Below are positions 1 to 64,000 of a stretch of DNA of 64,000 bases, piece after piece (within the stretch, counting starts at the first letter, position 1; each line of letters opens with the position of its first letter). Source of the DNA: an uncultured Verrucomicrobiales bacterium (lineage in GTDB: Bacteria > Verrucomicrobiota > Verrucomicrobiia > Verrucomicrobiales > Akkermansiaceae); contig CAJQKQ010000015.1 of the NCBI GenBank assembly GCA_905478925.1, positions 18,098 to 82,097 on the forward strand. Reading direction: 5' to 3'. The position numbers and the translations under genes are program-made. A model generated the notes under the pieces. The model was given only the letters and a program-made list of their open reading frames with translations. It had not been told where the DNA came from and ran no database searches.

Positions 1-393
1 CACACGCTGTTCATGCACGGCGATGACGGCAACCCAGGAGTGGCCTTTCCCGGTTGTCAGCCCGTCGAAGGCATCCTCATCCATGCAGACGAGTTCCTGC
101 TGGAGGAAAACAACGGAAGGCTTGCCGTCCGCGGTGGCTTTTTTCCGGAAAGTGGGGCGACCACTACCCGCCTCCGCCCTGCCTTCGTCTTGTTTCACGA
201 AAACCATGTCCGGGTGTGCTGACGCCTGGTTCTTCCATGAGACGACACGATCTCCGTCTTCTAGGATGACGCCCTTCGAGGCATCGAGATCGAGAACCAG
301 TCCTTGCGCAGGCAGGGCTGATTTTTCCTCACCCAATGCGATGGGTGGAGACAGAAGAGCCAATTGGCAGATGACGATGGCGACAGCTTTCAA
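1..393 (-). CDS. N-terminal part of a secreted protein (LamG/concanavalin-like guess), truncated by window edge
   Basis: Read directly on minus strand with TTG start at 393: (M)KAVAIVICQLALLSPPIALGEEKSALPAQGLVLDLDASKGVILEDGDRVVSWKNQAS...; signal-peptide-like start; open to window edge; not in ORF track. Confidence 0.6.
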   Translation of the reverse strand, partial: MKAVAIVICQLALLSPPIALGEEKSALPAQGLVLDLDASKGVILEDGDRVVSWKNQASAHPDMVFVKQDEGRAEAGSGRPTFRKKATADGKPSVVFLQQELVCMDEDAFDGLTTGKGHSWVAVIAVHEQRV

Positions 394-400
394 GGTGCCA

Positions 401-1912
401 TCACATCAGCTGGGCACCGGCCTCGGCAAGCTCAGAACGCTCGCCGCGGTTGAGCGCGACATGGGCGCTGAATGGCTGACCTTTGAGGCGGTTGCGGGTG
501 TATACGAGGCCGTTGCTGCGACTGTCCACGTAGGGGTTGTCGATCTGCGCCGGATCGCCGACGAGGACGAGCTTCGAGTCCCGTGACATCCGGGTGACGA
601 TGGTTTTCGCCTCCTGCGGAGTGAGCTGCTGCGCCTCGTCGAGGATGAAAAAGCGGTTCGGAATCGAGCGGCCGCGGATGTAGCAGAGCGCCTCGATCTC
701 GAGGACTCCCTGCTCCATGAGCGTCTCGTAAGGTTTTTTCGGCGGGGCGCCTCCTGCGTTCGGCTTGGCCTGCTTGCGCTTCGGGCCGAGCGGGACGTTC
801 GGGCGCATCAGAAGATCGAGCGCGTCATGGATGGGCTGCAACCACGGTCGCATTTTTTCGTCGAGTGAACCGGGAAGAAAACCGAGCTGGTCGCCCATCG
901 AGACGACCGGGCGGCTGACGGTGATGCCAGTGTATTTCCGGTTAAACATCTCGTGCAGGCCGGCGGCCACTGCGACAAGCGTTTTACCCGTCCCGGCGTG
1001 GCCGTAGCAAGTGACGAGCGAAATATCGGGATTGAGCAGGGCGTCGATCAGGCAGCGCTGCCCGAGATTGAGCGGCTTGAGCACCTGCCCGTCGGGGATT
1101 TTCAGAACCTCCGGGATGTTCAGGCGGACGAACTTGCCGCCGAACTGGAGACGAGCGGGAATCGTCTGCTTCTCGCCGCATGCGAGCAGGACGTATTCGT
1201 TGATGGCAACGCCTTGGAATCGCTCGGACTCAAGCTCGATCTCGCCGCTGCTGGCGAAACGGTGGAGCTCCGCGGTGTCCACCTCAACGCGGCGGACATC
1301 GTAATTCGAGACCTCATGGGCATCGACCTTGTCATTGAGATAGTCCTGGCACTCGATGCTGACGGCGCGAGCCTTGAGCTGCAGATTGATATCCTTGGTG
1401 ACGAGGGCGACCTGGCCGACCGGGTTGAACTGCTTGAGCAGGAAGCAGGCGGCGAGGATTCGGTGATCGACGCGGTCGCGATCCGGGAAAACGCGGTAGA
1501 ACTGCTCGAGCTGTTCCGAGTTGTCAGCGCAGGCGGATGGATCGTAGATCACCAGGCGGATGGTGCCGCCACCCTCGGTGGGCACGCCGCTAGTTACTAG
1601 GGATGACGTATCAAAGATGTCGGTGAGCCTGCGGTGCACGCGGCGGGCGTTGGCTCCGCGCTCAGACTGCTCGCCCTTGAATTTATCCAACTCCGCGAGG
1701 ACATCGACGAGTATGCAGATGTGGTTTTCCTTGAAACGCTCGAGGCAGGCGGGATCATGCAGCAGGACATTCGTATCGAGTACGTAGTTCTTGCCCTTTT
1801 CCGAAGGTGCCTTGAGGCCGAATTCCTCGATCGCCTTGCTGGCGGCGGAGGAGCGACGGGTTTTCTTGGGGGCTGCGACGGAAGGCGATTCTTCGAATAG
1901 GGCAGGTTGCAT
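401..1912 (-). CDS. phoH: PhoH family protein (PIN domain + PhoH ATPase)
   Basis: NYVLDTNVLLHDP PIN start, GHAGTGKT Walker A, FFILDEAQ; internal Met (MQPALFEESP) preferred over ORF start at 2056. Confidence 0.9.
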   Translation of the reverse strand: MQPALFEESPSVAAPKKTRRSSAASKAIEEFGLKAPSEKGKNYVLDTNVLLHDPACLERFKENHICILVDVLAELDKFKGEQSERGANARRVHRRLTDIFDTSSLVTSGVPTEGGGTIRLVIYDPSACADNSEQLEQFYRVFPDRDRVDHRILAACFLLKQFNPVGQVALVTKDINLQLKARAVSIECQDYLNDKVDAHEVSNYDVRRVEVDTAELHRFASSGEIELESERFQGVAINEYVLLACGEKQTIPARLQFGGKFVRLNIPEVLKIPDGQVLKPLNLGQRCLIDALLNPDISLVTCYGHAGTGKTLVAVAAGLHEMFNRKYTGITVSRPVVSMGDQLGFLPGSLDEKMRPWLQPIHDALDLLMRPNVPLGPKRKQAKPNAGGAPPKKPYETLMEQGVLEIEALCYIRGRSIPNRFFILDEAQQLTPQEAKTIVTRMSRDSKLVLVGDPAQIDNPYVDSRSNGLVYTRNRLKGQPFSAHVALNRGERSELAEAGAQLM

Positions 1913-2117
1913 GGACACGATATCGGGGTTGACGGGTGATGGCGGCGTGAAAAACGGAGGAGGTGCGCGAAACGGGGCGCACCAGAGTGCCGGGGGGGCA
2001 GCTAGACGGGCCGGAAAGGACCCTTGCTGGGCCACCAAAGGGTGGCCGGGTGACATCTCTTTTTATCAAGATGTATAAACTATCTGTTTTTTACGGCGTG
2101 ATGACAACCGCTAAATC

Positions 2118-2151
2118 AACGCTGCCCGCTTTTTGCATTGCGGGCAGCGCT
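2118..2151 (-). terminator. Hairpin downstream of histone-like gene
   Basis: Perfect 10-bp stem CGCTGCCCGC / GCGGGCAGCG (2120-2129 / 2140-2149); no clear U-tract. Confidence 0.45.
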
Positions 2152-2168
2152 TGGGAAACGGACTGCGA

Positions 2169-2450
2169 TCAGCCCTTGAGCGAGCGCTCGGCCTCAAGCC
2201 AGTCGCTGTTGTGGTCACCGGGAAGGCCTAGTTCCATGCGGCGGCGGTAGTTGTGGTAAGCGGCCTTGGCGACGGCATCGAGAGCCAGGGCGGCTTTCTT
2301 CGCAGCGGGCTTTCTGGCCGCCTTTTTGGCAGGATTCTTTTTCGCGGTGGCCTTGGCCGGTGCTTTCTTAGCCGCTGCCTTTTTCGCAGGGGCGGACTTC
2401 ACGGCGGACTTTTTGGCCGCCACCTTCTTGGTAGATTTCTTTGCAGACAT
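2169..2450 (-). CDS. Histone H1-like Lys/Ala-rich protein with C-terminal DUF2934-like segment
   Basis: MSAKKSTKKVAAKKSAVKSAPAKKAAAKKAPAKATAKKNPAKKAARKPAAKKAAL... followed by AKAAYHNYRRRMELGLPGDHNSDWLEAERSL. Confidence 0.75.
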   Translation of the reverse strand: MSAKKSTKKVAAKKSAVKSAPAKKAAAKKAPAKATAKKNPAKKAARKPAAKKAALALDAVAKAAYHNYRRRMELGLPGDHNSDWLEAERSLKG

Positions 2451-2562
2451 GATTTTCGGAAATGCGTTCGGGACAAGACACCTTAGCAGGTTCGGTGCCG
2501 GGCTTCGCATAAGTGGGGTTTTCCGGCATTGCCAGTCCGAATCCTTGGCTTATCATACCCGC

Positions 2563-3791
2563 ATGGAGCAGGACTATCGCTGGAGCGACATGCGCGACAC
2601 CGGCGGCTACCGTCTCCCCGGCCCGGAGCATCTCGGTCGCTGGGCGACAGTGGCCATGCTGGTATCTATCCTGCTGCATGTACTGGTGTTTTTCGCTCTC
2701 GACCATGTGAGGATCGCGCTCGGAATTTCCCAGCCGGAGGAGCTTTCCACCGCCCCCATCAATGTCCGCCAAATGGAGGTCAAACCCTATGAGCCGCAGC
2801 AGGCGCTGCCGCCCGAGGAAACAGTCACCCCGCCGTCGGAATCCGCCTCCCTGCTGGAGGAGATCGATCTCCTGGATCTGCTCCCGGAGGACGTGGAAAT
2901 CGACATCGCGCCCAGCATCACGGATCCGGAATACGCCCTGAAAATGTCCAACCCGCTCGCTGAGGGCGAACTGGACGCGCCGGACACGAAGGTTTCCTCA
3001 AATTTCGACATCAGTGCGGATCTGCCCGAGTTTGGTCGCATGGAGGAGGAGCTGAAACCGGCTGCCGTCGGCCAGATCACGGTCGATCCCGGTGCGGTCG
3101 TGGTTGACGACGGCCAGCTCAACGCATTCACCGATGAGCTAATCAAGAAGGGCAACAACGGCCTCGTGGACAACGGCAAGCTCGATGGCATCGAGTCGCT
3201 CGACCAGCTCTTGGATCTTCCCGCTAACCTCCTGCTTTCCAAGAAAACCCTCCTGCCCAGCGACCTAATCTTCGAGTTCAACCGCGCGGAACTCCGAGAA
3301 AGCGCGAAGGTCGGCCTGATGAAACTCGGCCTGCTCATCGACCGCAATCCGAACCTCTACTGCTGGATCGAAGGCCACACCGACCTCATCGGCGGAGACG
3401 AACCCAACTTCCTGCTCTCTAGACAGCGGGCGGACGCGGTGAAATCATATCTCGTCGAGTCCATGCGCATGGATCCGGAGCGAATCATCACCAGGGGCTT
3501 CGGGAAAACCCAGCCGCTCGTCTCCGGAGGTGACGCCGATGCCCAGACGCCCAACCGCCGCGTCGAGATCCGCATGCGCAAGACCCCGCCACCCGACGAG
3601 CCGATCAGGGTCACGCCCAAGGCGAAGCCGGTCACGCCGCCAGCGCCCCCGAAGGCGATCCTTGTGAAACCGAATGTCCCGCCGCCGCCGACACCGCCAA
3701 AGGCGATCGTCGGGCCGGATCAGCCCGAAATCCTCAAGGCCCAGCCGGTCGAGGAATTTCGCCCCGCGCCCCGCGCCCTACCCGTCGAGCC

Positions 3792-3795
<4 letters not shown>
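2563..3795 (+). CDS. OmpA family protein, N-terminal TM segment, proline-rich tail
   Basis: C-terminal FEFNRAELRESAKVGLMKLGLLIDRNPNLYCWIEGHTDLIGGDEPNFLLSRQRADAVKSYLVE...TRGFGKTQPLV; start chosen at MEQDYRWSDM. Confidence 0.85.
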
Positions 3796-4874
<1,079 letters not shown>

Positions 4875-4883
4875 GCACCAGCC

Positions 4884-4986
4884 ATGGAGCGCGGCTTCGC
4901 AAGCCGCTTGGGTTGACTGGTTTTGTTCTGAGGCGCTCTCCCGTGAATCATCGCCAAGGAAGCGGCTTGCAAAGCCGCGCTCCATA
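4884..4986. repeat. REP-like hairpin pair, family D (GGAGCGCGGCTT...AAGCCGC)
   Basis: ATGGAGCGCGGCTTCGCAAGCCGCTT ... AAGCGGCTTGCAAAGCCGCGCTCCATAT. Confidence 0.8.
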
Positions 4987-4989
4987 TCG

Positions 4990-5444
4990 GCTACGCCGCG
5001 TCCCACTTTGAATCCCGCCCCGGAAAGCTGCGGATTCCGGTAGCTGAAACCACCCGCTTCACCATTGAAAGCATAGCGGTTCATTGGGGAAGATTTGGCG
5101 ACCGCTTCAAGGGCATACCCAAGGAGGGTGGTGGCGGGAAAACGGCTTCCTGGCCGGGCGAATACGTGACTTCCTACAGGCTCGAATACAGGCAGGAGGG
5201 CTCTGGTGAATAGCTTCCCCTGCATGCATGGAAAGGACGCCCGGTGGATGAGAAAGCGGAAGGCGTGGAGGTTCAGCGGCTTCCCACGGATCAGCCCGGT
5301 TGCAGCTCAGAAGTCATCACCACAATCGTCACCCCCGATATTCAGAATATCGCCGAGGTGCGGATCCGCGCCAATGGCAGCCACTGGATCGGACTGTATG
5401 AATTGGAGGTCTTCGGAAGACCCTCACGATCCCCCGCTCCCTAG
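4990..5444 (+). pseudogene. Remnant with F5/8 type C (discoidin-like) C-terminus, interrupted by in-frame TAG
   Basis: HIGYAASHFESRPGKLRIPVAETTRFTIESIAVHWGRF...YRLEYRQEGSGE*LPLHAWKGRPVDEKAEGVEVQRLPTDQPG...IAEVRIRANGSHWIGLYELEVFG; single frame, TAG at 5211. Confidence 0.6.
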
Positions 5445-5773
5445 AACGGCTTGTAGATCCCGAGGTAGGCGGCACCCACCGCAGCCACGAGGCAGAGCGT
5501 GAGCACAATCACCGGGTGCAGGATCTTTTTCTTCGAAAGGACAGGAGCCGCGCCGATGAAAAGCCAGATGCCGAGTTTCGCCATCCACCAGTATTGATCC
5601 ATCGGCGGTTTCTTGAGCATCGCGAAGCCGATGAGCAGGATGAAGATCAGCGAGATGCCGTGCAGCGCGGATGCCGCCTTTTTCTGGGAGCCTCCGAGCA
5701 TGGTGGCACCGAGCGAGGCGAAGAGGGCGAAGACACCGGCGAGGTGGAGCGTTTTTAACAAAAGTGGATCCAT
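5441..5773 (-). CDS. Small membrane protein, hypothetical
   Basis: 110 aa, about 4 hydrophobic segments: MDPLLLKTLHLAGVFALFASLGATMLGG... Confidence 0.65.
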   Translation of the reverse strand: MDPLLLKTLHLAGVFALFASLGATMLGGSQKKAASALHGISLIFILLIGFAMLKKPPMDQYWWMAKLGIWLFIGAAPVLSKKKILHPVIVLTLCLVAAVGAAYLGIYKPF

Positions 5774-5862
5774 ATCTGGCGCGGAGCTTCGGCGGCGCGG
5801 GGCGCGAAATCAAGAGAAACCTAGAAAGTTACGGGGCGGAGGCCACGTAAGAACTTGTGTCA

Positions 5863-6102
5863 ATGAAACGCAAACTCGCATGGATCGGAGCTATTCTGGC
5901 CGGATTGTACCTGCTCACCGCCGGACCGATTCCGGATCCGATCCCGTTCATCGACGAGGGAGTCGCCCTCGCGGTTCTACTGAAATGCACCATGTTCCTT
6001 GGCTACGATCTGAGGAAATGGTTGCCCTTTTTCGGGAAATCCGCCAAATCCAAGCCCACCTGTAACAACGGGGGGATCAAGGACGTTACCATAGACGTCT
6101 GA
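5863..6102 (+). CDS. Small membrane protein, DUF1232-like motif (PDPIPFIDE)
   Basis: MKRKLAWIGAILAGLYLLTAGPIPDPIPFIDEGVALAVLLKCTMFLGYDLRKW. Confidence 0.5.
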   Translation: MKRKLAWIGAILAGLYLLTAGPIPDPIPFIDEGVALAVLLKCTMFLGYDLRKWLPFFGKSAKSKPTCNNGGIKDVTIDV

Positions 6103-6141
6103 TCCGCATCCCCCGCCCACCTTCCATCACATCCATAAGAA

Positions 6142-7671
6142 ATGAGCACCGAAATCGACCTCGACGAACACCCAGCAAAGACCAAGCGTCCCTATTTCCT
6201 GACATTTGTCGGCCTGCTTACCATCGCCGGACTCATCTCCTTGCCCTTCGTTGCAGGCGAGCCGGACGGTGATAAAATGCCCGATATCGTCCGTTTCCTC
6301 GGCCATTTCCATCCCTTCATCCTGCACCTTCCGATCGGTATTTTCGTCCTGATCCTCTGCCAGGAATTTGTCGCGCTGTTCTCCCGCCACAAACCATACC
6401 GGAGCATCCTGCCCGCGTTTCTCGGCGCCGCCAGCGCGGTCACGGCAATGCTTACGGGCTTCCTGCTCTACCAGGGCGGCGGCTTCGAGGGCAGCGAACT
6501 CGTGGAGGATCATCTCTGGGGCGGGCTGGCCTTCGCCTGTGCCGCCGTGCTGACTTTCATCGTCAAGATATGGAGCGCCGCACCGGGCTCGTCACAAGCG
6601 CTGTACCGCATCCTCGTCCTCGCCAGCGTCGGCGTGATGACCTACGCCAGCCACGACGGCGCATCGATCACCCACGGCAAGGACTACCTCACCGAATACG
6701 CCCCCGATTCGATCCGCAAACTGCTCGGCCTGGAGCCCAAGGAAAAAACGGAGGAAATCCCGGTCAAGCCGCTTGAGGAACAGATTGTGTATGCGGACAT
6801 CGTCCAGCCCATCCTGAACAAGCGCTGTGTGCAGTGCCACAAAGAAGGAAAATCCAAGGGCAAGTTCCGCATGGATTCCTATGAAATGCTCGTCAAGGGC
6901 GGCAAGGAAGGTGACGGCATCGAGCCGGGCAACGCCGAGGACAGCAACATCGTCTACCGTACCGAGCTTGACGAGGATGACGAGGAGCACATGCCGCCGG
7001 AAGGCAAGAAGGACATCGAGGATCACGAGCTTGCGATCATCAAGTGGTGGATCAGCGAAGGCGCGGATCCCGAGAAAACCGTCGCCGATCTCGACCTTCC
7101 CGACGAGATCCGCGAAGCGATCGGCAAGCTCGATCGCTCCATCTCCAAGGGCGGCGATGCCGGTACCGGCGACAAGCCCAAGGCCAACACGCCCTCTGAC
7201 GAACTGCGAGCCAAGGTCGCGGAGCTTTCCAAGGATTTCCCCGGCGGGCTGACCTTCGAGTCCCAGTCCACCTCCAACCTCACCTTCACCGGTGTCTCCC
7301 TGCGGAAAAACCTCACCGACGATCTTTTCGCAAAACTCGGCTCCGTGATCCCGAAGATGGTCACTGTCGATCTCTCGGCCTCATCGGTCACTGACGCGTC
7401 CGTCGCGCTGCTTGCCTCGGCCACGGATCTGCGGATGATTCGCCTTTCGGAAACCGGAATCACAGACGCAGCCATCGACACCCTCGTGAAGCTTCAGAAA
7501 CTCGAATCAGTCAACTTCTACGGCACCAAGGTCACCGACGAAGGCGTGAAAAAACTATCCGCCCTTCCCAACCTCAAGCGCCTCTATCTGTGGCAGACGG
7601 ATGTCACTCCCGCCGCCATCGAGGAGCTCCAGAAAGCGCTGCCGGAAGTGGAGATCGTGACCGGCATCTGA
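6142..7671 (+). CDS. Planctomycete-type cytochrome c domain membrane protein with C-terminal LRR-like repeats
   Basis: IVQPILNKRCVQCHKEGKSKGKFRMDSYEMLVKGG (CxxCH) after TM-rich N-terminus; C-terminal repeats LSASSVTDASVALLASATDLRMIRLSETGITDAAIDTL. Confidence 0.8.
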   Translation: MSTEIDLDEHPAKTKRPYFLTFVGLLTIAGLISLPFVAGEPDGDKMPDIVRFLGHFHPFILHLPIGIFVLILCQEFVALFSRHKPYRSILPAFLGAASAVTAMLTGFLLYQGGGFEGSELVEDHLWGGLAFACAAVLTFIVKIWSAAPGSSQALYRILVLASVGVMTYASHDGASITHGKDYLTEYAPDSIRKLLGLEPKEKTEEIPVKPLEEQIVYADIVQPILNKRCVQCHKEGKSKGKFRMDSYEMLVKGGKEGDGIEPGNAEDSNIVYRTELDEDDEEHMPPEGKKDIEDHELAIIKWWISEGADPEKTVADLDLPDEIREAIGKLDRSISKGGDAGTGDKPKANTPSDELRAKVAELSKDFPGGLTFESQSTSNLTFTGVSLRKNLTDDLFAKLGSVIPKMVTVDLSASSVTDASVALLASATDLRMIRLSETGITDAAIDTLVKLQKLESVNFYGTKVTDEGVKKLSALPNLKRLYLWQTDVTPAAIEELQKALPEVEIVTGI

Positions 7672-7691
7672 TCCGGGCTTTTGCTCAGGGA

Positions 7692-7796
7692 GACATCGGT
7701 GGGATTTCCAAAGAAATCTAAGGGTACACGGCTCTTAACCCGAAGTTTGATGCGGAAGCCGAGCGGAAAGCCATTGAGAAGGCTTTGGCGAAGTAA
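7692..7796 (+). pseudogene. Possible C-terminal gene fragment with in-frame TAA
   Basis: DIGGISKEI*GYTALNPKFDAEAERKAIEKALAK*; coding-like but orphaned. Confidence 0.35.
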
Positions 7797-7808
7797 GCCG
7801 GAAAGGAA

Positions 7809-8609
7809 CTACTTCTCCAGCTCCGTAAATTTCTCCGCGCCTTTAATTTCCAACCTCGTCCACGGCGCTTCCGGGGTGATGTCCGCAAGCTTCAGGGCGG
7901 CCGGTGAAATACCGGCGGCTTCCGAATTGTGAAGGGCGGCGACCACCGCTGCCGGATCGAGGCGGTTGAGCGGCTGGGAAACGTAGCCCGCGCCGATATC
8001 GACGCCGTCGCTGCTACGCGCCTCGAAGTGGAGGTGAGCCGGATAATGGCCACCTGCGGTGCCGACGGTGCCGATCACCTCACCGCGCGCGACGAGGGAG
8101 TCGAGGGTGCTTTTGATATCGAGGAGGTGAGCATACATCGTGTGGACCGGTTTCCCCTCCGGATCGCGGTGGGCGAGGACGACAATGTTCCCCCAGCCCG
8201 GCGAGGGCTCGCCGGCATACACAACCAGGCCGTTGCCTGCGGCGAAAACGGGATCGCCGAGATCCGTGTTCATGCCGCCGATGCCGTTCAGATCGTCGCC
8301 CGTGTGATGGCCGCCGCGGCGGTCATTCATTTCCCAGAATTTCTGGGCGTTGTAGGTGAGCGCGCCGTTTTCTGAACCCATCGGCGTGTCCATTTTCGTA
8401 ACGCTCGGGATCTGGTTCGCCTGCCAGGCGGAGAGAAAATGGAAACGCATGTCAGGGTTGCCGTTCTCCGGCATTTCGAAGGGCGTATCCCAATCCTGGA
8501 AGCCGACAAGCTTGACCTCGGCCACCCCCGTCTGCGAGCTACGCCACACCGCGTAGCCGACAAGTCCGGCGGCGATCACTAGGGTCAGGAGCAGGCGGGC
8601 GGATTTCAT
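7809..8609 (-). CDS. M23 family metallopeptidase
   Basis: MKSARLLLTLVIAAGLVGYAVW signal/TM; RRGGHHTGDDLNG..., TVGTAGGHYPAHLHFEARSS (HxH). Confidence 0.85.
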   Translation of the reverse strand: MKSARLLLTLVIAAGLVGYAVWRSSQTGVAEVKLVGFQDWDTPFEMPENGNPDMRFHFLSAWQANQIPSVTKMDTPMGSENGALTYNAQKFWEMNDRRGGHHTGDDLNGIGGMNTDLGDPVFAAGNGLVVYAGEPSPGWGNIVVLAHRDPEGKPVHTMYAHLLDIKSTLDSLVARGEVIGTVGTAGGHYPAHLHFEARSSDGVDIGAGYVSQPLNRLDPAAVVAALHNSEAAGISPAALKLADITPEAPWTRLEIKGAEKFTELEK

Positions 8610-8736
8610 TCCCTGATTACGGGGGGAAACGGGGGTTTGTTCAATGACGGAGATGGATCGGGTTTTGTTCCCGTGACAGGATTCATCAAACAAACGGCGT
8701 ATCCCTCCCGCTGTGGACAAATATGCACCAACCTAA

Positions 8737-8919
8737 ATGAAACCTCTATTCGTCGCAGCCTCCCTGATGGCTCTTGCCACAGTGTCCTCTGCCGAGGAAA
8801 TAACCGCTCCGGATGTGCCGCTCAATGTGGTCGGGGTTTTTCCCCATGGAACTTTCTCCGAAGCTGGCAGTGAGGGCGACTACACATTCAAGGGCGACAC
8901 TGCCGTTGACCTCAAGTGA
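8737..8919 (+). CDS. Small secreted protein, hypothetical
   Basis: [60 protein letters not shown]; signal peptide. Confidence 0.45.
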
Positions 8920-8945
8920 CGGGGACGGATAGGTTGAGTTTCACC

Positions 8946-9299
8946 ATGGATGCAGAACTGGAAAAAAGCGTAGCGGCACTCAGGCTCGAAAAGGTTGAGC
9001 GGCACATCTTCCTCTGCGCCCAGCCAACCGAAGCGAAATGCTGCGAACCCGCCGCCGGCGCGGCCTCATGGGATTTCCTAAAACGCCGGCTCAAGCAACT
9101 CGGCCTCTCCGGCAGTGGGGAAAAGGTGGCTCTCCGCACCAAGGCGGACTGCCTCCGCGTCTGCATGCGCGGGCCCGTAGCGGTCGTGTATCCCGAAGGT
9201 GTCTGGTACCACTCCTGCACACCGGAGGTGCTGGAGCGAATCATCCAGGAACATCTCATCGGCGGGCAGATCGTCGATGAATTTTGCCTGAATGAGTGA
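8946..9299 (+). CDS. (2Fe-2S) thioredoxin-like ferredoxin domain protein
   Basis: [16 protein letters not shown]...[43 protein letters not shown]. Confidence 0.85.
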
Positions 9300-9340
9300 T
9301 TGGAGGGGCGAACGCTGGTTCGCCCCTCCTCATAAAATGT

Positions 9341-10363
9341 TCACTCCGCCACCAGCTCCCGCACCAGCGCCGGACCCTGGTAAACGAAGGCGGTATAGAT
9401 CTGAACCAGATCCGCTCCGGCCTTGAATTTTGCTTCCGCATCCGCTTTTGAGGAAATTCCACCCACCCCGATGATAGGGATTTTTCCCGAGAACTCGGAG
9501 GCGAAGGCCGAGAGCACCACATTGGATTTTTCGAAAACCGGTTTCCCGGAAAGTCCGCCCGCTTCGTTCGCCCAGGGATGATCTTTCACCGCCTCGCGAT
9601 CTAGTGTGGTGTTGGTCGCGATCAGGCCGTCGAGCCCGCCGTCGAGGAAAGCTTTTGCGAGATCCGTCACCTGCTGCGGCTCCAGATCCGGGGCGACTTT
9701 GAACAGAATCGGCACATGCTTGCCGTGTTTTGCCACGAGTTTTTCCTGGGAAGTCTTCAACAATTCCAGCAACCGCGCCGTGGCATCCGCCGCCTGCAGA
9801 TCACGCAGTCCCGGGGTGTTCGGAGAGGAAAGATTCACCGCGATGTAATCCGCCACCGGGTAGGCTTTTTCCAGGCAGGCGAGGTAGTCGTCCGCCGCAT
9901 TTTCGTTTGGCGTGTCCTTGTTCTTGCCGATGTTGAAACCGATCGGGCCGGTGAAGGATTTGTGGGCGCGGACGTTTTCCACCCCCGCATCGATCCCGGG
10001 ATTATTAAAACCCATGCGGTTGATGATCGCCTCGTGCGGGATCAGTCGGAACAGGCGCGGCTTCGGGTTCCCCGCCTGTGGCCGCGGGGTGATCGTGCCG
10101 ATCTCCACAAACCCGAATCCCAGCCGCCCGAGGGCGTCGATCGTATTGCCCTCCTTGTCCAAGCCCGCCGCGAGGCCGATCCGGTTGGGGAATTTCAGAC
10201 CCATCAACTCGATGGGCTCGCTCTCCGGAAACGGCTTGGAAAGCAATTCCAGCAGCCCGGTCTTCTCAGCAAATCTCAGCCCGGCCATGCTCGCATGATG
10301 CGCCACCTCTGCATCGAGGGAGAACAGGATTTTGCGGGCGAGTGGGTAGGCGGCGTCGATCAC
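9341..10363 (-). CDS. pyrD: Dihydroorotate dehydrogenase (quinone)
   Basis: FPNRIGLAAGLDKEGNTIDALGRLGFGFVEIGTITPRPQ, VNLSSPNTPGLRDLQ, GADLVQIYTAFVYQGPALV. Confidence 0.93.
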   Translation of the reverse strand: MIDAAYPLARKILFSLDAEVAHHASMAGLRFAEKTGLLELLSKPFPESEPIELMGLKFPNRIGLAAGLDKEGNTIDALGRLGFGFVEIGTITPRPQAGNPKPRLFRLIPHEAIINRMGFNNPGIDAGVENVRAHKSFTGPIGFNIGKNKDTPNENAADDYLACLEKAYPVADYIAVNLSSPNTPGLRDLQAADATARLLELLKTSQEKLVAKHGKHVPILFKVAPDLEPQQVTDLAKAFLDGGLDGLIATNTTLDREAVKDHPWANEAGGLSGKPVFEKSNVVLSAFASEFSGKIPIIGVGGISSKADAEAKFKAGADLVQIYTAFVYQGPALVRELVAE

Positions 10364-10413
10364 GTGGCGATGCTGGCCGCTGCGTGAAAATTTTCAATGC
10401 AAACGGGGAAAGG

Positions 10414-10530
10414 ATCGCGCAAAGCCGCGAAGGAAGAGGATTTTATAAGGAACGAAGGAATCATTGAGGCCATCTTCTTTTCCTGCCTCCTTCATTCCAG
10501 CCTTTGCGCCTCGGCGGCTTTGCGCGCGAT
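10414..10530. repeat. Intergenic inverted repeat (GCGCAAAGCCGC type)
   Basis: ATCGCGCAAAGCCGCGAAGG at 10414 and CCTTTGCGCCTCGGCGGCTTTGCGCGCGAT at 10501. Confidence 0.65.
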
Positions 10531-10547
10531 ATTTCTGGAATGCCAGG

Positions 10548-10910
10548 TCAAGGGTGCCCTTTGTCGTATTCCTTGAGTCTTGTGTAAAAGTAAGGCCGGG
10601 TGTCGACGACCGCCCCATCGGCTTTGCGAATCTGGTAGGGCTTGCCGGAGAAAGAGGATTTCGAGGCGAGGCCGTCGATGAATTGCTCGGCGGTTTTGAC
10701 GCGCCTCCCGGCCTTGCCGAGCTTCATACGCAAGTGGCTACCAGCCGCCTTGGTGTCGTATTCGGTGCCGTTGCGGATGAAGACCGCGCCTTTGAGCGAC
10801 TCGACGTTGCTGATGAGATGCTCAATGCGGGCATCCTGTTTCGCATCACGAGCGTGGGCCGCGATCGGGATCAGGCAAAGCAGCAGGGCGAGGATCATAC
10901 GGATTTTCAT
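10548..10910 (-). CDS. DUF5329 family protein
   Basis: MKIRMILALLLCLIPIAAHA signal; ARIEHLISNVESLKGAVFIRNGTEYDTKAAGSHLRMKLGKAGRRVKTAEQFIDGLASKSSFSGKPYQIR. Confidence 0.7.
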   Translation of the reverse strand: MKIRMILALLLCLIPIAAHARDAKQDARIEHLISNVESLKGAVFIRNGTEYDTKAAGSHLRMKLGKAGRRVKTAEQFIDGLASKSSFSGKPYQIRKADGAVVDTRPYFYTRLKEYDKGHP

Positions 10911-11041
10911 GGGAAGAGGATATGGACGAACAACGATTCCACAAATGAAATCCTGGGTTCGCAGGAGCACGGCGAATATTTCTCGGGCTCCGTGGCGGTT
11001 GTCGTCGCGATTTAGAAATCGCTGTTCCTTTCCTGCAGGAA

Positions 11042-12289
11042 ATGACCTACCACCCTCGCGATATGCACAGCCGCCCGCCGAAAAAATTCGTCCCTACGCC
11101 TTTCGAATACCATCAGGAGATCGATCTGCGGATTGATTCGCTGACAAACCTCGGTGCCGGCGTCGGGCGGGTGGATGGCTGGGTGGTTTTCGTGCCGTAT
11201 GCGCTCCCCGGGGAGTTGGTGCGGACGAGAATTTTCCGCAACGACAAGAACCACTCGCAGGGGGATCTGGTGGAGGTTTTGGAGAAATCGCCGGATCGGG
11301 TGGAGCCGGGTTGCCCGCTCTTCGGCGAGTGCGGGGGCTGCCAGTACCAGCACCTCTCCTATGACAAGCAACTGGCGTGGAAGACGCGGCAGATCAAGGA
11401 ACTGCTGAAACACATGGCGAGCGAGGAGCGGGAGGTGAATCCCTGTGAAAGCACCGAACAGATCTGGAACTACCGATCAAAAATCACGCCACACTTCGAA
11501 AAGCCGATCGACGGGGTGGTGAAGGAGATCGGTTTCCTGAAAGTCGGGCGGCGCAACGATTTACTCGATATAACAAACTGCCCGATCGCGATGAAGGAGA
11601 TCAACGAGGCGCTGCCGGAGGTGCATGCCGATGTCCGGGCGAACGGGCGGCAGTTCAAACGTGGGGCGACGATCCTGCTGCGAGCAACGGAGGGACGAGT
11701 GGAGCGGAACCCGAAGGCGATCGCCCGCGAAGAGGTCGGTGGGGTGAAGTTCGACTTCGTTGCAGGAGAGTTTTTCCAAAACAATCCCTTCATATTGCCG
11801 AAGTTTACGGAATACGTGGCCGAAAAGGCACTGGCTGGCGGAGCGAAATACCTCGTGGACGCGTATTGTGGGGCCGGACTGTTCGGGCTTTGCCTGGCAG
11901 AGCGTTTCACAAAGGTGATGGGTGTGGAGGTGAACGAGGCGGGCGCGAAGTGGGCGGCGAACAATGTTTCCCTGAACGGTTTCGACAATGTCAGCATCCT
12001 TCAGGCGGATGCGGAGGCGATTTTTGAGAAAATCGATACCCCGGCTGAGCAAACGGCGGTGGTGATCGATCCGCCGCGAAAAGGCTGCACGCCGGAATTC
12101 CTCGCACAGTTGGTGGAATACGCACCGGAGCGGGTGGTCTACGTCTCCTGCGATCCGGCGACGCAAGTACGTGATTACAAGATACTAAGGGAATCCGGAT
12201 ACGTGCTGGAGGAGGTGCAACCCTTCGACCTTTTCCCCCACACCCGCCATGTGGAGTGCGTAATGGTGCTGGTGAAAGGCCTGATTTGA
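11042..12289 (+). CDS. rlmD: Class I SAM-dependent RNA (uracil-5-)methyltransferase, TRAM domain (RlmD/RumA family)
   Basis: TRAM-like N-term; CPLFGECGGCQYQHL Fe-S motif; DAYCGAGLFGL; VIDPPRKGC; VYVSCDPATQVRDY. Confidence 0.85.
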   Translation: MTYHPRDMHSRPPKKFVPTPFEYHQEIDLRIDSLTNLGAGVGRVDGWVVFVPYALPGELVRTRIFRNDKNHSQGDLVEVLEKSPDRVEPGCPLFGECGGCQYQHLSYDKQLAWKTRQIKELLKHMASEEREVNPCESTEQIWNYRSKITPHFEKPIDGVVKEIGFLKVGRRNDLLDITNCPIAMKEINEALPEVHADVRANGRQFKRGATILLRATEGRVERNPKAIAREEVGGVKFDFVAGEFFQNNPFILPKFTEYVAEKALAGGAKYLVDAYCGAGLFGLCLAERFTKVMGVEVNEAGAKWAANNVSLNGFDNVSILQADAEAIFEKIDTPAEQTAVVIDPPRKGCTPEFLAQLVEYAPERVVYVSCDPATQVRDYKILRESGYVLEEVQPFDLFPHTRHVECVMVLVKGLI

Positions 12290-12351
12290 CATTGTGATGA
12301 CTCCGGCTTGATTTTCCATCCACTCATACTTAGCCTGCGACCTCGAATCCT

Positions 12352-15300
12352 ATGAAGAAATCCCAAGATCCCCGGCGCGCCATTTTTTTCACGGCGGCCT
12401 TCGTTTTGCTCATTTGCGGAATCATCCTCACCGGAGTGGCCCTGAACAAGCGCCAAGCGGCCAAAACCGCAAGCATCGCAAATGAGGAACGCAACGCCGC
12501 CACTGCAACAGAAGGGAACGGAGCGGCCGCCGCAGAGCTCCGCCGGGAACGCGAGGATGAGGCGATCACTTACGAATCCCAGAACGGCGACGAAAAGCTG
12601 AAGCTCATCATGAACAGGATCGTCACCCGCAATGTGGATGGCTTGGACAAAATCGTGCAGCTCAACCCGCCCGCTACTGCGGCAACCCTGCGCAAACGCC
12701 TTTCGGAGCACGAAGCGCCACTCGGCGTATACCCGCTCGCCTATGACGAGAGTGACAGCTTCGACGGATTGCGCATCATCACTTCGCAAATCCGCGCCAA
12801 GATGCCCCGGGAGGATGCGGAAAAGCTCGCACGGAGTAAGAGCCTGAGTATCGTCGATTTCCCGGATTACGCACCGGAATGGGTGATTTTCGCGGCCGCA
12901 GATCCCTTCGATGCCATGGACAAGATCGCCTCCATCAGGGGTGAATCGTCGGTGCAGTCGGCGGACGTTCTCACCGGCAGACGCCCCGTCCCGATGGAGA
13001 TGCCAAACGATACGCTGATCGGAGACCAATGGCACCTTAAAGCATCCGGCACGGCACTGCCCGGCACCGACATGAATGTGGAAGATGCATGGAACTACGG
13101 CGGGGTGGGCGGCGTGCTCGGGCGTGGAATCAGGATCGGCATCGTCGACAGCGGGATCAATACGGCTCACCCGGATTTCGTCGGCAACTACGACAACACG
13201 ATCGATAAAGACTTCATCACCGGAGACAACAACCCCGATGCACCAGCGGGCAGCGATGAGGACCACGGCACAGCCGTTGGTGGCGTAGCGGGCGCCCGCG
13301 GCAACAACGATCTCGGCGTATCGGGCTCCGCACCGGAGGCAATCCTCGTCGGCGAGAGGTTGATCGTGGGTGCTTTCACCACAGACAAGCAGAACGCGGA
13401 TGCACTCGCCCACCGCGTGGATGTGATCGAGATCAAGAACAACAGCTGGGGCTACGGCGGATCACTCTACAAGACCGATCCGCTCCTTGAGGCGGCACTC
13501 AGGAATTCCTGTGAAAGCGGTCGTGACGGAAAGGGAACGATCTTCACCTTCGCCGCCGGAAACGACGGTGATGTCGAGGACAGCGCGAACTACAGCGAAC
13601 TCACCAGTTCAATCTACACCATGGTTGTCGGCGCTACGAACTCACAGCACGTCCGCGCGTTTTACTCGGAGCCGGGGGCAAACCTAGTTATCACAGCACC
13701 ATCAGGCCGCGGCGGCGGTGATCCTCCTGGCACTTTGGGTATCACCACTGCAGACCGCACCGGCGAAGACGGTTACAACGGTTCAACCGGAACCGAAGGT
13801 GATTACACAGATACTTTTAACGGAACCTCGTCCTCCTGCCCTGCCGTTTCCGGTGTGATTGCTTTGGTGCTTGAGAAAAACCCGGATCTCGGCTGGCGGG
13901 ACGTACATGAAATCTTGATCCGAACGGCCGTGAAGTTCAATCCGACAGAACCCGGCTGGCTGACAAACGCGGCCGGCCTGCATTTCAACAACGACTACGG
14001 TGCGGGGCTCATCGATGCCACAGCGGCCGTCAACCTCGCCGCGACATGGACAAACCTCGATCCCCAAATCTCCGTAAAATCGACCAAGACCGGCCTCGGG
14101 CTGTCCATCCCGAACAACTCCTCGGCCGGTCGCACCCTGCTGTTTCCCCTCCCCTCCTCCAACATCACCACCGAGCACGTGACGGTGAGGCTCACGGTGA
14201 ACCACAGCGCGCGGGGTGACCTCGAAATCTCCCTAACTTCTCCGTCGGGCACGCAAAGCAAGCTCGCCTTCGTCCGCAACGACCTTGGCAACGACTACAA
14301 CGACTACACCTTCAGCACAGTCCAGAACTGGGGCGAGGATTCAAACGGCGTGTGGACGCTCAAAATCGCAGACCGGAAAAGCACATCAAACACGACCGGC
14401 GGCACGGTGAACGCCGCCGAGATCACCATCTACGGCGCAGCGTCGCCACCGGTGAACCCCGCGCCCATCGTCCAGATCACCAGCCCGCAGAGCGGCGCGA
14501 TCTTCAGCCCCGGGGTGGGCTTCACGGTCGACGTCAGCGCCCAGGATTTCGACATCGACGGAATTGAGGATGAGGTCACCAAAGTGGATCTCTACGAAAA
14601 CGACATACTCATCGATACCGTCACCACCGCACCATACAGCTTCGCCCTCAACCCCGCGAACGACCTATACACCTACGTCGCAAAAGCGACCGACCCCGAC
14701 GGCCTAGAAGGCGAATCCCTGCCGGTTTTCGTGACCGTGAAAAATCAGACCCCGGTGATCGCCTCGGTAACGCTCAACGCCGCGAGCCAAGCCTACGATG
14801 ACCTGCCGCTCAGCGTCACAGCCGTCGACGCCACGGATCCGGAAAACGATACGATCACGCTGATCTACAAATGGGAGTTCAGCACGGATGAGGAGAATTA
14901 CACGGATTCCGGCGTGACCACCGCCAGCCTGCCGGTGAACTTGCAGAATAGCGGCAAGCTATGGCGCTGCACAATCACCGCCACCGACGGCATGACAACC
15001 AGCGCACCGTTTGTCACCGGCACGGTCAACCTTCTGGATCGTCCGCGTTCCTCTGCGGTCCGCCCAGGCGGCACCTACACCTACCAGAGCGGCCTTGTGC
15101 TCAAGGGCGATACGCTTGTGATCAACAGGCAAGCCATCATCCAGGAGTTCAGCCAGGGTCCGGGTGGTGGCACTTCGGAATGGATCGAAATCCTGACGCT
15201 GGAAGAAGGCAGCCTTGCCGGATGGACGCTGGCAGACAACGGCGGCAACTCCCTGGTGTTCGCTGCGGATCCATGGTCCGTAGTTCCCGCAGGCACACTG

Positions 15301-17277
15301 ATCATCATTTACAACGGGCTCGTAGACAAGGATGGCCTCCTCCCCGCCGACAACACTGACTTTTCAGACGGCTCCGTGGTCATTTCCAGCACCAACGAAA
15401 CCCACTTCACCGCAGCTTCGGCATGGCCGACGTTGGACAACCTCGGGGACTCGATTTTCCTAAGAGACGGCATCGGCGCCAGCGTCCATGAGCTTGCATA
15501 TGGCAACTCCCTATTCGCATCACCAAACGTAGGCCGGGTCGGCGCGAGCCAGGCGGCCTACTTCGCCGGCCAATCGGATGCCGGGGCAAGCCTGGCCAAC
15601 GAGTGGCTCGTCACCAGCGGATCCTCTGCGAGAACCGCCGCCTTCACCGCAGCGCTCAGCCCACCCTCGACAAACAGTATTTTCCCCGCCGCGGTCTTTA
15701 CCAACGGGCGTTACGTTCAGGATTTCGGCAACGTCCCCGGGGCGTCAGGCACGCTTTTCCCAACTGGCTGGTCGTCCTATTCAGTGGACCTCGGCACGAC
15801 CCAGACCACGAACTATGACGAAATGTTGCTCCTCTCTGACGGAACCAGGGTAGGCTCAGCCTTCAACTTCGGCTCCCGCATCGGGATGCTCGCCGGCTCT
15901 ATCTCCGGGGGCACCACCCGCTTCGATCCAGGCTTCATCGCGCTCGCGCTCGACAACACCCGCGGCCTGACCGGCCTGCAGATCAGCTACGATATCATCA
16001 AGATTGCGGAGCAGCAAAAATCGATGACGATGAACCTGGAGTACACCACCGGCAACCCCGGCAACACCAGCACCACATGGAACCCCGTATCGGGCGCCGC
16101 CTACAACTCCGATACTTCGCCGACGGGCACCGTGATCAGGCTCAACAATGTGCCCTTACCAACGATTTTCGAGGATCGCGAATCACCCATCTATCTCCGC
16201 TGGTACTATCACACGGCTATAAATAACCAGAAATCCGGCCAGCCGGATGCACTCGCGATCGACGGCCTCATCATCTCTTCGGACTCCTCGCCGAACATCT
16301 TCCTGACCCTCGGGCTCGATCCCGACACGTTCTCGGAAGCGGATGGAGAAAATGCATCCGTCGGAAGCGTGACGATCAGCCAGGCGGTTTCCTATGACCT
16401 ATCAGTGAATATCTCCTCGTCCGACATCACCGAGGCAGCCGTCCCGGCATTTGTGGTGATTCCGGCAGGCGAGCTCTCCACGACATTCCCAATCAGGGCC
16501 GTCGATGACATCATCTCGGACGGCGTGCAGAGCTCTACGATCACCCTCTCCGCCACGGATTTCCTGAACGTCTCGAAGGTTCTCACCATCACCGACGATG
16601 AGCCCATCCTCATCGGTGTCACCCCAGGTCTTCCAAACAACCCCGGCAACGGGAACTTCGTCGACCGCCTCCGCATCGGTAAGATCTACGAGGCTCCCGC
16701 CTACTTCGTCGCCGCCGAAACGCCTCTTCCGGACGGCCTCTTCATCGACAGTGAGACCGGCCTGATTTCCGGAACAGTTTCTCCGACGGCCACCCTCGGA
16801 GAATACACCGTGATCATCGAAATCAGGAACGTGCTCGGCGGGTTCTCCTCCCAGACCATTGTCATCGAGGTTTCCGACACCGTCTTCAGCAGCTATTCGC
16901 AGTGGATCGACCAATTCGCCAATATTGACAAATCAGTCACCGGCAACACAGATCTCGACGATTTGCCGAACCTTGTCGAATACGTCCTCAACAGCCGCCC
17001 CGATCATTTTGAGCAGCCCTCACCCGTTACCAGCTCGTACACGCCAGCAGCGATGTCGATCACGTATACGCGATCAAAGGATGTCAACGATGTGTCGCTC
17101 GTCGCCGAATGGTCCCCAACCATGGCAGAGGGCTCCTGGGAAACCGAAGGCGTCCTCAACGAACTGCTGGTTGACGGGATCGATACCCAGACGATCCGCT
17201 CTTCGGTTACCATCGACCCGCTTCATCCGGCGCGCTTCATGCGGCTTAAAGCTGTCGGCCCGCCGCCACCGGAATAG
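12352..17277 (+). CDS. Large secreted S8 subtilisin-like serine peptidase with P-domain and Ig/Calx-beta-like repeats
   Basis: IRIGIVDSGINTAHPDF (D), DHGTAVGGVAGA (H), FNGTSSSCPAVSGVIA (S); P-domain ARGDLEISLTSPSGTQSKLAFVR...WTLKIADRKSTSNTTGGTVNAAEITIYG; 1641 aa. Confidence 0.9.
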   Translation: MKKSQDPRRAIFFTAAFVLLICGIILTGVALNKRQAAKTASIANEERNAATATEGNGAAAAELRREREDEAITYESQNGDEKLKLIMNRIVTRNVDGLDKIVQLNPPATAATLRKRLSEHEAPLGVYPLAYDESDSFDGLRIITSQIRAKMPREDAEKLARSKSLSIVDFPDYAPEWVIFAAADPFDAMDKIASIRGESSVQSADVLTGRRPVPMEMPNDTLIGDQWHLKASGTALPGTDMNVEDAWNYGGVGGVLGRGIRIGIVDSGINTAHPDFVGNYDNTIDKDFITGDNNPDAPAGSDEDHGTAVGGVAGARGNNDLGVSGSAPEAILVGERLIVGAFTTDKQNADALAHRVDVIEIKNNSWGYGGSLYKTDPLLEAALRNSCESGRDGKGTIFTFAAGNDGDVEDSANYSELTSSIYTMVVGATNSQHVRAFYSEPGANLVITAPSGRGGGDPPGTLGITTADRTGEDGYNGSTGTEGDYTDTFNGTSSSCPAVSGVIALVLEKNPDLGWRDVHEILIRTAVKFNPTEPGWLTNAAGLHFNNDYGAGLIDATAAVNLAATWTNLDPQISVKSTKTGLGLSIPNNSSAGRTLLFPLPSSNITTEHVTVRLTVNHSARGDLEISLTSPSGTQSKLAFVRNDLGNDYNDYTFSTVQNWGEDSNGVWTLKIADRKSTSNTTGGTVNAAEITIYGAASPPVNPAPIVQITSPQSGAIFSPGVGFTVDVSAQDFDIDGIEDEVTKVDLYENDILIDTVTTAPYSFALNPANDLYTYVAKATDPDGLEGESLPVFVTVKNQTPVIASVTLNAASQAYDDLPLSVTAVDATDPENDTITLIYKWEFSTDEENYTDSGVTTASLPVNLQNSGKLWRCTITATDGMTTSAPFVTGTVNLLDRPRSSAVRPGGTYTYQSGLVLKGDTLVINRQAIIQEFSQGPGGGTSEWIEILTLEEGSLAGWTLADNGGNSLVFAADPWSVVPAGTLIIIYNGLVDKDGLLPADNTDFSDGSVVISSTNETHFTAASAWPTLDNLGDSIFLRDGIGASVHELAYGNSLFASPNVGRVGASQAAYFAGQSDAGASLANEWLVTSGSSARTAAFTAALSPPSTNSIFPAAVFTNGRYVQDFGNVPGASGTLFPTGWSSYSVDLGTTQTTNYDEMLLLSDGTRVGSAFNFGSRIGMLAGSISGGTTRFDPGFIALALDNTRGLTGLQISYDIIKIAEQQKSMTMNLEYTTGNPGNTSTTWNPVSGAAYNSDTSPTGTVIRLNNVPLPTIFEDRESPIYLRWYYHTAINNQKSGQPDALAIDGLIISSDSSPNIFLTLGLDPDTFSEADGENASVGSVTISQAVSYDLSVNISSSDITEAAVPAFVVIPAGELSTTFPIRAVDDIISDGVQSSTITLSATDFLNVSKVLTITDDEPILIGVTPGLPNNPGNGNFVDRLRIGKIYEAPAYFVAAETPLPDGLFIDSETGLISGTVSPTATLGEYTVIIEIRNVLGGFSSQTIVIEVSDTVFSSYSQWIDQFANIDKSVTGNTDLDDLPNLVEYVLNSRPDHFEQPSPVTSSYTPAAMSITYTRSKDVNDVSLVAEWSPTMAEGSWETEGVLNELLVDGIDTQTIRSSVTIDPLHPARFMRLKAVGPPPPE

Positions 17278-17415
17278 CGGATCTTGCCTGCCGGGTCTGA
17301 TTTTCCGAAAGTCCAGAGCCCGGCGGACAGTATACCTGTCCACACGGAGTTCATCGCAGATTCTGGCGATGAACTGCCCCGCGCTTGAAAGAGCCACAAT
17401 CCTTCTATTTTCCTA

Positions 17416-17434
17416 TTGCAAACCAGTCTCAATT
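17416..17434. promoter_or_regulatory. Candidate Fur box upstream of feoA
   Basis: TTGCAAACCAGTCTCAATT, resembling TTGCGAATCATTCTCAATT-type Fur boxes; 18 bp before feoA ATG. Confidence 0.45.
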
Positions 17435-17451
17435 AGCTGAGCATTTCCCCG

Positions 17452-17706
17452 ATGACACCATCCTCCACAACCAACCGCTCGGCGCAAAGCCCGGTGACCT
17501 TGAACCAGGTCGGAGTCAATTGTGATGTGCGCATCAGCAGCCTCAACGGTCCGGCCTGCGAGCGCCTCCGGGATCTCGGCTTCTGCGAGCAGATGCAACT
17601 GCGTAAAATTTCCAACGGCCGCAACCTTATCTGCACCGTTTGCGGCGCAAAAATGGCGATCAGCCGCGATTTGGCCGAGCAGGTTCTTGTTTCCCCGATC
17701 CGCTGA
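17452..17706 (+). CDS. feoA: FeoA family ferrous iron transport protein
   Basis: VTLNQVGVNCDVRISSLNGPACERLRDLGFCEQMQLRKISNGRNLICTVCGAKMAISRDLAEQVLV; upstream of feoB. Confidence 0.85.
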   Translation: MTPSSTTNRSAQSPVTLNQVGVNCDVRISSLNGPACERLRDLGFCEQMQLRKISNGRNLICTVCGAKMAISRDLAEQVLVSPIR

Positions 17707-17714
17707 ACCCGCTC

Positions 17715-19607
17715 ATGTCCACCGTGCCTGAGGTTCCGCCCACTGTCGCACTCGTCGGTAATCCCAACTCCGGGAAGTCCACAATTTTCAACGCCCTGAC
17801 CGGCAAGAACCAGCGCGTGGGTAACTTCGCAGGGGTCACCGTCGAGGTGAAGGTCGGCGAAACCTACAACCCCCACGGCAAGAAGCTCCATGTGCTCGAC
17901 CTGCCCGGTTGCTACTCGCTCCGGGCGAACTCCCCGGACGAGAAAATCGCCCTCGAAGCACTGACGGGCCAGCTTCCCAAAACCGCAAAACCCGATCTCG
18001 TCGTCTGCGTCGTCGATGCCTCAAACCTCGAGCGCCACCTCCAACTCGCACTTCAGGTCATCGAGCTCGGCCTGCCCTGCGTGCTCGCCCTCAACATGGT
18101 CGACGTCGCGGAAAAGAGCGGCCTTCGCCTGGATCCTGCGAAACTTTCCGAAGAACTCGGCATCCCCGTCGTCCCCATGCAGGCGAAAGCCGGAAAAGGC
18201 ATCACCGACCTGAAACAGGCGCTCCGCCATCCGTTCCCGCCGGTCTCCGAGGCCACATGGCTGGCCAACGCGGAGAGTGACGAAAACGACCGCCGCGATT
18301 TCATCGCAAGGCTTTGTGAACTCGCCGCCCGCCGGCCCGATTCCCAGCAGCGCACCCTTTCCGACAAGCTCGACTCGTTTCTTCTGCATCCCTTCTTCGG
18401 TTGGGTGGCATTGGTTGCGGTGATGTTTTGCGTATTCTGGGCCATCTTCTCCTTCGCTTCTATCCCGATGGATCTGATCGACGGCGCACTCGGCGGCTTC
18501 GGCGGTTGGGTGGAGTCCCTGATGCAGCCCGGCGATTTCCGCTCGCTGCTGGTGGACGGTATCATCGCCGGAGTGGGTGGCGTGCTGGTTTTCCTCCCGC
18601 AGATTATCCTGCTTTTCCTTTTCATCGGCCTGCTGGAAAGCTCCGGTTACATGTCTCGCGCGGCTTTCCTAATGGACGGGGTGATGGCCAAGGCCGGCCT
18701 CAGCGGAAAGTCTTTCCTGCCCCTCTTCAGCTCTTTCGCCTGCGCCATTCCCGGCGTGATGGCCACCCGCACCATCGATTCCGCAAAAGAGCGCCTGGTG
18801 ACCATTTTCGTCGCCCCCTGGATGAGCTGCTCGGCACGGCTGCCCGTGTATTTTCTCGTCGTCCCCCTGATACTCGGGGAAAAAGAAGGCTCGTGGAAAC
18901 AGGCGCTCATCCTCTTCGGAATCTACGTGCTGGGCACTGTCACGGCATTCGTCGTCGCCCGTGTTCTGCGCGGCAGGCTCGGCCCCGAGGCAACGACCAG
19001 CCACTTCATGCTGGAGCTGCCTTCCTACCGGATGCCGCAGTGGGGCTATATCCTCCGCCATGTCCTCGACCGCGGCTGGGCCTTCGTCCGCAAGGCGGGA
19101 ACCGTCATCCTCGGGCTCTCCATCCTGCTCTGGGCGCTGGTAACCTATCCGAAATCCGACTCCGAGGATCCGGGAGAAGCCCTCGCTCACAGCGCCATGG
19201 GTCGCATCGGCGAAGTGATCGAACCCGTCGTCAAGCCCCTCGGCTTCGATGGCCGCACCGGCACCGCCATCCTCACCTCCTTCGCCGCCCGCGAGGTTTT
19301 CGTATCCTCGATCGGCATCATCTTCAGCGTCGAGGAAACCGATGACGACGTCGAAACCCGCTCCCTGATCCGCGATAAGATCTCCAAAGCCACCTGGCCC
19401 GACGGCAGGCCGCTCTTCACCCCGCTGACCATGGTCTCGCTGCTGGTCTTCTTCATCTACGCGCTCCAATGCCTACCCACTACCGCCGTAGTGGCAAGGG
19501 AGGCCGGCTCATGGAAATGGGCCATCGGCCAGTTCGTGTTCATGTCCGGCTTCGCCTACCTCGCCTCACTCATCGTCTTCCAGGTAGGTCGCCTGATGGG
19601 CTTCTGA
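17715..19607 (+). CDS. feoB: Ferrous iron transporter FeoB
   Basis: VALVGNPNSGKSTIFNALTGKNQRVGNFAGVTVE, DLPGCYSLR, polytopic C-terminus. Confidence 0.95.
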   Translation: MSTVPEVPPTVALVGNPNSGKSTIFNALTGKNQRVGNFAGVTVEVKVGETYNPHGKKLHVLDLPGCYSLRANSPDEKIALEALTGQLPKTAKPDLVVCVVDASNLERHLQLALQVIELGLPCVLALNMVDVAEKSGLRLDPAKLSEELGIPVVPMQAKAGKGITDLKQALRHPFPPVSEATWLANAESDENDRRDFIARLCELAARRPDSQQRTLSDKLDSFLLHPFFGWVALVAVMFCVFWAIFSFASIPMDLIDGALGGFGGWVESLMQPGDFRSLLVDGIIAGVGGVLVFLPQIILLFLFIGLLESSGYMSRAAFLMDGVMAKAGLSGKSFLPLFSSFACAIPGVMATRTIDSAKERLVTIFVAPWMSCSARLPVYFLVVPLILGEKEGSWKQALILFGIYVLGTVTAFVVARVLRGRLGPEATTSHFMLELPSYRMPQWGYILRHVLDRGWAFVRKAGTVILGLSILLWALVTYPKSDSEDPGEALAHSAMGRIGEVIEPVVKPLGFDGRTGTAILTSFAAREVFVSSIGIIFSVEETDDDVETRSLIRDKISKATWPDGRPLFTPLTMVSLLVFFIYALQCLPTTAVVAREAGSWKWAIGQFVFMSGFAYLASLIVFQVGRLMGF

Positions 19608-19647
19608 AATTTGAGATTTAGAATTCCGAGTTTAAGGTTTCAACGAA

Positions 19648-19785
19648 ATGGATTGGCAAACGATCACCGCCCTCAGCTGCGTCCTCGGCACCTTGGCCGT
19701 CTTCGCCTACCGCATCGCCCGCCCCTCGGGGAAAAAATCGGGCTGCGGAAAAAGCTGTGGCTGCGGCGTGGAGAAGAAGCGGTGA
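19648..19785 (+). CDS. FeoB-associated Cys-rich small membrane protein
   Basis: MDWQTITALSCVLGTLAVFAYRIARPSGKKSGCGKSCGCGVEKKR*; 45 aa, below ORF-track cutoff; immediately follows feoB. Confidence 0.85.
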   Translation: MDWQTITALSCVLGTLAVFAYRIARPSGKKSGCGKSCGCGVEKKR

Positions 19786-19806
19786 CCGCGCAGATTTTCA
19801 TAAATT

Positions 19807-20229
19807 TCACTTCTCCCCACCCACCTTGATCCTCGCAGGAACATCGTTGATGCTGATCCCGGCTTTACCGAGGGCGTCCCAGATTTCAAGGAGCCTTTCC
19901 AGAGGCAAGCGGCGGTCGGCCTCGAGCTCCAGCTTCCGACCGGGATTCTGATTCTGGTAGGCGGTGAGGTAGGCCCCGAGCAGCCCTTCGGGGACGGCGA
20001 GTGTGTCCAGGGTGATATTTCCCGTGGCATCGACGGCGATCACAGAACGGGTGTCGGTAATTTTTTCCGAGGGAATTTCCTTCACCGTGGGAAGCTCGAT
20101 CTGGAGCACCTCGCGGGGTTTCTTAAAAGTCGTCGAGACGATGAAAAACACCAACAAGATGAACAGGATGTCGATCATCGGGACGATGGGCACCTGGGCC
20201 CTGCTGCGCTGGACGCGATGGAACTCCAT
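19807..20229 (-). CDS. exbD: ExbD/TolR family biopolymer transporter
   Basis: VPIVPMIDILFILLVFFIVSTTFKK. Confidence 0.9.
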   Translation of the reverse strand: MEFHRVQRSRAQVPIVPMIDILFILLVFFIVSTTFKKPREVLQIELPTVKEIPSEKITDTRSVIAVDATGNITLDTLAVPEGLLGAYLTAYQNQNPGRKLELEADRRLPLERLLEIWDALGKAGISINDVPARIKVGGEK

Positions 20230-20232
20230 TTC

Positions 20233-20868
20233 CTAGAGGGTGCTGTTGCCAGAGCAGGCGGAGACGAAGCCGTTGAGAATCAATTCCATACGGGCGGTGA
20301 TGCGCTCAATGCGGCGGGTGAAATAGCTGTGGGCGATCACGCATGGCACCGCGATGGCGAGGCCGAAAATCGTGGTGTTGAGCGCCTCGGCGATGCCGCG
20401 GGCGATGGCGAGGTGATCCGTGGTTTCACCGAGCCCCTGGAAGATGGTCACGAGCCCGGAGGCGGTGCCGAGTAGGCCGAGCAGCGGCGCGATGGTGATG
20501 ACAACATCGAGGACGCCGATGCCTGAGTGCATTTTCACAACCTCCTCGCGGGCGGAGGCTTCAACCGCGCGGCTGATTTCCTCAGCGGTTTTTCCGTGGT
20601 GTTTCAGAGCGACCGCACCGAGGCGGGCAAGAGTACTGCCGCCTTGTTTCAGCTCGGACAAGACGGGATCCGATTCACCGGACTCGATGTTTTCCAATCC
20701 GCCTGCCAGCCCGGCGGGGACAGTCCGCGAGCGAGCGAGGGAAAGCGCCTTGAAGCCGATGGCGGTGAGGCCAGCGATGGAGCAGAGGATGAGAGGGTAG
20801 ATGAAGACGCCGCCCTTTCCGAGAAATTCCGCGGTGGCTGAGGTTGCGCTGATTGCGAGATAGTCCAT
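20233..20868 (-). CDS. exbB: MotA/TolQ/ExbB proton channel family protein
   Basis: VLDVVITIAPLLGLLGTASGLVTIFQGLGE...IARGIAEALNTTIFGLAIAVPCVIAHSYF. Confidence 0.9.
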   Translation of the reverse strand: MDYLAISATSATAEFLGKGGVFIYPLILCSIAGLTAIGFKALSLARSRTVPAGLAGGLENIESGESDPVLSELKQGGSTLARLGAVALKHHGKTAEEISRAVEASAREEVVKMHSGIGVLDVVITIAPLLGLLGTASGLVTIFQGLGETTDHLAIARGIAEALNTTIFGLAIAVPCVIAHSYFTRRIERITARMELILNGFVSACSGNSTL

Positions 20869-20879
20869 TCGTTATTTCG

Positions 20880-22049
20880 TTAAAAGTAGAAGTTGAAGAT
20901 CAATTCGAGCGCGTCGCCGGCCATTTCCTTTTTGACCGCCGGCGGCATAGCCGGGATGGGTGCTTTGCGTATCGAGTTCAGGGTGAAACCTTTCTGCACC
21001 TCGCCGGTCTGGTTGTCGCCAATAAACTGAACGCTTTTAATCCGGCCGCTTTCTGAAACGAAGAACCGCACGGTCAGGAAACCCGGGGTAATGAAATCGC
21101 GATGCTTCATGCAGTTGAGCTGCCACTCTTTCTCCACGGCCCGCCCGATGGCCGCCTGGTAGCGCCCCATCGGGGAGTTCGTCACATCGAGCGCGCTTTC
21201 CCCGTTGCGTTTGAGGTTTCCCCTGATCGCCGTCTTGCTTTGGTTGCCCCGAAAGGCGGGATCGTCGATCGGGGTCGGCTTCGGTTTGGGCTTCGGTTTG
21301 TCCTCCACCTTTTTCTCGGCCAGCCCTTCCGATGCCCCGTCGCGCGCTTTCTTCTCCTCGCGGGGCTTGATGTCCTCGCGCACCTCGCCCTTCGCAACGG
21401 GAATTTCGATCGGGTTCGGCCCGTCGAGGAGCTTTTCGCGGATTGCGGTCTCGGCTTTCTCCGCCTCTCCGGGAATTGGGGATTCTTCGCCCTTCGCCAT
21501 CTCTGCGGGCGGCTGCACGGGAACGGGCGGTGAAATAGGAGACAGCGCGGCATCAGGCGGGACAACAGGGCGCATCAAACTATCTAATCTGCCGTCCTGA
21601 TAATTGCTCTGGGTGGTTTCGATCTCCTCTTCGTGCCTCGGTTCACGGCCCGCCTGTGAAGGCATGGCGAGGGCGTTGGCATCCGCTGCGCGATCGCTTG
21701 TCGCCCTGGTGTTTCGCTCACCGATGTACCTGCGGCTGGCAGGAGCCTCCGCACTCTCCTGCTCCGGCGTAGTGCGGACAACTTCCGGCGGTTGGACCCT
21801 TTCTTCCACAACAACGGCGGGCACCGGCTCGCGCTTGATCATTTCCGGGAAAATCTTTACCGTCTGCTCGGGCTGGAAAACCTCCGGCACGGCATTCCTC
21901 CGCTCGATCTCAGAGCGGATCGCCTCGATGCTGACCCATGCGAGAAGAAGTCCGTTCAACAGCACGGAGACGCAGAGCGCCACCGCCCAAAGGCGAGCCT
22001 CATCCCCGTTCGGTCGTGCAACTGCGGTGGCCACTGGGACATATTGCCT
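20880..22049 (-). CDS. TonB-like energy transducer / envelope protein
   Basis: Single N-terminal TM, long Pro/Glu/Lys linker, C-terminal KHRDFITPGFLTVRFFVSESGRIKSVQFIGDN; adjacent to ExbBD. Confidence 0.7.
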   Translation of the reverse strand, partial: RQYVPVATAVARPNGDEARLWAVALCVSVLLNGLLLAWVSIEAIRSEIERRNAVPEVFQPEQTVKIFPEMIKREPVPAVVVEERVQPPEVVRTTPEQESAEAPASRRYIGERNTRATSDRAADANALAMPSQAGREPRHEEEIETTQSNYQDGRLDSLMRPVVPPDAALSPISPPVPVQPPAEMAKGEESPIPGEAEKAETAIREKLLDGPNPIEIPVAKGEVREDIKPREEKKARDGASEGLAEKKVEDKPKPKPKPTPIDDPAFRGNQSKTAIRGNLKRNGESALDVTNSPMGRYQAAIGRAVEKEWQLNCMKHRDFITPGFLTVRFFVSESGRIKSVQFIGDNQTGEVQKGFTLNSIRKAPIPAMPPAVKKEMAGDALELIFNFYF

Positions 22050-22053
22050 CATT

Positions 22054-22929
22054 TCACCGCCGGTGCAACGCTTCGATTGGCTCCGGGCTATCGGACAGCC
22101 TGCAAAGAAATCCGGCAATCACCCCCCCTCCGAAGCCAAAGACATGGCCGAAGACGTCGACACCGGCTCCCGGTGCCGCCCCGCCCAGCCATCCCAGCAG
22201 CACCATGCCCGCTAGCAAGGGCGCGAGCACCCGCAACCATGGCATCCGGACCTTTTCCCGAAAATTCTCCACAATCCCTATCCCCGAGAGAATCCCGAGC
22301 GCACCGAACACCGCCGTAGAGGCTCCGAGCGAGCTGAAAGGCACCGGCCACGTGACCCATGAGGTGATGGCGTTACCCGCCGTTCCCGCGAGCAGGATCA
22401 TCGCCCAGCCTTTCCAGGGTCCGAGCGATTTCGATACGAGCATGCCGAACACCGCACCACTCGCGAGGTTCCCGACGATGTGCGGGCCGTCTCCGTGGAG
22501 GAACAGCGCGGTGAAAGGCCGCCACCACTCACCCCGGCCGATCAGACCTACGCTCGATGAGGCAAAGCGATCTGAAATCGATGGGTTCTCTGCTTGGAAA
22601 CGAAAAACAACGAGCAGTGTCGCCGCCCAGGCGAGCACATGGAGGACGCCCGCCGGATGCCTGCCCCAGTTCGAAGGGAGCAGCGGCAGCACCGGCTCAA
22701 CGCGGGACTCCTCGTCGTATTGCACGAGTTCATCGGAAATTTTCGGCGCGGCCACAGGCTCGGCCTGAACATCGTACTCGCCCGGCCCGCCTCCGTGCTC
22801 GACGCGAACGGCCTCCCCCATCGCAAGCGCCACCAACGCATGCTCGTGGGCATCGTCGAGCGAGCCGTAGCTGCCGACATCAACCCAACTCTCTTCAGGT
22901 TGATCGGGGTCTATGGATTGTTCGCTCAT
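22054..22929 (-). CDS. Rhomboid family intramembrane serine protease
   Basis: GRGEWWRPFTALFLHGDGPHIVGNLASG, SSLGASTAVFGALG, FGHVFGFGGGVIAG. Confidence 0.85.
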   Translation of the reverse strand: MSEQSIDPDQPEESWVDVGSYGSLDDAHEHALVALAMGEAVRVEHGGGPGEYDVQAEPVAAPKISDELVQYDEESRVEPVLPLLPSNWGRHPAGVLHVLAWAATLLVVFRFQAENPSISDRFASSSVGLIGRGEWWRPFTALFLHGDGPHIVGNLASGAVFGMLVSKSLGPWKGWAMILLAGTAGNAITSWVTWPVPFSSLGASTAVFGALGILSGIGIVENFREKVRMPWLRVLAPLLAGMVLLGWLGGAAPGAGVDVFGHVFGFGGGVIAGFLCRLSDSPEPIEALHRR

Positions 22930-22951
22930 GGATTGTCTCGCCATGATCGCT

Positions 22952-23044
22952 GCGGAGCGCGGCTTTTCAAGTCGCTTGGTTGCGCTGGGTATCAGGGGGT
23001 GAGGCGGAGCGTTAGAAAGCGGCTTGAAAAGCCGCGCTCCATAT
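22952..23044. repeat. REP-like hairpin pair, family D
   Basis: GCGGAGCGCGGCTTTTCAAGTCGCTTGG ... AAAGCGGCTTGAAAAGCCGCGCTCCATATT. Confidence 0.8.
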
Positions 23045-23047
23045 TCG

Positions 23048-24052
23048 TCAAGTGGAGCGTTGCGCGATGAAATCCATGGCCGCACCGGCCCGCAGGACGG
23101 CCAGCGAGAAATGTCCGAGACCGTCCACGATATCCAGAGTGGCGTTGGGCATTTTTGCGGTCAGGTCTTCGACAAGCGTGGTGGGGATGTTTTTGTCGTC
23201 GCCGCCGTGCCAATAACGGATCGGGTGGCTGATTTCCTCCGGCCTGAACTCAGGCTTGCTGAGATAGATTTCCGCATCGGTCATCACGCCCTGCCCGCCG
23301 GACAGCCCGCAGACCCCCTCGGTGAAACTTTTCGTAAGCACAGGCCAGATCTCGGTATCATGCAGCATGATCTCCCGATCCGCTCTGGAAAGGCTGCGTA
23401 GAAGCAGCGACATCGGGATCGCATCCGGCCTGCATTTCGCGGCAAGCGAGGCGAGGCGAAACCCTCCGGTGAAAAACGGCGCAGGGGCTTTCCGAAGCGG
23501 GATGAGGGTGCGATAGAGCGGATGCAGCCCCTCGGTGCCAAGATCGGTGAGCGGTAGCGGCACCATACCCGCGAGAACAGCGGAACCGGTCAACCGCTCC
23601 GGAATCATCGCGGCGCAGGCAAGCACATACGGGCCACCGCCGGAGACCCCGAGTTGGCCGAACTTGGCTATCCCCAGGTGATCCGCGAAACGAGCCATCA
23701 ACTCCGGCCAGTCATCCAGCTTGCGGTCACGGATAAGCGTCGACTTCCCTATCCCCGGCCGATCGGCAGCAATCAGCCGGATACCGCGATCCTTGGCGAC
23801 ATGATGCGCCAACCGCGCCTGCAACCGGGAACTCGGCCAACCATGATAGTAAAACACCGGCTTTCCCGATGGATCGCCGAATTCGTTCCACGCCAGCTGC
23901 TTGCCGGGCGAATACTCCCAGAAATTCGGTTTTTCTGCGGGGGGGAGGTTTTCTAGGAAAGATAGTTCCTTGGGTTGGGGGGCAGAGGAACCACGGATGG
24001 ACGCGGATGAACGCGGATCGGATTCTTTTCTGCTGCGGTAGTGGGTTTGCAT
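23048..24052 (-). CDS. Alpha/beta hydrolase
   Basis: GKPVFYYHGWPSSRLQ, IRLIAADRPGIGKST, LGVSGGGPYVLACAA; start uncertain because first ~25 codons lie in an inverted repeat. Confidence 0.8.
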   Translation of the reverse strand: MQTHYRSRKESDPRSSASIRGSSAPQPKELSFLENLPPAEKPNFWEYSPGKQLAWNEFGDPSGKPVFYYHGWPSSRLQARLAHHVAKDRGIRLIAADRPGIGKSTLIRDRKLDDWPELMARFADHLGIAKFGQLGVSGGGPYVLACAAMIPERLTGSAVLAGMVPLPLTDLGTEGLHPLYRTLIPLRKAPAPFFTGGFRLASLAAKCRPDAIPMSLLLRSLSRADREIMLHDTEIWPVLTKSFTEGVCGLSGGQGVMTDAEIYLSKPEFRPEEISHPIRYWHGGDDKNIPTTLVEDLTAKMPNATLDIVDGLGHFSLAVLRAGAAMDFIAQRST

Positions 24053-24480
24053 TCTAGGATTTGTCTAGGATGACTCTTTTCCATTCTAGTTTACTCCGTT
24101 TGAAATTTAGGATGAGCCCTACGGGCATTCCTGTAATTTTTAGGTAGTTTAGCATTTGGGCTAGTTCGTGTTGTCCGATGCGCTCGATCACTTTTGTGTC
24201 CACGAGGACCTTGTCGAAGGTGATAAGATCTGGAACATATCCCCCTACTTTCACGGTTTTATACCGGACATCATAGCGGGGCTGCTGGCATCAAGCAATT
24301 TTCCTCAACCCAAATTCGACGCAAAGCGCATTCTCATATGGTTTCTCATGAAGTTCGTGCCCCAGTTCGTTCAAAACCTCAAAGGCACAATTTAAAATAG
24401 CCCCAGTCTCAGTTTCAAAAACCATACTCTTAATCCCAGCAAAGAATCCGATCTGCGTTCATCCGGGTGCATCCGTGGTT
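23989..24480. repeat. 40-bp inverted repeats flanking GxxExxY gene (23989-24028 and 24441-24480)
   Basis: AACCACGGATGGACGCGGATGAACGCGGATCGGATTCTTT vs reverse complement AACCACGGATGCACCCGGATGAACGCAGATCGGATTCTTT, 37/40 identical. Confidence 0.9.
24054..24425 (-). pseudogene. GxxExxY protein interrupted by in-frame TGA
   Basis: MVFETETGAILNCAFEVLNELGHELHEKPYENALCVEFGLRKIA*CQQPRYDVRYKTVKVGGYVPDLITFDKVLVDTKVIERIGQHELAQMLNYLKITGMPVGLILNFKRSKLEWKRVI; one frame, TGA at 24291-24293. Confidence 0.8.
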
Positions 24481-24489
24481 TTCTTAATT

Positions 24490-25518
24490 TCAGTGATCGT
24501 GGCCGACGTGCTCGCTGAGGATGTCGCGGCCGAAGTCGTTTGCTTGGTCGCGCCAGGCGGCGTGGACGTGGTTTCCGTTGTTCTGGACGTTGGCTACCTC
24601 GACCAGGAACGTGGTGCCCTGGATGCGGTAGTAATAAGGCTCGCCACGCTTGAGGCCGCCGGCCCAGCCGAAACGGAGGTTCCCGAGGTCGGCCTTAATT
24701 TTCGCGAGGTCACTGTCGGCGAGCTCTTGGCGGTGGCGGTTGGCGAACTCGGCGACGAGTTCCATGAGCGCAGCCTGCTGGGCTACGGTCATGTCGGATG
24801 CCGGGACGCCAACGGGATCGAGCTGCTTCGCCTTGCGGTCCGCAGCGGTGAGGATCTCGCCCGGAGGTTTCTCCGAATAAACGATTTCCTTGCCGCTTTC
24901 CTTGAGAGTGGTGGCGATGGCGCGGGCGAGGTCTTCCTCGGCAGCCAGCGGACGGGTGCCCTTCATTTTGTGATCGATCATGATCTCACCCGGATTCGAT
25001 GCGAAAAAGGACGGAGTGACCGACACCGCGTTGCCATGGATGATCGTGTAATTCAGCGAAAGATGATGCCCCTCGAAACGCCAGCCCCATGTGCCTCCAG
25101 CTTTCGGCTCGCCGAAGATCGATGTGAAATAGTTCTTCGGATTGCGGAAGTCCGGGCGTTTCTCGATCTCCCCGAGGAAAGCCTCAAGCGCCATGATCGT
25201 ATCCACCTTAACCAAGCCCGGCTCGCTGATTGCGGTTTTCAGAAGGGCTCTCACAAGTGCCGTCTGCTTCACGTCGAGATCCGTGAGCGGCAGCCCTTTG
25301 CGCTCGCGTGGGACGAAGCCCCAGTTCTCGCGCTGATCGGATTTGAAGGGAAAACGCGCTTTCTTTGACTGCGCATCGTCGAGCGCGGCGATCAGCGCAT
25401 TCGCGGCAGTGGCCATCTCACCGGTCACTTTCTGGATTGCTGCGGTATTCGTTGGCACCGTTTCCTTGGCGGAAAGTGAGGTGGCGGCGACTAGAACGAT
25501 CAATAGGAGATTTCTCAT
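24490..25518 (-). CDS. DUF3500 family secreted protein
   Basis: Signal peptide; EGHHLSLNYTIIHGNAVSVTPSFFASNPGEI...QGTTFLVEVANVQNNGNHVHAAWRDQANDFGRDIL. Confidence 0.8.
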   Translation of the reverse strand: MRNLLLIVLVAATSLSAKETVPTNTAAIQKVTGEMATAANALIAALDDAQSKKARFPFKSDQRENWGFVPRERKGLPLTDLDVKQTALVRALLKTAISEPGLVKVDTIMALEAFLGEIEKRPDFRNPKNYFTSIFGEPKAGGTWGWRFEGHHLSLNYTIIHGNAVSVTPSFFASNPGEIMIDHKMKGTRPLAAEEDLARAIATTLKESGKEIVYSEKPPGEILTAADRKAKQLDPVGVPASDMTVAQQAALMELVAEFANRHRQELADSDLAKIKADLGNLRFGWAGGLKRGEPYYYRIQGTTFLVEVANVQNNGNHVHAAWRDQANDFGRDILSEHVGHDH

Positions 25519-25594
25519 GGGATTGAATTTACGGGACGCTTCAGGGTGAGCTTGCAGAAATCATTCGGGAAGAATTTTCCAAGGCCGCTTCCGG

Positions 25595-27517
25595 GTGCTA
25601 TCAAAGGGGCACGTGAAGGACGTTTTGCGGAAAAATTTCGGGTTCGAGGAGCTGCGGAGCGGGCAGGAGGAAGTCGTCGACATCCTCATGTCTGGTCGGC
25701 CTGCACTAGCAATTTTCCCGACGGGAGGGGGCAAGTCGCTCTGCTACCAATTACCCGCACTAATGCTGGAGGGCACGGCGCTTGTGGTTTCCCCGTTGCT
25801 GGCACTGATGAAGGATCAGGTGGACGGGCTGGTCAGCAAAGATGTCGCGGCGGCGCGACTGGACTCAACTCTGACTACAGACGAATACCGCGAGGTCGTC
25901 GGCCGGCTTCTGCGCGGTGAACTAAAATTGCTCTATGTCTCGCCTGAGAAACTTGGAAACGCGGAATTCCGGAAACTGCTCAAGGGAGTGAAGCTTTCAC
26001 TCATCGCCGTGGACGAGGCGCATTGCATTTCCGAATGGGGTCACAATTTTCGGCCGGATTACCTGAAGCTCGGCAAGATCTGCAAACAGCTAAAAGTACC
26101 GCGCATCCTCGCCCTCACGGCAACAGCGACACCCAAGGTCGAGGCCGACATCCGCAAGCGCTTCGGCATCCGCAAGGATGATGCCGTGAAGTTGAGCTTC
26201 CATAGGGAGAACCTCGACCTACGCATCACGCCTTGCACTCCCGATGAACGGAAAGCATTGCTCCTGGAGAGGCTAGGCAAGTGGGAAAAACCCGCCGTAG
26301 TCTACGTCACTCGGCAGGAAACGGCGGAGGAGGTCGCGACTTTCCTGGCGAAAAACGGCTTTGCCGCGAGGGCGTATCATGCGGGTTTGCGGAGCGATCT
26401 GCGGCGGGAAATCCAGGAGCAATTCATGGATGGCGAGGTGGAGATCGTAGTCGCGACAATCGCTTTCGGAATGGGCGTGGACAAGGCGGACATCCGCACG
26501 GTGATTCATTACAATCTGCCGAAAAGCCTTGAGGGATACACCCAGGAGATCGGACGGGCGGGACGCGACGGCAAGCCCGCCGTCTGCGAATGGCTTGCCT
26601 GTAGCGACGACCTAACGGTGCTTGAGAACTTCATTTTCTCCGACACACCCAGCGAACGGGCAGTGAGGAACCTGCTGGAGCGCGTGCTGAAAATCGGGGA
26701 TGAATTCGACGTTTCCCTCTACGACCTAGCGACAAGCTGCGACATCCGCCAGACTGTGGTATCGACGGTTCTCGCGGATCTGGAAATGGACGGATCACTC
26801 GAATCTCGGGGCAGCTTTTTCGACAGCTACAGGATCAAGCTGCTGCAACCGATCTCGCGGGTGTTGGCAGGACGGGCGGCAAAGGAAAAAAAACTGCTGG
26901 AAGGTGTTTTCAGCGGCCTGGATGCGGAGTGGAAATGGCTCACCGTGAAGATAGCGGAAACGGCAGATCGGATCGAGTTACCAAAGGAAAAACTACGGGA
27001 CATGATCGCTGAACTCGAAGCGAGTGGAGACGTGGTTTTAAAAAAATCCAACTGGCGGCAGGCATACCGTATCAAGAAGGCACCCGGAGACCTCCGGGTG
27101 CTTGCGGAGCGGATGGCGAAGGGATTCAAAGCGCGGGAGGCAACGAATCTCAAGCGGCTGGAACAAGTGCTCACGCTGTCATCCGGCAAAGCCTGCCTGA
27201 CCAAGGTTTTGCTCAAACATTTCGGTGAGAAAATGGAACAACCCTGCGGACATTGCGATCGCTGCCGGCAAGTACCGCCAACCAAGCTGAAGCGGAGGAA
27301 GCCCCGCAAAATCGCCGATTCGGAACTGGAGTCGATCCGCGAACTCACCGACGAAAAACTTGCAACCCTCGGGACTCCCCGCCAGATGGCACGGTTTCTT
27401 TGCGGGATGTCCAGCCCAGCATCGATGCGAGCAAGGCTTTACCGGCATGATGCCTACGGGATGTTAGGTGACTTGCCCTTCCGTGAAGTAGAGATTCTTG
27501 CGGAAAGCCTTTTCTGA
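25595..27517 (+). CDS. recQ: ATP-dependent DNA helicase RecQ
   Basis: IFPTGGGKSLCYQLPAL, AVDEAHCISEWGHNFRPDY, VVATIAFGMGVDKADIRTVIHYNLPKSLEGYTQEIGRAGRDG, zinc site CGHCDRC. Confidence 0.93.
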   Translation: MLSKGHVKDVLRKNFGFEELRSGQEEVVDILMSGRPALAIFPTGGGKSLCYQLPALMLEGTALVVSPLLALMKDQVDGLVSKDVAAARLDSTLTTDEYREVVGRLLRGELKLLYVSPEKLGNAEFRKLLKGVKLSLIAVDEAHCISEWGHNFRPDYLKLGKICKQLKVPRILALTATATPKVEADIRKRFGIRKDDAVKLSFHRENLDLRITPCTPDERKALLLERLGKWEKPAVVYVTRQETAEEVATFLAKNGFAARAYHAGLRSDLRREIQEQFMDGEVEIVVATIAFGMGVDKADIRTVIHYNLPKSLEGYTQEIGRAGRDGKPAVCEWLACSDDLTVLENFIFSDTPSERAVRNLLERVLKIGDEFDVSLYDLATSCDIRQTVVSTVLADLEMDGSLESRGSFFDSYRIKLLQPISRVLAGRAAKEKKLLEGVFSGLDAEWKWLTVKIAETADRIELPKEKLRDMIAELEASGDVVLKKSNWRQAYRIKKAPGDLRVLAERMAKGFKAREATNLKRLEQVLTLSSGKACLTKVLLKHFGEKMEQPCGHCDRCRQVPPTKLKRRKPRKIADSELESIRELTDEKLATLGTPRQMARFLCGMSSPASMRARLYRHDAYGMLGDLPFREVEILAESLF

Positions 27518-27646
27518 TGAGCGCGGCTTTGAAAAGCCGCTTTCTCACGCTCCGCAAAAACCAGAGCCTAGCTAACAGCTAGAAAATTCGCACACGCAGG
27601 ATTGAGAAAGGCGGTGAGACAGCGGGTTAAAAACCCGCGCTCCGCA
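27517..27646. repeat. REP-like hairpin pair, family D
   Basis: GAGCGCGGCTTTGAAAAGCCGC ... AGCGGGTTAAAAACCCGCGCTCCGCAT. Confidence 0.7.
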
Positions 27647-28477
27647 TCACTTGTCCAACTCGCGGGCAACAAGCATCAGCGTCTCGCGGACACCGGGGGC
27701 GAAGCCGCCGTCGGTCTGGACAGCGAGGAGGGTGCTACCCTCGCGGATGAACTCGATCGGAACGGAGCCAGAAAATAGCCTGAGTGGGCTGTTGCCGAAG
27801 CCGAGGTTGGAGATGACCTGCTTGAGCGAGTCCACCGCTCCGATGTCTTGCTCGTTGCCACGAGCGATCTGACGGATGCCGGGAAGCGAACGGGAGCGCT
27901 GGATGATCTCCTCCTTGGTCATCTCACGATCCACCCCAAAAATCGCGCGGAGCTCGATCTGCTTGATAGAGTGGGAATCAGAATACCGGGATTCGTCGAT
28001 CATAGATGCCTGTCGTGGTGCAGAGGCTAGTGCAGCGGGTTGAGGAGCCGGAGCGGGAGCCTGCGGCCATCCGCCGAACGAACTCGGGGACGATGGCGAG
28101 GGCGCTGGTTGCGGAGCCGCTGCGGCAGCAGCCTGTTCCATCTGGAACGGCGATGCCTGCAGGGGAGCCGGCGATGGGGTCACCGCCTCAAAGGGGCTTG
28201 CTTTCAAGGCCTGCGGCGACTGCTCGACAGCCTCGAAGCCGAAACCCTGGGGCTCCGAAATCTGGAAAGGGGATTCCGCTGCCTTGCGCTTCTCAGGAAG
28301 ACGGATGGCCTTCTGATCATCCTGGCGGTTCTCTTCGCTCACCACCGCGAATGGGGAGTCCTTTTTCGCTGCGAACGAACTTGCCGGTGCAAATGGGCTG
28401 GAAGCGGGAGCCCATTCACCTTCGGTCGGAGGGGTTTGGTTAGGGAAGGTTTCGAAAATTCCGCGGGGAGTGCTCAT
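27647..28477 (-). CDS. Hypothetical protein, disordered N-terminus and globular C-terminal domain
   Basis: Low-complexity SPF/EAV repeats then SIKQIELRAIFGVDREMTKEEIIQRSRSLPGIRQIARGNEQDIGAVDSLKQVISNLGFG... Confidence 0.7.
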   Translation of the reverse strand: MSTPRGIFETFPNQTPPTEGEWAPASSPFAPASSFAAKKDSPFAVVSEENRQDDQKAIRLPEKRKAAESPFQISEPQGFGFEAVEQSPQALKASPFEAVTPSPAPLQASPFQMEQAAAAAAPQPAPSPSSPSSFGGWPQAPAPAPQPAALASAPRQASMIDESRYSDSHSIKQIELRAIFGVDREMTKEEIIQRSRSLPGIRQIARGNEQDIGAVDSLKQVISNLGFGNSPLRLFSGSVPIEFIREGSTLLAVQTDGGFAPGVRETLMLVARELDK

Positions 28478-28557
28478 GGTGGTTTAGGGGGTGGAAGCGT
28501 TTTGGAAAATATATCCACACCTAGATAAGCTTTAATTATGCTTAATGTCGAGCTGAT

Positions 28558-28589
28558 AAGATGACTATTTTAAAAAAATAGTCATCTTA
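28558..28589. terminator. AT-rich perfect hairpin overlapping def stop codon
   Basis: AAGATGACTATTTT aaaa AAATAGTCATCTT. Confidence 0.6.
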
Positions 28590-29141
28590 GTCCTCCCGCC
28601 CGGCAATCAAGCGCTTGAGCCTGTTCCTTACACTGACCTTCCCGACGGCGGAAAGCCGATCCACAAAAAGGACGCCATTGAGATGGTCAATTTCATGCTG
28701 GAGAGCCCGGCCGAGCAGTCCGTCGGTCTCGATGACAAGCGTGGTGCCATCGAGCTGGGGCAGGGTTGCCTTGATCTCCGCAGGCCGCCGGACTTCGCAG
28801 CGTATGCCCTGAATGCTGAGGCAGCCCTCGAATTCCATCTCCTTTTGCTGCCCGTATTCGAGCGTGGGATTAACGAAAACCAGCGGCATGATGTCTTCAA
28901 TTTCTACATCTTCTCCGTTCACCTGTAGATATGATACGCATTCCGGATCGTGTGAGACATCGATCACCGCGAGTTGCAGATCCTCGCCGATCTGTGGCGC
29001 GGCGAGCCCCACCCCGTTGGCGTCCATCATGGTCTCAAGCATGTTATCCACAAGCTCCCTGAGTGCGGAGTCGGTCTTATCGACGGGTTTGCACTGCTTG
29101 CGGAGGATGGGATCACCGTACTGGACGATAGGAAGTAGCAT
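28587..29141 (-). CDS. def: Peptide deformylase
   Basis: GVGLAAPQIG, EGCLSI, QHEIDHLNGVLFVDRL; start MLLPIVQYGDPILRK. Confidence 0.93.
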   Translation of the reverse strand: MLLPIVQYGDPILRKQCKPVDKTDSALRELVDNMLETMMDANGVGLAAPQIGEDLQLAVIDVSHDPECVSYLQVNGEDVEIEDIMPLVFVNPTLEYGQQKEMEFEGCLSIQGIRCEVRRPAEIKATLPQLDGTTLVIETDGLLGRALQHEIDHLNGVLFVDRLSAVGKVSVRNRLKRLIAGRED

Positions 29142-29261
29142 AAAATCGTTGCGGGGATGAAGGTTGCGGCTGGGGAAGGAAAATGCGGAACGGGTGGCGG
29201 GTCGAGTGGAAAGTTTGGGAGCACTCCTTGCGAAGCTGCAGAGTGCGGCTAGGTTTCGAGC

Positions 29262-29885
29262 GTGAACGGAAAAAAAGAAGTTATTTTTAAAGGCCTGGCG
29301 GTGCTGGCGCTTGTGTGGCTGGCTGTTTTTGCGGTGCGCTTTTTCGCTTCCTCGAAAAAAATCACCGCCGAGAGCCTCGACCACGAGGTGCGGGAGCTGA
29401 ATCTCGCGGATTGGTCGGAGGGCTCCGGATCAGGTGCGGAGGCCAAGCGCCGCGGGGAGCAAATCCGCAGGATCGCCGAAATGGTAAACCGGCTGGATTT
29501 TGCGGAGCGGCAGAAGAATAGGGAGAACCGTTCCGGGGATGCATTTTTCCGGAAACTCAGTCAGAACGAGAAGAACCTGTTCATTGACCTAACGATCATG
29601 GAATCGATGGGGCGCTTCATGGAGGCCTTGGATCAAATGCCTGAGGAACAACGGAAAAAATTCGTCGCGCAGGGCCTGAAGGAAATCCAGGACGGGCGCA
29701 CAGAAGAAGAGATGCAGCGGGCAGAGGAAATGGGCGGCGATCTTCTCGCGAAGATCAGCCAGGAGGGCATGCGTGCCTACTTCGACAAAGCGAGTGCCGA
29801 CACGAAGCTGGATCTCGCCCCACTCATGCAGGCAATGAACGAGGCGATGCAGGGGCTCAGGGGCAACGAATTCGGGCCGCGATGA
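29262..29885 (+). CDS. Hypothetical membrane-anchored protein
   Basis: 207 aa, N-terminal TM, helical; GTG start; overlaps next CDS by 4 nt. Confidence 0.6.
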   Translation: MNGKKEVIFKGLAVLALVWLAVFAVRFFASSKKITAESLDHEVRELNLADWSEGSGSGAEAKRRGEQIRRIAEMVNRLDFAERQKNRENRSGDAFFRKLSQNEKNLFIDLTIMESMGRFMEALDQMPEEQRKKFVAQGLKEIQDGRTEEEMQRAEEMGGDLLAKISQEGMRAYFDKASADTKLDLAPLMQAMNEAMQGLRGNEFGPR

Positions 29886-30409
29886 GAGAGCGTCCGAATA
29901 AGGGTTTCACGCTCGTGGAGCTACTCATCGTCATCGCGATCATTGCAGCGATCGGGGGGATCGCATATCCGGTGAGCATGTCGATGGTTGCGAAAGGCCG
30001 CGAGGCTGCGTGCCTCGGAAAGCTCCGTAGCCTCGGCGTGGGCCTGCAAGGATACCTCCAGGACAACAACAATCGCCTACCGGAACTCGCGCTCGGCCGC
30101 GAAAGTAAAAGCTCCCCGGAGCCGGTATTGGAAACGGTGCTGCACGAATACCTCGGCAGTGCGGATGCCTTCCATTGCCCGGCGGACAGTGAGGAGTTTT
30201 TAAAAACCGGCTGCAGCTACAACTGGAACATCACACAGAACGGCCTGCATATCTCCAAAGTCGCATTCCTCGGCATCGAGGACAGGCCAGAATCGGTGCC
30301 GCTCGTCAGCGACAAGGAGAGCTGGCATCCCGGAGGGACGAACTTTCTATACGCCGATTCCAGTAGTTCGAACAAAGCCCGTTTCGTGACGGGGAGTGGA
30401 AAACAATGA
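29882..30409 (+). CDS. Type II secretion/prepilin-type protein
   Basis: GFTLVELLIVIAIIAAIGGIAYP N-methylation motif. Confidence 0.85.
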   Translation: MRERPNKGFTLVELLIVIAIIAAIGGIAYPVSMSMVAKGREAACLGKLRSLGVGLQGYLQDNNNRLPELALGRESKSSPEPVLETVLHEYLGSADAFHCPADSEEFLKTGCSYNWNITQNGLHISKVAFLGIEDRPESVPLVSDKESWHPGGTNFLYADSSSSNKARFVTGSGKQ

Positions 30410-30410
30410 T

Positions 30411-31307
30411 ATGTTGGAAGCACGCGGACTGAGCAAAACCTTCGGCGGAAAACCGGCTTTGCGGAACGTTTCCTTCCGCCTCGAAAAAGGCGAGATCTAC
30501 GGGCTACTCGGCCACAACGGCGCGGGCAAAAGCACCTCGCTGGGCATCATTCTCGGGATGGTCGCCCCGGACAGCGGCGAGGTCGAGATAGCCGGGGTTT
30601 CCGTCCAGAAAAACCGCGGCAAGGCTCTCGCCAAGGTCGGCGCGATCTTCGAGGCACCGGCGTTCTACGACTACATGAGCGGCTGGGATAACCTGAAAAT
30701 CCTGATGGGATATTCAGGCGGATTCGATGTGAAGGCAGCGGAGGAAGTCGTTGCAAGGGTCGGCCTGGAGAAGCGGATCGGCTCCAAGGTGCGCACCTAC
30801 AGCCACGGCATGCGGCAGCGGTTGGCGCTGGCGCAGGCGCTGTTGCCAGAGCCGGAGTTGTTGCTTTTGGACGAGCCGACGGATGGGCTCGATCCCGAAG
30901 GTATCAAGTGGTTCCGGGATTTCATCCTCAGCCTACGGGAGGAGAAAGGCATGACAGTACTGTTCAATTCTCACCTGCTCGCCGAGGTGGAGCTGATGTG
31001 CGACCGCGTGGCGATCCTGCGCGAAGGCAGCCGGGTGTTCGAGGGATCGGTCAAAGATTTCCGAAATGAGATACCGGTGTATGAGGCGGAGCTGGAGCCG
31101 TGGGATATCGCGGAAGGTTGCATCCGCCGGGCTGGCGGAGAAATTCTAGCAGGCGACAGGTTCTCCCTGCCCGGCGACACCGATCCCGCCGGATTGGTGG
31201 ATGCGTTGATCCATGCCGGTGTCCGCGTCCGCAGCTTCGCAAAGATCCGGAGAACCCTGGAGGATGTATATATGGAAATCCTGGACGGCGCCGCCAGCCC
31301 GAACTGA
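30411..31307 (+). CDS. ABC transporter ATP-binding protein
   Basis: GLLGHNGAGKSTSLGIILG, YSHGMRQRLALAQALLPEPELLLLDEPTDGLDP. Confidence 0.9.
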   Translation: MLEARGLSKTFGGKPALRNVSFRLEKGEIYGLLGHNGAGKSTSLGIILGMVAPDSGEVEIAGVSVQKNRGKALAKVGAIFEAPAFYDYMSGWDNLKILMGYSGGFDVKAAEEVVARVGLEKRIGSKVRTYSHGMRQRLALAQALLPEPELLLLDEPTDGLDPEGIKWFRDFILSLREEKGMTVLFNSHLLAEVELMCDRVAILREGSRVFEGSVKDFRNEIPVYEAELEPWDIAEGCIRRAGGEILAGDRFSLPGDTDPAGLVDALIHAGVRVRSFAKIRRTLEDVYMEILDGAASPN

Positions 31308-31366
31308 TCAAGTTTCCTTATTTCTCCTGTCCGAGAATCCCTGCACGAACACGTAGCAAACTGAGA

Positions 31367-34300
31367 TCAGTCGCTGACCTTGGCGAAGCGGTCGCTGATG
31401 GACTGGATGATAAACCAGATCATGGGGACGGCGACGAGGCTGACGCCGGTCGCGACGAGGAGGCCGAAGCAGACGGTGGTGCCGAGGACTTTACGGCTTT
31501 CGGCGCCGGCTCCGGAGGCGATGAGGAGGGGGATGACGCCGAGAATGAAGGAGAAGGCGGTCATGAGAACGGCCCGGAAGCGAAGACGCACGGCACTGAG
31601 GGCAGCCTCAAGCGTAGTCTTGCCGGATTTCTTTTCCATCACGGCGAACTCGACGATGAGGATGGCGCTCTTGGTGGCGAGACCGATCAGGAGGACGATT
31701 CCGATCTGGGTGTAGATGTTATTGGTCATGCCCCGCATCATGAGGCCGCCCACGGCACCGAGCAGCGCGGTGGGGACTGAGAGACAAACGGAGATCGGGA
31801 TGGTCCAGCTTTCGTACTGAGCGGCGAGGACAAGGTAGACCATGAGGATGGAGAATCCAAAGATGCCGGCCATGGCCATCGGGTTGATACTGCGTTCCTG
31901 GAACGAGAGGTCCACCCACGCAAATCCCATCGAGGAGGGCAGTTCTTTGTCGGACATGTCTTCCATGAGGAGGAGCGCCTCCCCGGAGCTATAGCCGGGT
32001 GCGGCTTGGCCGATGATCTTGATGGTTGGGTAGAGGTTGAAGCGGGTCACGGTCTGGGGGCCGACAATTTCCTCAATGTTGGCGACGGTGCCGAGCGGAA
32101 TCAGCTTGCCGGAGGGCCCGGGCACCTTGAGTTCCTCGATGTCGGATGGATTCATCCGGTAGGGAGCGTCGGCTTGGGCGGTGACGCGGAAGACCCGCCC
32201 AAATTTGGTGAAGTCGTTGATGTAGGCGGAGCCCATCGCAATCGAGAGCGTGTTATAGACTTCGCTGAGCGAGGCACCACGTTTTTTGACCTGTTCGCGG
32301 TCGATATCGACGCGGAGTTGGGGTGCGGTGGACCGGAAGGTGGTGCGGAGTCCCTGCAGGCCGGTCTGGGCGTTGCCATTGGTGATGATGGTGCCGCCGG
32401 CTTGTTGGAGGCCGGCGAGGCCGGAGCCTTGACGATCCTGGAGCATGTAAGTGAATCCGGCGGAGGTTCCGAGTCCGGGAAGAGAGGGCATGGGGAAGGC
32501 GACCAAGAGGCCATCCTCAATTTCGGCGAGCCCCTTGTTGATGTGTCCGAGGATGGCAGTTTGGTGTTGTTCCGGGACGGGGCGATCGTCCCAATTTTCG
32601 AAGGTAACGAACATCATGGCGGCATTCGGGGAGGCCGCACCATCGACGATGGAATATCCTCCCACCGCGAGGATATCCTTCACGCCGGGGACGTTTCCGA
32701 TGATTTTACCGGCGCGGGAAATAACTTCATCGGTCCGCTGCAGGGAGGCCCCATCCGGGAGTTGGATATTGACCATGCAATAGCCTTCATCTTCCTGTGG
32801 GACGAAGCCGGTGGGGAGTTCGGAGAATCCAAAGCCGGCGAGGCCGATGATACCGGCGAAGATCATCGCTCCGATCACGGAGCGGCGGACCGCAACCTTC
32901 ACTGCCCAGGTGGTTGCGTTGGTGGAGGAATCGACTGTGCGGTTGAAGAGCTTGAAGAGGCCGCGGGGTTCTTTGCTGTTCTTGCGCAGAAGGATGGCAC
33001 AGAGCGCGGGGCTCAGCGTGAGGGCGTTGATGGAGCTGAAGACTGTGGCAATCGAGATGGTGACGGCGAACTGCTTGAAGAGTGTGCCGGTGATGCCGGG
33101 GATGAAGATGGTGGGGACGAAGACCGCCAGGAGGACCAGGGTGGTGGCGATGACGGGGCCGGAAACCTCCCGCATGGAAATGATGGCGGCTTCTTGTGGA
33201 TCCTTGCCGTCCTGAATGTGGCGAACGACGTTCTCGACCACCACGATGGCGTCATCGACCACGATTCCGATGACAAGGACGAGTCCGAAGAGGGTGAGCT
33301 GGTTGATGGAGAAGCCCAGCACCTGGAGCACGGCGAAAGTGCCGATGAGGGAGACCGGGATAGTGAGGGCAGGGATAATGGTGGCCCGGAAGTTCTGCAG
33401 GAATATGTAGACCGTGAATACGACCAGTAAGAGGGTTGCGACGAGGGTGATGATGACCTCCTTGATGGATGCTTTGACCACATCAGTGGCGTCGTAGGCG
33501 ATGGCGTAGTGCACTCCCGCCGGGAAATTCTCGGAGAGTTCCTCAAGCTTGTCTTTGACCCCTTGGGCGACATCCATGAGGTTGGTGCCGGGGATTTGAT
33601 AGATGGCAAGGGCGGCGGAGTCCTTGCCGTTGAACTGGGATGAGGTGTTGTAGGAATCGGATCCTTCCTCGACGCGGGCGATGTCCTTGATGCGGAGGAG
33701 GCGTCCGTCCTTGGTCGTTTGGATGACGATGTTTTCGAACTCCTCGATGTTAACGAGGCGTCCGGGTGTGGTGACGATGAATTCCTGCGCGCTGCCCGGG
33801 GCGGCAGGTTCCGCGCCGATTCTGCCAGCGGCGACCTGCACATTTTGTTCGCGCACGGCAGCGACAACATCTCCGGGTGAGAGTCCGCGCACGGCGAGTT
33901 GGTCGGTATCGAGCCAGATGCGCATGGCGAGTTGGCCGACTCCGAAGACGGTGACGTCGCCGACATCGGCGACGCGGGAGATTTCGTCTCGTAATTGGAG
34001 GGTGGCGTAGTTCGAGAGGAAGGCGTCATCGTAGAGGGCTTCGCCGGTTGTGGGGTCCTCATCGGAGGTGATGGCGGCGAAGATGGCGATGTCGGAGGAT
34101 TTCTTTTTGACCGTGACGCCGCGGCGTTTGACCTCTTCGGGGAGGCGGGCTTCGGCGAGCGCGACGCGGTTCTGGACCAGGACGTTGGCGATATCGAGAT
34201 CGGTGCCGGGGGCGAAGGTGACGGTGAGTGACATCGACCCGTCGTTTCCGCAGACCGAGGACATGTAGAGCATGCCCTCCACACCGTTGACTTCAGTCTC

Positions 34301-34498
34301 GATGGGGGCCGCGACGGTATCCGACACGGTGGAGGCGTCCGCGCCTGGGTACGATGCCGAGATCGTGATGGTGGGAGGAGCGATCTCCGGGTAGCGGGCG
34401 ATGGGGAGGGCTAGAAGAGCCACCAAACCGACCACGATCGTGACGATCGAAATGACGGAGGCGAAGATGGGGCGCCGAATGAAAAACTCGCTGAACAT
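31367..34498 (-). CDS. Efflux RND transporter permease, HAE1/AcrB type
   Basis: 1043 aa; FFIRRPIFASVISIVTIVVGLVALLALPIARYPEIAPPTITISASYPGA, VVDDAIVVVENV. Confidence 0.93.
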   Translation of the reverse strand: MFSEFFIRRPIFASVISIVTIVVGLVALLALPIARYPEIAPPTITISASYPGADASTVSDTVAAPIETEVNGVEGMLYMSSVCGNDGSMSLTVTFAPGTDLDIANVLVQNRVALAEARLPEEVKRRGVTVKKKSSDIAIFAAITSDEDPTTGEALYDDAFLSNYATLQLRDEISRVADVGDVTVFGVGQLAMRIWLDTDQLAVRGLSPGDVVAAVREQNVQVAAGRIGAEPAAPGSAQEFIVTTPGRLVNIEEFENIVIQTTKDGRLLRIKDIARVEEGSDSYNTSSQFNGKDSAALAIYQIPGTNLMDVAQGVKDKLEELSENFPAGVHYAIAYDATDVVKASIKEVIITLVATLLLVVFTVYIFLQNFRATIIPALTIPVSLIGTFAVLQVLGFSINQLTLFGLVLVIGIVVDDAIVVVENVVRHIQDGKDPQEAAIISMREVSGPVIATTLVLLAVFVPTIFIPGITGTLFKQFAVTISIATVFSSINALTLSPALCAILLRKNSKEPRGLFKLFNRTVDSSTNATTWAVKVAVRRSVIGAMIFAGIIGLAGFGFSELPTGFVPQEDEGYCMVNIQLPDGASLQRTDEVISRAGKIIGNVPGVKDILAVGGYSIVDGAASPNAAMMFVTFENWDDRPVPEQHQTAILGHINKGLAEIEDGLLVAFPMPSLPGLGTSAGFTYMLQDRQGSGLAGLQQAGGTIITNGNAQTGLQGLRTTFRSTAPQLRVDIDREQVKKRGASLSEVYNTLSIAMGSAYINDFTKFGRVFRVTAQADAPYRMNPSDIEELKVPGPSGKLIPLGTVANIEEIVGPQTVTRFNLYPTIKIIGQAAPGYSSGEALLLMEDMSDKELPSSMGFAWVDLSFQERSINPMAMAGIFGFSILMVYLVLAAQYESWTIPISVCLSVPTALLGAVGGLMMRGMTNNIYTQIGIVLLIGLATKSAILIVEFAVMEKKSGKTTLEAALSAVRLRFRAVLMTAFSFILGVIPLLIASGAGAESRKVLGTTVCFGLLVATGVSLVAVPMIWFIIQSISDRFAKVSD

Positions 34499-34513
34499 GA
34501 CTGGGCGGCGGGT

Positions 34514-35716
34514 TTAGTCTTCCTTGTTCGGGGCGGTGGGAGCCTCAGGGGCGGTGGGCGACCCAACCCCCGGTTCCCGAGGAACCTCGCGCGGGGCGAC
34601 TACGACATTTTCGCGGACCCGTTGCAGGCCGAGGACGATGATCTTGTCTTCGCCGGTGAGCCCGGATTCGACGATGCGGAGTTCGATGTCCGGGCCGTTC
34701 TGGACGGATTCATTGACTCGGTCGCCGAGAGCGATGTTTTTGCGCACGACCTTGTTGCCCTCACCGATGGTGAGGGCGAAGTGTCCGCCGAGGTCCTGTT
34801 GGATGGCCGTCGCAGGGATCAGGATAGCGTCCTGGACGACTTCGGGTCTGGGGATTCTGATGCGGACGAAGAGGCCGTCGGCGAGCTTGCCGTCGGGGTT
34901 GGGGACATTGGCCCGGACCATGAGCGTGCCCGATGCTGTGTCGAGGCGGTTGTCGGCAAACTCGATTTTGGCTTCGTGGTCCTCGTAGCGGGCACCATCC
35001 GCGAGAGTGAGCGTGCCGGTGGGTTGGATTCTGTCTTCGTCCTCGTAGCCTTTGCGCCGACGCAGGAACTCGAGGGAGCGTCGTTCATCGACTTCAAAAT
35101 AGACCCGCATCGAGGAATCATCCACGATGGTGCAAAGCACGGTGGCCTCCTTGTCACCCACGAGATTGTATTCATCGACCGTGAGTTCGGAGATCCGGCC
35201 GGAGATGGGGGCGCTGATATCGCAGTAGCCGAGATTGGTCATGGCGGCCTTGAGTTCGGCGGCCGCGGTGGCGACCATGGCCTCGGCGGCGGCAACGTCT
35301 GCTTCGGCGGTCTTGACCTCGATTTCGGCGACCGCTTGCCCTGCGCTAACACGGCGCTCCAAGGTGGTTACGGCAATTTTCAGGTCGGCCGCGGCGCGTG
35401 CCTGGGCCGCCAGAGCCGAATCCCGTGCCGCCTCGTAGAAGACCTTCTCGATAGAGAAGAGTGGCGTGTCCTTTGCGATGCGTTTGCCGGGGTGAAAATC
35501 ATCACCGACCGTTAATATCCCTTTCACGCGGGCTCGGACTGAGACGACCTGGTTGGCCTCGATGCGACCGGGATATTCTGAGTAGATCGTTTCGTCCCGG
35601 ACGATGGGGAGTTGGTAACCAACCTCGGTGGGGGCGGGTGGGGCGAAGCTGTTCTTCTCTCCGCAGGCGGCGAGAAAGAGGGCGGTGGCGCAGAGCAAGA
35701 AGTGGCGAGGAGACAC
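34514..35716 (-). CDS. Efflux RND periplasmic adaptor
   Basis: Lipoprotein-like start, SEYPGRIEANQVVSVRARVKGIL, GYCDISAPISGRIS. Confidence 0.9.
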   Translation of the reverse strand: MSPRHFLLCATALFLAACGEKNSFAPPAPTEVGYQLPIVRDETIYSEYPGRIEANQVVSVRARVKGILTVGDDFHPGKRIAKDTPLFSIEKVFYEAARDSALAAQARAAADLKIAVTTLERRVSAGQAVAEIEVKTAEADVAAAEAMVATAAAELKAAMTNLGYCDISAPISGRISELTVDEYNLVGDKEATVLCTIVDDSSMRVYFEVDERRSLEFLRRRKGYEDEDRIQPTGTLTLADGARYEDHEAKIEFADNRLDTASGTLMVRANVPNPDGKLADGLFVRIRIPRPEVVQDAILIPATAIQQDLGGHFALTIGEGNKVVRKNIALGDRVNESVQNGPDIELRIVESGLTGEDKIIVLGLQRVRENVVVAPREVPREPGVGSPTAPEAPTAPNKED

Positions 35717-35730
35717 GAGGCGGGAGTGTT

Positions 35731-37197
35731 TCAGGGTTTGTCGATGCCGGCTTTGGCGGACTGCATGCGAGTGCCACCTCCGAGAGCGCGGTAGAGGGCG
35801 ATGTGGTTGATGGCGTACTGACCCTCACTGGCGGCGGCGGCATCTTGGTTTGCAAAGATGGTGCGCTGGGCATCGAGAACGTTCTGGAAATCGACTAGGC
35901 CCTCGGTGTAGTTCTTGGTGATGAGGGTGACTGTCTCCTCGGACCACTCCACGGCCTTGTCCAGATGGTTGCTGCGTGCACTTTCGTAGCGGATGGAGGA
36001 AAGCGCGGTTTCGACTTCGGCGACGGCTTGGAGGACGGTCTTTTCATAGGTGGCCAGGGCTTGGCGGGTGCGGGACTCCTCGACGCGGACGAGCTCCCTG
36101 ATGCGACCGCCTTCGAAGATGCGCCATTGGAAGCCAGGCCCGAGACTGTAGGCTCGCGCTTGGGAACTGAGAAAATCTCCGGAGTCGATGGATTGCAGGG
36201 CGAAGGTGCCTGAGAGGGAGAATTTGGGGTAGAGCTCAGCTTTGGCGACTCCGATTTGGGCGGTTTGGGCGGCGAGTTGGCGTTCTGCGGCGCGGACGTC
36301 GGGACGGGCGCGGATCAGATCGGCCGGGATGCCTACGGACACGCTGCGCTTCGGATTAGGGATATCGTCGCTGGAGCCGAGCAGCGAGACGACGCTGCCC
36401 GGGTAACGTCCCAACAGAACGGCGAGCCGGTTGGTGGTTGCGGCAAGTTGGGTTTGCAGTTGAGGGATGAGGGCGCGGGAGGTGGCGAGGTTGGATTCGG
36501 CTTGGCTGACATCGATCTGAGGAGCCAGGCCAGCTTCTTTGCGGCCGCTGGTGATTTTGACGGACTCGGCTTGTTTCGAGATATTCGATTTGGCGATGGA
36601 AATGCGTCGTTGGATGGTGCGGTATTCGACGTAGCTGCTGGCCACCTCGGCGTAGATGATGACCATGGTGTCATGATAGTATTCTTCGATGGCCTCGAGG
36701 CTGGCGGAGGACGCTTCGACGGCGCGGCGGAGTCCGCCGACGAAGTCCATCTCCCAGCCTGCGTCGATGTGGGAGTCATAGAAGTTGGTAGGGTTGGGCT
36801 TGGCGAAGGGGAGTGCTTCGCTGGAGCGTTCGCGGGAAACACGACCCCCGGCACCGACAAAGGGGGCGAGTCCGCCCCGGGCGATGCCGCGCATGGCGCG
36901 GGCTTCTTCGACGCGTTCGGCCGCAATGGCTACATCGCGGTTTTGGGTTTCCGCGAGGGCGATGAGTTTGTTCAGCTTGGAGTCGTTGAAACCGCGCCAC
37001 CAGCCTTGGATCTGCGGGGTGCTCTTATCGAGTCCCGCTTGGAGGCTGGCATTCCAAGCGTCGGGAACGGGGATGCCGGGAGAAGCATAGTTGGGGCCGA
37101 CCGGGGCGCAGGCGCTCAAACCAAGGGCGAGCGTCAGAATGCAGGGAAAGAAACGATTCACGAGTGAGAAACTGCCCGCAGTTTCCGAGGGATACAA
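35731..37197 (-). CDS. Outer membrane efflux protein (TolC/NodT type)
   Basis: LGLSACAPVGPNYASPGIPVPDAW, RPDVRAAERQLAAQTAQIGVAKAELYPKFSLSG. Confidence 0.9.
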   Translation of the reverse strand: MYPSETAGSFSLVNRFFPCILTLALGLSACAPVGPNYASPGIPVPDAWNASLQAGLDKSTPQIQGWWRGFNDSKLNKLIALAETQNRDVAIAAERVEEARAMRGIARGGLAPFVGAGGRVSRERSSEALPFAKPNPTNFYDSHIDAGWEMDFVGGLRRAVEASSASLEAIEEYYHDTMVIIYAEVASSYVEYRTIQRRISIAKSNISKQAESVKITSGRKEAGLAPQIDVSQAESNLATSRALIPQLQTQLAATTNRLAVLLGRYPGSVVSLLGSSDDIPNPKRSVSVGIPADLIRARPDVRAAERQLAAQTAQIGVAKAELYPKFSLSGTFALQSIDSGDFLSSQARAYSLGPGFQWRIFEGGRIRELVRVEESRTRQALATYEKTVLQAVAEVETALSSIRYESARSNHLDKAVEWSEETVTLITKNYTEGLVDFQNVLDAQRTIFANQDAAAASEGQYAINHIALYRALGGGTRMQSAKAGIDKP

Positions 37198-37726
37198 GGA
37201 GGATTATATCTTGAATCGGGATCGCAACCAAGGTGGGTCGTGGGCGACAAGTCGCTATATCAGAGCCCTTCGAGGCGCTCACTGCCGGTGCCGGTGCCGG
37301 ACTCATAGTGCTCGCGGACGTTGCCGAAGACCGACATTCGGAACAAGGCGCTTGTCGCTGTGACAGGGGGGATTTCACGATGTAAACCTGACCCCTTTCT
37401 AACGTGTTTCGGAGGAAATGAAATCAGCGCTGGAACGGATAACCCTTTGGAACTCCCCAGAAATCAGGAGAGTGTTGCCTTAAGGATGCGCCCGATTCGG
37501 TTTGTCGATCCATTGCGTAGAGAATTTCAACGGAACTCGACCGAAGCTCCGTTGGAACCTCGTCGAAAACAGAGCGATCACCGGTGGCCTAGATCGTCGG
37601 AGTTGGCATGAGCTTCTTCTCATGACGGCAACTGCCAAAGCTCAGAAGTCCAACGATCAGAACAAATACCTGAAATAATGATCCATGGCCAATTCATCTT
37701 CTATCGATTGCATACCGCGTCCAGAC

Positions 37727-40700
37727 TTACTCGACCCGATAGGGTACCTTGTAGAGAATGGCGTAAAAGACCGGCAGGACCAACATCGTAAAGACCGTGG
37801 CACACATCAGACCGAAGATGATGGTGACCGCCATCGAGACGAAGAACGCATCGAAAATCAGTGGAATCATGCCCAGCGCCGTGGTTAAGGCGGCCATCGC
37901 GACCGGCATGAGACGGTTCGTTCCGGAGTTCAGGAGGGCCGTCAGGGGCGGGTGGCCGGCGGCGTTCTGCACGTTGATCTCGTCGACTAGCACGATGGCG
38001 TTCTTGATGAGCATCCCGATCAGACTCAGCAACCCGAGGAGGGCCATGAAACCGAACGGCTGCCCGGTGACCAGTAGGCCCAGGCTGACTCCGATCAGGG
38101 CCAGCGGCACGCACAGCCAGATCATCAGTGGCTGGCGTAGGTTGTTGAACAGGGCGATGGTCGTGAGCACCATTAGGGCGATGAAAACCGGCAACTTCGA
38201 GACTAGGGCGCCCTGAGCCTTTCCGGAGTCCTCGTACTCGCCGCCCCATTCGATTTCGTAGCCGTCGGGGCGCGGGATGGCCTCGATCTGGGGGCGCAAG
38301 CGATCTAGGAGTTTGCTGGCCGCGCCCTCGATGGGATCCGCCAGGATCGTGAGGGTGCGCTTGCGGTCGCGCCGATAGATAACCTCGTCCTCGAAGACGG
38401 TGTCAACCTTCTGCACCACCTGCGAGAGGGGGATGTAACTCTCGGCGGCAGGGCTCCAAATCTGGAGGCTCATGAGGTGCGCCACGTCCCGGCTTCCGTC
38501 ATCCGGAGCTCGCGCGATCATGGGCAGCAACAGGTCGCCGTCGCGAAAGACCCCGACCGTTTCACCCTGAAATGCTTCGCGCATCACGAAGGCGACGTCG
38601 CGTCTCTGAATGCCGGCGAGGTTGGCTGCTTCCTCGGAGATCACGGGACGCAAGGTCTTCACCCGGTTGCGCCAGTCGTTCTTGATCGCGCGCGCGTCGG
38701 GATCCTTCTCCATGATGGCGACGGCCTGTTCCCCAAGCTCGCGGAGCACGTCCGGATCGTCCCCAATGAAGCGAGCCCGGATCTTGCCATTCGATCCCGG
38801 ACCGAGCTCGAACTTGAAGGCATAGGTGAGAGCCTCGGGGTATTCATCCGCCCAAGCGCGGTCGATCTCGCGAATCAGACCATCCATTACCTTGGGGTCA
38901 TCGACATCGACGAGGAATTGGGCGTAGGCCGGGTTCTGCTTCTCCGGGGCGTAGGTCAGTAGGAAGCGCAATCCACCCTTTCCGACAAGGGATGAGACAT
39001 GGGATACCCCCTCGCGCTGAAGGAGATCCTGCTCCATTCGCTCGACGCGCTTCACGGTTTCCTCGATTTTGGTGCCCTGCGGCAGCCAGACGTCGATCAT
39101 GATTTGAGGCCGGGTGGACGGCGGGAAGAAGCTTTGCTCGATGAACCCGAAGCCGAAGATCGCAAGGCCGAACACGATCGCCACGACTCCGACCGTCACC
39201 CAGCGAATCCGGATGCAGAGTTTTAGAAAATTCCGGTAGAGGCGGTACAAGGGCTTATCGAAAGGATCCTTCTCCTCCTCATCCTTCTTCTTCCCCGCCT
39301 TGAGCATCCAGACGCACAGCAGCGGCGTCAAGGTCACCGCCGTCACCCAACTGAGCAGGAGCGACACCAGGATAACCTGGTACAAGGAACGGCAGAATTC
39401 GCCGGTGCTGTCCTGAGAGGTGCCGATGGCGGCAAAGGCCAGCACCGCGATGACGGTGGCGCCCAACAGGGGAATTCCCGACTGCTTCACCACCCGAAGG
39501 GCGGCATCGTAGGCCGATTCGCCGCGCTTCATTCCCGTCTGAATCCCATCCACCACCACGATGGCGTTGTCCACCAACATGCCCAACGCGATGATCAGGG
39601 CTCCCAGCGAAATGCGTTCGAGCGCCACCCCCATCTGGATGAGGAACGTGAAACTGCCGATGATGGTCACCAGCAACACCGTTCCAATGATGAGGCTGCT
39701 GCGGAATCCCATGAAAAACACGAGCACCACGATCACGATCGCGACCGCCTGGATGAGGCTGCTGGAGAAGCCCTTGATGGCCTTTGCGACGGCATCCGAT
39801 TGCATGGAGACCACTCCGTACTCCAGACCCAATGGCAGTTGCGACTGCAGTTCATCCATGCGTTTCTTCAAAGCTTCACCCATCGTCACGACGTTACCCC
39901 CGCTGACTGTCGAGATTCCGATGGCGAGCGCGTTCTGGCCGTCGAATCGAATGATCTCGGTGCGCGGATCGACGTAGCCACGCCGGATGTCCGCCACCTC
40001 CTTCAGGTAGAATTGCTTGCCCTCCGACCGGATGAGGATGTTCCCGAGATCCTCGGTCGAATCAAAGCCCCCGGTGGGAGTGAGGGTAAGGAATTCTTCA
40101 CCGATCTCCACCCGCCCGCTGTTCGATACGATGTTGCGTCTCTGCAGTTCATCGTAGATGGCGGTGCTGGGAATACCGAGCTGGGTGAGGCGATCTTGGC
40201 GGGGCTCGATGTAGATCGCTTCGCGCTGTTCGCCGAAGGTGCTGATCTTCGCTACATCATCCACCAGGAGGAGTTCCTTGCGCAACAAGTCGCCGACCTC
40301 CTTTAACTCGGCGTAGGTGAAATCCTCGCCGTAAATGACAAAGAAAACCCCGAAAACATCACCGTAATCGTCGACCACGATCGACGGGCCGGCCCCCGGC
40401 GGGAGATCGCCCTGTGCATCGTCGATCTTGCGTCGCAACTCATCCCACACCTGCGGGAGACCGGCCCGGTCGTATTTGTCCTTGATCGTGACCGTGACGG
40501 TCGAGAGGCCTCGATCAGATTTTGACTCGATTTCCTCGAGCTGCCCGAGCTGCTGGGTCGCCATTTCGATTCGGTCAGTGACCTCCTCCTCAACTTCAAG
40601 CGCCGAAGCTCCCGGATAGGGAGTGATGACAAGGGCGTCCTTGATCGTAAACTCCGGATCCTCAAGGCGGCTCATTTTCTGAAATGCCGAGATCCCCGCT

Positions 40701-40768
40701 GCAAAGAGGGCAAGTGTCAGCACCACCGTGACGGTGCGCTTCTGAAGGCAGATTTCCGCGATATTCAT
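37727..40768 (-). CDS. Efflux RND transporter permease (second system)
   Basis: 1013 aa; LQKRTVTVVLTLALFAAGISAFQKMSRLEDPEFTIKDALVITPYPGASALEVEEEVTD. Confidence 0.93.
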   Translation of the reverse strand: MNIAEICLQKRTVTVVLTLALFAAGISAFQKMSRLEDPEFTIKDALVITPYPGASALEVEEEVTDRIEMATQQLGQLEEIESKSDRGLSTVTVTIKDKYDRAGLPQVWDELRRKIDDAQGDLPPGAGPSIVVDDYGDVFGVFFVIYGEDFTYAELKEVGDLLRKELLLVDDVAKISTFGEQREAIYIEPRQDRLTQLGIPSTAIYDELQRRNIVSNSGRVEIGEEFLTLTPTGGFDSTEDLGNILIRSEGKQFYLKEVADIRRGYVDPRTEIIRFDGQNALAIGISTVSGGNVVTMGEALKKRMDELQSQLPLGLEYGVVSMQSDAVAKAIKGFSSSLIQAVAIVIVVLVFFMGFRSSLIIGTVLLVTIIGSFTFLIQMGVALERISLGALIIALGMLVDNAIVVVDGIQTGMKRGESAYDAALRVVKQSGIPLLGATVIAVLAFAAIGTSQDSTGEFCRSLYQVILVSLLLSWVTAVTLTPLLCVWMLKAGKKKDEEEKDPFDKPLYRLYRNFLKLCIRIRWVTVGVVAIVFGLAIFGFGFIEQSFFPPSTRPQIMIDVWLPQGTKIEETVKRVERMEQDLLQREGVSHVSSLVGKGGLRFLLTYAPEKQNPAYAQFLVDVDDPKVMDGLIREIDRAWADEYPEALTYAFKFELGPGSNGKIRARFIGDDPDVLRELGEQAVAIMEKDPDARAIKNDWRNRVKTLRPVISEEAANLAGIQRRDVAFVMREAFQGETVGVFRDGDLLLPMIARAPDDGSRDVAHLMSLQIWSPAAESYIPLSQVVQKVDTVFEDEVIYRRDRKRTLTILADPIEGAASKLLDRLRPQIEAIPRPDGYEIEWGGEYEDSGKAQGALVSKLPVFIALMVLTTIALFNNLRQPLMIWLCVPLALIGVSLGLLVTGQPFGFMALLGLLSLIGMLIKNAIVLVDEINVQNAAGHPPLTALLNSGTNRLMPVAMAALTTALGMIPLIFDAFFVSMAVTIIFGLMCATVFTMLVLPVFYAILYKVPYRVE

Positions 40769-41904
40769 CGTCCCGTGTTTTGGTTATCCTGCCAGCGTGA
40801 GACCTGCATTCCCGTCTGGAGTTGGCGGACTCCGGAGATTACGATTTCATCGCCTTTTGCGAGTTCCCCCAAGACTGCGATCATGGCTCCACCCGGTTCC
40901 TCCAGCTTCACCGGCACTTCGCTGATCGTCATGCTCTCAGGGTCAAGTTTCCAGACAAAGGCTCCGCCTTCGGGTGAAGTGCCGATTCCGTTGGACGGCA
41001 CGCGGAAGGCGTTCGAGCCCGAGCTGGCCCCCACCTGCACGATCACCTTGGCTGTCATTCCTGGAAGAATGCGGACTTTCGCGGTCTCATCCTGCTGTGG
41101 GGAAAACACCGCCGTCACCTCGTAGGTGCGGGTGTTGGCATCGGCAGTTTGTGCCGCCTCCGTGATCACGGCTGGGAACCGCCGGCCGGGCAGAGCGGTC
41201 AGTTCGACCATCGGCTTGATCTGGCGGTTGCGCTCCTCTAGCGAGACATCGGGGCCGACGAGCACCATGCGGGATTCAGGGACGTCGACCGTCACCTTGA
41301 TCTCGGAGGTGTCCTGAAGTATCAAAATATCCTGTTTGCCGACGACGTTCTCGAAGCGCTCGATGAAGAGCTTCGCCACCACCCCGTCGAAATCCGCTTT
41401 CAGGGTGGTGTCGTCGAGAGCTTTCTGTGCCTGGGTCAGATTGGCGATTTCCACCTCATACTCACGATTCGTGATTTCGAGTTGCTGTTGGGAGACTGCG
41501 CCACTCTTGGCCGCCTCCGCCACCCGCGCAAGGGTGGCCTCCGCTGCCTTTTTCTTGGCGGTCGCGGCGTCGAGATCGGCTTGAAGCTGAGTCTGATCGA
41601 GCTGTGCCAGCACATCGTCTTTCTTAACGACATCACCTTCCTTTAGCGAAAGCTCGGCAATGCGCCCGCTGACCTCGAAGGCGAGCAGCGCCACCTTGAT
41701 GGCTTGTGTTTCGCCCGGAAACTCAAGTTCGCTCGCCTCTCCAGCGTTGCCCAAGATGAAAGTCTTCGCGGGACGCACCACCTCCGCGGGGGCCTCTTCC
41801 TGTTTCTTTCCGCATCCAGTGACCATCGCCATGGCCACCACGGACATCGCGAAAGCAGGCACTGAAGAGAAACCACGTAGTCTATGCCAAAGTGTATGTT
41901 TCAT
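40765..41904 (-). CDS. Efflux RND periplasmic adaptor (second system)
   Basis: VTGCGKKQEEAPAEVVRPAKTFILGNAGEASELEFPGETQAIKVALLAFEVSGRI...; 4-nt overlap with permease. Confidence 0.9.
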   Translation of the reverse strand: MKHTLWHRLRGFSSVPAFAMSVVAMAMVTGCGKKQEEAPAEVVRPAKTFILGNAGEASELEFPGETQAIKVALLAFEVSGRIAELSLKEGDVVKKDDVLAQLDQTQLQADLDAATAKKKAAEATLARVAEAAKSGAVSQQQLEITNREYEVEIANLTQAQKALDDTTLKADFDGVVAKLFIERFENVVGKQDILILQDTSEIKVTVDVPESRMVLVGPDVSLEERNRQIKPMVELTALPGRRFPAVITEAAQTADANTRTYEVTAVFSPQQDETAKVRILPGMTAKVIVQVGASSGSNAFRVPSNGIGTSPEGGAFVWKLDPESMTISEVPVKLEEPGGAMIAVLGELAKGDEIVISGVRQLQTGMQVSRWQDNQNTGR

Positions 41905-41953
41905 ATTGTTAAAAACGGGAATGCTGTTGTTAGGTTGAGTTTACCGTCCACGC

Positions 41954-42077
41954 CTACGCCCGCATCATGATCGTTCCCGCGAAAGTGAGAAGAACATTTG
42001 CGAAGGTGTCGGTGCCGGACGTAGCCGAGAGCGGCGATCGCCTTCAAGGCTCCCGACATCATCTGCAACCAGTTCAT
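41954..42077 (-). pseudogene. Possible frameshifted small membrane protein downstream of gltS
   Basis: MNWLQMMSGALKAIAALGYV then other frame SGTDTFANVLLTFAGTIMMRA*. Confidence 0.35.
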
Positions 42078-42105
42078 CGTGAAATTCTCCTTTGGACTCG
42101 CCGCA

Positions 42106-43350
42106 TCATGCTATCCCGTTCACTACCGCCGCCGTCGCTTCCGATGCCTCCTGCATCATCGGGAGGCCGAGGAAAAATTTGATGATGATCGCATTGAGAA
42201 TATCGACAAAGAACGCGCCGACGAGGGGGACGATGAGAAACGCTTTGAAGGATGGGCCGTGTTTTCTGGTGATGGCGTTCATGTTGGCGATCGCGACCGG
42301 GGTCGCACCGAGGCCGAGACCCGCGAAGCCCGCGCAGATGACGGCGGCATCGTAGTTCTTCCCCATGAGCCGGAAGATCACCAGCGCCGCGAAGAAAGTG
42401 ACCGCCAGCACTTGGATGACCAGAACGAGGAAGAGCACATTGAAACCTCCCGCCAATGCGTTCAGATCCATGCTCATTAAACTCATGGCGAGAAACAGCT
42501 GGAGTGCGATTTCGCCGACTTTGTCGAAGTCCTGCTGCCGGATCTGTTTTTTGAAAACGTCGGCAAAATTGGTGATGGCGATTCCAACCATCATCGAGGT
42601 AAGAAAGCCTGGTAGCTTGACCCCCTCAGCCGCGAAGTAGTCGTTCACTAGACCGCCAAGGGAAATGCAGATGGCGAGGATAAAAACGGTCCGTAGAGTC
42701 CGTTCCATCGTCACAGGTTCGGGCGATGGCGCCGCGTCTTTTTCGGCCATCATCGGCTTGTCGCCCTCCGCATCGCTTGTCGAAAGCCCGTATTTCTTGA
42801 TGAGACGCTCACCGACCGGACCACCGATCACGCCTCCCGCGACCAGGCCGAAAGTCGCGAAGGCGACTCCCATTAGGTCCGCACCGGGGAGGCTTTCCTT
42901 CAATTCCTGGCCCCAGGCAATGGCGGTTCCGTGGCCACCGGCGAACGAAATGCTTCCGGCAAAGAGGCCATAGGCCGGATTTTTCCCAAGCGCCATCGCC
43001 ACGAAGATCCCCACCGTATTCTGGATAATGAGGAAGATTGCGGCGCAGATCACCAGTATCAGGAGAGCTTTGCCACCGGCCGCGAGGCGTGAAAGCTTCG
43101 CCGAGAGCCCCACGGTGCTGAAGAACGCGAGCAGGAGCGCGTCACGCAGCGCTAGATCAAATACGATTTTCGGCCCGCCGAACTTGATGACGGCGAGAAC
43201 GATGAGGCTGCATAGGACACCTCCCGAAACCGCCTGCGGGATGCTGTATTTTTCCAGGAAGGAGATGCGCCGGGTTAAGATATTACCGATATAGAGAACG
43301 ATAATACTGATGATCAGCGTATCGACGACAGGGAACTGAAATTCTGGCAT
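42106..43350 (-). CDS. gltS: Sodium:glutamate symporter
   Basis: MPEFQFPVVDTLIISIIVLYIGNILTRRISFLEKYSIPQAVSGGVLCSL; polytopic; GGHGTAIAWG. Confidence 0.9.
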   Translation of the reverse strand: MPEFQFPVVDTLIISIIVLYIGNILTRRISFLEKYSIPQAVSGGVLCSLIVLAVIKFGGPKIVFDLALRDALLLAFFSTVGLSAKLSRLAAGGKALLILVICAAIFLIIQNTVGIFVAMALGKNPAYGLFAGSISFAGGHGTAIAWGQELKESLPGADLMGVAFATFGLVAGGVIGGPVGERLIKKYGLSTSDAEGDKPMMAEKDAAPSPEPVTMERTLRTVFILAICISLGGLVNDYFAAEGVKLPGFLTSMMVGIAITNFADVFKKQIRQQDFDKVGEIALQLFLAMSLMSMDLNALAGGFNVLFLVLVIQVLAVTFFAALVIFRLMGKNYDAAVICAGFAGLGLGATPVAIANMNAITRKHGPSFKAFLIVPLVGAFFVDILNAIIIKFFLGLPMMQEASEATAAVVNGIA

Positions 43351-43454
43351 AGGATCGGATTGTGTGGGCTCGTTGGGGTAAGCTAAAAGAAATAGAATAG
43401 TTCAAAATCATACGCAAGTCTTGCCGGACGGAACCGCCAAGTGCCGCGTCCCTA

Positions 43455-43828
43455 TCATTGGAGGCGTAGCCAGAAATTGTCGCGCCCTCTGAGGGAGGGA
43501 CGGCAGTCGAGGTTCACGTTGAATTCCTGCTGATCGGGAGAGGCATCGGAGCAAGAATCCGGCGTGTTCCCGTAGAGCCAACTCGCGGACACGGCAACGC
43601 CTTCGAGCCCGAGTTCGGAAAAATCGTATGAGATTCCAGTCCGAAACGCCCACTCTCCGGGACGGTCAAAATCTGAAGTTATGACCGAGTTATAGCTGGG
43701 GGAACCTCCCCAAGGCTTCCGTATTCCGTGATCTTGAAGGCCATCAACTAGGCGGTGACGGCGGAATCCATATTGGACTTTGATACAGCGCCAAAAAGGG
43801 TACTGAGCGCTACCAGACCGAGCTTCAC
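43455..43828 (-). pseudogene. OprD-like porin remnant (signal peptide joined to C-terminal strands by deletion)
   Basis: GTG start VKLGLVALSTLFGAVSKSNMDSAVTA* and, in another frame, IRKPWGGSPSYNSVITSDFDRPGEWAFRTGISYDFSELGLEGVAVSASWLYGNTPDSCSDASPDQQEFNVNLDCRPSLRGRDNFWLRLQ*. Confidence 0.55.
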
Positions 43829-43898
43829 GCTGCAGATTTCAAATTCGCAGGGCACCTTGGGGTTGCCAAATCAACGGATAAAAGCGACACACAAGCTA

Positions 43899-45284
43899 AT
43901 GAGACTGCTTGCAACCGCCTTGGGATCCTTGCTTCTCGGTGCCTGCGTGCTCGGCCCGAATCCCGGTTCTCCGGAAATGGCGATTCCCAGCTCCATCCGC
44001 GGCGATTCAGCACCCCATGGCAAGTCCTTCGGAGACAAGGCGTGGCGCAAAGTCTTCACCGATTCCACCCTGCGGAAACTGATCGAACGCGCCATCGCGA
44101 ATAATCCGGATCTCGCTGCCGCAACCTACCGGATCGAGCAGGCACGAGCCCAGGCAAACTCCGCGAACTCCGACTGGTTTCCTCAGATCAACGGAAACGC
44201 CGGCGCGGCCACAAATTACGGTTCGGTGAATGGCGGCCAACTTCTGACGGGCACGGGTCGCGGATTCGAATCCTATAATCTGTCTGCGCGCCTCAGCTGG
44301 GAGATCGATCTCTGGGGTGGGATCCGCCGCAGCAACCAGGCGGCCAGGTCGGAACTCCTTTCCGCCTACTATCAGCGCGACGCGGTGCAAACCAGCCTCG
44401 TGGCAGCGGTCGCCACCGCCTACATTGAACTGAAAAATCTCGACGAGCGCCTGGCGATTTCACGCAGGACGGTGAAAAGCCGGCGAGAGTCGCTGAATCT
44501 TGTCACCGCCCGTGGCGAAGGCGGAGTTAGCTCCGATCTCGAGACCGCCCAGGCGGAAGCTTTGCTTGGGCAGGCGCTCACCGCCATCCCCATTACCGAG
44601 AAAGCAATTACGGAGAAAGAAAATGAGATCCGATCTCTTCTTGGTGAATATCCCGGCAGCATTACCCGTGGCGGCAGCATGGCAAAGCTGGACAGCTCGC
44701 TGCGCATCAAGGGTGGCCTGCCTTCCTCCCTGATCGAGCGTCGACCCGATGTGGCAGCGGCAAACCATTCCTACCAAGCGGCGGTGGCGGAAATCGGGGT
44801 AGCCGAGGCTTTGCGCTTACCGAATCTCTCCCTCACCGGCAGCGGCGGCGTGATCAGCCAGGATCTCGGAAAACTTCTCGAAGGAAAGTCCGGAGCTTAT
44901 TCCATCGGTTCGAATCTCGCGGGCCCCATCTTCGATGCCGGGCGCAGCAAGGCTCGAGTCGAGGCCGCGAAGGCGCGCGCCGATGAAGCGCTTACCGCAT
45001 ACAACAAGGCCGCCCAGCAAGCTTTCCGCGAGGCCGCGGATTCCATCAATGCTCACGTAAAAACCGCTGAGATCGTCACCCAGCAAACCGGCCTGGTGAA
45101 CTCCTACAAAAAGGTCGCAACTGTCGCCAACGACCGCTTCCAGGGTGGAGCTTCCAGCTACCTCGAAGTGCTCGATGCCGAGCGCAGCCTTTTCGCGGCG
45201 GAGCTGGAGCTGGCGGATGCCCGCCGCAACCGACTGCTCTCGGTTATTTTCGCATACCGTGCCCTCGGCGGCGGCTGGAACTGA
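43899..45284 (+). CDS. Outer membrane efflux protein (TolC/NodT type)
   Basis: MRLLATALGSLLLGACVLGPNPGSPEM lipobox; ERRPDVAAANHSYQAAVAEIGVAEALRLPNLSLTGS. Confidence 0.9.
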   Translation: MRLLATALGSLLLGACVLGPNPGSPEMAIPSSIRGDSAPHGKSFGDKAWRKVFTDSTLRKLIERAIANNPDLAAATYRIEQARAQANSANSDWFPQINGNAGAATNYGSVNGGQLLTGTGRGFESYNLSARLSWEIDLWGGIRRSNQAARSELLSAYYQRDAVQTSLVAAVATAYIELKNLDERLAISRRTVKSRRESLNLVTARGEGGVSSDLETAQAEALLGQALTAIPITEKAITEKENEIRSLLGEYPGSITRGGSMAKLDSSLRIKGGLPSSLIERRPDVAAANHSYQAAVAEIGVAEALRLPNLSLTGSGGVISQDLGKLLEGKSGAYSIGSNLAGPIFDAGRSKARVEAAKARADEALTAYNKAAQQAFREAADSINAHVKTAEIVTQQTGLVNSYKKVATVANDRFQGGASSYLEVLDAERSLFAAELELADARRNRLLSVIFAYRALGGGWN

Positions 45285-45366
45285 GTTTCTGGAATCTGCC
45301 GAGAATATCCGTGGCGAATCGACGGAGAAGGGCTAATAATGCGGTGGGTCTTTCGCCCACCCCATA

Positions 45367-46212
45367 ATGTTTATCCAGCAACTCAGAGGCGAGCTTCGCA
45401 AGCTTTTCGCAAGACCCAGGACATGGATGGGCTACGGGGCTTTTCTGGCGATGGAGGCGGTGATCCTTGCGGTTTACAAACTCGAGGCGAGCCAACGCCA
45501 CATGCGCGGCTTGGTTGAGAGGAACGGGCTGGAATTCAGCACCTACTACAGTTCCCTCACCATCACCTTCACGATCATGCTGCTGAGCATGTTCCTGCTC
45601 GGTTCGATCTATTTTGCGCTGGTCGCGGGGGACATCGTCGCGAAGGAAAACGAGGACGGAAATCTGCGTATGGTCTTCGCCAGACCGATCAGCCGGCTGC
45701 GGCTGCTGCTGGTGAAATACACGGCCATCTGCCTCTATACCTTCAGCTTCGTGTTTTTCGTGGGCGTCAGCGGCTACGCGATGGCGGTCGCGGCGGTGGG
45801 CTGGGAGGGCGGATTGTTTGTCATGGAGCCGAAAATGAAGGTCTTCGCTGCCTATCCGGACTGGGGGCAGGGAGCATCCAGGCTGGCTCTCTCGGCGGGT
45901 GGGATCGGCATCAGCATGATCACGCTATCGTCCATCGCGTTCATGTTCTCGTGTTTCAAGATCAAGCCCGCCGCAGCGACAATCATCACCCTGACCATCC
46001 TGTTCGTGGACATGATCCTGCAGGGTTTCCCCTTCTTCAAACCCTACGAAAGCTACTTCATCACCTGGCGGATGAGCGCGTGGGTGTTCCTGATGGAACA
46101 GCACATCTCCTGGCCGAAAATCGTCGAAAGCTACGCCTTCCTGATGGGGCTCAACGCCTCACTGTTCACCATCGGCTGGCTGGCATTCCAGACCCGGGAT
46201 TTCAAGACGTAG
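45367..46212 (+). CDS. ABC-2 type transporter permease
   Basis: MFIQQLRGELRKLFARPRTWMGYGAF...VAGDIVAKENEDGNLRMVFARPISRLRLLLVKYTA. Confidence 0.85.
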   Translation: MFIQQLRGELRKLFARPRTWMGYGAFLAMEAVILAVYKLEASQRHMRGLVERNGLEFSTYYSSLTITFTIMLLSMFLLGSIYFALVAGDIVAKENEDGNLRMVFARPISRLRLLLVKYTAICLYTFSFVFFVGVSGYAMAVAAVGWEGGLFVMEPKMKVFAAYPDWGQGASRLALSAGGIGISMITLSSIAFMFSCFKIKPAAATIITLTILFVDMILQGFPFFKPYESYFITWRMSAWVFLMEQHISWPKIVESYAFLMGLNASLFTIGWLAFQTRDFKT

Positions 46213-46215
46213 CAT

Positions 46216-46373
46216 GCCGCCGGAGGCTCTGGACTGCTGCGGTTCTTATCCGCAGCTTTTGAGGGAAGATGTGTTTGAACGGTGTCGGCAGGTATCGACC
46301 AATCGCCCCGATGATCGCCGCTTCTCGTGAGAGCTAGGGATAAGAACCCCAGCAGTCCAAAAGCCTGCGGCGC
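46216..46373 (+). repeat. RAYT-associated palindromic repeat, copy E1
   Basis: GCCGCCGGAGGCTCTGGACTGCTGCGGTTCTTATCCGCAGC ... GATAAGAACCCCAGCAGTCCAAAAGCCTGCGGCGC; ends 1 nt before RAYT stop codon. Confidence 0.85.
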
Positions 46374-46931
46374 TCAGACTTCGAAGTCATCCTCGACATT
46401 CAGTCGATCCGTTTTGAATCGTTCAACGCTTTTTCGGAAACTCTCCGGCGCAGTTTGTTCAAACCAGCTCGCACTGCACCACGGGTACTCCGTCGCCACA
46501 TCCACCAGCCCATGTTTCACCGGATTTTCATTCACGTATTTGAGCCGCGCGAGGAGGGATGTCTGATGGGTGATGAGGCTCTCCCGAAAGTTCATCCAAA
46601 CCCTCCGCCCTTGAACTCCATCGATTTGATTGAGCTGGATCGCGGAGCTTCGGTGAAATTCACCAAGCCATTTGCGCAGAGTCTCACCGCTACCTTTGGG
46701 TGAATCTGCCAGGAAATGGTAGTGGTTGGAAAACACAGACCATGCGCGGAGATTCCAGCCGAATCTTTCCGCCGATTCCACAAGCAGCCCGGTGACAGCA
46801 CCGAGTTTCTCGTCCGTACCGAAAAGTCGTTCCCTGTGATACGTGGAGGCAGTCACAAAATAGACGCCCTCATTGAACAGCCAATGCGGTGGGGCGTGAG
46901 GCCACGGTGCCTTGCTCATGTGCCAATCCAA
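46374..46931 (-). mobile_element. REP-associated tyrosine transposase (RAYT, TnpA_REP / Y1_Tnp)
   Basis: FNEGVYFVTASTYHRERLF, WSVFSNHYHFLADSP (HUH), LLARLKYVNENPVKHGLVDVATEYPWCSASWF. Confidence 0.9.
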
Positions 46932-46951
46932 CCAGAACTGTCACGAATGGA

Positions 46952-47105
46952 AAGCTCTGCTTTTGGACTGCGGCGGTTCTTATCCGCAGCTTTCTGGGTG
47001 GATGTGTTTGGACGGAGATGGCAGGTAGCGACCAATCGCCCCGATGATCGCCGCTTCTCGTGAGAGCTGGGGATAAGAACCCCAGCAGTCCAGAGCCTGC
47101 GGCGC
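46952..47105 (+). repeat. RAYT-associated palindromic repeat, copy E2 (direct to E1)
   Basis: AGCTCTGCTTTTGGACTGCGGCGGTTCTTATCCGCAGC ... CGCTTCTCGTGAGAGCTGGGGATAAGAACCCCAGCAGTCCAGAGCCTGCGGCGC. Confidence 0.85.
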
Positions 47106-47112
47106 TAAAAGA

Positions 47113-48009
47113 CTATTTGCCCCAGGCTTGCATCAGCGCGGTGGCCATGTCGCTTGGCGTTTCAGCAACGGCGATGCCGCACTCGGCGAGGATCTTCTTC
47201 TTCGCTTCGGCGGTGTCATCCTCGCCGCCGACGATGGCACCGGCGTGGCCCATGCGGCGGCCCGGAGGCGCGGTCGCACCGGCGATGAATCCGGCGATGG
47301 GTTTCTTGCAGTTGTCCTTCGCCCAGCGCGCAGCTTCGGCTTCGGCGTTGCCACCGATTTCGCCTATCATGATGATCGCTTCGGTTTCGTCGTCGTCGTT
47401 GAACATTTTCAGCACGTCGAGATGGTTGGTGCCGTTGATCGGATCACCGCCGATGCCGACGCAGGTGCTCTGGCCGTAGCCCATTTGAGTGAGCTGGAAA
47501 ACGGCCTCGTAAGTAAGGGTTCCGGAGCGGGAGACAACACCAACGTTGCCGCGCTTGTGGATGTAGCCGGGAGCGATACCGATGCGGCAGCCGCCGTGGC
47601 TCTTGTCACCAAGACCCGGAGTGACGATGCCTGGGCAGTTGGGGCCGACAAGGCGGGATTTGCTGCCTTTGAGCGCTTCCTTGACCTTCATCATGTCCAT
47701 CACGGGGATGCCTTCGGTGATCGCAACGATCAACTCCACACCGGCGTCCATCGCCTCGAGGATCGCATCGGCTGCGAACGGAGGCGGCACGAAGATCGCG
47801 GAGGCGGTGGCACCGGTCTCGTTCACCGCCTGAGAGACGGTATCGAAGATCGGTACGGTGCCGGAGAATTTCTGTCCGCCCTTTCCGGGAGTGACCCCGG
47901 CAACGAGCTTGGTGCCGTAATCGAGCGAGAGCTGGGCGTGCTTGCCGCCGAAGCTGCCGGTGATGCCCTGCACAAGAATCTTGGTATTTTCGTCAATGAG
48001 AATGGCCAT
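47113..48009 (-). CDS. sucD: Succinate--CoA ligase subunit alpha
   Basis: [47 protein letters not shown]. Confidence 0.95.
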
Positions 48010-48042
48010 AAGAGTAGTTCTTTAAAAGTTATCGTTCAGGTT

Positions 48043-49224
48043 TCAGCCGACCGCTTTCACGATCTTTTCGGCTCCGTCCGCCATGTCATCGGCGGCGACG
48101 ATGTCGATGCCGGAGGCGGCGAGGGTGGCTTTGCCAGCCTCGACGTTGTTGCCCTCGAGGCGAACGACGAGGGGGATAGGAAGGCCGGTTTCCTTGGCCG
48201 CGGCGATGACGCCCTCGGCGATGACGTTGCAGTCCATGATACCTCCGAAGATGTTGATCAGGATGCCTTTCACGTTCGGATCACCGAGGATGATCTTGAA
48301 CGCCGCCGTGACCTGCTCCTTGGTCGCGCCGCCGCCGACGTCGAGGAAGTTGGCCGGTTCGCCGCCGTAGTGCTTGATGATGTCCATCGTCGCCATCGCG
48401 AGTCCCGCGCCGTTCACAAGGCAGGCGATGTTGCCATCGAGGCCGATGTAGTTGAGATCGTATTCGGAAGCGGCGACCTCACGTGGATCCTCCTCTTCCT
48501 TGTCGCGCAGCGCGACGATGTCCGGGTGGCGGTAGAGGGCGTTGTCGTCGAAGTCGAATTTCGCGTCGAGCGCGAGCACGCGGCCGTCGGGGGTGGTGAC
48601 CAGCGGGTTGATCTCGATCATCGAACAATCACAATCGATGAAAAGCTTGTAGAGATTTCTGAGAAGTTTGCCGAACTGCTTGGCGATGTCGCCGCTGAGC
48701 CCGAGCTCCGCGGAAATCTTACGGATCTCGTAAGCCTGGAGGCCGAGAAGCGGATGGACGACTTGGCGGAAAATTTTCTCCGGCGTGTCGTGTGCCACAT
48801 CCTCGATGCTCATGCCGCCTTCCGTGGAAGCGACGATGACCGGGGAGCAGGTATCGCGATCCATGAGGATGGCGAGGTAGTATTCATGAGTGATGTCCAC
48901 CGCCTCGGCGATCATCACCTTGCGGACAAGGCGACCCGCCTCACCGGTCTGAATCGTGACGAGCGTCTCGTTAAGCATTTTTCCAGCGAACTCCGACGCC
49001 TGCTCCGGGCTGTCGATGAGGTGCACGCCACCCTGGAAGCCATTCTTGAAATGACCTTTTCCACGGCCACCTGCATGAACCTGCGCCTTGATCACCAATT
49101 TCGCGCCGGCGAACTCCTTCGCGGCTGCGGCAGCCTCTTCCGGGCTTGCTGCCACTTTCCCTTGCGGGCTTGGCACTTTGAATCGGTCAAACAGCTCCTT
49201 GGCTTGGTATTCGTGGATATTCAT
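48043..49224 (-). CDS. sucC: Succinate--CoA ligase subunit beta (ADP-forming type)
   Basis: [68 protein letters not shown]. Confidence 0.95.
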
Positions 49225-49301
49225 AGGACGGGGAAGGAAAAACCGCGCGCTTCTATCCCCCAACCCGCCGCATGGTCAAGCAAGCCCTGCGGTTTTCTCC
49301 A

Positions 49302-51947
49302 TCACCTCCCCGCAGCCGCAGCTATCCCTCTGAGTTTCCCGTTGAAATCGCCTGCCGCCGCCAAATCCTCCACGGCCATTTCCATCCGCCACCTCCAGTA
49401 GAACGGAATGATCGCGGGGACGTTGATCCGTTCGCCCTCGACGTCGTTGCTGCGCAGTTCCCCGTCCATCGCAAGCAGATCCTGCAACGGGAACACCGCC
49501 CACATCGCCGGTGACTGCATGTGCTGCTCCAGGATGCGCGACGCCATTTCCGGGCTCAGCTCTTTCTCCGGAAACGCCACCCCGAACATCTCCCACGCAA
49601 AGCGCGCCCGCACCTGCTCATCCTCGCGCCACCAACCGCGCAGTGTCGCCATATCGTGAGTTCCGGTGGAAACCACACTCATGTAGGGGGCATGCTGCGG
49701 ATGGGAAAATTCGATCTCGCCGGTCTTCGGCCAGCGCTGAATCTCCAGCGAGAGCATTCCGAGGTCCCGCATCACGCCCGGCACACAGGCGGGCACCATC
49801 CCGAGATCCTCGCCGCAGAGCAGCATATCGCTGGCCGCCCGCATGGCCGGGAGTTTCTCCAGAGCCTTCGCTTCCCAGAAAGCTTCCTGCCGGCGGTAGA
49901 AATAGTCCACATACAGCTCCCGGAGGCCCTGCTGCAGGTCGTCATCGAGCGACTTGAACGAATCCGTATCCGGCATCGACATCCGTGGGTGAAACTCGGT
50001 TCCGAGAGATCCCTCGACCTCGAAGAACAGCACTTCGGCCACCAAGCCCAGCAGCGCATCGAGCAGCCAGTCCTTGTTCGCCCAATCACCGGGACCCAGT
50101 TTTCCGAAAAAATCCACGATCTGCCACTGGCTCGAGAACTCCGGCTTCAGCCCGTAGCAACCCAAGCCGTGATCCCGGAGAAAATCCTGCCTCACCCCGT
50201 CCGCGAACTCGCCAAACCTTTTCTGCAGGTGCTTCCCAAGAATGATGGGTTTGCAGAAACGCTCGGGGTCGAATTCGATACCGCGCTCTGCAAATTCCTC
50301 CACCCGGATCGGTAGAGCGGGATCGAACCAACCCATGATCCCGTCGATATGCTCCACCGGCACCTGCCAGATGCGGAAAAACCCGAGGATGTGGTCGATC
50401 CGGTAGGCATCGAAGTAGCGGCTGAGCTTTTCGAAACGGGCGCGCCACCAGGCATAGCCGTCCTTCTTCATCTCCTCCCAGTTGTAGGTCGGGAAACCCC
50501 AGTTCTGGCCTTTCACCGCAAACGCATCCGGCGGAGCACCGGTCTGGGCGTGCATGTTGAAAAGGTGCGGCGCTACCCACGCATCCACGGAATCCCGGTC
50601 CACACCGATCGGCAGATCGCCTTTCAGGGCAACCCCCACCGAGTGCAAGTGCTCCACCGCGTCGGCGAGCTGGCGGTCGAGCTCATATTGCAGCCAGACG
50701 TAATAGATCGCCTCGGTGCTGATCGCCAAGGCCTCCGCCTTCTCCGCATCGTATTCCGCCCACTCGCCCCATTCGGAAAACACCGCCGTACCGTGCTCGT
50801 CGCGCTTCACCGAGAAGATCGCATAGTCGAGAACCCAGTTGCGGTTCCGTTTCAGGAAGCCAAGGAACCCCTTGTCGCGGAGGATCGCATCGTGGTTCGT
50901 ATCGAAAATTTCCCGCGTCACCCGCCACTTCACGGCCATCACCGCCTCGTAGTCCATCTGCTTGGCGGAGTTCAGGTGCGCCCTTTCCACAGCGAAATCA
51001 GCCTCGTCCGCAATGGGATAGCTCATTTCATCCAGCCGCAGATAAAGCGGATGCAGGGCGAAAACACTGATCGCCGAATACGGATAGCTGTCGCTCCATG
51101 TTCGCGAGGAGGTCGTGTCGTTGATCGGCAGGATCTGGATCATTTTCAGCCCCGCCGAGGCCGCCCAATCGCCCATCCCTTTCAGATCGGCAAACTCCCC
51201 CACCCCGCAGCCCGCTTCACTGCGCAGGGAAAACACCGGGATCGCCACCCCGGCAGCCCGGAATTTTAGATCCAGACTCCTCCGGAAATTCTCATCGGAG
51301 ACGACCACATGCTTCGCCCCATCGCGCCGCTCCAGCACCCGGTTCTGCCCATCCTCCAGTTTCACCGCACCGCCCAACTCCGCATCGTAGAGCCCGTACT
51401 TGTATTCCACCCGCCAGTCCACCGGCAGTTCGATCCCTGCCTCCCAGAGATTCTCCGCCACCTCGACCATAGCCACCGCCCGGTGGTAGTCCCAATCGCC
51501 GAGCGTTTCGAAGCCACCCACCAAGCAAGGCACCAAACCCTCCGGCAACTGGCTCATGTGCAGCCGGAATACATGGTTCCCTTTCAGAGCGGCTTTCCCC
51601 GTCTTCCTGGTGTTCGCAGCCACGACATTGAAGACCTTCGCCTCGTAGATACGGTCATCCATCCCCGCCGATCTCCAATCATCCAGAAACAATATCTTCT
51701 CTCCGCTTCTCGCTCCCCGCTTCCAACTTCTCACCCCACCCCATTCCCGCAACTCCATCCCATCGCCCTCGCGCTTCAGGATGTAGTTGTATTTCAGATT
51801 GGCGTCTTCCGCCTCCACCTCCAACTCCCAGTGCCCGGCATCCGCCCATTCCATCGGCAGCTCCTGGGTAATCCCGCCAAGCTCCATCTCAAGCCACAGC
51901 GACTCCCCCATCACCGTCCCATAGGCCACCCTGAATTCCAAAGTCAT
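49302..51947 (-). CDS. malQ: 4-alpha-glucanotransferase, DPE2-like with N-terminal CBM20-like domains
   Basis: ALKGDLPIGVDRDSVDAWVAPHLFNMHAQTGAPPDAFAVKGQNWGFPTYNW, YFDAYRIDHILGFFRIWQVP, LLCGEDLGMVPACVPGVMRDLGMLSLEIQRWPK. Confidence 0.92.
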   Translation of the reverse strand: MTLEFRVAYGTVMGESLWLEMELGGITQELPMEWADAGHWELEVEAEDANLKYNYILKREGDGMELREWGGVRSWKRGARSGEKILFLDDWRSAGMDDRIYEAKVFNVVAANTRKTGKAALKGNHVFRLHMSQLPEGLVPCLVGGFETLGDWDYHRAVAMVEVAENLWEAGIELPVDWRVEYKYGLYDAELGGAVKLEDGQNRVLERRDGAKHVVVSDENFRRSLDLKFRAAGVAIPVFSLRSEAGCGVGEFADLKGMGDWAASAGLKMIQILPINDTTSSRTWSDSYPYSAISVFALHPLYLRLDEMSYPIADEADFAVERAHLNSAKQMDYEAVMAVKWRVTREIFDTNHDAILRDKGFLGFLKRNRNWVLDYAIFSVKRDEHGTAVFSEWGEWAEYDAEKAEALAISTEAIYYVWLQYELDRQLADAVEHLHSVGVALKGDLPIGVDRDSVDAWVAPHLFNMHAQTGAPPDAFAVKGQNWGFPTYNWEEMKKDGYAWWRARFEKLSRYFDAYRIDHILGFFRIWQVPVEHIDGIMGWFDPALPIRVEEFAERGIEFDPERFCKPIILGKHLQKRFGEFADGVRQDFLRDHGLGCYGLKPEFSSQWQIVDFFGKLGPGDWANKDWLLDALLGLVAEVLFFEVEGSLGTEFHPRMSMPDTDSFKSLDDDLQQGLRELYVDYFYRRQEAFWEAKALEKLPAMRAASDMLLCGEDLGMVPACVPGVMRDLGMLSLEIQRWPKTGEIEFSHPQHAPYMSVVSTGTHDMATLRGWWREDEQVRARFAWEMFGVAFPEKELSPEMASRILEQHMQSPAMWAVFPLQDLLAMDGELRSNDVEGERINVPAIIPFYWRWRMEMAVEDLAAAGDFNGKLRGIAAAAGR

Positions 51948-52159
51948 CTGCCCCTAACTAAGCCACCACCGCGCCAATCCGCCATCGAAAAACCCGGAAT
52001 TGCAGGGTCGAATCTTCTTCCATCTCCAAGGCACGGATCACCAGCTTGTTTTTATTCTCGACTGACGGCATTCGGAGAAGAGGGATTCGATCGGGGCGAC
52101 ATTCCTTTATCAATGATGGCGATTGGATCACGGAGCCGCTAGGCAAGATGCCTACCGGA

Positions 52160-52260
52160 ACGACCTGGGGCTGGAATCCCCAGCTACTTTCCTTGCGGCG
52201 GGACGCCGCTTTCACGGCCTGCCCCGTGACGGGGACAGCTACTCCAGTGAGGAGACGGGG
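52160..52260. repeat. Hairpin-rich intergenic segment
   Basis: CTGGGGCTGGAATCCCCAG and GCCCCGTGACGGGG stems. Confidence 0.45.
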
Positions 52261-52298
52261 TTATGCGGGTTGGAGGGGACGGATGCGGTTCATCCACC

Positions 52299-53189
52299 CT
52301 AAAAGAACACCGCTACCGCATGGAACACCCCGGCGAAAAGCACCAGTTCCACCGAGCCGAGTGCAAGCAGCCGGTTCATGCGGGCGTCCGCAGGTAAAGT
52401 CAGCACCCCCCAGATGATACGCATCCCGATGACGAACACCGGCAGGCTTGCCAGCCCGAAAAGCGGATAACCCATCACCAGCCAGCCTATCCCCAGCAAG
52501 GCCGCAACCTTGATCTCCAGCCAGATCACCCCGGCTGCTACCTTGGGGCCGAACCTCACCGCCAACGTCCGTTTCCCCACCAATGCATCGCCCTCGCGGT
52601 CGCGGAAATTGTTCACTGAGATCAGCACCGCCGAGAGCAGCCCGATCTGCCCGCCGAGCAAAATCGCCTCCACCGGCCAGCCGCCGGTCTGGATGAAAAC
52701 AGTCCCCATCACCGCCACAAACCCGAAGAACAGCACCACGAAAATTTCTCCCAGCCCCCGGTAGGCCAGCGGGAACGGCCCGCCGGTGTAGCCATACGCC
52801 AAGAACAGCGAGGGCAATCCGATCACCAACATGACCCAACCTCGTTCCATCACCAGAAACGCCCCGAAAAACACCGCCCCGCCGAGAAACACCGCCCCGA
52901 GACCCATCACCTGGCCGAAGCTCATCTCGCCGGTCCCGGTCAACCGCTTCGGCCCCGTCCGCCGCTCGCCGTCCGCCCCTTTTTTCCCGTCCACCGCGTC
53001 GTTGAAGAAATTCGTCGCAATCTGGATACAAAGCGCCCCCAGCAACGTGCAGATCAGCAGCCACCAGTCGATACTCCCCGAGAGTTTCCAGGCCAGCACC
53101 CCGCCCGCCCAAACCGGTACAATTCCCGCAGCCAAGGTCTTCGGCCTCGCCCCGGAGATGAGGGCTTTTCGTAGTGTTCTTGATTTCAT
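52299..53189 (-). CDS. menA: 1,4-dihydroxy-2-naphthoate polyprenyltransferase
   Basis: ISGARPKTLAAGIVPVWAG, IQIATNFFNDAVDGKKGAD, NNFRDREGDALVGKRTLAVRFG. Confidence 0.9.
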   Translation of the reverse strand: MKSRTLRKALISGARPKTLAAGIVPVWAGGVLAWKLSGSIDWWLLICTLLGALCIQIATNFFNDAVDGKKGADGERRTGPKRLTGTGEMSFGQVMGLGAVFLGGAVFFGAFLVMERGWVMLVIGLPSLFLAYGYTGGPFPLAYRGLGEIFVVLFFGFVAVMGTVFIQTGGWPVEAILLGGQIGLLSAVLISVNNFRDREGDALVGKRTLAVRFGPKVAAGVIWLEIKVAALLGIGWLVMGYPLFGLASLPVFVIGMRIIWGVLTLPADARMNRLLALGSVELVLFAGVFHAVAVFF

Positions 53190-53256
53190 CGTTCGGGGGA
53201 GGGCGTGAATACCAACCTCTTCCACTGATCACGGCTCACTCGGCACTGATCACTTC

Positions 53257-54072
53257 CTACGGCACCCTCGGAAACTTGGAGAAATCCGGCTTCCGCTTTT
53301 CGATGAATGCCTCTTTCCCCTCCCTGCCCTCCTCGGACATGTAGTAGAGGAGAGTCGCATTTCCGGCGAGGTCGAGCAGGCCCATCTGGCCGTCGCAATC
53401 GGCGTTGAGGGCGGATTTCAGGCAACGCAGGGCGAGCGGCGAGTGGGCGAGCATCTCGCGGCACCACTTGACAGTCTCGGTCTCCAGTTCCGCGAGCGGG
53501 ACGACGGTGTTCACCAAGCCCATGTCGAGCGCCTGCTGCGCATCGTACTGGCGGCAGAGAAACCAGATTTCGCGCGCCTTCTTCTGCCCGACGATGCGGG
53601 CGAGGTAACTGGAGCCGAGGCCGCCATCGAAACTCCCGACCTTCGGGCCGGTCTGGCCGAAGCGGGCGTTGTCTGCGGCGATGGTGAGATCGCAGACGAT
53701 GTGGAGCACGTGCCCGCCGCCGATCGCGTAGCCCGCGACCATCGCCACAACGGGCTTGGGCAACGAGCGGATCTTTTTCTGGAGATCGAGGACATTGAGG
53801 CGCGGCACCCCGTCGCCACCGATATAGCCCGCGTGACCACGCACCTTCTGGTCTCCTCCGGAGCAGAAGGCCAGATCGCCCTCGCCGGTGAGGATGATGG
53901 CTCCCACATCCGGATCCTCGTGTGCCATGTCGAAGGCGCGAAGCATTTCCGTTACCGTCTGCGGCCGGAAGGCATTGCGCACCTCCGGGCGGTTGATCGT
54001 CACTTTGGCGATGGCGCCGTCCTCCGTCGTCTCGTAACGGATGTCTTCGAACTCGTGTTTTGAAACCCACAT
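53257..54072 (-). CDS. menB: 1,4-dihydroxy-2-naphthoyl-CoA synthase
   Basis: [91 protein letters not shown]. Confidence 0.95.
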
Positions 54073-54293
54073 CTTGAGGGGAATCTGCCCTGCCCCGGGG
54101 GTGTTATCAACCGTGAAAACGCGAAGGCGGCCTGGTGGAAATGGATGCCCGAGTTGTGAAATTTAAAGAATGGCTCGCGCAGAGTCGCAAAGACGCAAAG
54201 CCAAGCATGTGGAAATATCATTTTCCGTAGACCCATTATCCAAAACTTTCAGAGCTGGAATCTCGCTCGATCTTTTCCGCACGCCACCTATCC

Positions 54294-56663
54294 TTGGGGG
54301 AGATGAAAGGGGAAAGCGAAGAATCCGACATCCTCGGGGAAGAGATCCATGGCCTCGCGGAACACGACGGCATACTCGGCGTCAGTGCAGATCCCGCCCA
54401 CGGCAGGCTGGAAATCGAATTCGATCCGGAGCGCCTGAGTGAAAACGATCTGCGGGAAATGGCAGCAGAGGACGCAGGTGGGGTCGCGATGGCGCTGCGC
54501 AAGCTCAGCTTCCGACTGGAAAGTTCCGGCTGCGAAGCGGGCGCGCTGAAGCTTGAGAAAAAGGTCGGAAAGATCCACGGCGTCCGGCGCGCCACCGCCA
54601 CCTACCTCGGCAAGGTGCTCTGCCTTACCTTCGATACATCGTTGGCCGCCGAGTCGGATGTGGTCGCCGGACTGGAGCGCACCGGGGCGAAAATCAGCCC
54701 GCTAGAAATCGAAAAAACGACCGAAAAGCCATGGCCGGAGCGAATCCGTTCCGGCGACCTCAACGAGGAGATTTCCTGCGGACTCGGCCTGCTGTTCCTC
54801 GTCGCCGCTTTCTCCGTGGTGAAAGTTTCCGGAATCAGCTGGTGGACTCACGGGCTCTATCTCGGAGCCTATGTATTTGCCGGACAGGAAGGGGTGAAGT
54901 CCGCAATCGCCTCGCTCAGAGAGAAAGTGCTCGATGTCGATGTCCTGATGGTTCTCGCGGCACTCGGGGCTGCGCTCGTCGGTGCGCCTTTCGAGGGTGC
55001 CCTACTGCTGTTCCTTTTCAGCTTCTCCAACGTCCTCCAGCGCTACGCCATGGATCGCACCCACCGCGCCATCGAGTCGCTGCTAACCCTGCGACCCGAG
55101 ACGGCACTGGTGATGCGGGGCGGCGGCACCGTCTCAGTTCCGGTGGAGGATCTGGAAATCGGCGAGACCGTGGTGGTGAAACCCGGCGAGCAAATCCCGG
55201 TGGACGGCGAGCTTTCCGAAGGTCGCACACATGTGGACGAATCCTCGCTCACCGGCGAATCGATGCCGGTGGCGAAAACCCCCGGAAGCACCCTCTTTGC
55301 AGGGACGATCAACCAGAGCGGCGGCATAGAATTGGAAGTTACCAAGCGCTCGGAGGACTCTGCGCTGGCACGCATGGTCAAGCTCGTCGCTGAAGCGCAG
55401 GCGGAGAAATCTCGCACCCAGCGTTTCCTTGAAACCGCCGAGCAATGGTATGCGATGGGCGTGATCCTTTTCACCATAGGCGTGTTCCTGGTGCCGTGGC
55501 TGATGTGGGGAGAAACCTTCGCCGAGGCCTTCTACCGCGCGATGACCGTGATGGTCGTCGCCTCACCCTGCGCGCTTATCATCAGCACGCCTGCAACCGT
55601 TCTTTCCGCCATCGGCGGCGCGGCGCGGCGCGGCATACTCATCAAGGGTGGCTCGCACCTGGAGCGCGCATCTATGGTCGACATCGTAGCCGTCGACAAG
55701 ACCGGCACGCTCACGATCGGCAAGCCCTCGCTCACCGAAATCGTTTCCCCGCAGGGCAGGAACGGTGTCCCGGGTGATCTCCCTCAGGAAGCCGTAGAGC
55801 TCCTGCGTATCGCCGCCGCACTGGAATCGAAATCCGAGCATCCCCTTGCCCACGCCATCGTCGATGCAGCCGCAGGCCTGAAAACCGAGATCCCCGCCGC
55901 CACCGCTTTCCAATCCACAACCGGAAAAGGGGCGGAAGCCACCATTAAAGACAAGCGCTACCTGATCGGCAGCGAACGCTGGTTCCGCGAGATCGAGGCG
56001 GACGGCTTCAGTTCTCTTTCCGAACTCTCAAAACCCCTCCAGGAGAAAGGCCACACCTGTGTCTGGCTCGGCCTGCGGGAGGGCGACATGGTCACGGCCA
56101 TGGCTGTCTTCGCCATGGCCGATACGATACGACCGGAAGCTAGGGAGCTCACCGCCCAGCTCCACAAGCTCGGCGTGAAAAAGGTCGTCATGCTCACCGG
56201 CGACCAAAGAGCCGTCGCGAAGACTATCGCCGCGGAGGCCGGGGTCGATGAAATCCAGGCGGAGCTTTTGCCCGAAGACAAGCTCAAGGTCATCCGCGAG
56301 CTAAAGCGCGAGGGTTGTGTGATGATGGTCGGCGACGGCGTGAACGACGCCCCGGCTCTCGCCGCCTCCGACCTCAGCGTCGCGATGGGAGCGGCCGGAA
56401 CCGATGTCGCAATGGAGACGGCCGATGTGGTGCTGATGGGCGATCGTTTGGAAAATATTCCCCTTCTCCTCAGCCACTCGCGGCGGGCGAAGCGCCTCCT
56501 TATCCAGAACCTCTCGCTCGCCGCCGGCGTGATCTTTTTCCTCATCATCGCCGCCCTCGGCTTCGCCCTGCCGCTGCCGATCGGTGTCGTCGGCCACGAG
56601 GGCAGCACGGTTATCGTCTGCCTCAACGGCTTGCGGCTGCTGATGATCGCAAAATCGGCATAG
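54294..56663 (+). CDS. Heavy metal translocating P-type ATPase
   Basis: VVASPCALIISTPA CPx motif, DKTGTLTIG, VGDGVNDAPALAASDLSVAMG; start may be 54303. Confidence 0.92.
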   Translation: MGEMKGESEESDILGEEIHGLAEHDGILGVSADPAHGRLEIEFDPERLSENDLREMAAEDAGGVAMALRKLSFRLESSGCEAGALKLEKKVGKIHGVRRATATYLGKVLCLTFDTSLAAESDVVAGLERTGAKISPLEIEKTTEKPWPERIRSGDLNEEISCGLGLLFLVAAFSVVKVSGISWWTHGLYLGAYVFAGQEGVKSAIASLREKVLDVDVLMVLAALGAALVGAPFEGALLLFLFSFSNVLQRYAMDRTHRAIESLLTLRPETALVMRGGGTVSVPVEDLEIGETVVVKPGEQIPVDGELSEGRTHVDESSLTGESMPVAKTPGSTLFAGTINQSGGIELEVTKRSEDSALARMVKLVAEAQAEKSRTQRFLETAEQWYAMGVILFTIGVFLVPWLMWGETFAEAFYRAMTVMVVASPCALIISTPATVLSAIGGAARRGILIKGGSHLERASMVDIVAVDKTGTLTIGKPSLTEIVSPQGRNGVPGDLPQEAVELLRIAAALESKSEHPLAHAIVDAAAGLKTEIPAATAFQSTTGKGAEATIKDKRYLIGSERWFREIEADGFSSLSELSKPLQEKGHTCVWLGLREGDMVTAMAVFAMADTIRPEARELTAQLHKLGVKKVVMLTGDQRAVAKTIAAEAGVDEIQAELLPEDKLKVIRELKREGCVMMVGDGVNDAPALAASDLSVAMGAAGTDVAMETADVVLMGDRLENIPLLLSHSRRAKRLLIQNLSLAAGVIFFLIIAALGFALPLPIGVVGHEGSTVIVCLNGLRLLMIAKSA

Positions 56664-56705
56664 CCCCCGATCCCTGTTCGAATCACGAGAAATCTGGCAT
56701 CAAAA

Positions 56706-56858
56706 GCGCCGCAGGCTCTGGACTGCTGGGATTCTTCATTCCCAGCTCTCACGAGAAGCGTCGCCCATCGCAGCGATTGGTCGCTACCTGCCGACTGATT
56801 ACAAACACATCAACCCCGAAAGCTGCGGAACACCACAGCAGTCCAAAGCCTGCGGCGC
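56706..56858 (-). repeat. RAYT-associated palindromic repeat, copy E3 (inverted relative to E1/E2)
   Basis: GCGCCGCAGGCTCTGGACTGCTGGGATTCTTCATTCCCAGCTCTCACGAGAAGCG ... AGCAGTCCAAAGCCTGCGGCGC, matches reverse complement of E2. Confidence 0.85.
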
Positions 56859-56871
56859 ACCCTCAATCCAG

Positions 56872-57186
56872 CTAGCGGCGCTGGAGCTCGTGGGAGGGGA
56901 AAAACAGGCGCGCGATCCCGTTCAGTAGCCCTGCGAAAATCCGGTAGGTAACGAACAGCACCACCGCAACCATCCCGATGGCGACGAACATCACCAACGC
57001 CATGAACCCGAGAATGATCCATAGCGGCCACCATCTCGCATCGAGCTGTTTCACCCGACCCTGCCACGTGCCCCACTGCGCCCAGGGAGTTCCCTTCGCG
57101 GATTCCTCACGCACAGGTTTCGGCTCCACGGAAACGCCGTCGATTTCGACGACCTCCGCTTCGATGGTTGGTTCGTTGCCACTCAT
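56872..57186 (-). CDS. Small membrane protein, hypothetical
   Basis: 104 aa, WWPLWIILGFMALVMFVAIGMVAVVLFVTYRIFAGLLNGIARLFF. Confidence 0.6.
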   Translation of the reverse strand: MSGNEPTIEAEVVEIDGVSVEPKPVREESAKGTPWAQWGTWQGRVKQLDARWWPLWIILGFMALVMFVAIGMVAVVLFVTYRIFAGLLNGIARLFFPSHELQRR

Positions 57187-57443
57187 TCCGCAGCGAACTT
57201 AGCCTATCTCCCAGAAAATTAAACTGAGAAACCCAGGCACGAAAAAGCGGCACGACGGATCAGCCACAGGGAAAACCCAATAACCCAAAGCGGAGCCAAG
57301 GGAGTAAAAACGGCTTATCCGTCGATGAACCCAAATTTTCCTCTTCGATCTTGAAGCGCAGATGAACGCGCGAAGCAACAGAAGGATGATAAAACTCATG
57401 CAGACGCTGCGCCACCACGGCTACAGATTTTTCGCAGGCAGTC

Positions 57444-57728
57444 AAATCACCGGCGCGGAGGGGGTGTGATTTTTATCGGTGTTTCTCACCCGGTAGGGCT
57501 GATCCGGCTCGGTCAGCCCACTTCAAAAATCTAGCAGCCCGCCACACCCACACGGAAATGAGATCCCGGGGGGGAAATACGGTGTCTTGCCGTGGCTTCA
57601 CTCCCTTTCCGGAGATACGGCGCATCCGTTTTTGATCAGGGCCGACCGAGCCGGATCAGCCCTACCATGATTGAATGACTTGGGCTGCGGCAGGCTAATA
57701 CACCGATAAAAATCACCGGCGCGGAGGG
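57444..57728. mobile_element. MITE-like element with nested inverted repeats and 19-bp flanking direct repeats
   Basis: AAATCACCGGCGCGGAGGG at 57444-57462 and 57710-57728; GTGATTTTTATCGGTGT (57466-57482) vs ACACCGATAAAAATCAC (57700-57716); GGTAGGGCTGATCCGGCTCGGTC (57492-57514) vs inverted 57644-57666. Confidence 0.75.
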
Positions 57729-58685
57729 CGACCCTCCGGAGGCCTTCCGCCCGGGGGCTGGCCGGGCGGCCGTCCTCCCGGGCGTCCCCGTCCGCGCCGG
57801 CGTCCACCCTCGGGGGGCGACTTGAAGAAAGAGCGATCGGGAGTGCCGCGCCAGCTGCGGCCGATGAAGGGATAGGTATTACTAATCACATAGTAGTAGG
57901 TTTCTTCGGGGAATTGCGGCGTGACGCCTTGACGGCCGTTGAACTCGTCGAGGTCGCCCAAGCCCTCGGCGGATTCGAAATCCTCCTCGAAACGGCCGTC
58001 GTACGAGCCGCCGGGGCCGTTGGCTTGCTTCGGGCGCTTGCCGGTTTTCAGGCGATAGCTCGGCTTCAGTTCCGTTACCTCGCTTTTCGCATCATCCGCA
58101 TCCTTGTACCCATAGACGGCGTAGATCGGGAAGCCGTCGGCAGCCCAGCCGACCAGGGTCATGGTATCCTTGGTCGCGCCAAGGCGTTCGATCAAGCCGA
58201 TGGGCAGGCCGTGGTAGTGGTAGGCTCCGTTCGGCTGCACATGGGCGTGGTTCCGATCCAGGCCGAGATCCATCTGGCCGCTCATCGCCTGATAATGCCA
58301 GCCGGAGGAGCGGTCGTTGTTCCAAACCTCCGCGGTACCCGGCTCGAAAGGAACCCCGTTCAGCGCAACACCGAAAAACGAGCGCTGCGGCGGAGTGGGT
58401 TTCGCGGCGATCTCCGGCTTGAGCCTGACCCGGAACTCATACTTCTGCTCGGCGAGGCGGTTCGGGTTCCCCCGGTTCGGAAACTGCCCACGGCGTGTGA
58501 TCGGGCCAACCGTTCGAGCGGATGATGCGGTGGCTTGCGGTTTCCTCGATCTCGACCTTGTGGCTGGGATCGGCGGTCTTGTTTGCTGCGACCCCTCCGT
58601 CATGCGAAGGCTTGCCGGTGATGTGCGCGTGCAGGGCGGTGCATGACACCAGCAGGGCGAGCGCGGAGTGGATGCGGGCTTTCAT
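57713..58685 (-). pseudogene. YHYH domain protein, apparent +1 frameshift near 58490
   Basis: MKARIHSALALLVSCTALHAHITGKPSHDGG...SHRIIRSNGWPDHT in one frame, RGQFPNRGNPNRLAEQKYEFRVRLKP...NHAHVQPNGAYHYHGLPIGLIERLG in the next. Confidence 0.7.
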
Positions 58686-58772
58686 GATGTCTGCCATCAT
58701 CCGCACCCATCGCGGCAGACACAAGAAAGGGATTGTTAAGAGTCGGTTAAGCCTTTGTGTGTGAAATGACAA

Positions 58773-59450
58773 CTACCTCGGCAGGGCGACGCGAGGCATG
58801 GGCACGATGAAACTCCCCAGGAACAATCCCCCGATGAAGCCGCCGAGGTGTGCTCCATGGGCGGTTATTTGATCACCCCCGATGTAACCGTTGAAATCCA
58901 GGATCAAGCTGAGGACACCTAAAAGCGCGAGCTGCGACGGGGCGATCGGTCTCGCGACAGGCCAGACATGGGGATTGGGAAGTTGCCAGCGAACGGCCAT
59001 GGCCAGATAAAGCCCCTCGAAACCCATGACTGCCCCGGATGCACCGAGACAAGGGTTGGGTGCGTCCGCATTGAGCGCGACATGGCAGATATTGCCACAG
59101 ATGCCGGTGAAAACGAAAATCGGCAGCACCCAGCGTGCGCCCAAGAGCTCCGAGGCAATGGCTGCGAAGATCCAGAGAAACGCCATGTTTCCCGAGAGAT
59201 GCCCGAAATCAGCGTGCAGCAGAGTGGCCGTGAAGAGAGTGAAAATTTCCTTAGCAGCGCCCATGCTGAAATTTCCGGAACGGATCTCGCCCCATGCGGA
59301 AACGATCCCCTCCGGCACGGCGGAGAAGCGGTAGGTGAACCCGTAATCGGCGAAATTCTGCACGATCAACACCGCCGTGATAAAAACGATCAGGCCAAGG
59401 GTCAGCCCCTGCTGCCGGAGCAACTCACGCAGTTGGAAAAAGCGGGGCAC
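58773..59450 (-). CDS. Rhomboid family intramembrane serine protease
   Basis: ATLLHADFGHLSGNMAFLWIFA, LGASGAVMGFEGLYLA, AHGAHLGGFIGGLFLG. Confidence 0.88.
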   Translation of the reverse strand: MPRFFQLRELLRQQGLTLGLIVFITAVLIVQNFADYGFTYRFSAVPEGIVSAWGEIRSGNFSMGAAKEIFTLFTATLLHADFGHLSGNMAFLWIFAAIASELLGARWVLPIFVFTGICGNICHVALNADAPNPCLGASGAVMGFEGLYLAMAVRWQLPNPHVWPVARPIAPSQLALLGVLSLILDFNGYIGGDQITAHGAHLGGFIGGLFLGSFIVPMPRVALPR

Positions 59451-59491
59451 GGGGCAGAATAATAAAACGGCGACCGAAGGTCACCGCTACG

Positions 59492-61462
59492 TTACGCGTA
59501 GCTGCGGACGGAGAGTTTCACGCTCTCGTATTCGAGCTCCTCCTTGTGGAGCGTCGGGGTCTGGCCGGGGCCGTGGTATTCCCAGGCGGAGACGTAGGCG
59601 AAGGTGTCGTCGTGGCGCTTGGCCTCGCCGGGTTGGGTCTTGCCGTCCTTGACCTCCTGGCTGTCCTCGGTGAACTGGTGCTCGCCGCGGAAGTGGCCGC
59701 CGCAGGATTCCTCGCGCTGAAGTGCGTCGTGGCACATCAGCTCGCCGAACTCCAGAAAATCGGCGACCCGGCCTGCTTTCTCCAGCTCCATGTTGGCGGT
59801 GTCCGCAGTGCCCGGGATACGAACATTGTTCCAGAATTCCTCGCGGATCTGCGGGATGCGCTCGAGCGCCTCGGTGAGGCCTTTCGCGGTGCGCTCCATG
59901 CCGCATTTGTCCCACATGACCTTGCCGAGATCGCGGTGAAAGGAATCGACCGTGCGTTTCCCCTGGATTGAGAGGAGCTTGGAAATGCGCTCGCGGACTT
60001 CTCCCTCGACCTGCGCGAAGGCCGGATCCGAGATGCTGACCGAGCCGGGCGTCTGGGTAGCGAGATAGTTCGCGATGGTGGTGGGAATAACGAAATATCC
60101 GTCGGCAAGACCCTGCATGAGAGCGGAGGCGCCGAGGCGGTTCGCTCCGTGGTCGGAGAAATTCGCTTCGCCCAGAACGTGGAGCCCGGGGATGTTCGAC
60201 ATCAGGTTGTAGTCCACCCAGAGGCCGCCCATGGTGTAGTGGACAGCGGGGTAAATCATCATCGGGCGCTGATATGGGTTTTCGCCGGTGATCTTCTCAT
60301 ACATCTGGAAAAGGTTTCCGTAGCTTGAGCGGATCTTATCCTCGCCGAGGCGCTTGATCGCATCCCGGAAATCGAGATAGACGCCGAGCCCGGTCGTGGC
60401 GACGCCGCGGCCGTCGTCGCAGGCTTCCTTGGCGGCGCGGGAGGAGATATCGCGCGGCGCGAGGTTTCCGAAGGACGGATATTTCCGCTCAAGATAGTAG
60501 TCGCGGTCGTCTTCACCGACATCGTTGGGATGGAGTTCCCCGGCACGGATCTTTTTCGCGATCTGCTTGGTTTTCGGTGCCCACACACGACCGTCGTTGC
60601 GGAGCGACTCGGACATCAGGGTGAGCTTCGACTGGTATTCGCCGGAGACCGGGATGCAGGTCGGGTGGATCTGCGTGTAGCAGGGATTTGCCATCAGGGC
60701 ACCACGGCGCGAGGCGCGCCATGCGGCCATGACGTTGCAGCCCATGGCGTTGGTGGAGAGGAAAAAGACATTGCCGTAGCCGCCGGTGGCGAGGATCACC
60801 GCATCCGCCGCGTGGGTGGAGATCGCCCCGGTGTTCAGGTCGCGCACAACGATGCCTTTGGCGTGGCCGTCGATCTTCACCAGATCGAGCATTTCCGTGC
60901 GGGGGTACATTTTCACCCCGCCCTTGTGGATCTCCTTCTCAAGCGCCTGGTAGCAACCGATGAGGAGCTGCTGGCCGGTCTGGCCGCGGGCGTAGAAAGT
61001 CCGGGAAACCTGTGCACCGCCGAAGGAGCGGTTGTCCAGCAGGCCGCCGTATTCGCGGGCGAAGGGCACACCCTGGGCCACGCATTGGTCGATGATGTTA
61101 TTGGAAACCTCAGCGAGTCGATAGACGTTGGCCTCGCGGGAGCGAAAGTCGCCGCCTTTGACCGTATCGTAGAAGAGTCGGTAAACCGAATCGCCGTCGT
61201 TGCGGTAGTTCTTGGCGGCATTGATCCCGCCCTGGGCGGCGATCGAGTGGGCGCGGCGCGGAGAATCCTGGTAGCAGAAGCATTTCACCTGGTAGCCGAG
61301 CTCGGAAAGGGTCGCGGCGGCAGCTCCCCCTGCGAGTCCTGAGCCAACCACGATGACCGAAAATTTCCGTTTGTTCGCCGGGTTGATGAGCTTGGAGTTC
61401 ATCTTGTGGCTGGACCATTTCTGCTCCAGGGGGCCGGCGGGGATTTTGCTATCGAGTGACAT
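59492..61462 (-). CDS. sdhA: Succinate dehydrogenase/fumarate reductase flavoprotein subunit
   Basis: [81 protein letters not shown]. Confidence 0.95.
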
Positions 61463-61525
61463 GGGGATGCGGGGAAAAGTTGTTCGAATCGGGCGAGCGA
61501 GTGGCTTCTGGTTAGCGGGCGGGGC

Positions 61526-62218
61526 TTATTTCACGATGCCGAGAAAAATCGCGAGCGGGACGGAGATGAAGCCCGCCCAGATGATGACGGAGAATCCGAG
61601 GGAGATCTTCTGGATCAGTTCGCTGGCGTTTTTCGAACGCAGCCCGAGCGTCTGGAACATTGAGGCCACCCCGTGGCTGAGGTGGGAGCAGAGCAGCGTC
61701 ATCGCGATGATGTAGAACAGCACCACCAAGAAGGTGAGGAAACTCGGAGCAAAGCCGGCGATCACCATTCCGTAGGGATCCGTTTCACCGAGACCGGCGA
61801 GGTGAGAATTCACCCGGACGGTGAAATGCAGCAGGTGGAAAATGATGAACGCGAGTATCGTCAGCCCGGAAACGATCATAATCCGTGATGACTTCGATGC
61901 CTGGATGGTGGCCTTGAATTCGTATTCCTGCTTCCTCGCCGCCTTGTTCTCACGGGTCAGCAGAACCGTCGCCCAGACATGCAGTGTGACAACGACAAGC
62001 AGCCCGATTCGCGCCACCCAGATCAGCGCCCCGTGGCCTGCATCGTGGAGAAATTCCGCGTATTCATTGAAAGCATCGCGACCCATGTAGATCAGCAGGT
62101 TGCCCGTCAGGTGGCCTGCGAGGAAGAGCACCATCGCCAGGCCAGTGACGGCGACGACAAGTTTTTTGCCGATGGAGGATTGCCAGTAAGCTGCGGCGCT
62201 GCGGGTAAGGGCGTTCAT
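61526..62218 (-). CDS. sdhC: Succinate dehydrogenase cytochrome b subunit
   Basis: QSSIGKKLVVAVTGLAMVLFLAGHLTGNLLIYMGRDAFNEYAEFLH; upstream of sdhA. Confidence 0.9.
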   Translation of the reverse strand: MNALTRSAAAYWQSSIGKKLVVAVTGLAMVLFLAGHLTGNLLIYMGRDAFNEYAEFLHDAGHGALIWVARIGLLVVVTLHVWATVLLTRENKAARKQEYEFKATIQASKSSRIMIVSGLTILAFIIFHLLHFTVRVNSHLAGLGETDPYGMVIAGFAPSFLTFLVVLFYIIAMTLLCSHLSHGVASMFQTLGLRSKNASELIQKISLGFSVIIWAGFISVPLAIFLGIVK

Positions 62219-62315
62219 TGGGAAAGAAAATGGAAACGCGCTAATCTTGGCGCGGCTCCACCAAAAGCTCAAACCCTAATCCCCGAATTTCAAGGAAGAG
62301 TTCCTGACCCTCCAA

Positions 62316-62345
62316 TATGGAGCGCGGCTTTCAAACCGCTTGGCG
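62316..62345. repeat. REP-like hairpin, family D single unit
   Basis: ATATGGAGCGCGGCTTTCAAACCGCTTGG. Confidence 0.65.
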
Positions 62346-62489
62346 AGGAGCGAGGAGCGAGGAGCGAGGAGCAAGGAGCAAGGAGCAAGGAGCAAGGAGC
62401 AGAGATCAGAGAGCAGAGAGCAGAGAGCAGAGAGCAGGGAGCAGGGAGCAGGGAGCAGGGAGCAGGGAGCAGGGAGCTAAGAGCTTAGA
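62343..62489. repeat. Heptamer tandem repeat array, 21 units
   Basis: GCGAGGA x4, GCAAGGA x4, GCAGAGA, TCAGAGA, GCAGAGA x3, GCAGGGA x6, GCTAAGA, GCTTAGA. Confidence 0.95.
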
Positions 62490-62845
62490 CTTTCCGAAGC
62501 CTGATCGCGTGGGGCAAAGCCCTTTACGCGATTGTAACAAGTGATATCAGCGATGGCACGTCGCCCGCCAAAGCTACCCGGAAAACATCTGATATACACA
62601 CGCTGCACAAAAAATCCCTTGCTAAATCAAGGCTTTTTCCTCCAATCTCCATAAACAGGTTTCTCGGATATGACTCACTGAGAGCCTACTAATAAGTAGG
62701 CTGTTCGGCGGAGAAACAGCCCGATGGAAACTAAATCTGAACCCCTTTCAACCCCGGGTCGCCGGTGAAGCGATGGCCGCAGGATTCAAAGCAATCTCCT
62801 AACAGTACATTCCTTCGCTTATCGCCGGCCCATCCCTGAAGATTC

Positions 62846-64000
62846 ATGTATCCGATCTCCTATAAAGAACCGACCGGCGCAGCGACATCTGGAGGTGCAT
62901 GCCCTTATGCCGCGAGTGTTTTCGACCATGCGCGTAGCTGGCGGGCTGACGAGGCTTGGAAGCTAGTTCAAGCCATGTCGGACGGCTCCGGCGGGATGAC
63001 GCTGGGCGATGCCGCTCGCCTGGCGTGGCGCGAATCAGTGCGTTGCATAGGACGTCTGCATTGGCGCTCTCTGCAGGTCGTCGACGCCCGCTCGCTGGAT
63101 GATGCCGACGAGGTTTTCGAGGCCTGTGTCGAGCACCTGCGCGTAGCCACCAACGGTGGTCGCATCATTCCAACGCAGACGGTTTTCTCCCAGTGGCGGG
63201 AAGGGCATCCGAGCATTCGGATCTGGAACCACCAGCTGATCCGCTACGCCGGATACCGCCACGCAGACGGCTCGGTGTTGGGCGACCCCATGAACGTGGC
63301 CTTCACCGAGCGGGTCCGCTCGCTCGGCTGGGCGCCATCGGCCGACCCCGGACGCTTCGATTTGCTGCCTTTGGTCATTGAGGTGGACGGACGGGTTATC
63401 GTCCGCGAATTGCCGCGCGAGGTCGTGCTGGAGGTCGAGCTCGAGCACCCTGAGTATCCTTGGTTCGCGAAACTCGGGCTGCGGTGGCACGCCGTGCCGG
63501 CGATCACAGACATGATGCTGGTCACCCTAGACGATGTCTTTCCCTGCGCCCCCTTCAACGGTTGGTATATGGGAACCGAAATCGGTGCCCGCAACCTCGG
63601 CGACGCCAACCGCTACAACCTCCTACCAGAAGTGGCAGAGCGGCTCGGATTGCAGCGTGACAGCGACCTGTGGAAGGACCGTGCCCTGCTCGTGCTCAAC
63701 GAAGCCGTATTGCATTCCTTCGCCCGTGAAGGTGTGCGCATGGTGGACCACCACCAAGCTTCGCGCGAATTCCTCGCCCACTGTGAGCGCGAGCAATCCC
63801 AGGGCCACGAAGTACAGGCCGAGTGGTCATGGATCGTGCCGCCCATCTCCGGCTCGTCCACGGGTGTTTTCCATCGCCTTTATCCGTTGCAACCGCGATT
63901 GCCAAACTTGCTGCCACAAGTGGAGGCATGGAAAGATCACGAAGGGACAGCTCAAACTGCACCCTTAAGCACCCCTGAGAATAAAAACAAGAATGCCGAA
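62846..64000 (+). CDS. nos: Bacterial nitric oxide synthase oxygenase, 3' end beyond window
   Basis: 385 open codons from ATG 62846: WRESVRCIGRLHWRSLQVVDARSLDDADEVFEACVEHLRVATNGGRIIPTQTVF, IWNHQLIRYAGYR, GRFDLLPLVIEV, LRWHAVPAITDMML, FPCAPFNGWYMGTEIGARNLGDANRYNLLPEVAERLGL, SDLWKDRALLVLNEAVLHSF, VDHHQASREFLAHCERE, WSWIVPPISGSSTGVFHRLY; absent from ORF track. Confidence 0.95.
   Translation, partial: MYPISYKEPTGAATSGGACPYAASVFDHARSWRADEAWKLVQAMSDGSGGMTLGDAARLAWRESVRCIGRLHWRSLQVVDARSLDDADEVFEACVEHLRVATNGGRIIPTQTVFSQWREGHPSIRIWNHQLIRYAGYRHADGSVLGDPMNVAFTERVRSLGWAPSADPGRFDLLPLVIEVDGRVIVRELPREVVLEVELEHPEYPWFAKLGLRWHAVPAITDMMLVTLDDVFPCAPFNGWYMGTEIGARNLGDANRYNLLPEVAERLGLQRDSDLWKDRALLVLNEAVLHSFAREGVRMVDHHQASREFLAHCEREQSQGHEVQAEWSWIVPPISGSSTGVFHRLYPLQPRLPNLLPQVEAWKDHEGTAQTAPLSTPENKNKNAE

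Follow-up and report, generated by a model that had tools for sequence, protein, structure and literature searches.

REP/RAYT systems are known mainly from repeats that carry a GTAG tag, and how RAYTs choose their targets and cut sites is an open question in the field. In E. coli and in group 3, these enzymes bind single-stranded DNA hairpins through a foot tag together with the stem or loop, and they cleave close by, at a dinucleotide that can depend on the sequence of the foot; by a cross-pairing rule, A3G4 of GTAG selects CT (PMC8266576). Five residues of the E. coli protein are reported to contact GTAG (PMC6006769). Systems without this tag have also been described. TIRtrons, or TIRYTs, comprise RAYT-like genes with non-GTAG flanking repeats, some belonging to moderately abundant families and some found in Acidobacteria (PMC3733652), and the TnpAY1 subclass 2.6 and class 3 include REPtron-like genes with atypical secondary structures devoid of GT[AG]G (PMC6006769).

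The window we analyzed, a 64,000-nucleotide stretch of a genome from an uncultured Verrucomicrobiales bacterium (G000), contains a locus composed of familiar REPtron parts and set apart by its tag and by the clade of its RAYT. A Y1 transposase gene lies between two near-identical elements, E1 and E2, as the original prediction had it: they are 90% identical over 145 bp (E = 9e-45), directly repeated, and both oriented opposite to the RAYT gene (Table 1). E1 was also said to end where the RAYT stop codon begins, and this is exact, with the last base of E1 at 46373 and the stop codon reading TCA on the plus strand at 46374-46376. The stop codons of the neighboring genes fall within 8 bp of E1 and E2. 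The start that the two elements were thought to share, GCC..GGCTCTGGACTGC, is present in E1 and most genomic copies but not in E2, whose left arm is GGAAAGCTCTGCTTT instead of GCCGCCGGAGGCTCT. The outer arms at 46216-46227 and 46362-46373 (GCCGCCGGAGGC / GCCTGCGGCGC) are GC-rich near-palindromes; their equivalents at two other loci (L046 and L048) make small hairpins of their own and are possibly remains of a target palindrome.

Table 1. Coordinates of the RAYT gene, the REP dimers with their component hairpins, and adjacent genes in the window
Feature	Position	Strand	Details
RAYT (Y1 HuH transposase)	46374..46931	-	ORF; NF047646 profile; 4er8 by sequence and fold; motifs
E1, 158-bp REP dimer	46216..46373	+	Adjoins RAYT stop codon
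E1 REP-A	46232..46259	+	GACT 46232-46235; stem GCTGCGG/CCGCAGC; loop TTCTTAT; tail TTT 46257-46259; from sequence, consensus fold and clade-wide anatomy
E1 REP-B	46330..46357	-	GACT 46357-46354; stem GCTGGGG/CCCTAGC; loop TTCTTAT; tail TCT
E2, ~157-bp REP dimer	~46948..47105	+	RAYT upstream side; left outer arm degenerate
E2 REP-A	46966..46993	+	GACT 46966-46969; stem GCGGCGG/CCGCAGC (1 mismatch); tail TTT
E2 REP-B	47063..47090	-	GACT 47090-47087; stem GCTGGGG/CCCCAGC; tail TCT
E3, third element copy in window	56706..56858	-	
ABC-2 permease gene	45367-46212		E1 starts 4 bp past its stop
sucD	47113-48009	-	E2 ends 8 bp short of sucD 3' end

The likely start codon of the RAYT gene is the ATG at 46919, giving the N terminus MSKAPWPHAP found in homologs, rather than the TTG at 46931, from which residues are numbered here. 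Against the NCBIfam model REP_Tyr_transpos (NF047646) the protein scores 77.2 bits, 3 bits below the curated cutoff of 80, and we therefore term it a divergent RAYT. All 23 members of set A2 match this model at E ≤ 0.001 (best 5.5e-27), and Pfam Y1_Tnp matches the window protein weakly. For the AlphaFold model (pLDDT 85), the top PDB fold match is the E. coli TnpAREP-REP complex (4er8, E = 4e-9), with IS200/IS605 transposases next in rank. Within this TnpAREP fold, the protein combines a HuH motif (N69-H70-Y71-H72, NHYH) with one catalytic tyrosine, assigned to Tyr132 of YVNENP. The profile score and the fold match thus uphold the identification as a RAYT that had been made from the sequence. 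The gene is under purifying selection, as indicated by a dN of 0.08 against a dS of 0.60 between the nearest unsaturated orthologs (G015 and G017). We also observed Y1_Tnp-like genes near contig ends of the window genome (L039, L040, L041, and L045; ~170-370 aa open), which may belong to a repeated IS-like family responsible for breaks in the assembly.

Searching the DNA of the window genome (3.8 Mb, 145 contigs) returned ~21 long element copies and several partial ones, and a covariance model made from 19 copies identified 24 distinct long copies. This number is far above chance, most of 78 related genomes have no copies, and Rfam contains no match to the window. With one close RAYT for ~24 elements, the window genome has the single-copy gene and dispersed flanking REPs of a REPtron. 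Each element runs from an outer arm through TGGACT, hairpin A (GCTGCGG-TTCTTAT-CCGCAGC), TTT, and a ~65-bp core to hairpin B, of the GCTGGGATTCTTTATTCCCAGC type, the second half repeating this order on the opposite strand. In the consensus fold, an outer stem encloses two separate hairpins placed side by side, and the nested arrangement originally described is not seen. From this fold, and from the A and B ends being consistently distinct in most copies, it follows that the element is built as a dimer: its two REPs are in inverted orientation, with tags outward and tails inward, an arrangement resembling a BIME or REPIN. The Y and Z REPs of E. coli BIMEs likewise differ (PMC8266576). The earlier description of the elements as longer than classical REPs is misleading, in that each consists of two REPs of ordinary size (~25 nt) plus the core.

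The elements are, like REP/BIME (REPIN) families, inverted pairs of short hairpins that are extragenic (firmly checked for the copies in the window) and present in many copies, at a modest number of ~24 dimers. Gene-context calls based on ORF length are unreliable, with sucD itself miscalled, and we therefore make no genome-wide claim regarding a preference for 3' ends. With an average likeness of ~71%, the copies in the window genome give no evidence of recent movement there; we saw no excision or insertion events and found no empty site. Two copies (L012 and L013, on contigs C46 and C20 of G000) and the left side of a third (L015) sit within another palindrome (GGTGTGATTTTTTCGGTGGA...TCCACCGAAAAAATCACACC), as if larger hairpin elements carry, or are favored by, REP dimers.

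Comparison with relatives connects the repeats to the gene. We selected 80 RAYT loci by protein similarity alone (46-78% identical), labeled as Verrucomicrobiota, Planctomycetota, Lentisphaerota, Acidobacteriota, Armatimonadota, and Hydrogenedentes, with the proviso that MAG labels can be wrong. Repeats bracket the RAYT at 67 of the 75 loci with enough flank, the best flanking pair being direct at 51 and inverted at 16, and eight loci have none; among control flank pairs taken 1.2 kb away, 0 of 52 were bracketed. This contrast supports the earlier proposal that the elements are likely RAYT substrates. When folded, the flanking repeats follow a common pattern though their cores and stems differ among relatives.

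The feature common to these repeats is the tag at the hairpin foot, and it is not GTAG. To avoid picking a motif by eye, we ranked all 256 tetranucleotides at hairpin feet in an unbiased scan of the 80 loci. GAGT came first (162 hairpins at 55 loci, 3.2 expected) and GACT second (106 hairpins at 37 loci, 6.8 expected), with the complementary tails GAAA, CAAA, and AAAA in ranks 3-5. In the same scan GTAG, the REP tag (GTRG), was observed once against 4.4 expected, and CGTC, the tag of CGTC REPs, nine times against 9.9 expected. The original prediction, mostly right in its interpretation, suggested looking for GTAG/CTGG-type guide motifs and missed the main point, the non-GTAG tag. Plain motif counts agree: the density of TGGASTGC is 4.5 per kb up to 400 bp from the RAYT and 0.09 per kb beyond that distance, and neither GTAG (3.2 vs. 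3.7 per kb) nor CGTC (13.0 vs. 12.1 per kb) is raised near clade RAYTs. The stem starts directly after GGAST in 84% of cases, compared with 8% in shuffles, and the sequence that follows includes 34 different stem arms, with a T[TC]T tail in 232 of 245. As a positive control, E. coli rayT showed six GTAG REPs, visible with bulged or imperfect stems, and GTAG was not ranked first; a scan for perfect stems is thus blind to bulged REPs.

The full structure, GA[CG]T followed by a GC-starting stem and T[TC]T, is found at 79 of the 80 RAYT loci, compared with 3 of 80 control flanks. A search for further relatives (L126-L155, a few of which repeat the first set) found it in every clade member except two or three, and a later draw spread evenly over the phylum (18 new loci, 35-50% identity) in 16 of 18, against one control flank. 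By contrast, it is absent from all five distant RAYTs at 30-33% identity (L147, L148, L149, L154, and L155), which come from the same genus and order and showed no clear tag in a scan of these five loci. Under a strict test, the full motif is missing in clade members L108, L143, L152, L230, and L234. Members without TGGAST mostly retain GAST in another context (TTGAST in the sister pair L132/L134, GGGAGT in L130, and CCGGAGT in L133), which fits gene and tag changing together. In a 106-row tree, a branch with 100/100 support parts the GAST-flanked RAYTs from the distant ones.

We compared the GTAG-contact residues in 23 clade members aligned to the E. coli protein. Two of the five, W94 and E100 (as E/D), are kept, and the other three are altered: Q95 to H/M/F/Y, H101 to T/S, and R104 to T. 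Outside this set of 23, position 95 is Q or N in some clade members. Distant outgroup RAYTs also carry Thr at the R104 position, and that change alone therefore does not predict the tag. Judged from the alignment, the contact-residue changes agree with an altered tag, though they fall short of proof.

Taken as a whole, the locus probably represents a REPtron, in which a single-copy RAYT of the TnpAREP type recognizes GAST-tagged single-stranded hairpins of dispersed REP dimers. The RAYT would recognize a single-stranded REP hairpin with a GA[C/G]T foot (in the window, the GACT of TGGACT), a GC-starting stem, ~6-7 bp long and of variable sequence, and a TTT or TCT tail. Cleavage beside the hairpin, presumably through Tyr132, would then spread or maintain the REP dimers. 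By analogy, the GAST foot would serve as an address and possibly as a guide, in which case the cross-pairing rule predicts cleavage at AG for GACT and at AC for GAGT, versus CT.

This system shares with the E. coli REPtron (TnpAREP/RayT with GTAG REP/BIMEs; Bertels group 2, subclass 2.2) the HuH Y1 fold, a single-copy gene, inverted REP pairs, a foot tetranucleotide at the hairpin, and dispersed copies. It differs in the GA[C/G]T tag, in stems that are perfect rather than bulged, in a short 3' T-run tail, in the three altered contact positions, and in its HYH motif; the two proteins are ~20% identical in the fold alignment. TIRtrons resemble the clade in having RAYT-like genes between non-GTAG repeats, but the motif described for them, shared by many of their long TIRs, is GGGGWSAS rather than GGAST (PMC3733652); the two groups may overlap. 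Subclass 2.6 is mainly from Bacteroidetes and has NH[LIV]H and WQ, and class 3 has NHVH, Y....Q, and a CnGA foot (PMC6006769), whereas the clade has NHYH, W[HMFYNQ]N, and mostly Y[VT][NH]xN[PA]. Subclass 2.8 shares the NHYH motif and W[YH] with the clade but is confined to Cyanobacteria, with YIHYNP and canonical GT[AG]G REPs (PMC6006769). CGTC REPs are similar in that a tag other than GTAG marks the end of the hairpin and dimers are common, yet they lack a dedicated transposase (PMC3733652), and CGTC is not enriched around clade RAYTs. We found no mention of a GAST tag in the running text of open-access papers, and on this scope priority is not certain.

The position of E1 and E2 within 8 bp of their neighbors' stop codons, together with hairpins followed by a short T-run, is what one would expect if the elements served mainly as host RNA or DNA devices, such as bidirectional terminators or stabilizers of mRNA 3' ends, with the RAYT, which is under purifying selection, kept for another purpose. 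Such roles are compatible with the REPtron reading. As the main explanation we hold them to be very unlikely, since they leave unexplained why the tag, stem start, and tail recur across phyla beside RAYTs while the stems change.

The history of the locus bears on a second alternative, that E1, the RAYT, and E2 form an IS200/IS605-like transposon that moves as one unit and is delimited by E1 and E2. The order sucCD-E2-RAYT-E1 is common to the window genome, G015, and G017. This shared synteny indicates that the RAYT has stayed in place, and it does not support movement of the RAYT unit between genomic sites. The protein does have the fold of IS200/IS605 TnpA, the flanking copies are near-identical, and hairpins flank the gene in nearly every relative. 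IS200/IS605 elements, however, are mobile multi-copy units with distinct LE and RE and a Y..NQ motif, whereas here one RAYT accompanies ~24 elements in the genome, three species share the position of the unit, 3' of sucD, the motif is YVNENP and not the class 1 Y..NQ type (PMC6006769), and the flanks are direct repeats of a dimer without distinct left and right ends. We consider a transposon of this kind highly improbable.

Bracketing copies are closer within a species than to their positional counterparts, with identities in G017 of 0.97 within and 0.84-0.88 between species, and of 0.90 within G015. At the shared locus (L168, L176, and positions 46216-47105 of the window), the direct copies appear to evolve in concert in each species. 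Recombination or conversion between direct copies would be the simplest reading of these sequences.

The concern that the repeats might occur in genomes without the RAYT was mostly allayed, with a few exceptions. A close RAYT (at least 77% identity) is present in three genomes of the genus (G000, G015, and G017), each of which has at least nine elements and a bracketed RAYT. In the remaining 76 sampled genomes, elements without a close RAYT occur in G044, G008, and G004, the last with two diverged copies only; G049 and G058 give only weak hits, and the one in G049 adjoins that genome's own RAYT. Assembly completeness is 72% for G044 and 79% for G008. A RAYT search at looser thresholds found none in G044 and G004 and, in G008, a single 50%-identical RAYT with the variant tag TTGAST. 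In G044 and G008 (L184-L198), a longer palindromic MITE (TAGACCRTTTGCCAAAAGTCCGTGCGCAGATCCATR ... ACTCTACTTTGTTGTCAC...GCGCACGGACTTTTGGCAAACGGTCTA) encloses the REP dimer, almost always in one and the same position, and the element copies are 90-92% identical among themselves. This setting and likeness suggest that their spread there is more readily attributed to the transposase of the MITE itself. No empty site for the element-carrying MITE was found in a sample of 48 genomes that excludes G044, and no MITE without the element was found in G008. Least probable of all is that the elements in general are MITEs of another transposase and that the RAYT landed by chance between two of them, for although the G044 and G008 copies, so alike and with no close RAYT, sit inside such a palindrome (TAGACCRTTTGCCAAAAGTCCGTGCGC...), E1, E2, and most window-genome copies have no such coat, the RAYT is bracketed in G000, G015, and G017, and the GAST-RAYT link holds clade-wide with unrelated cores.

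Returning to the REPtron reading, we think it reasonably likely that this multi-phylum RAYT clade, with its own GA[C/G]T code, constitutes a third tagged REP superfamily, one that is non-GTAG and has a dedicated transposase, and that an IS608-style rule would give it a different cut dinucleotide (AG or AC). Natural variation of this kind, with the tag and the GTAG-contact residues changed together across a clade, would allow the guide model to be tested directly through comparisons or swaps of specificity. In addition, a GAST-hairpin-TTT structure beside an NHYH RAYT may provide a simple signature for annotating dispersed repeats in several understudied phyla.

Follow-up and report, generated by a model that had tools for sequence, protein, structure and literature searches.

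A nitric oxide synthase gene that very probably travels on an integron gene cassette among Verrucomicrobiota

Bacterial nitric oxide synthases (NOS) of type I, such as the Bacillus subtilis enzyme (2flq), consist of the oxygenase only. Fused bacterial NOS also exist, and the Sorangium enzyme is one of them. The NOS of Synechococcus PCC 7335 is likewise of the fused type (PMC9500659). Gene cassettes are moved by the integron integrase, whose crossover takes place within GTTRRRY, where the cut separates the first base from the second (PMC8876359), and integrons are known in Verrucomicrobiota (PMC8618304). The cassettes of chromosomal integrons (toxin-antitoxin, SUKH and others) have a single ORF with an attC site and a GTT junction, and they form arrays beside intI with toxin-antitoxin and small-ORF neighbours. 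Here we describe a NOS gene at the end of a window of 64,000 nucleotides from an uncultured member of the Verrucomicrobiales (Akkermansiaceae). We consider it very probable that this is a single-domain NOS on an integron cassette, which arose once, spread across Verrucomicrobiota and lies beside sdhCA in the window genome.

With B. subtilis NOS the window enzyme has the oxygenase domain, the heme cysteine, the substrate glutamate, the WxWxVPP region, the bacterial-type isoleucine gate and the absent reductase in common. Unlike that enzyme, it appears to ride on an integron gene cassette, and its clade is without a solved structure. The cassette in turn has the single ORF, the attC, the GTT junction and, in some of its relatives, the array beside intI with toxin-antitoxin and small-ORF neighbours of chromosomal integrons; what differs is the cargo, a nitric oxide synthase. 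The enzyme and its vehicle are both of known kinds, and no literature joining NOS with gene cassettes and attC was found in a search that was thin on subscription journals. The only publication found with both NOS and integron integrase appears to be an unrelated review.

The NOS frame has no stop up to the last base of the window, which is also the last base of the contig (C15:82097, contig of 82,097 bases) and the point at which extension within the window's own genome ends; the last 121 bases of the contig had no other real match in the window genome. The ORF track lacks the frame because its end lies beyond the contig, as the initial annotation had suspected. Its reading of the gene as a NOS oxygenase also holds. 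The frame matches PF02898 with an E-value of 5e-125 and 417.5 bits (cut-off 22.7) over profile positions 54–362 of 362, the first 53 positions being unmatched here as in many relatives, and it matches 2flq with an E-value of 3e-97. Counted from the first methionine, the heme cysteine is Cys67 (RCIGR), the substrate glutamate Glu245 (GTEIG), WSWIVPP covers residues 327–333 and VFHR residues 341–344; C67, E245, W327/W329 and F342 align with 2flq and iNOS. Ile220 stands where bacterial-type NOS have the isoleucine of the NO gate, a residue named in a review (PMC9500659). By analogy with the family, in which the oxygenase forms NO from arginine and is fed by host flavoproteins (PMC9500659), the window NOS would oxidise arginine to citrulline and NO, with the host's own flavoproteins as the likely electron donor. 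The N-terminal residues (about 50) are unrelated to the Bacillus N-terminus and contain a CP(Y/H/L) motif. This motif is kept in Verrucomicrobiota NOS, the rest of the N-terminus being variable (62846–62990; L035, L037, L051), and it is possibly a heme-related or metal site.

Scanning genome contigs revealed six further copies of the gene with 90–93% amino acid identity, all in metagenome-assembled genomes (MAGs) of Verrucomicrobiota. Their hosts belong to the Verrucomicrobiia (L045), the Verrucomicrobiales (L046, L047 and L049), the Opitutae (L048) and the Opitutales (L050). Remoter relatives were found at 78% (L055) and 68% (L051) identity. No NOS was found in viral contigs, and plasmids yielded only relatives below 60% identity.

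The six copies bear directly on the end of the frame, which the initial annotation had regarded as a linker that might lead into a fused reductase or other partner domain. A tail beyond the Pfam domain does exist (residues 364–385) and it is conserved as DNA; the interpretation as a linker has to be given up. In L045 and L046, which share the ENKNKNAE tail, the protein runs to ENKNKNAEQG and five further residues and is complete at 392 amino acids, seven codons past position 64000. The proteins of L047, L049 and L050 end at 377–382 amino acids and that of L048 at 378; the stops of all close relatives fall at 373–392. Since relatives with the same tail stop soon after the NOS domain, the extension, judging by these copies, amounts to about 28 residues and comes from translation of the 3´ region of the cassette. 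A frame continuing past 64000 into a reductase, globin or other domain could be imagined because it is open at the contig end and because fused bacterial NOS exist, such as that of Synechococcus PCC 7335 (PMC9500659). However, L045 and L046 are identical to the window over its last 24 bases, and their stops lead us to expect one only a few codons beyond 64000, the outcome that the initial annotation had named as refuting a fusion. No relative examined has a partner domain in the NOS chain, all being oxygenase-only, and their open frames never exceed 440 amino acids. The probability of such a fusion is thus next to nil, and the window NOS is predicted to be a single-domain, bacterial-type oxygenase of about 392 amino acids in total.

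The features at the window end are listed in Table 1.

Table 1. Features of the NOS cassette in the window
Feature	Position	Strand	Basis
Nitric oxide synthase oxygenase	62846..64000	+	385 codons to contig end; PF02898, 2flq, relatives
GTT triplet at the 5´ cassette junction (integron crossover point)	62703..62705	+	Start of homology to other copies
Cassette leader, Shine-Dalgarno-like GGAG and 14-codon upstream ORF	62706..62845	+	Comparison with relatives
Left flank of cassette, about 210 bp ending in GTT	62494..62705	+	Second copy on contig C93
Cassette 3´ end AATAAAAACAAGAATGCCGAA	63977..64000	+	Identical to lead-in of attC in L045, L046, L048

At the 5´ side, the window becomes homologous to L046 and L047 from 62703 onwards and to L045 from 62705 onwards, inside the GTT. 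The upstream ORF of the leader (METKSEPLSTPGRR, 62724–62768) has the best Shine-Dalgarno sequence of the cassette. Its start codon opens the NOS frame itself in L048, L049 and L050, because about 107 bp of the leader are absent there; METNS... is the NOS N-terminus in these three. A leader match in another genome (G084) was considered as a further NOS cassette and rejected, being only a short repeated sequence. At the 3´ side, AATAAAAACAAGAATGCCGAA is also the start of the hairpin site in three of the copies, and the last six window bases (GCCGAA) are the first six of the attC, a site that the initial annotation had not suspected behind the tail. We infer that a whole attC follows the window NOS, about six bases of which are on the contig. 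Several points count against the cassette reading: this truncation, the integrase looked for and not found in the window genome, the left side with sdhC at 430 bp in place of an attC or an adjoining intI, the lost attC side of L047, and the fact that all hosts are MAGs.

An attC hairpin lies directly 3´ of NOS in L045, L046, L048, L049 and L050. L048 and L050 have an attC on both sides of the gene (9905–9965 and 11143–11199 in L048; 848–916 and 2378–2436 in L050), and L045, L046 and L049 have one, at the 3´ side. L047 keeps the 5´ junction and has lost the attC side; thus, some copies are probably fixed. Five short sites, four behind NOS and one behind a HigBA toxin-antitoxin pair, were compared and show an R´´/R´ stem (AAC/GTT), an L´´/L´ stem and two extrahelical bases, with 94.3% of the cells paired in the common structure. 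Compensatory changes on both sides were found in 10 of 18 pairs, compared to a mean of 5.1 after shuffling (1 of 500 shuffles was as high), and the covariation score was reached by none of 500 shuffles. Sliding the pairs by one to three columns destroyed it, but this control is biased towards the structure, which was drawn from these same sequences; more weight falls on the double changes. A covariance model built from the five sites also detected sites outside the training set, namely L049 11416–11510 (E 5e-7) and the site at 848 in L050 (1e-4), which has the canonical GCCTAAC...GTTGGGT and is located upstream of NOS.

The 166-kb contig of L048 has the order intI on the minus strand (7498–8469; TIGR02249, 328.5 bits with a cut-off of 265), BrnT-like cassette, attC, NOS (9980–11116), attC, small ORF and later lysS, so that NOS comes second in the row of cassettes that follows the integron integrase. 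Neighbouring cassettes were found in L046, where NOS stands between two identical HigBA cassettes, and in L050, where a SUKH gene precedes it; toxin-antitoxin cassettes thus adjoin NOS in L046 (HigBA) and L048 (BrnT-like). The window copy has sdhC to its left and the contig end to its right. The 3´ end of the NOS attC in L045 is immediately followed by a group II intron (RF02005, 72.6 bits) with a reverse transcriptase (TIGR04416, 354 bits). This is the placement of group IIC-attC introns, which target attC sites (PMC8876359), the L045 intron being classed here to group II only. In L049, the NOS cassette is closely preceded by an IS110-type transposase gene (8669–9814). The left flank in L045 (1–124) is similar to that of L049, both end at the GTT position of the cassette, and both resemble an IS1111-attC insertion. 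IS1111-attC elements target attC sites. The term occurs in PMC11187229.

One clade of the NOS tree (96/87) unites the NOS genes of the seven cassettes, whose hosts represent three or more families. Among them, NOS dS is 0.12–0.25, whereas the SdhA of the same hosts is 69–86% identical with dS from 1.1 to saturated. It follows from this discrepancy that the NOS cassette has spread horizontally among families and orders of the Verrucomicrobiota. The dN/dS of 0.20–0.39 among the cassette copies points to purifying selection and argues for function. One could regard the gene as an ordinary chromosomal NOS, vertically inherited and with an incidental attC-like sequence, given that about a third of the sampled relatives carry some NOS and that the window copy adjoins the core sdh operon. 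We assign barely any probability to this, since NOS genes from the window's own genus are placed far from the cassette clade, copies in other families and orders show the low dS given above and have different neighbours and attC at their edges, and the hairpin shows compensatory changes.

It might also be argued that misbinned contigs only simulate a spread across taxa, as every host is a MAG and the contigs of L045 (4.2 kb) and L046 (5.6 kb) are short. The window, however, belongs to a contig of 82 kb, the sdhA and sdhC of which are typical for the genus, L048 is on its long contig together with lysS and the integrase, and L047 is on a 61-kb contig. Moreover, the NOS copies differ by 6–10% of bases and therefore do not stem from one contaminant, which leaves misbinning with a very small probability. 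Outside the cassette clade, the nearest sequences are the NOS of G387 and G391, two genomes that share their family with the window genome. The simplest history would be a single capture of an Akkermansiaceae-type chromosomal NOS as a cassette, followed by spread under purifying selection.

Parts of the integron machinery are present in the window genome. The covariance model, which is better suited here than a sequence pattern, found attC sites at C76:47227–47315 (E 4e-7) and C67:504–591 (E 1e-3), and both fold as attC. An exact 27-base arm occurs three times in the genome, two of the copies being 447 bp apart on C76, and a cassette-like DUF805 ORF lies on C76 between the attC sites and the contig end. 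A pattern search for the short NOS-type attC gave one match (C44:87516), probably by chance. No integron integrase was found in the window genome, a MAG of about 94% completeness in 145 contigs. Integron integrases are present in 48 of 74 species genomes of the genus, several of which have two to four copies, and in five of the seven genomes with the NOS cassette.

The left flank of the window cassette is located 430 bp from sdhC with no intI beside it; a scan found no attC immediately left of the cassette, and the flank itself is not an attC. The genome contains it at two or more other places: a 92% identical copy (C93:1469–1678) ends at the same GTT and is followed by an unrelated 449-codon gene, and contig C32 ends inside a partial third copy (C32:46139–46211). 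In another genome (G030), an element 69% similar to the flank precedes yet another gene. An attI or a preferred landing site would look like this, with copies ending at the same GTT before different genes, and the flank is probably an attI-like or secondary landing site. Possibly, it is a dispersed attI-like site without intI. Because the flank recurs elsewhere, once with an unrelated gene at the same GTT, NOS, as an adaptive cassette circulating in Verrucomicrobiota, might have reached one of several dispersed attI-like sites lacking intI by delivery in trans; we hold this tentatively, at somewhat below even chances.

Within the cassette explanation, the window copy could also be a dead, immobile relic at a secondary site in which NOS still works. 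The missing integrase, the left flank that is not an attC and the loss of the attC in L047 are in line with this, but the 3´ lead-in to the attC is intact and identical to that of mobile-type copies and the genome has other attC sites, which makes a relic possible but less likely than not. Judged by its sites, the NOS cassette would still be mobile.

The preferred reading of a spreading integron cassette would work as follows. The unit that the integron integrase recombines at the GTT would consist of the NOS gene, a short leader before it that contains a ribosome-binding site, and the attC hairpin, mobility by IntI being suggested by the sites. Having arisen once, the cassette would have been carried by integron recombination between families and orders, and in the window genome it would have come to lie by the sdhCA operon, behind the attI-like or secondary site. 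The selective benefit is probably protection by NO against stress or antibiotics, as suggested by work on Bacillus and other bacterial NOS. Bacterial NOS are scattered without a clear mechanism, and a cassette moving a complete, selected NOS between orders would be a concrete vehicle. If this is true, NOS as an adaptive cassette helps to generate the patchy distribution of bacterial NOS, and an enzyme of redox signalling and stress protection joins the functions traded by integrons, beside toxin-antitoxin and resistance genes. A transferred NOS would have to work with whichever electron donors the new host has. The role of NOS in non-pathogens would become testable by asking what the transfer of this one gene gives the host.

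Further repeated sequences were seen around these sites. Contigs C67 (1–150) and C93 (1–149) of the window genome start with the same 150 bp (95%), next to cassette-like genes; this start is reminiscent of a group II intron 3´ end, and Rfam called no group II intron at these two places. L136 730–855 is likewise a position of the 210-bp flank sequence. A low-complexity run of GAGCAAG/GAGCAGG/GAGCAGA units (62350–62480), also present beside the flank copy on C93, adjoins repeated ATCGCGTGGGGCAAAGCCCTTTACGCGAT hairpins, which occur in many copies in the genome and the genus.
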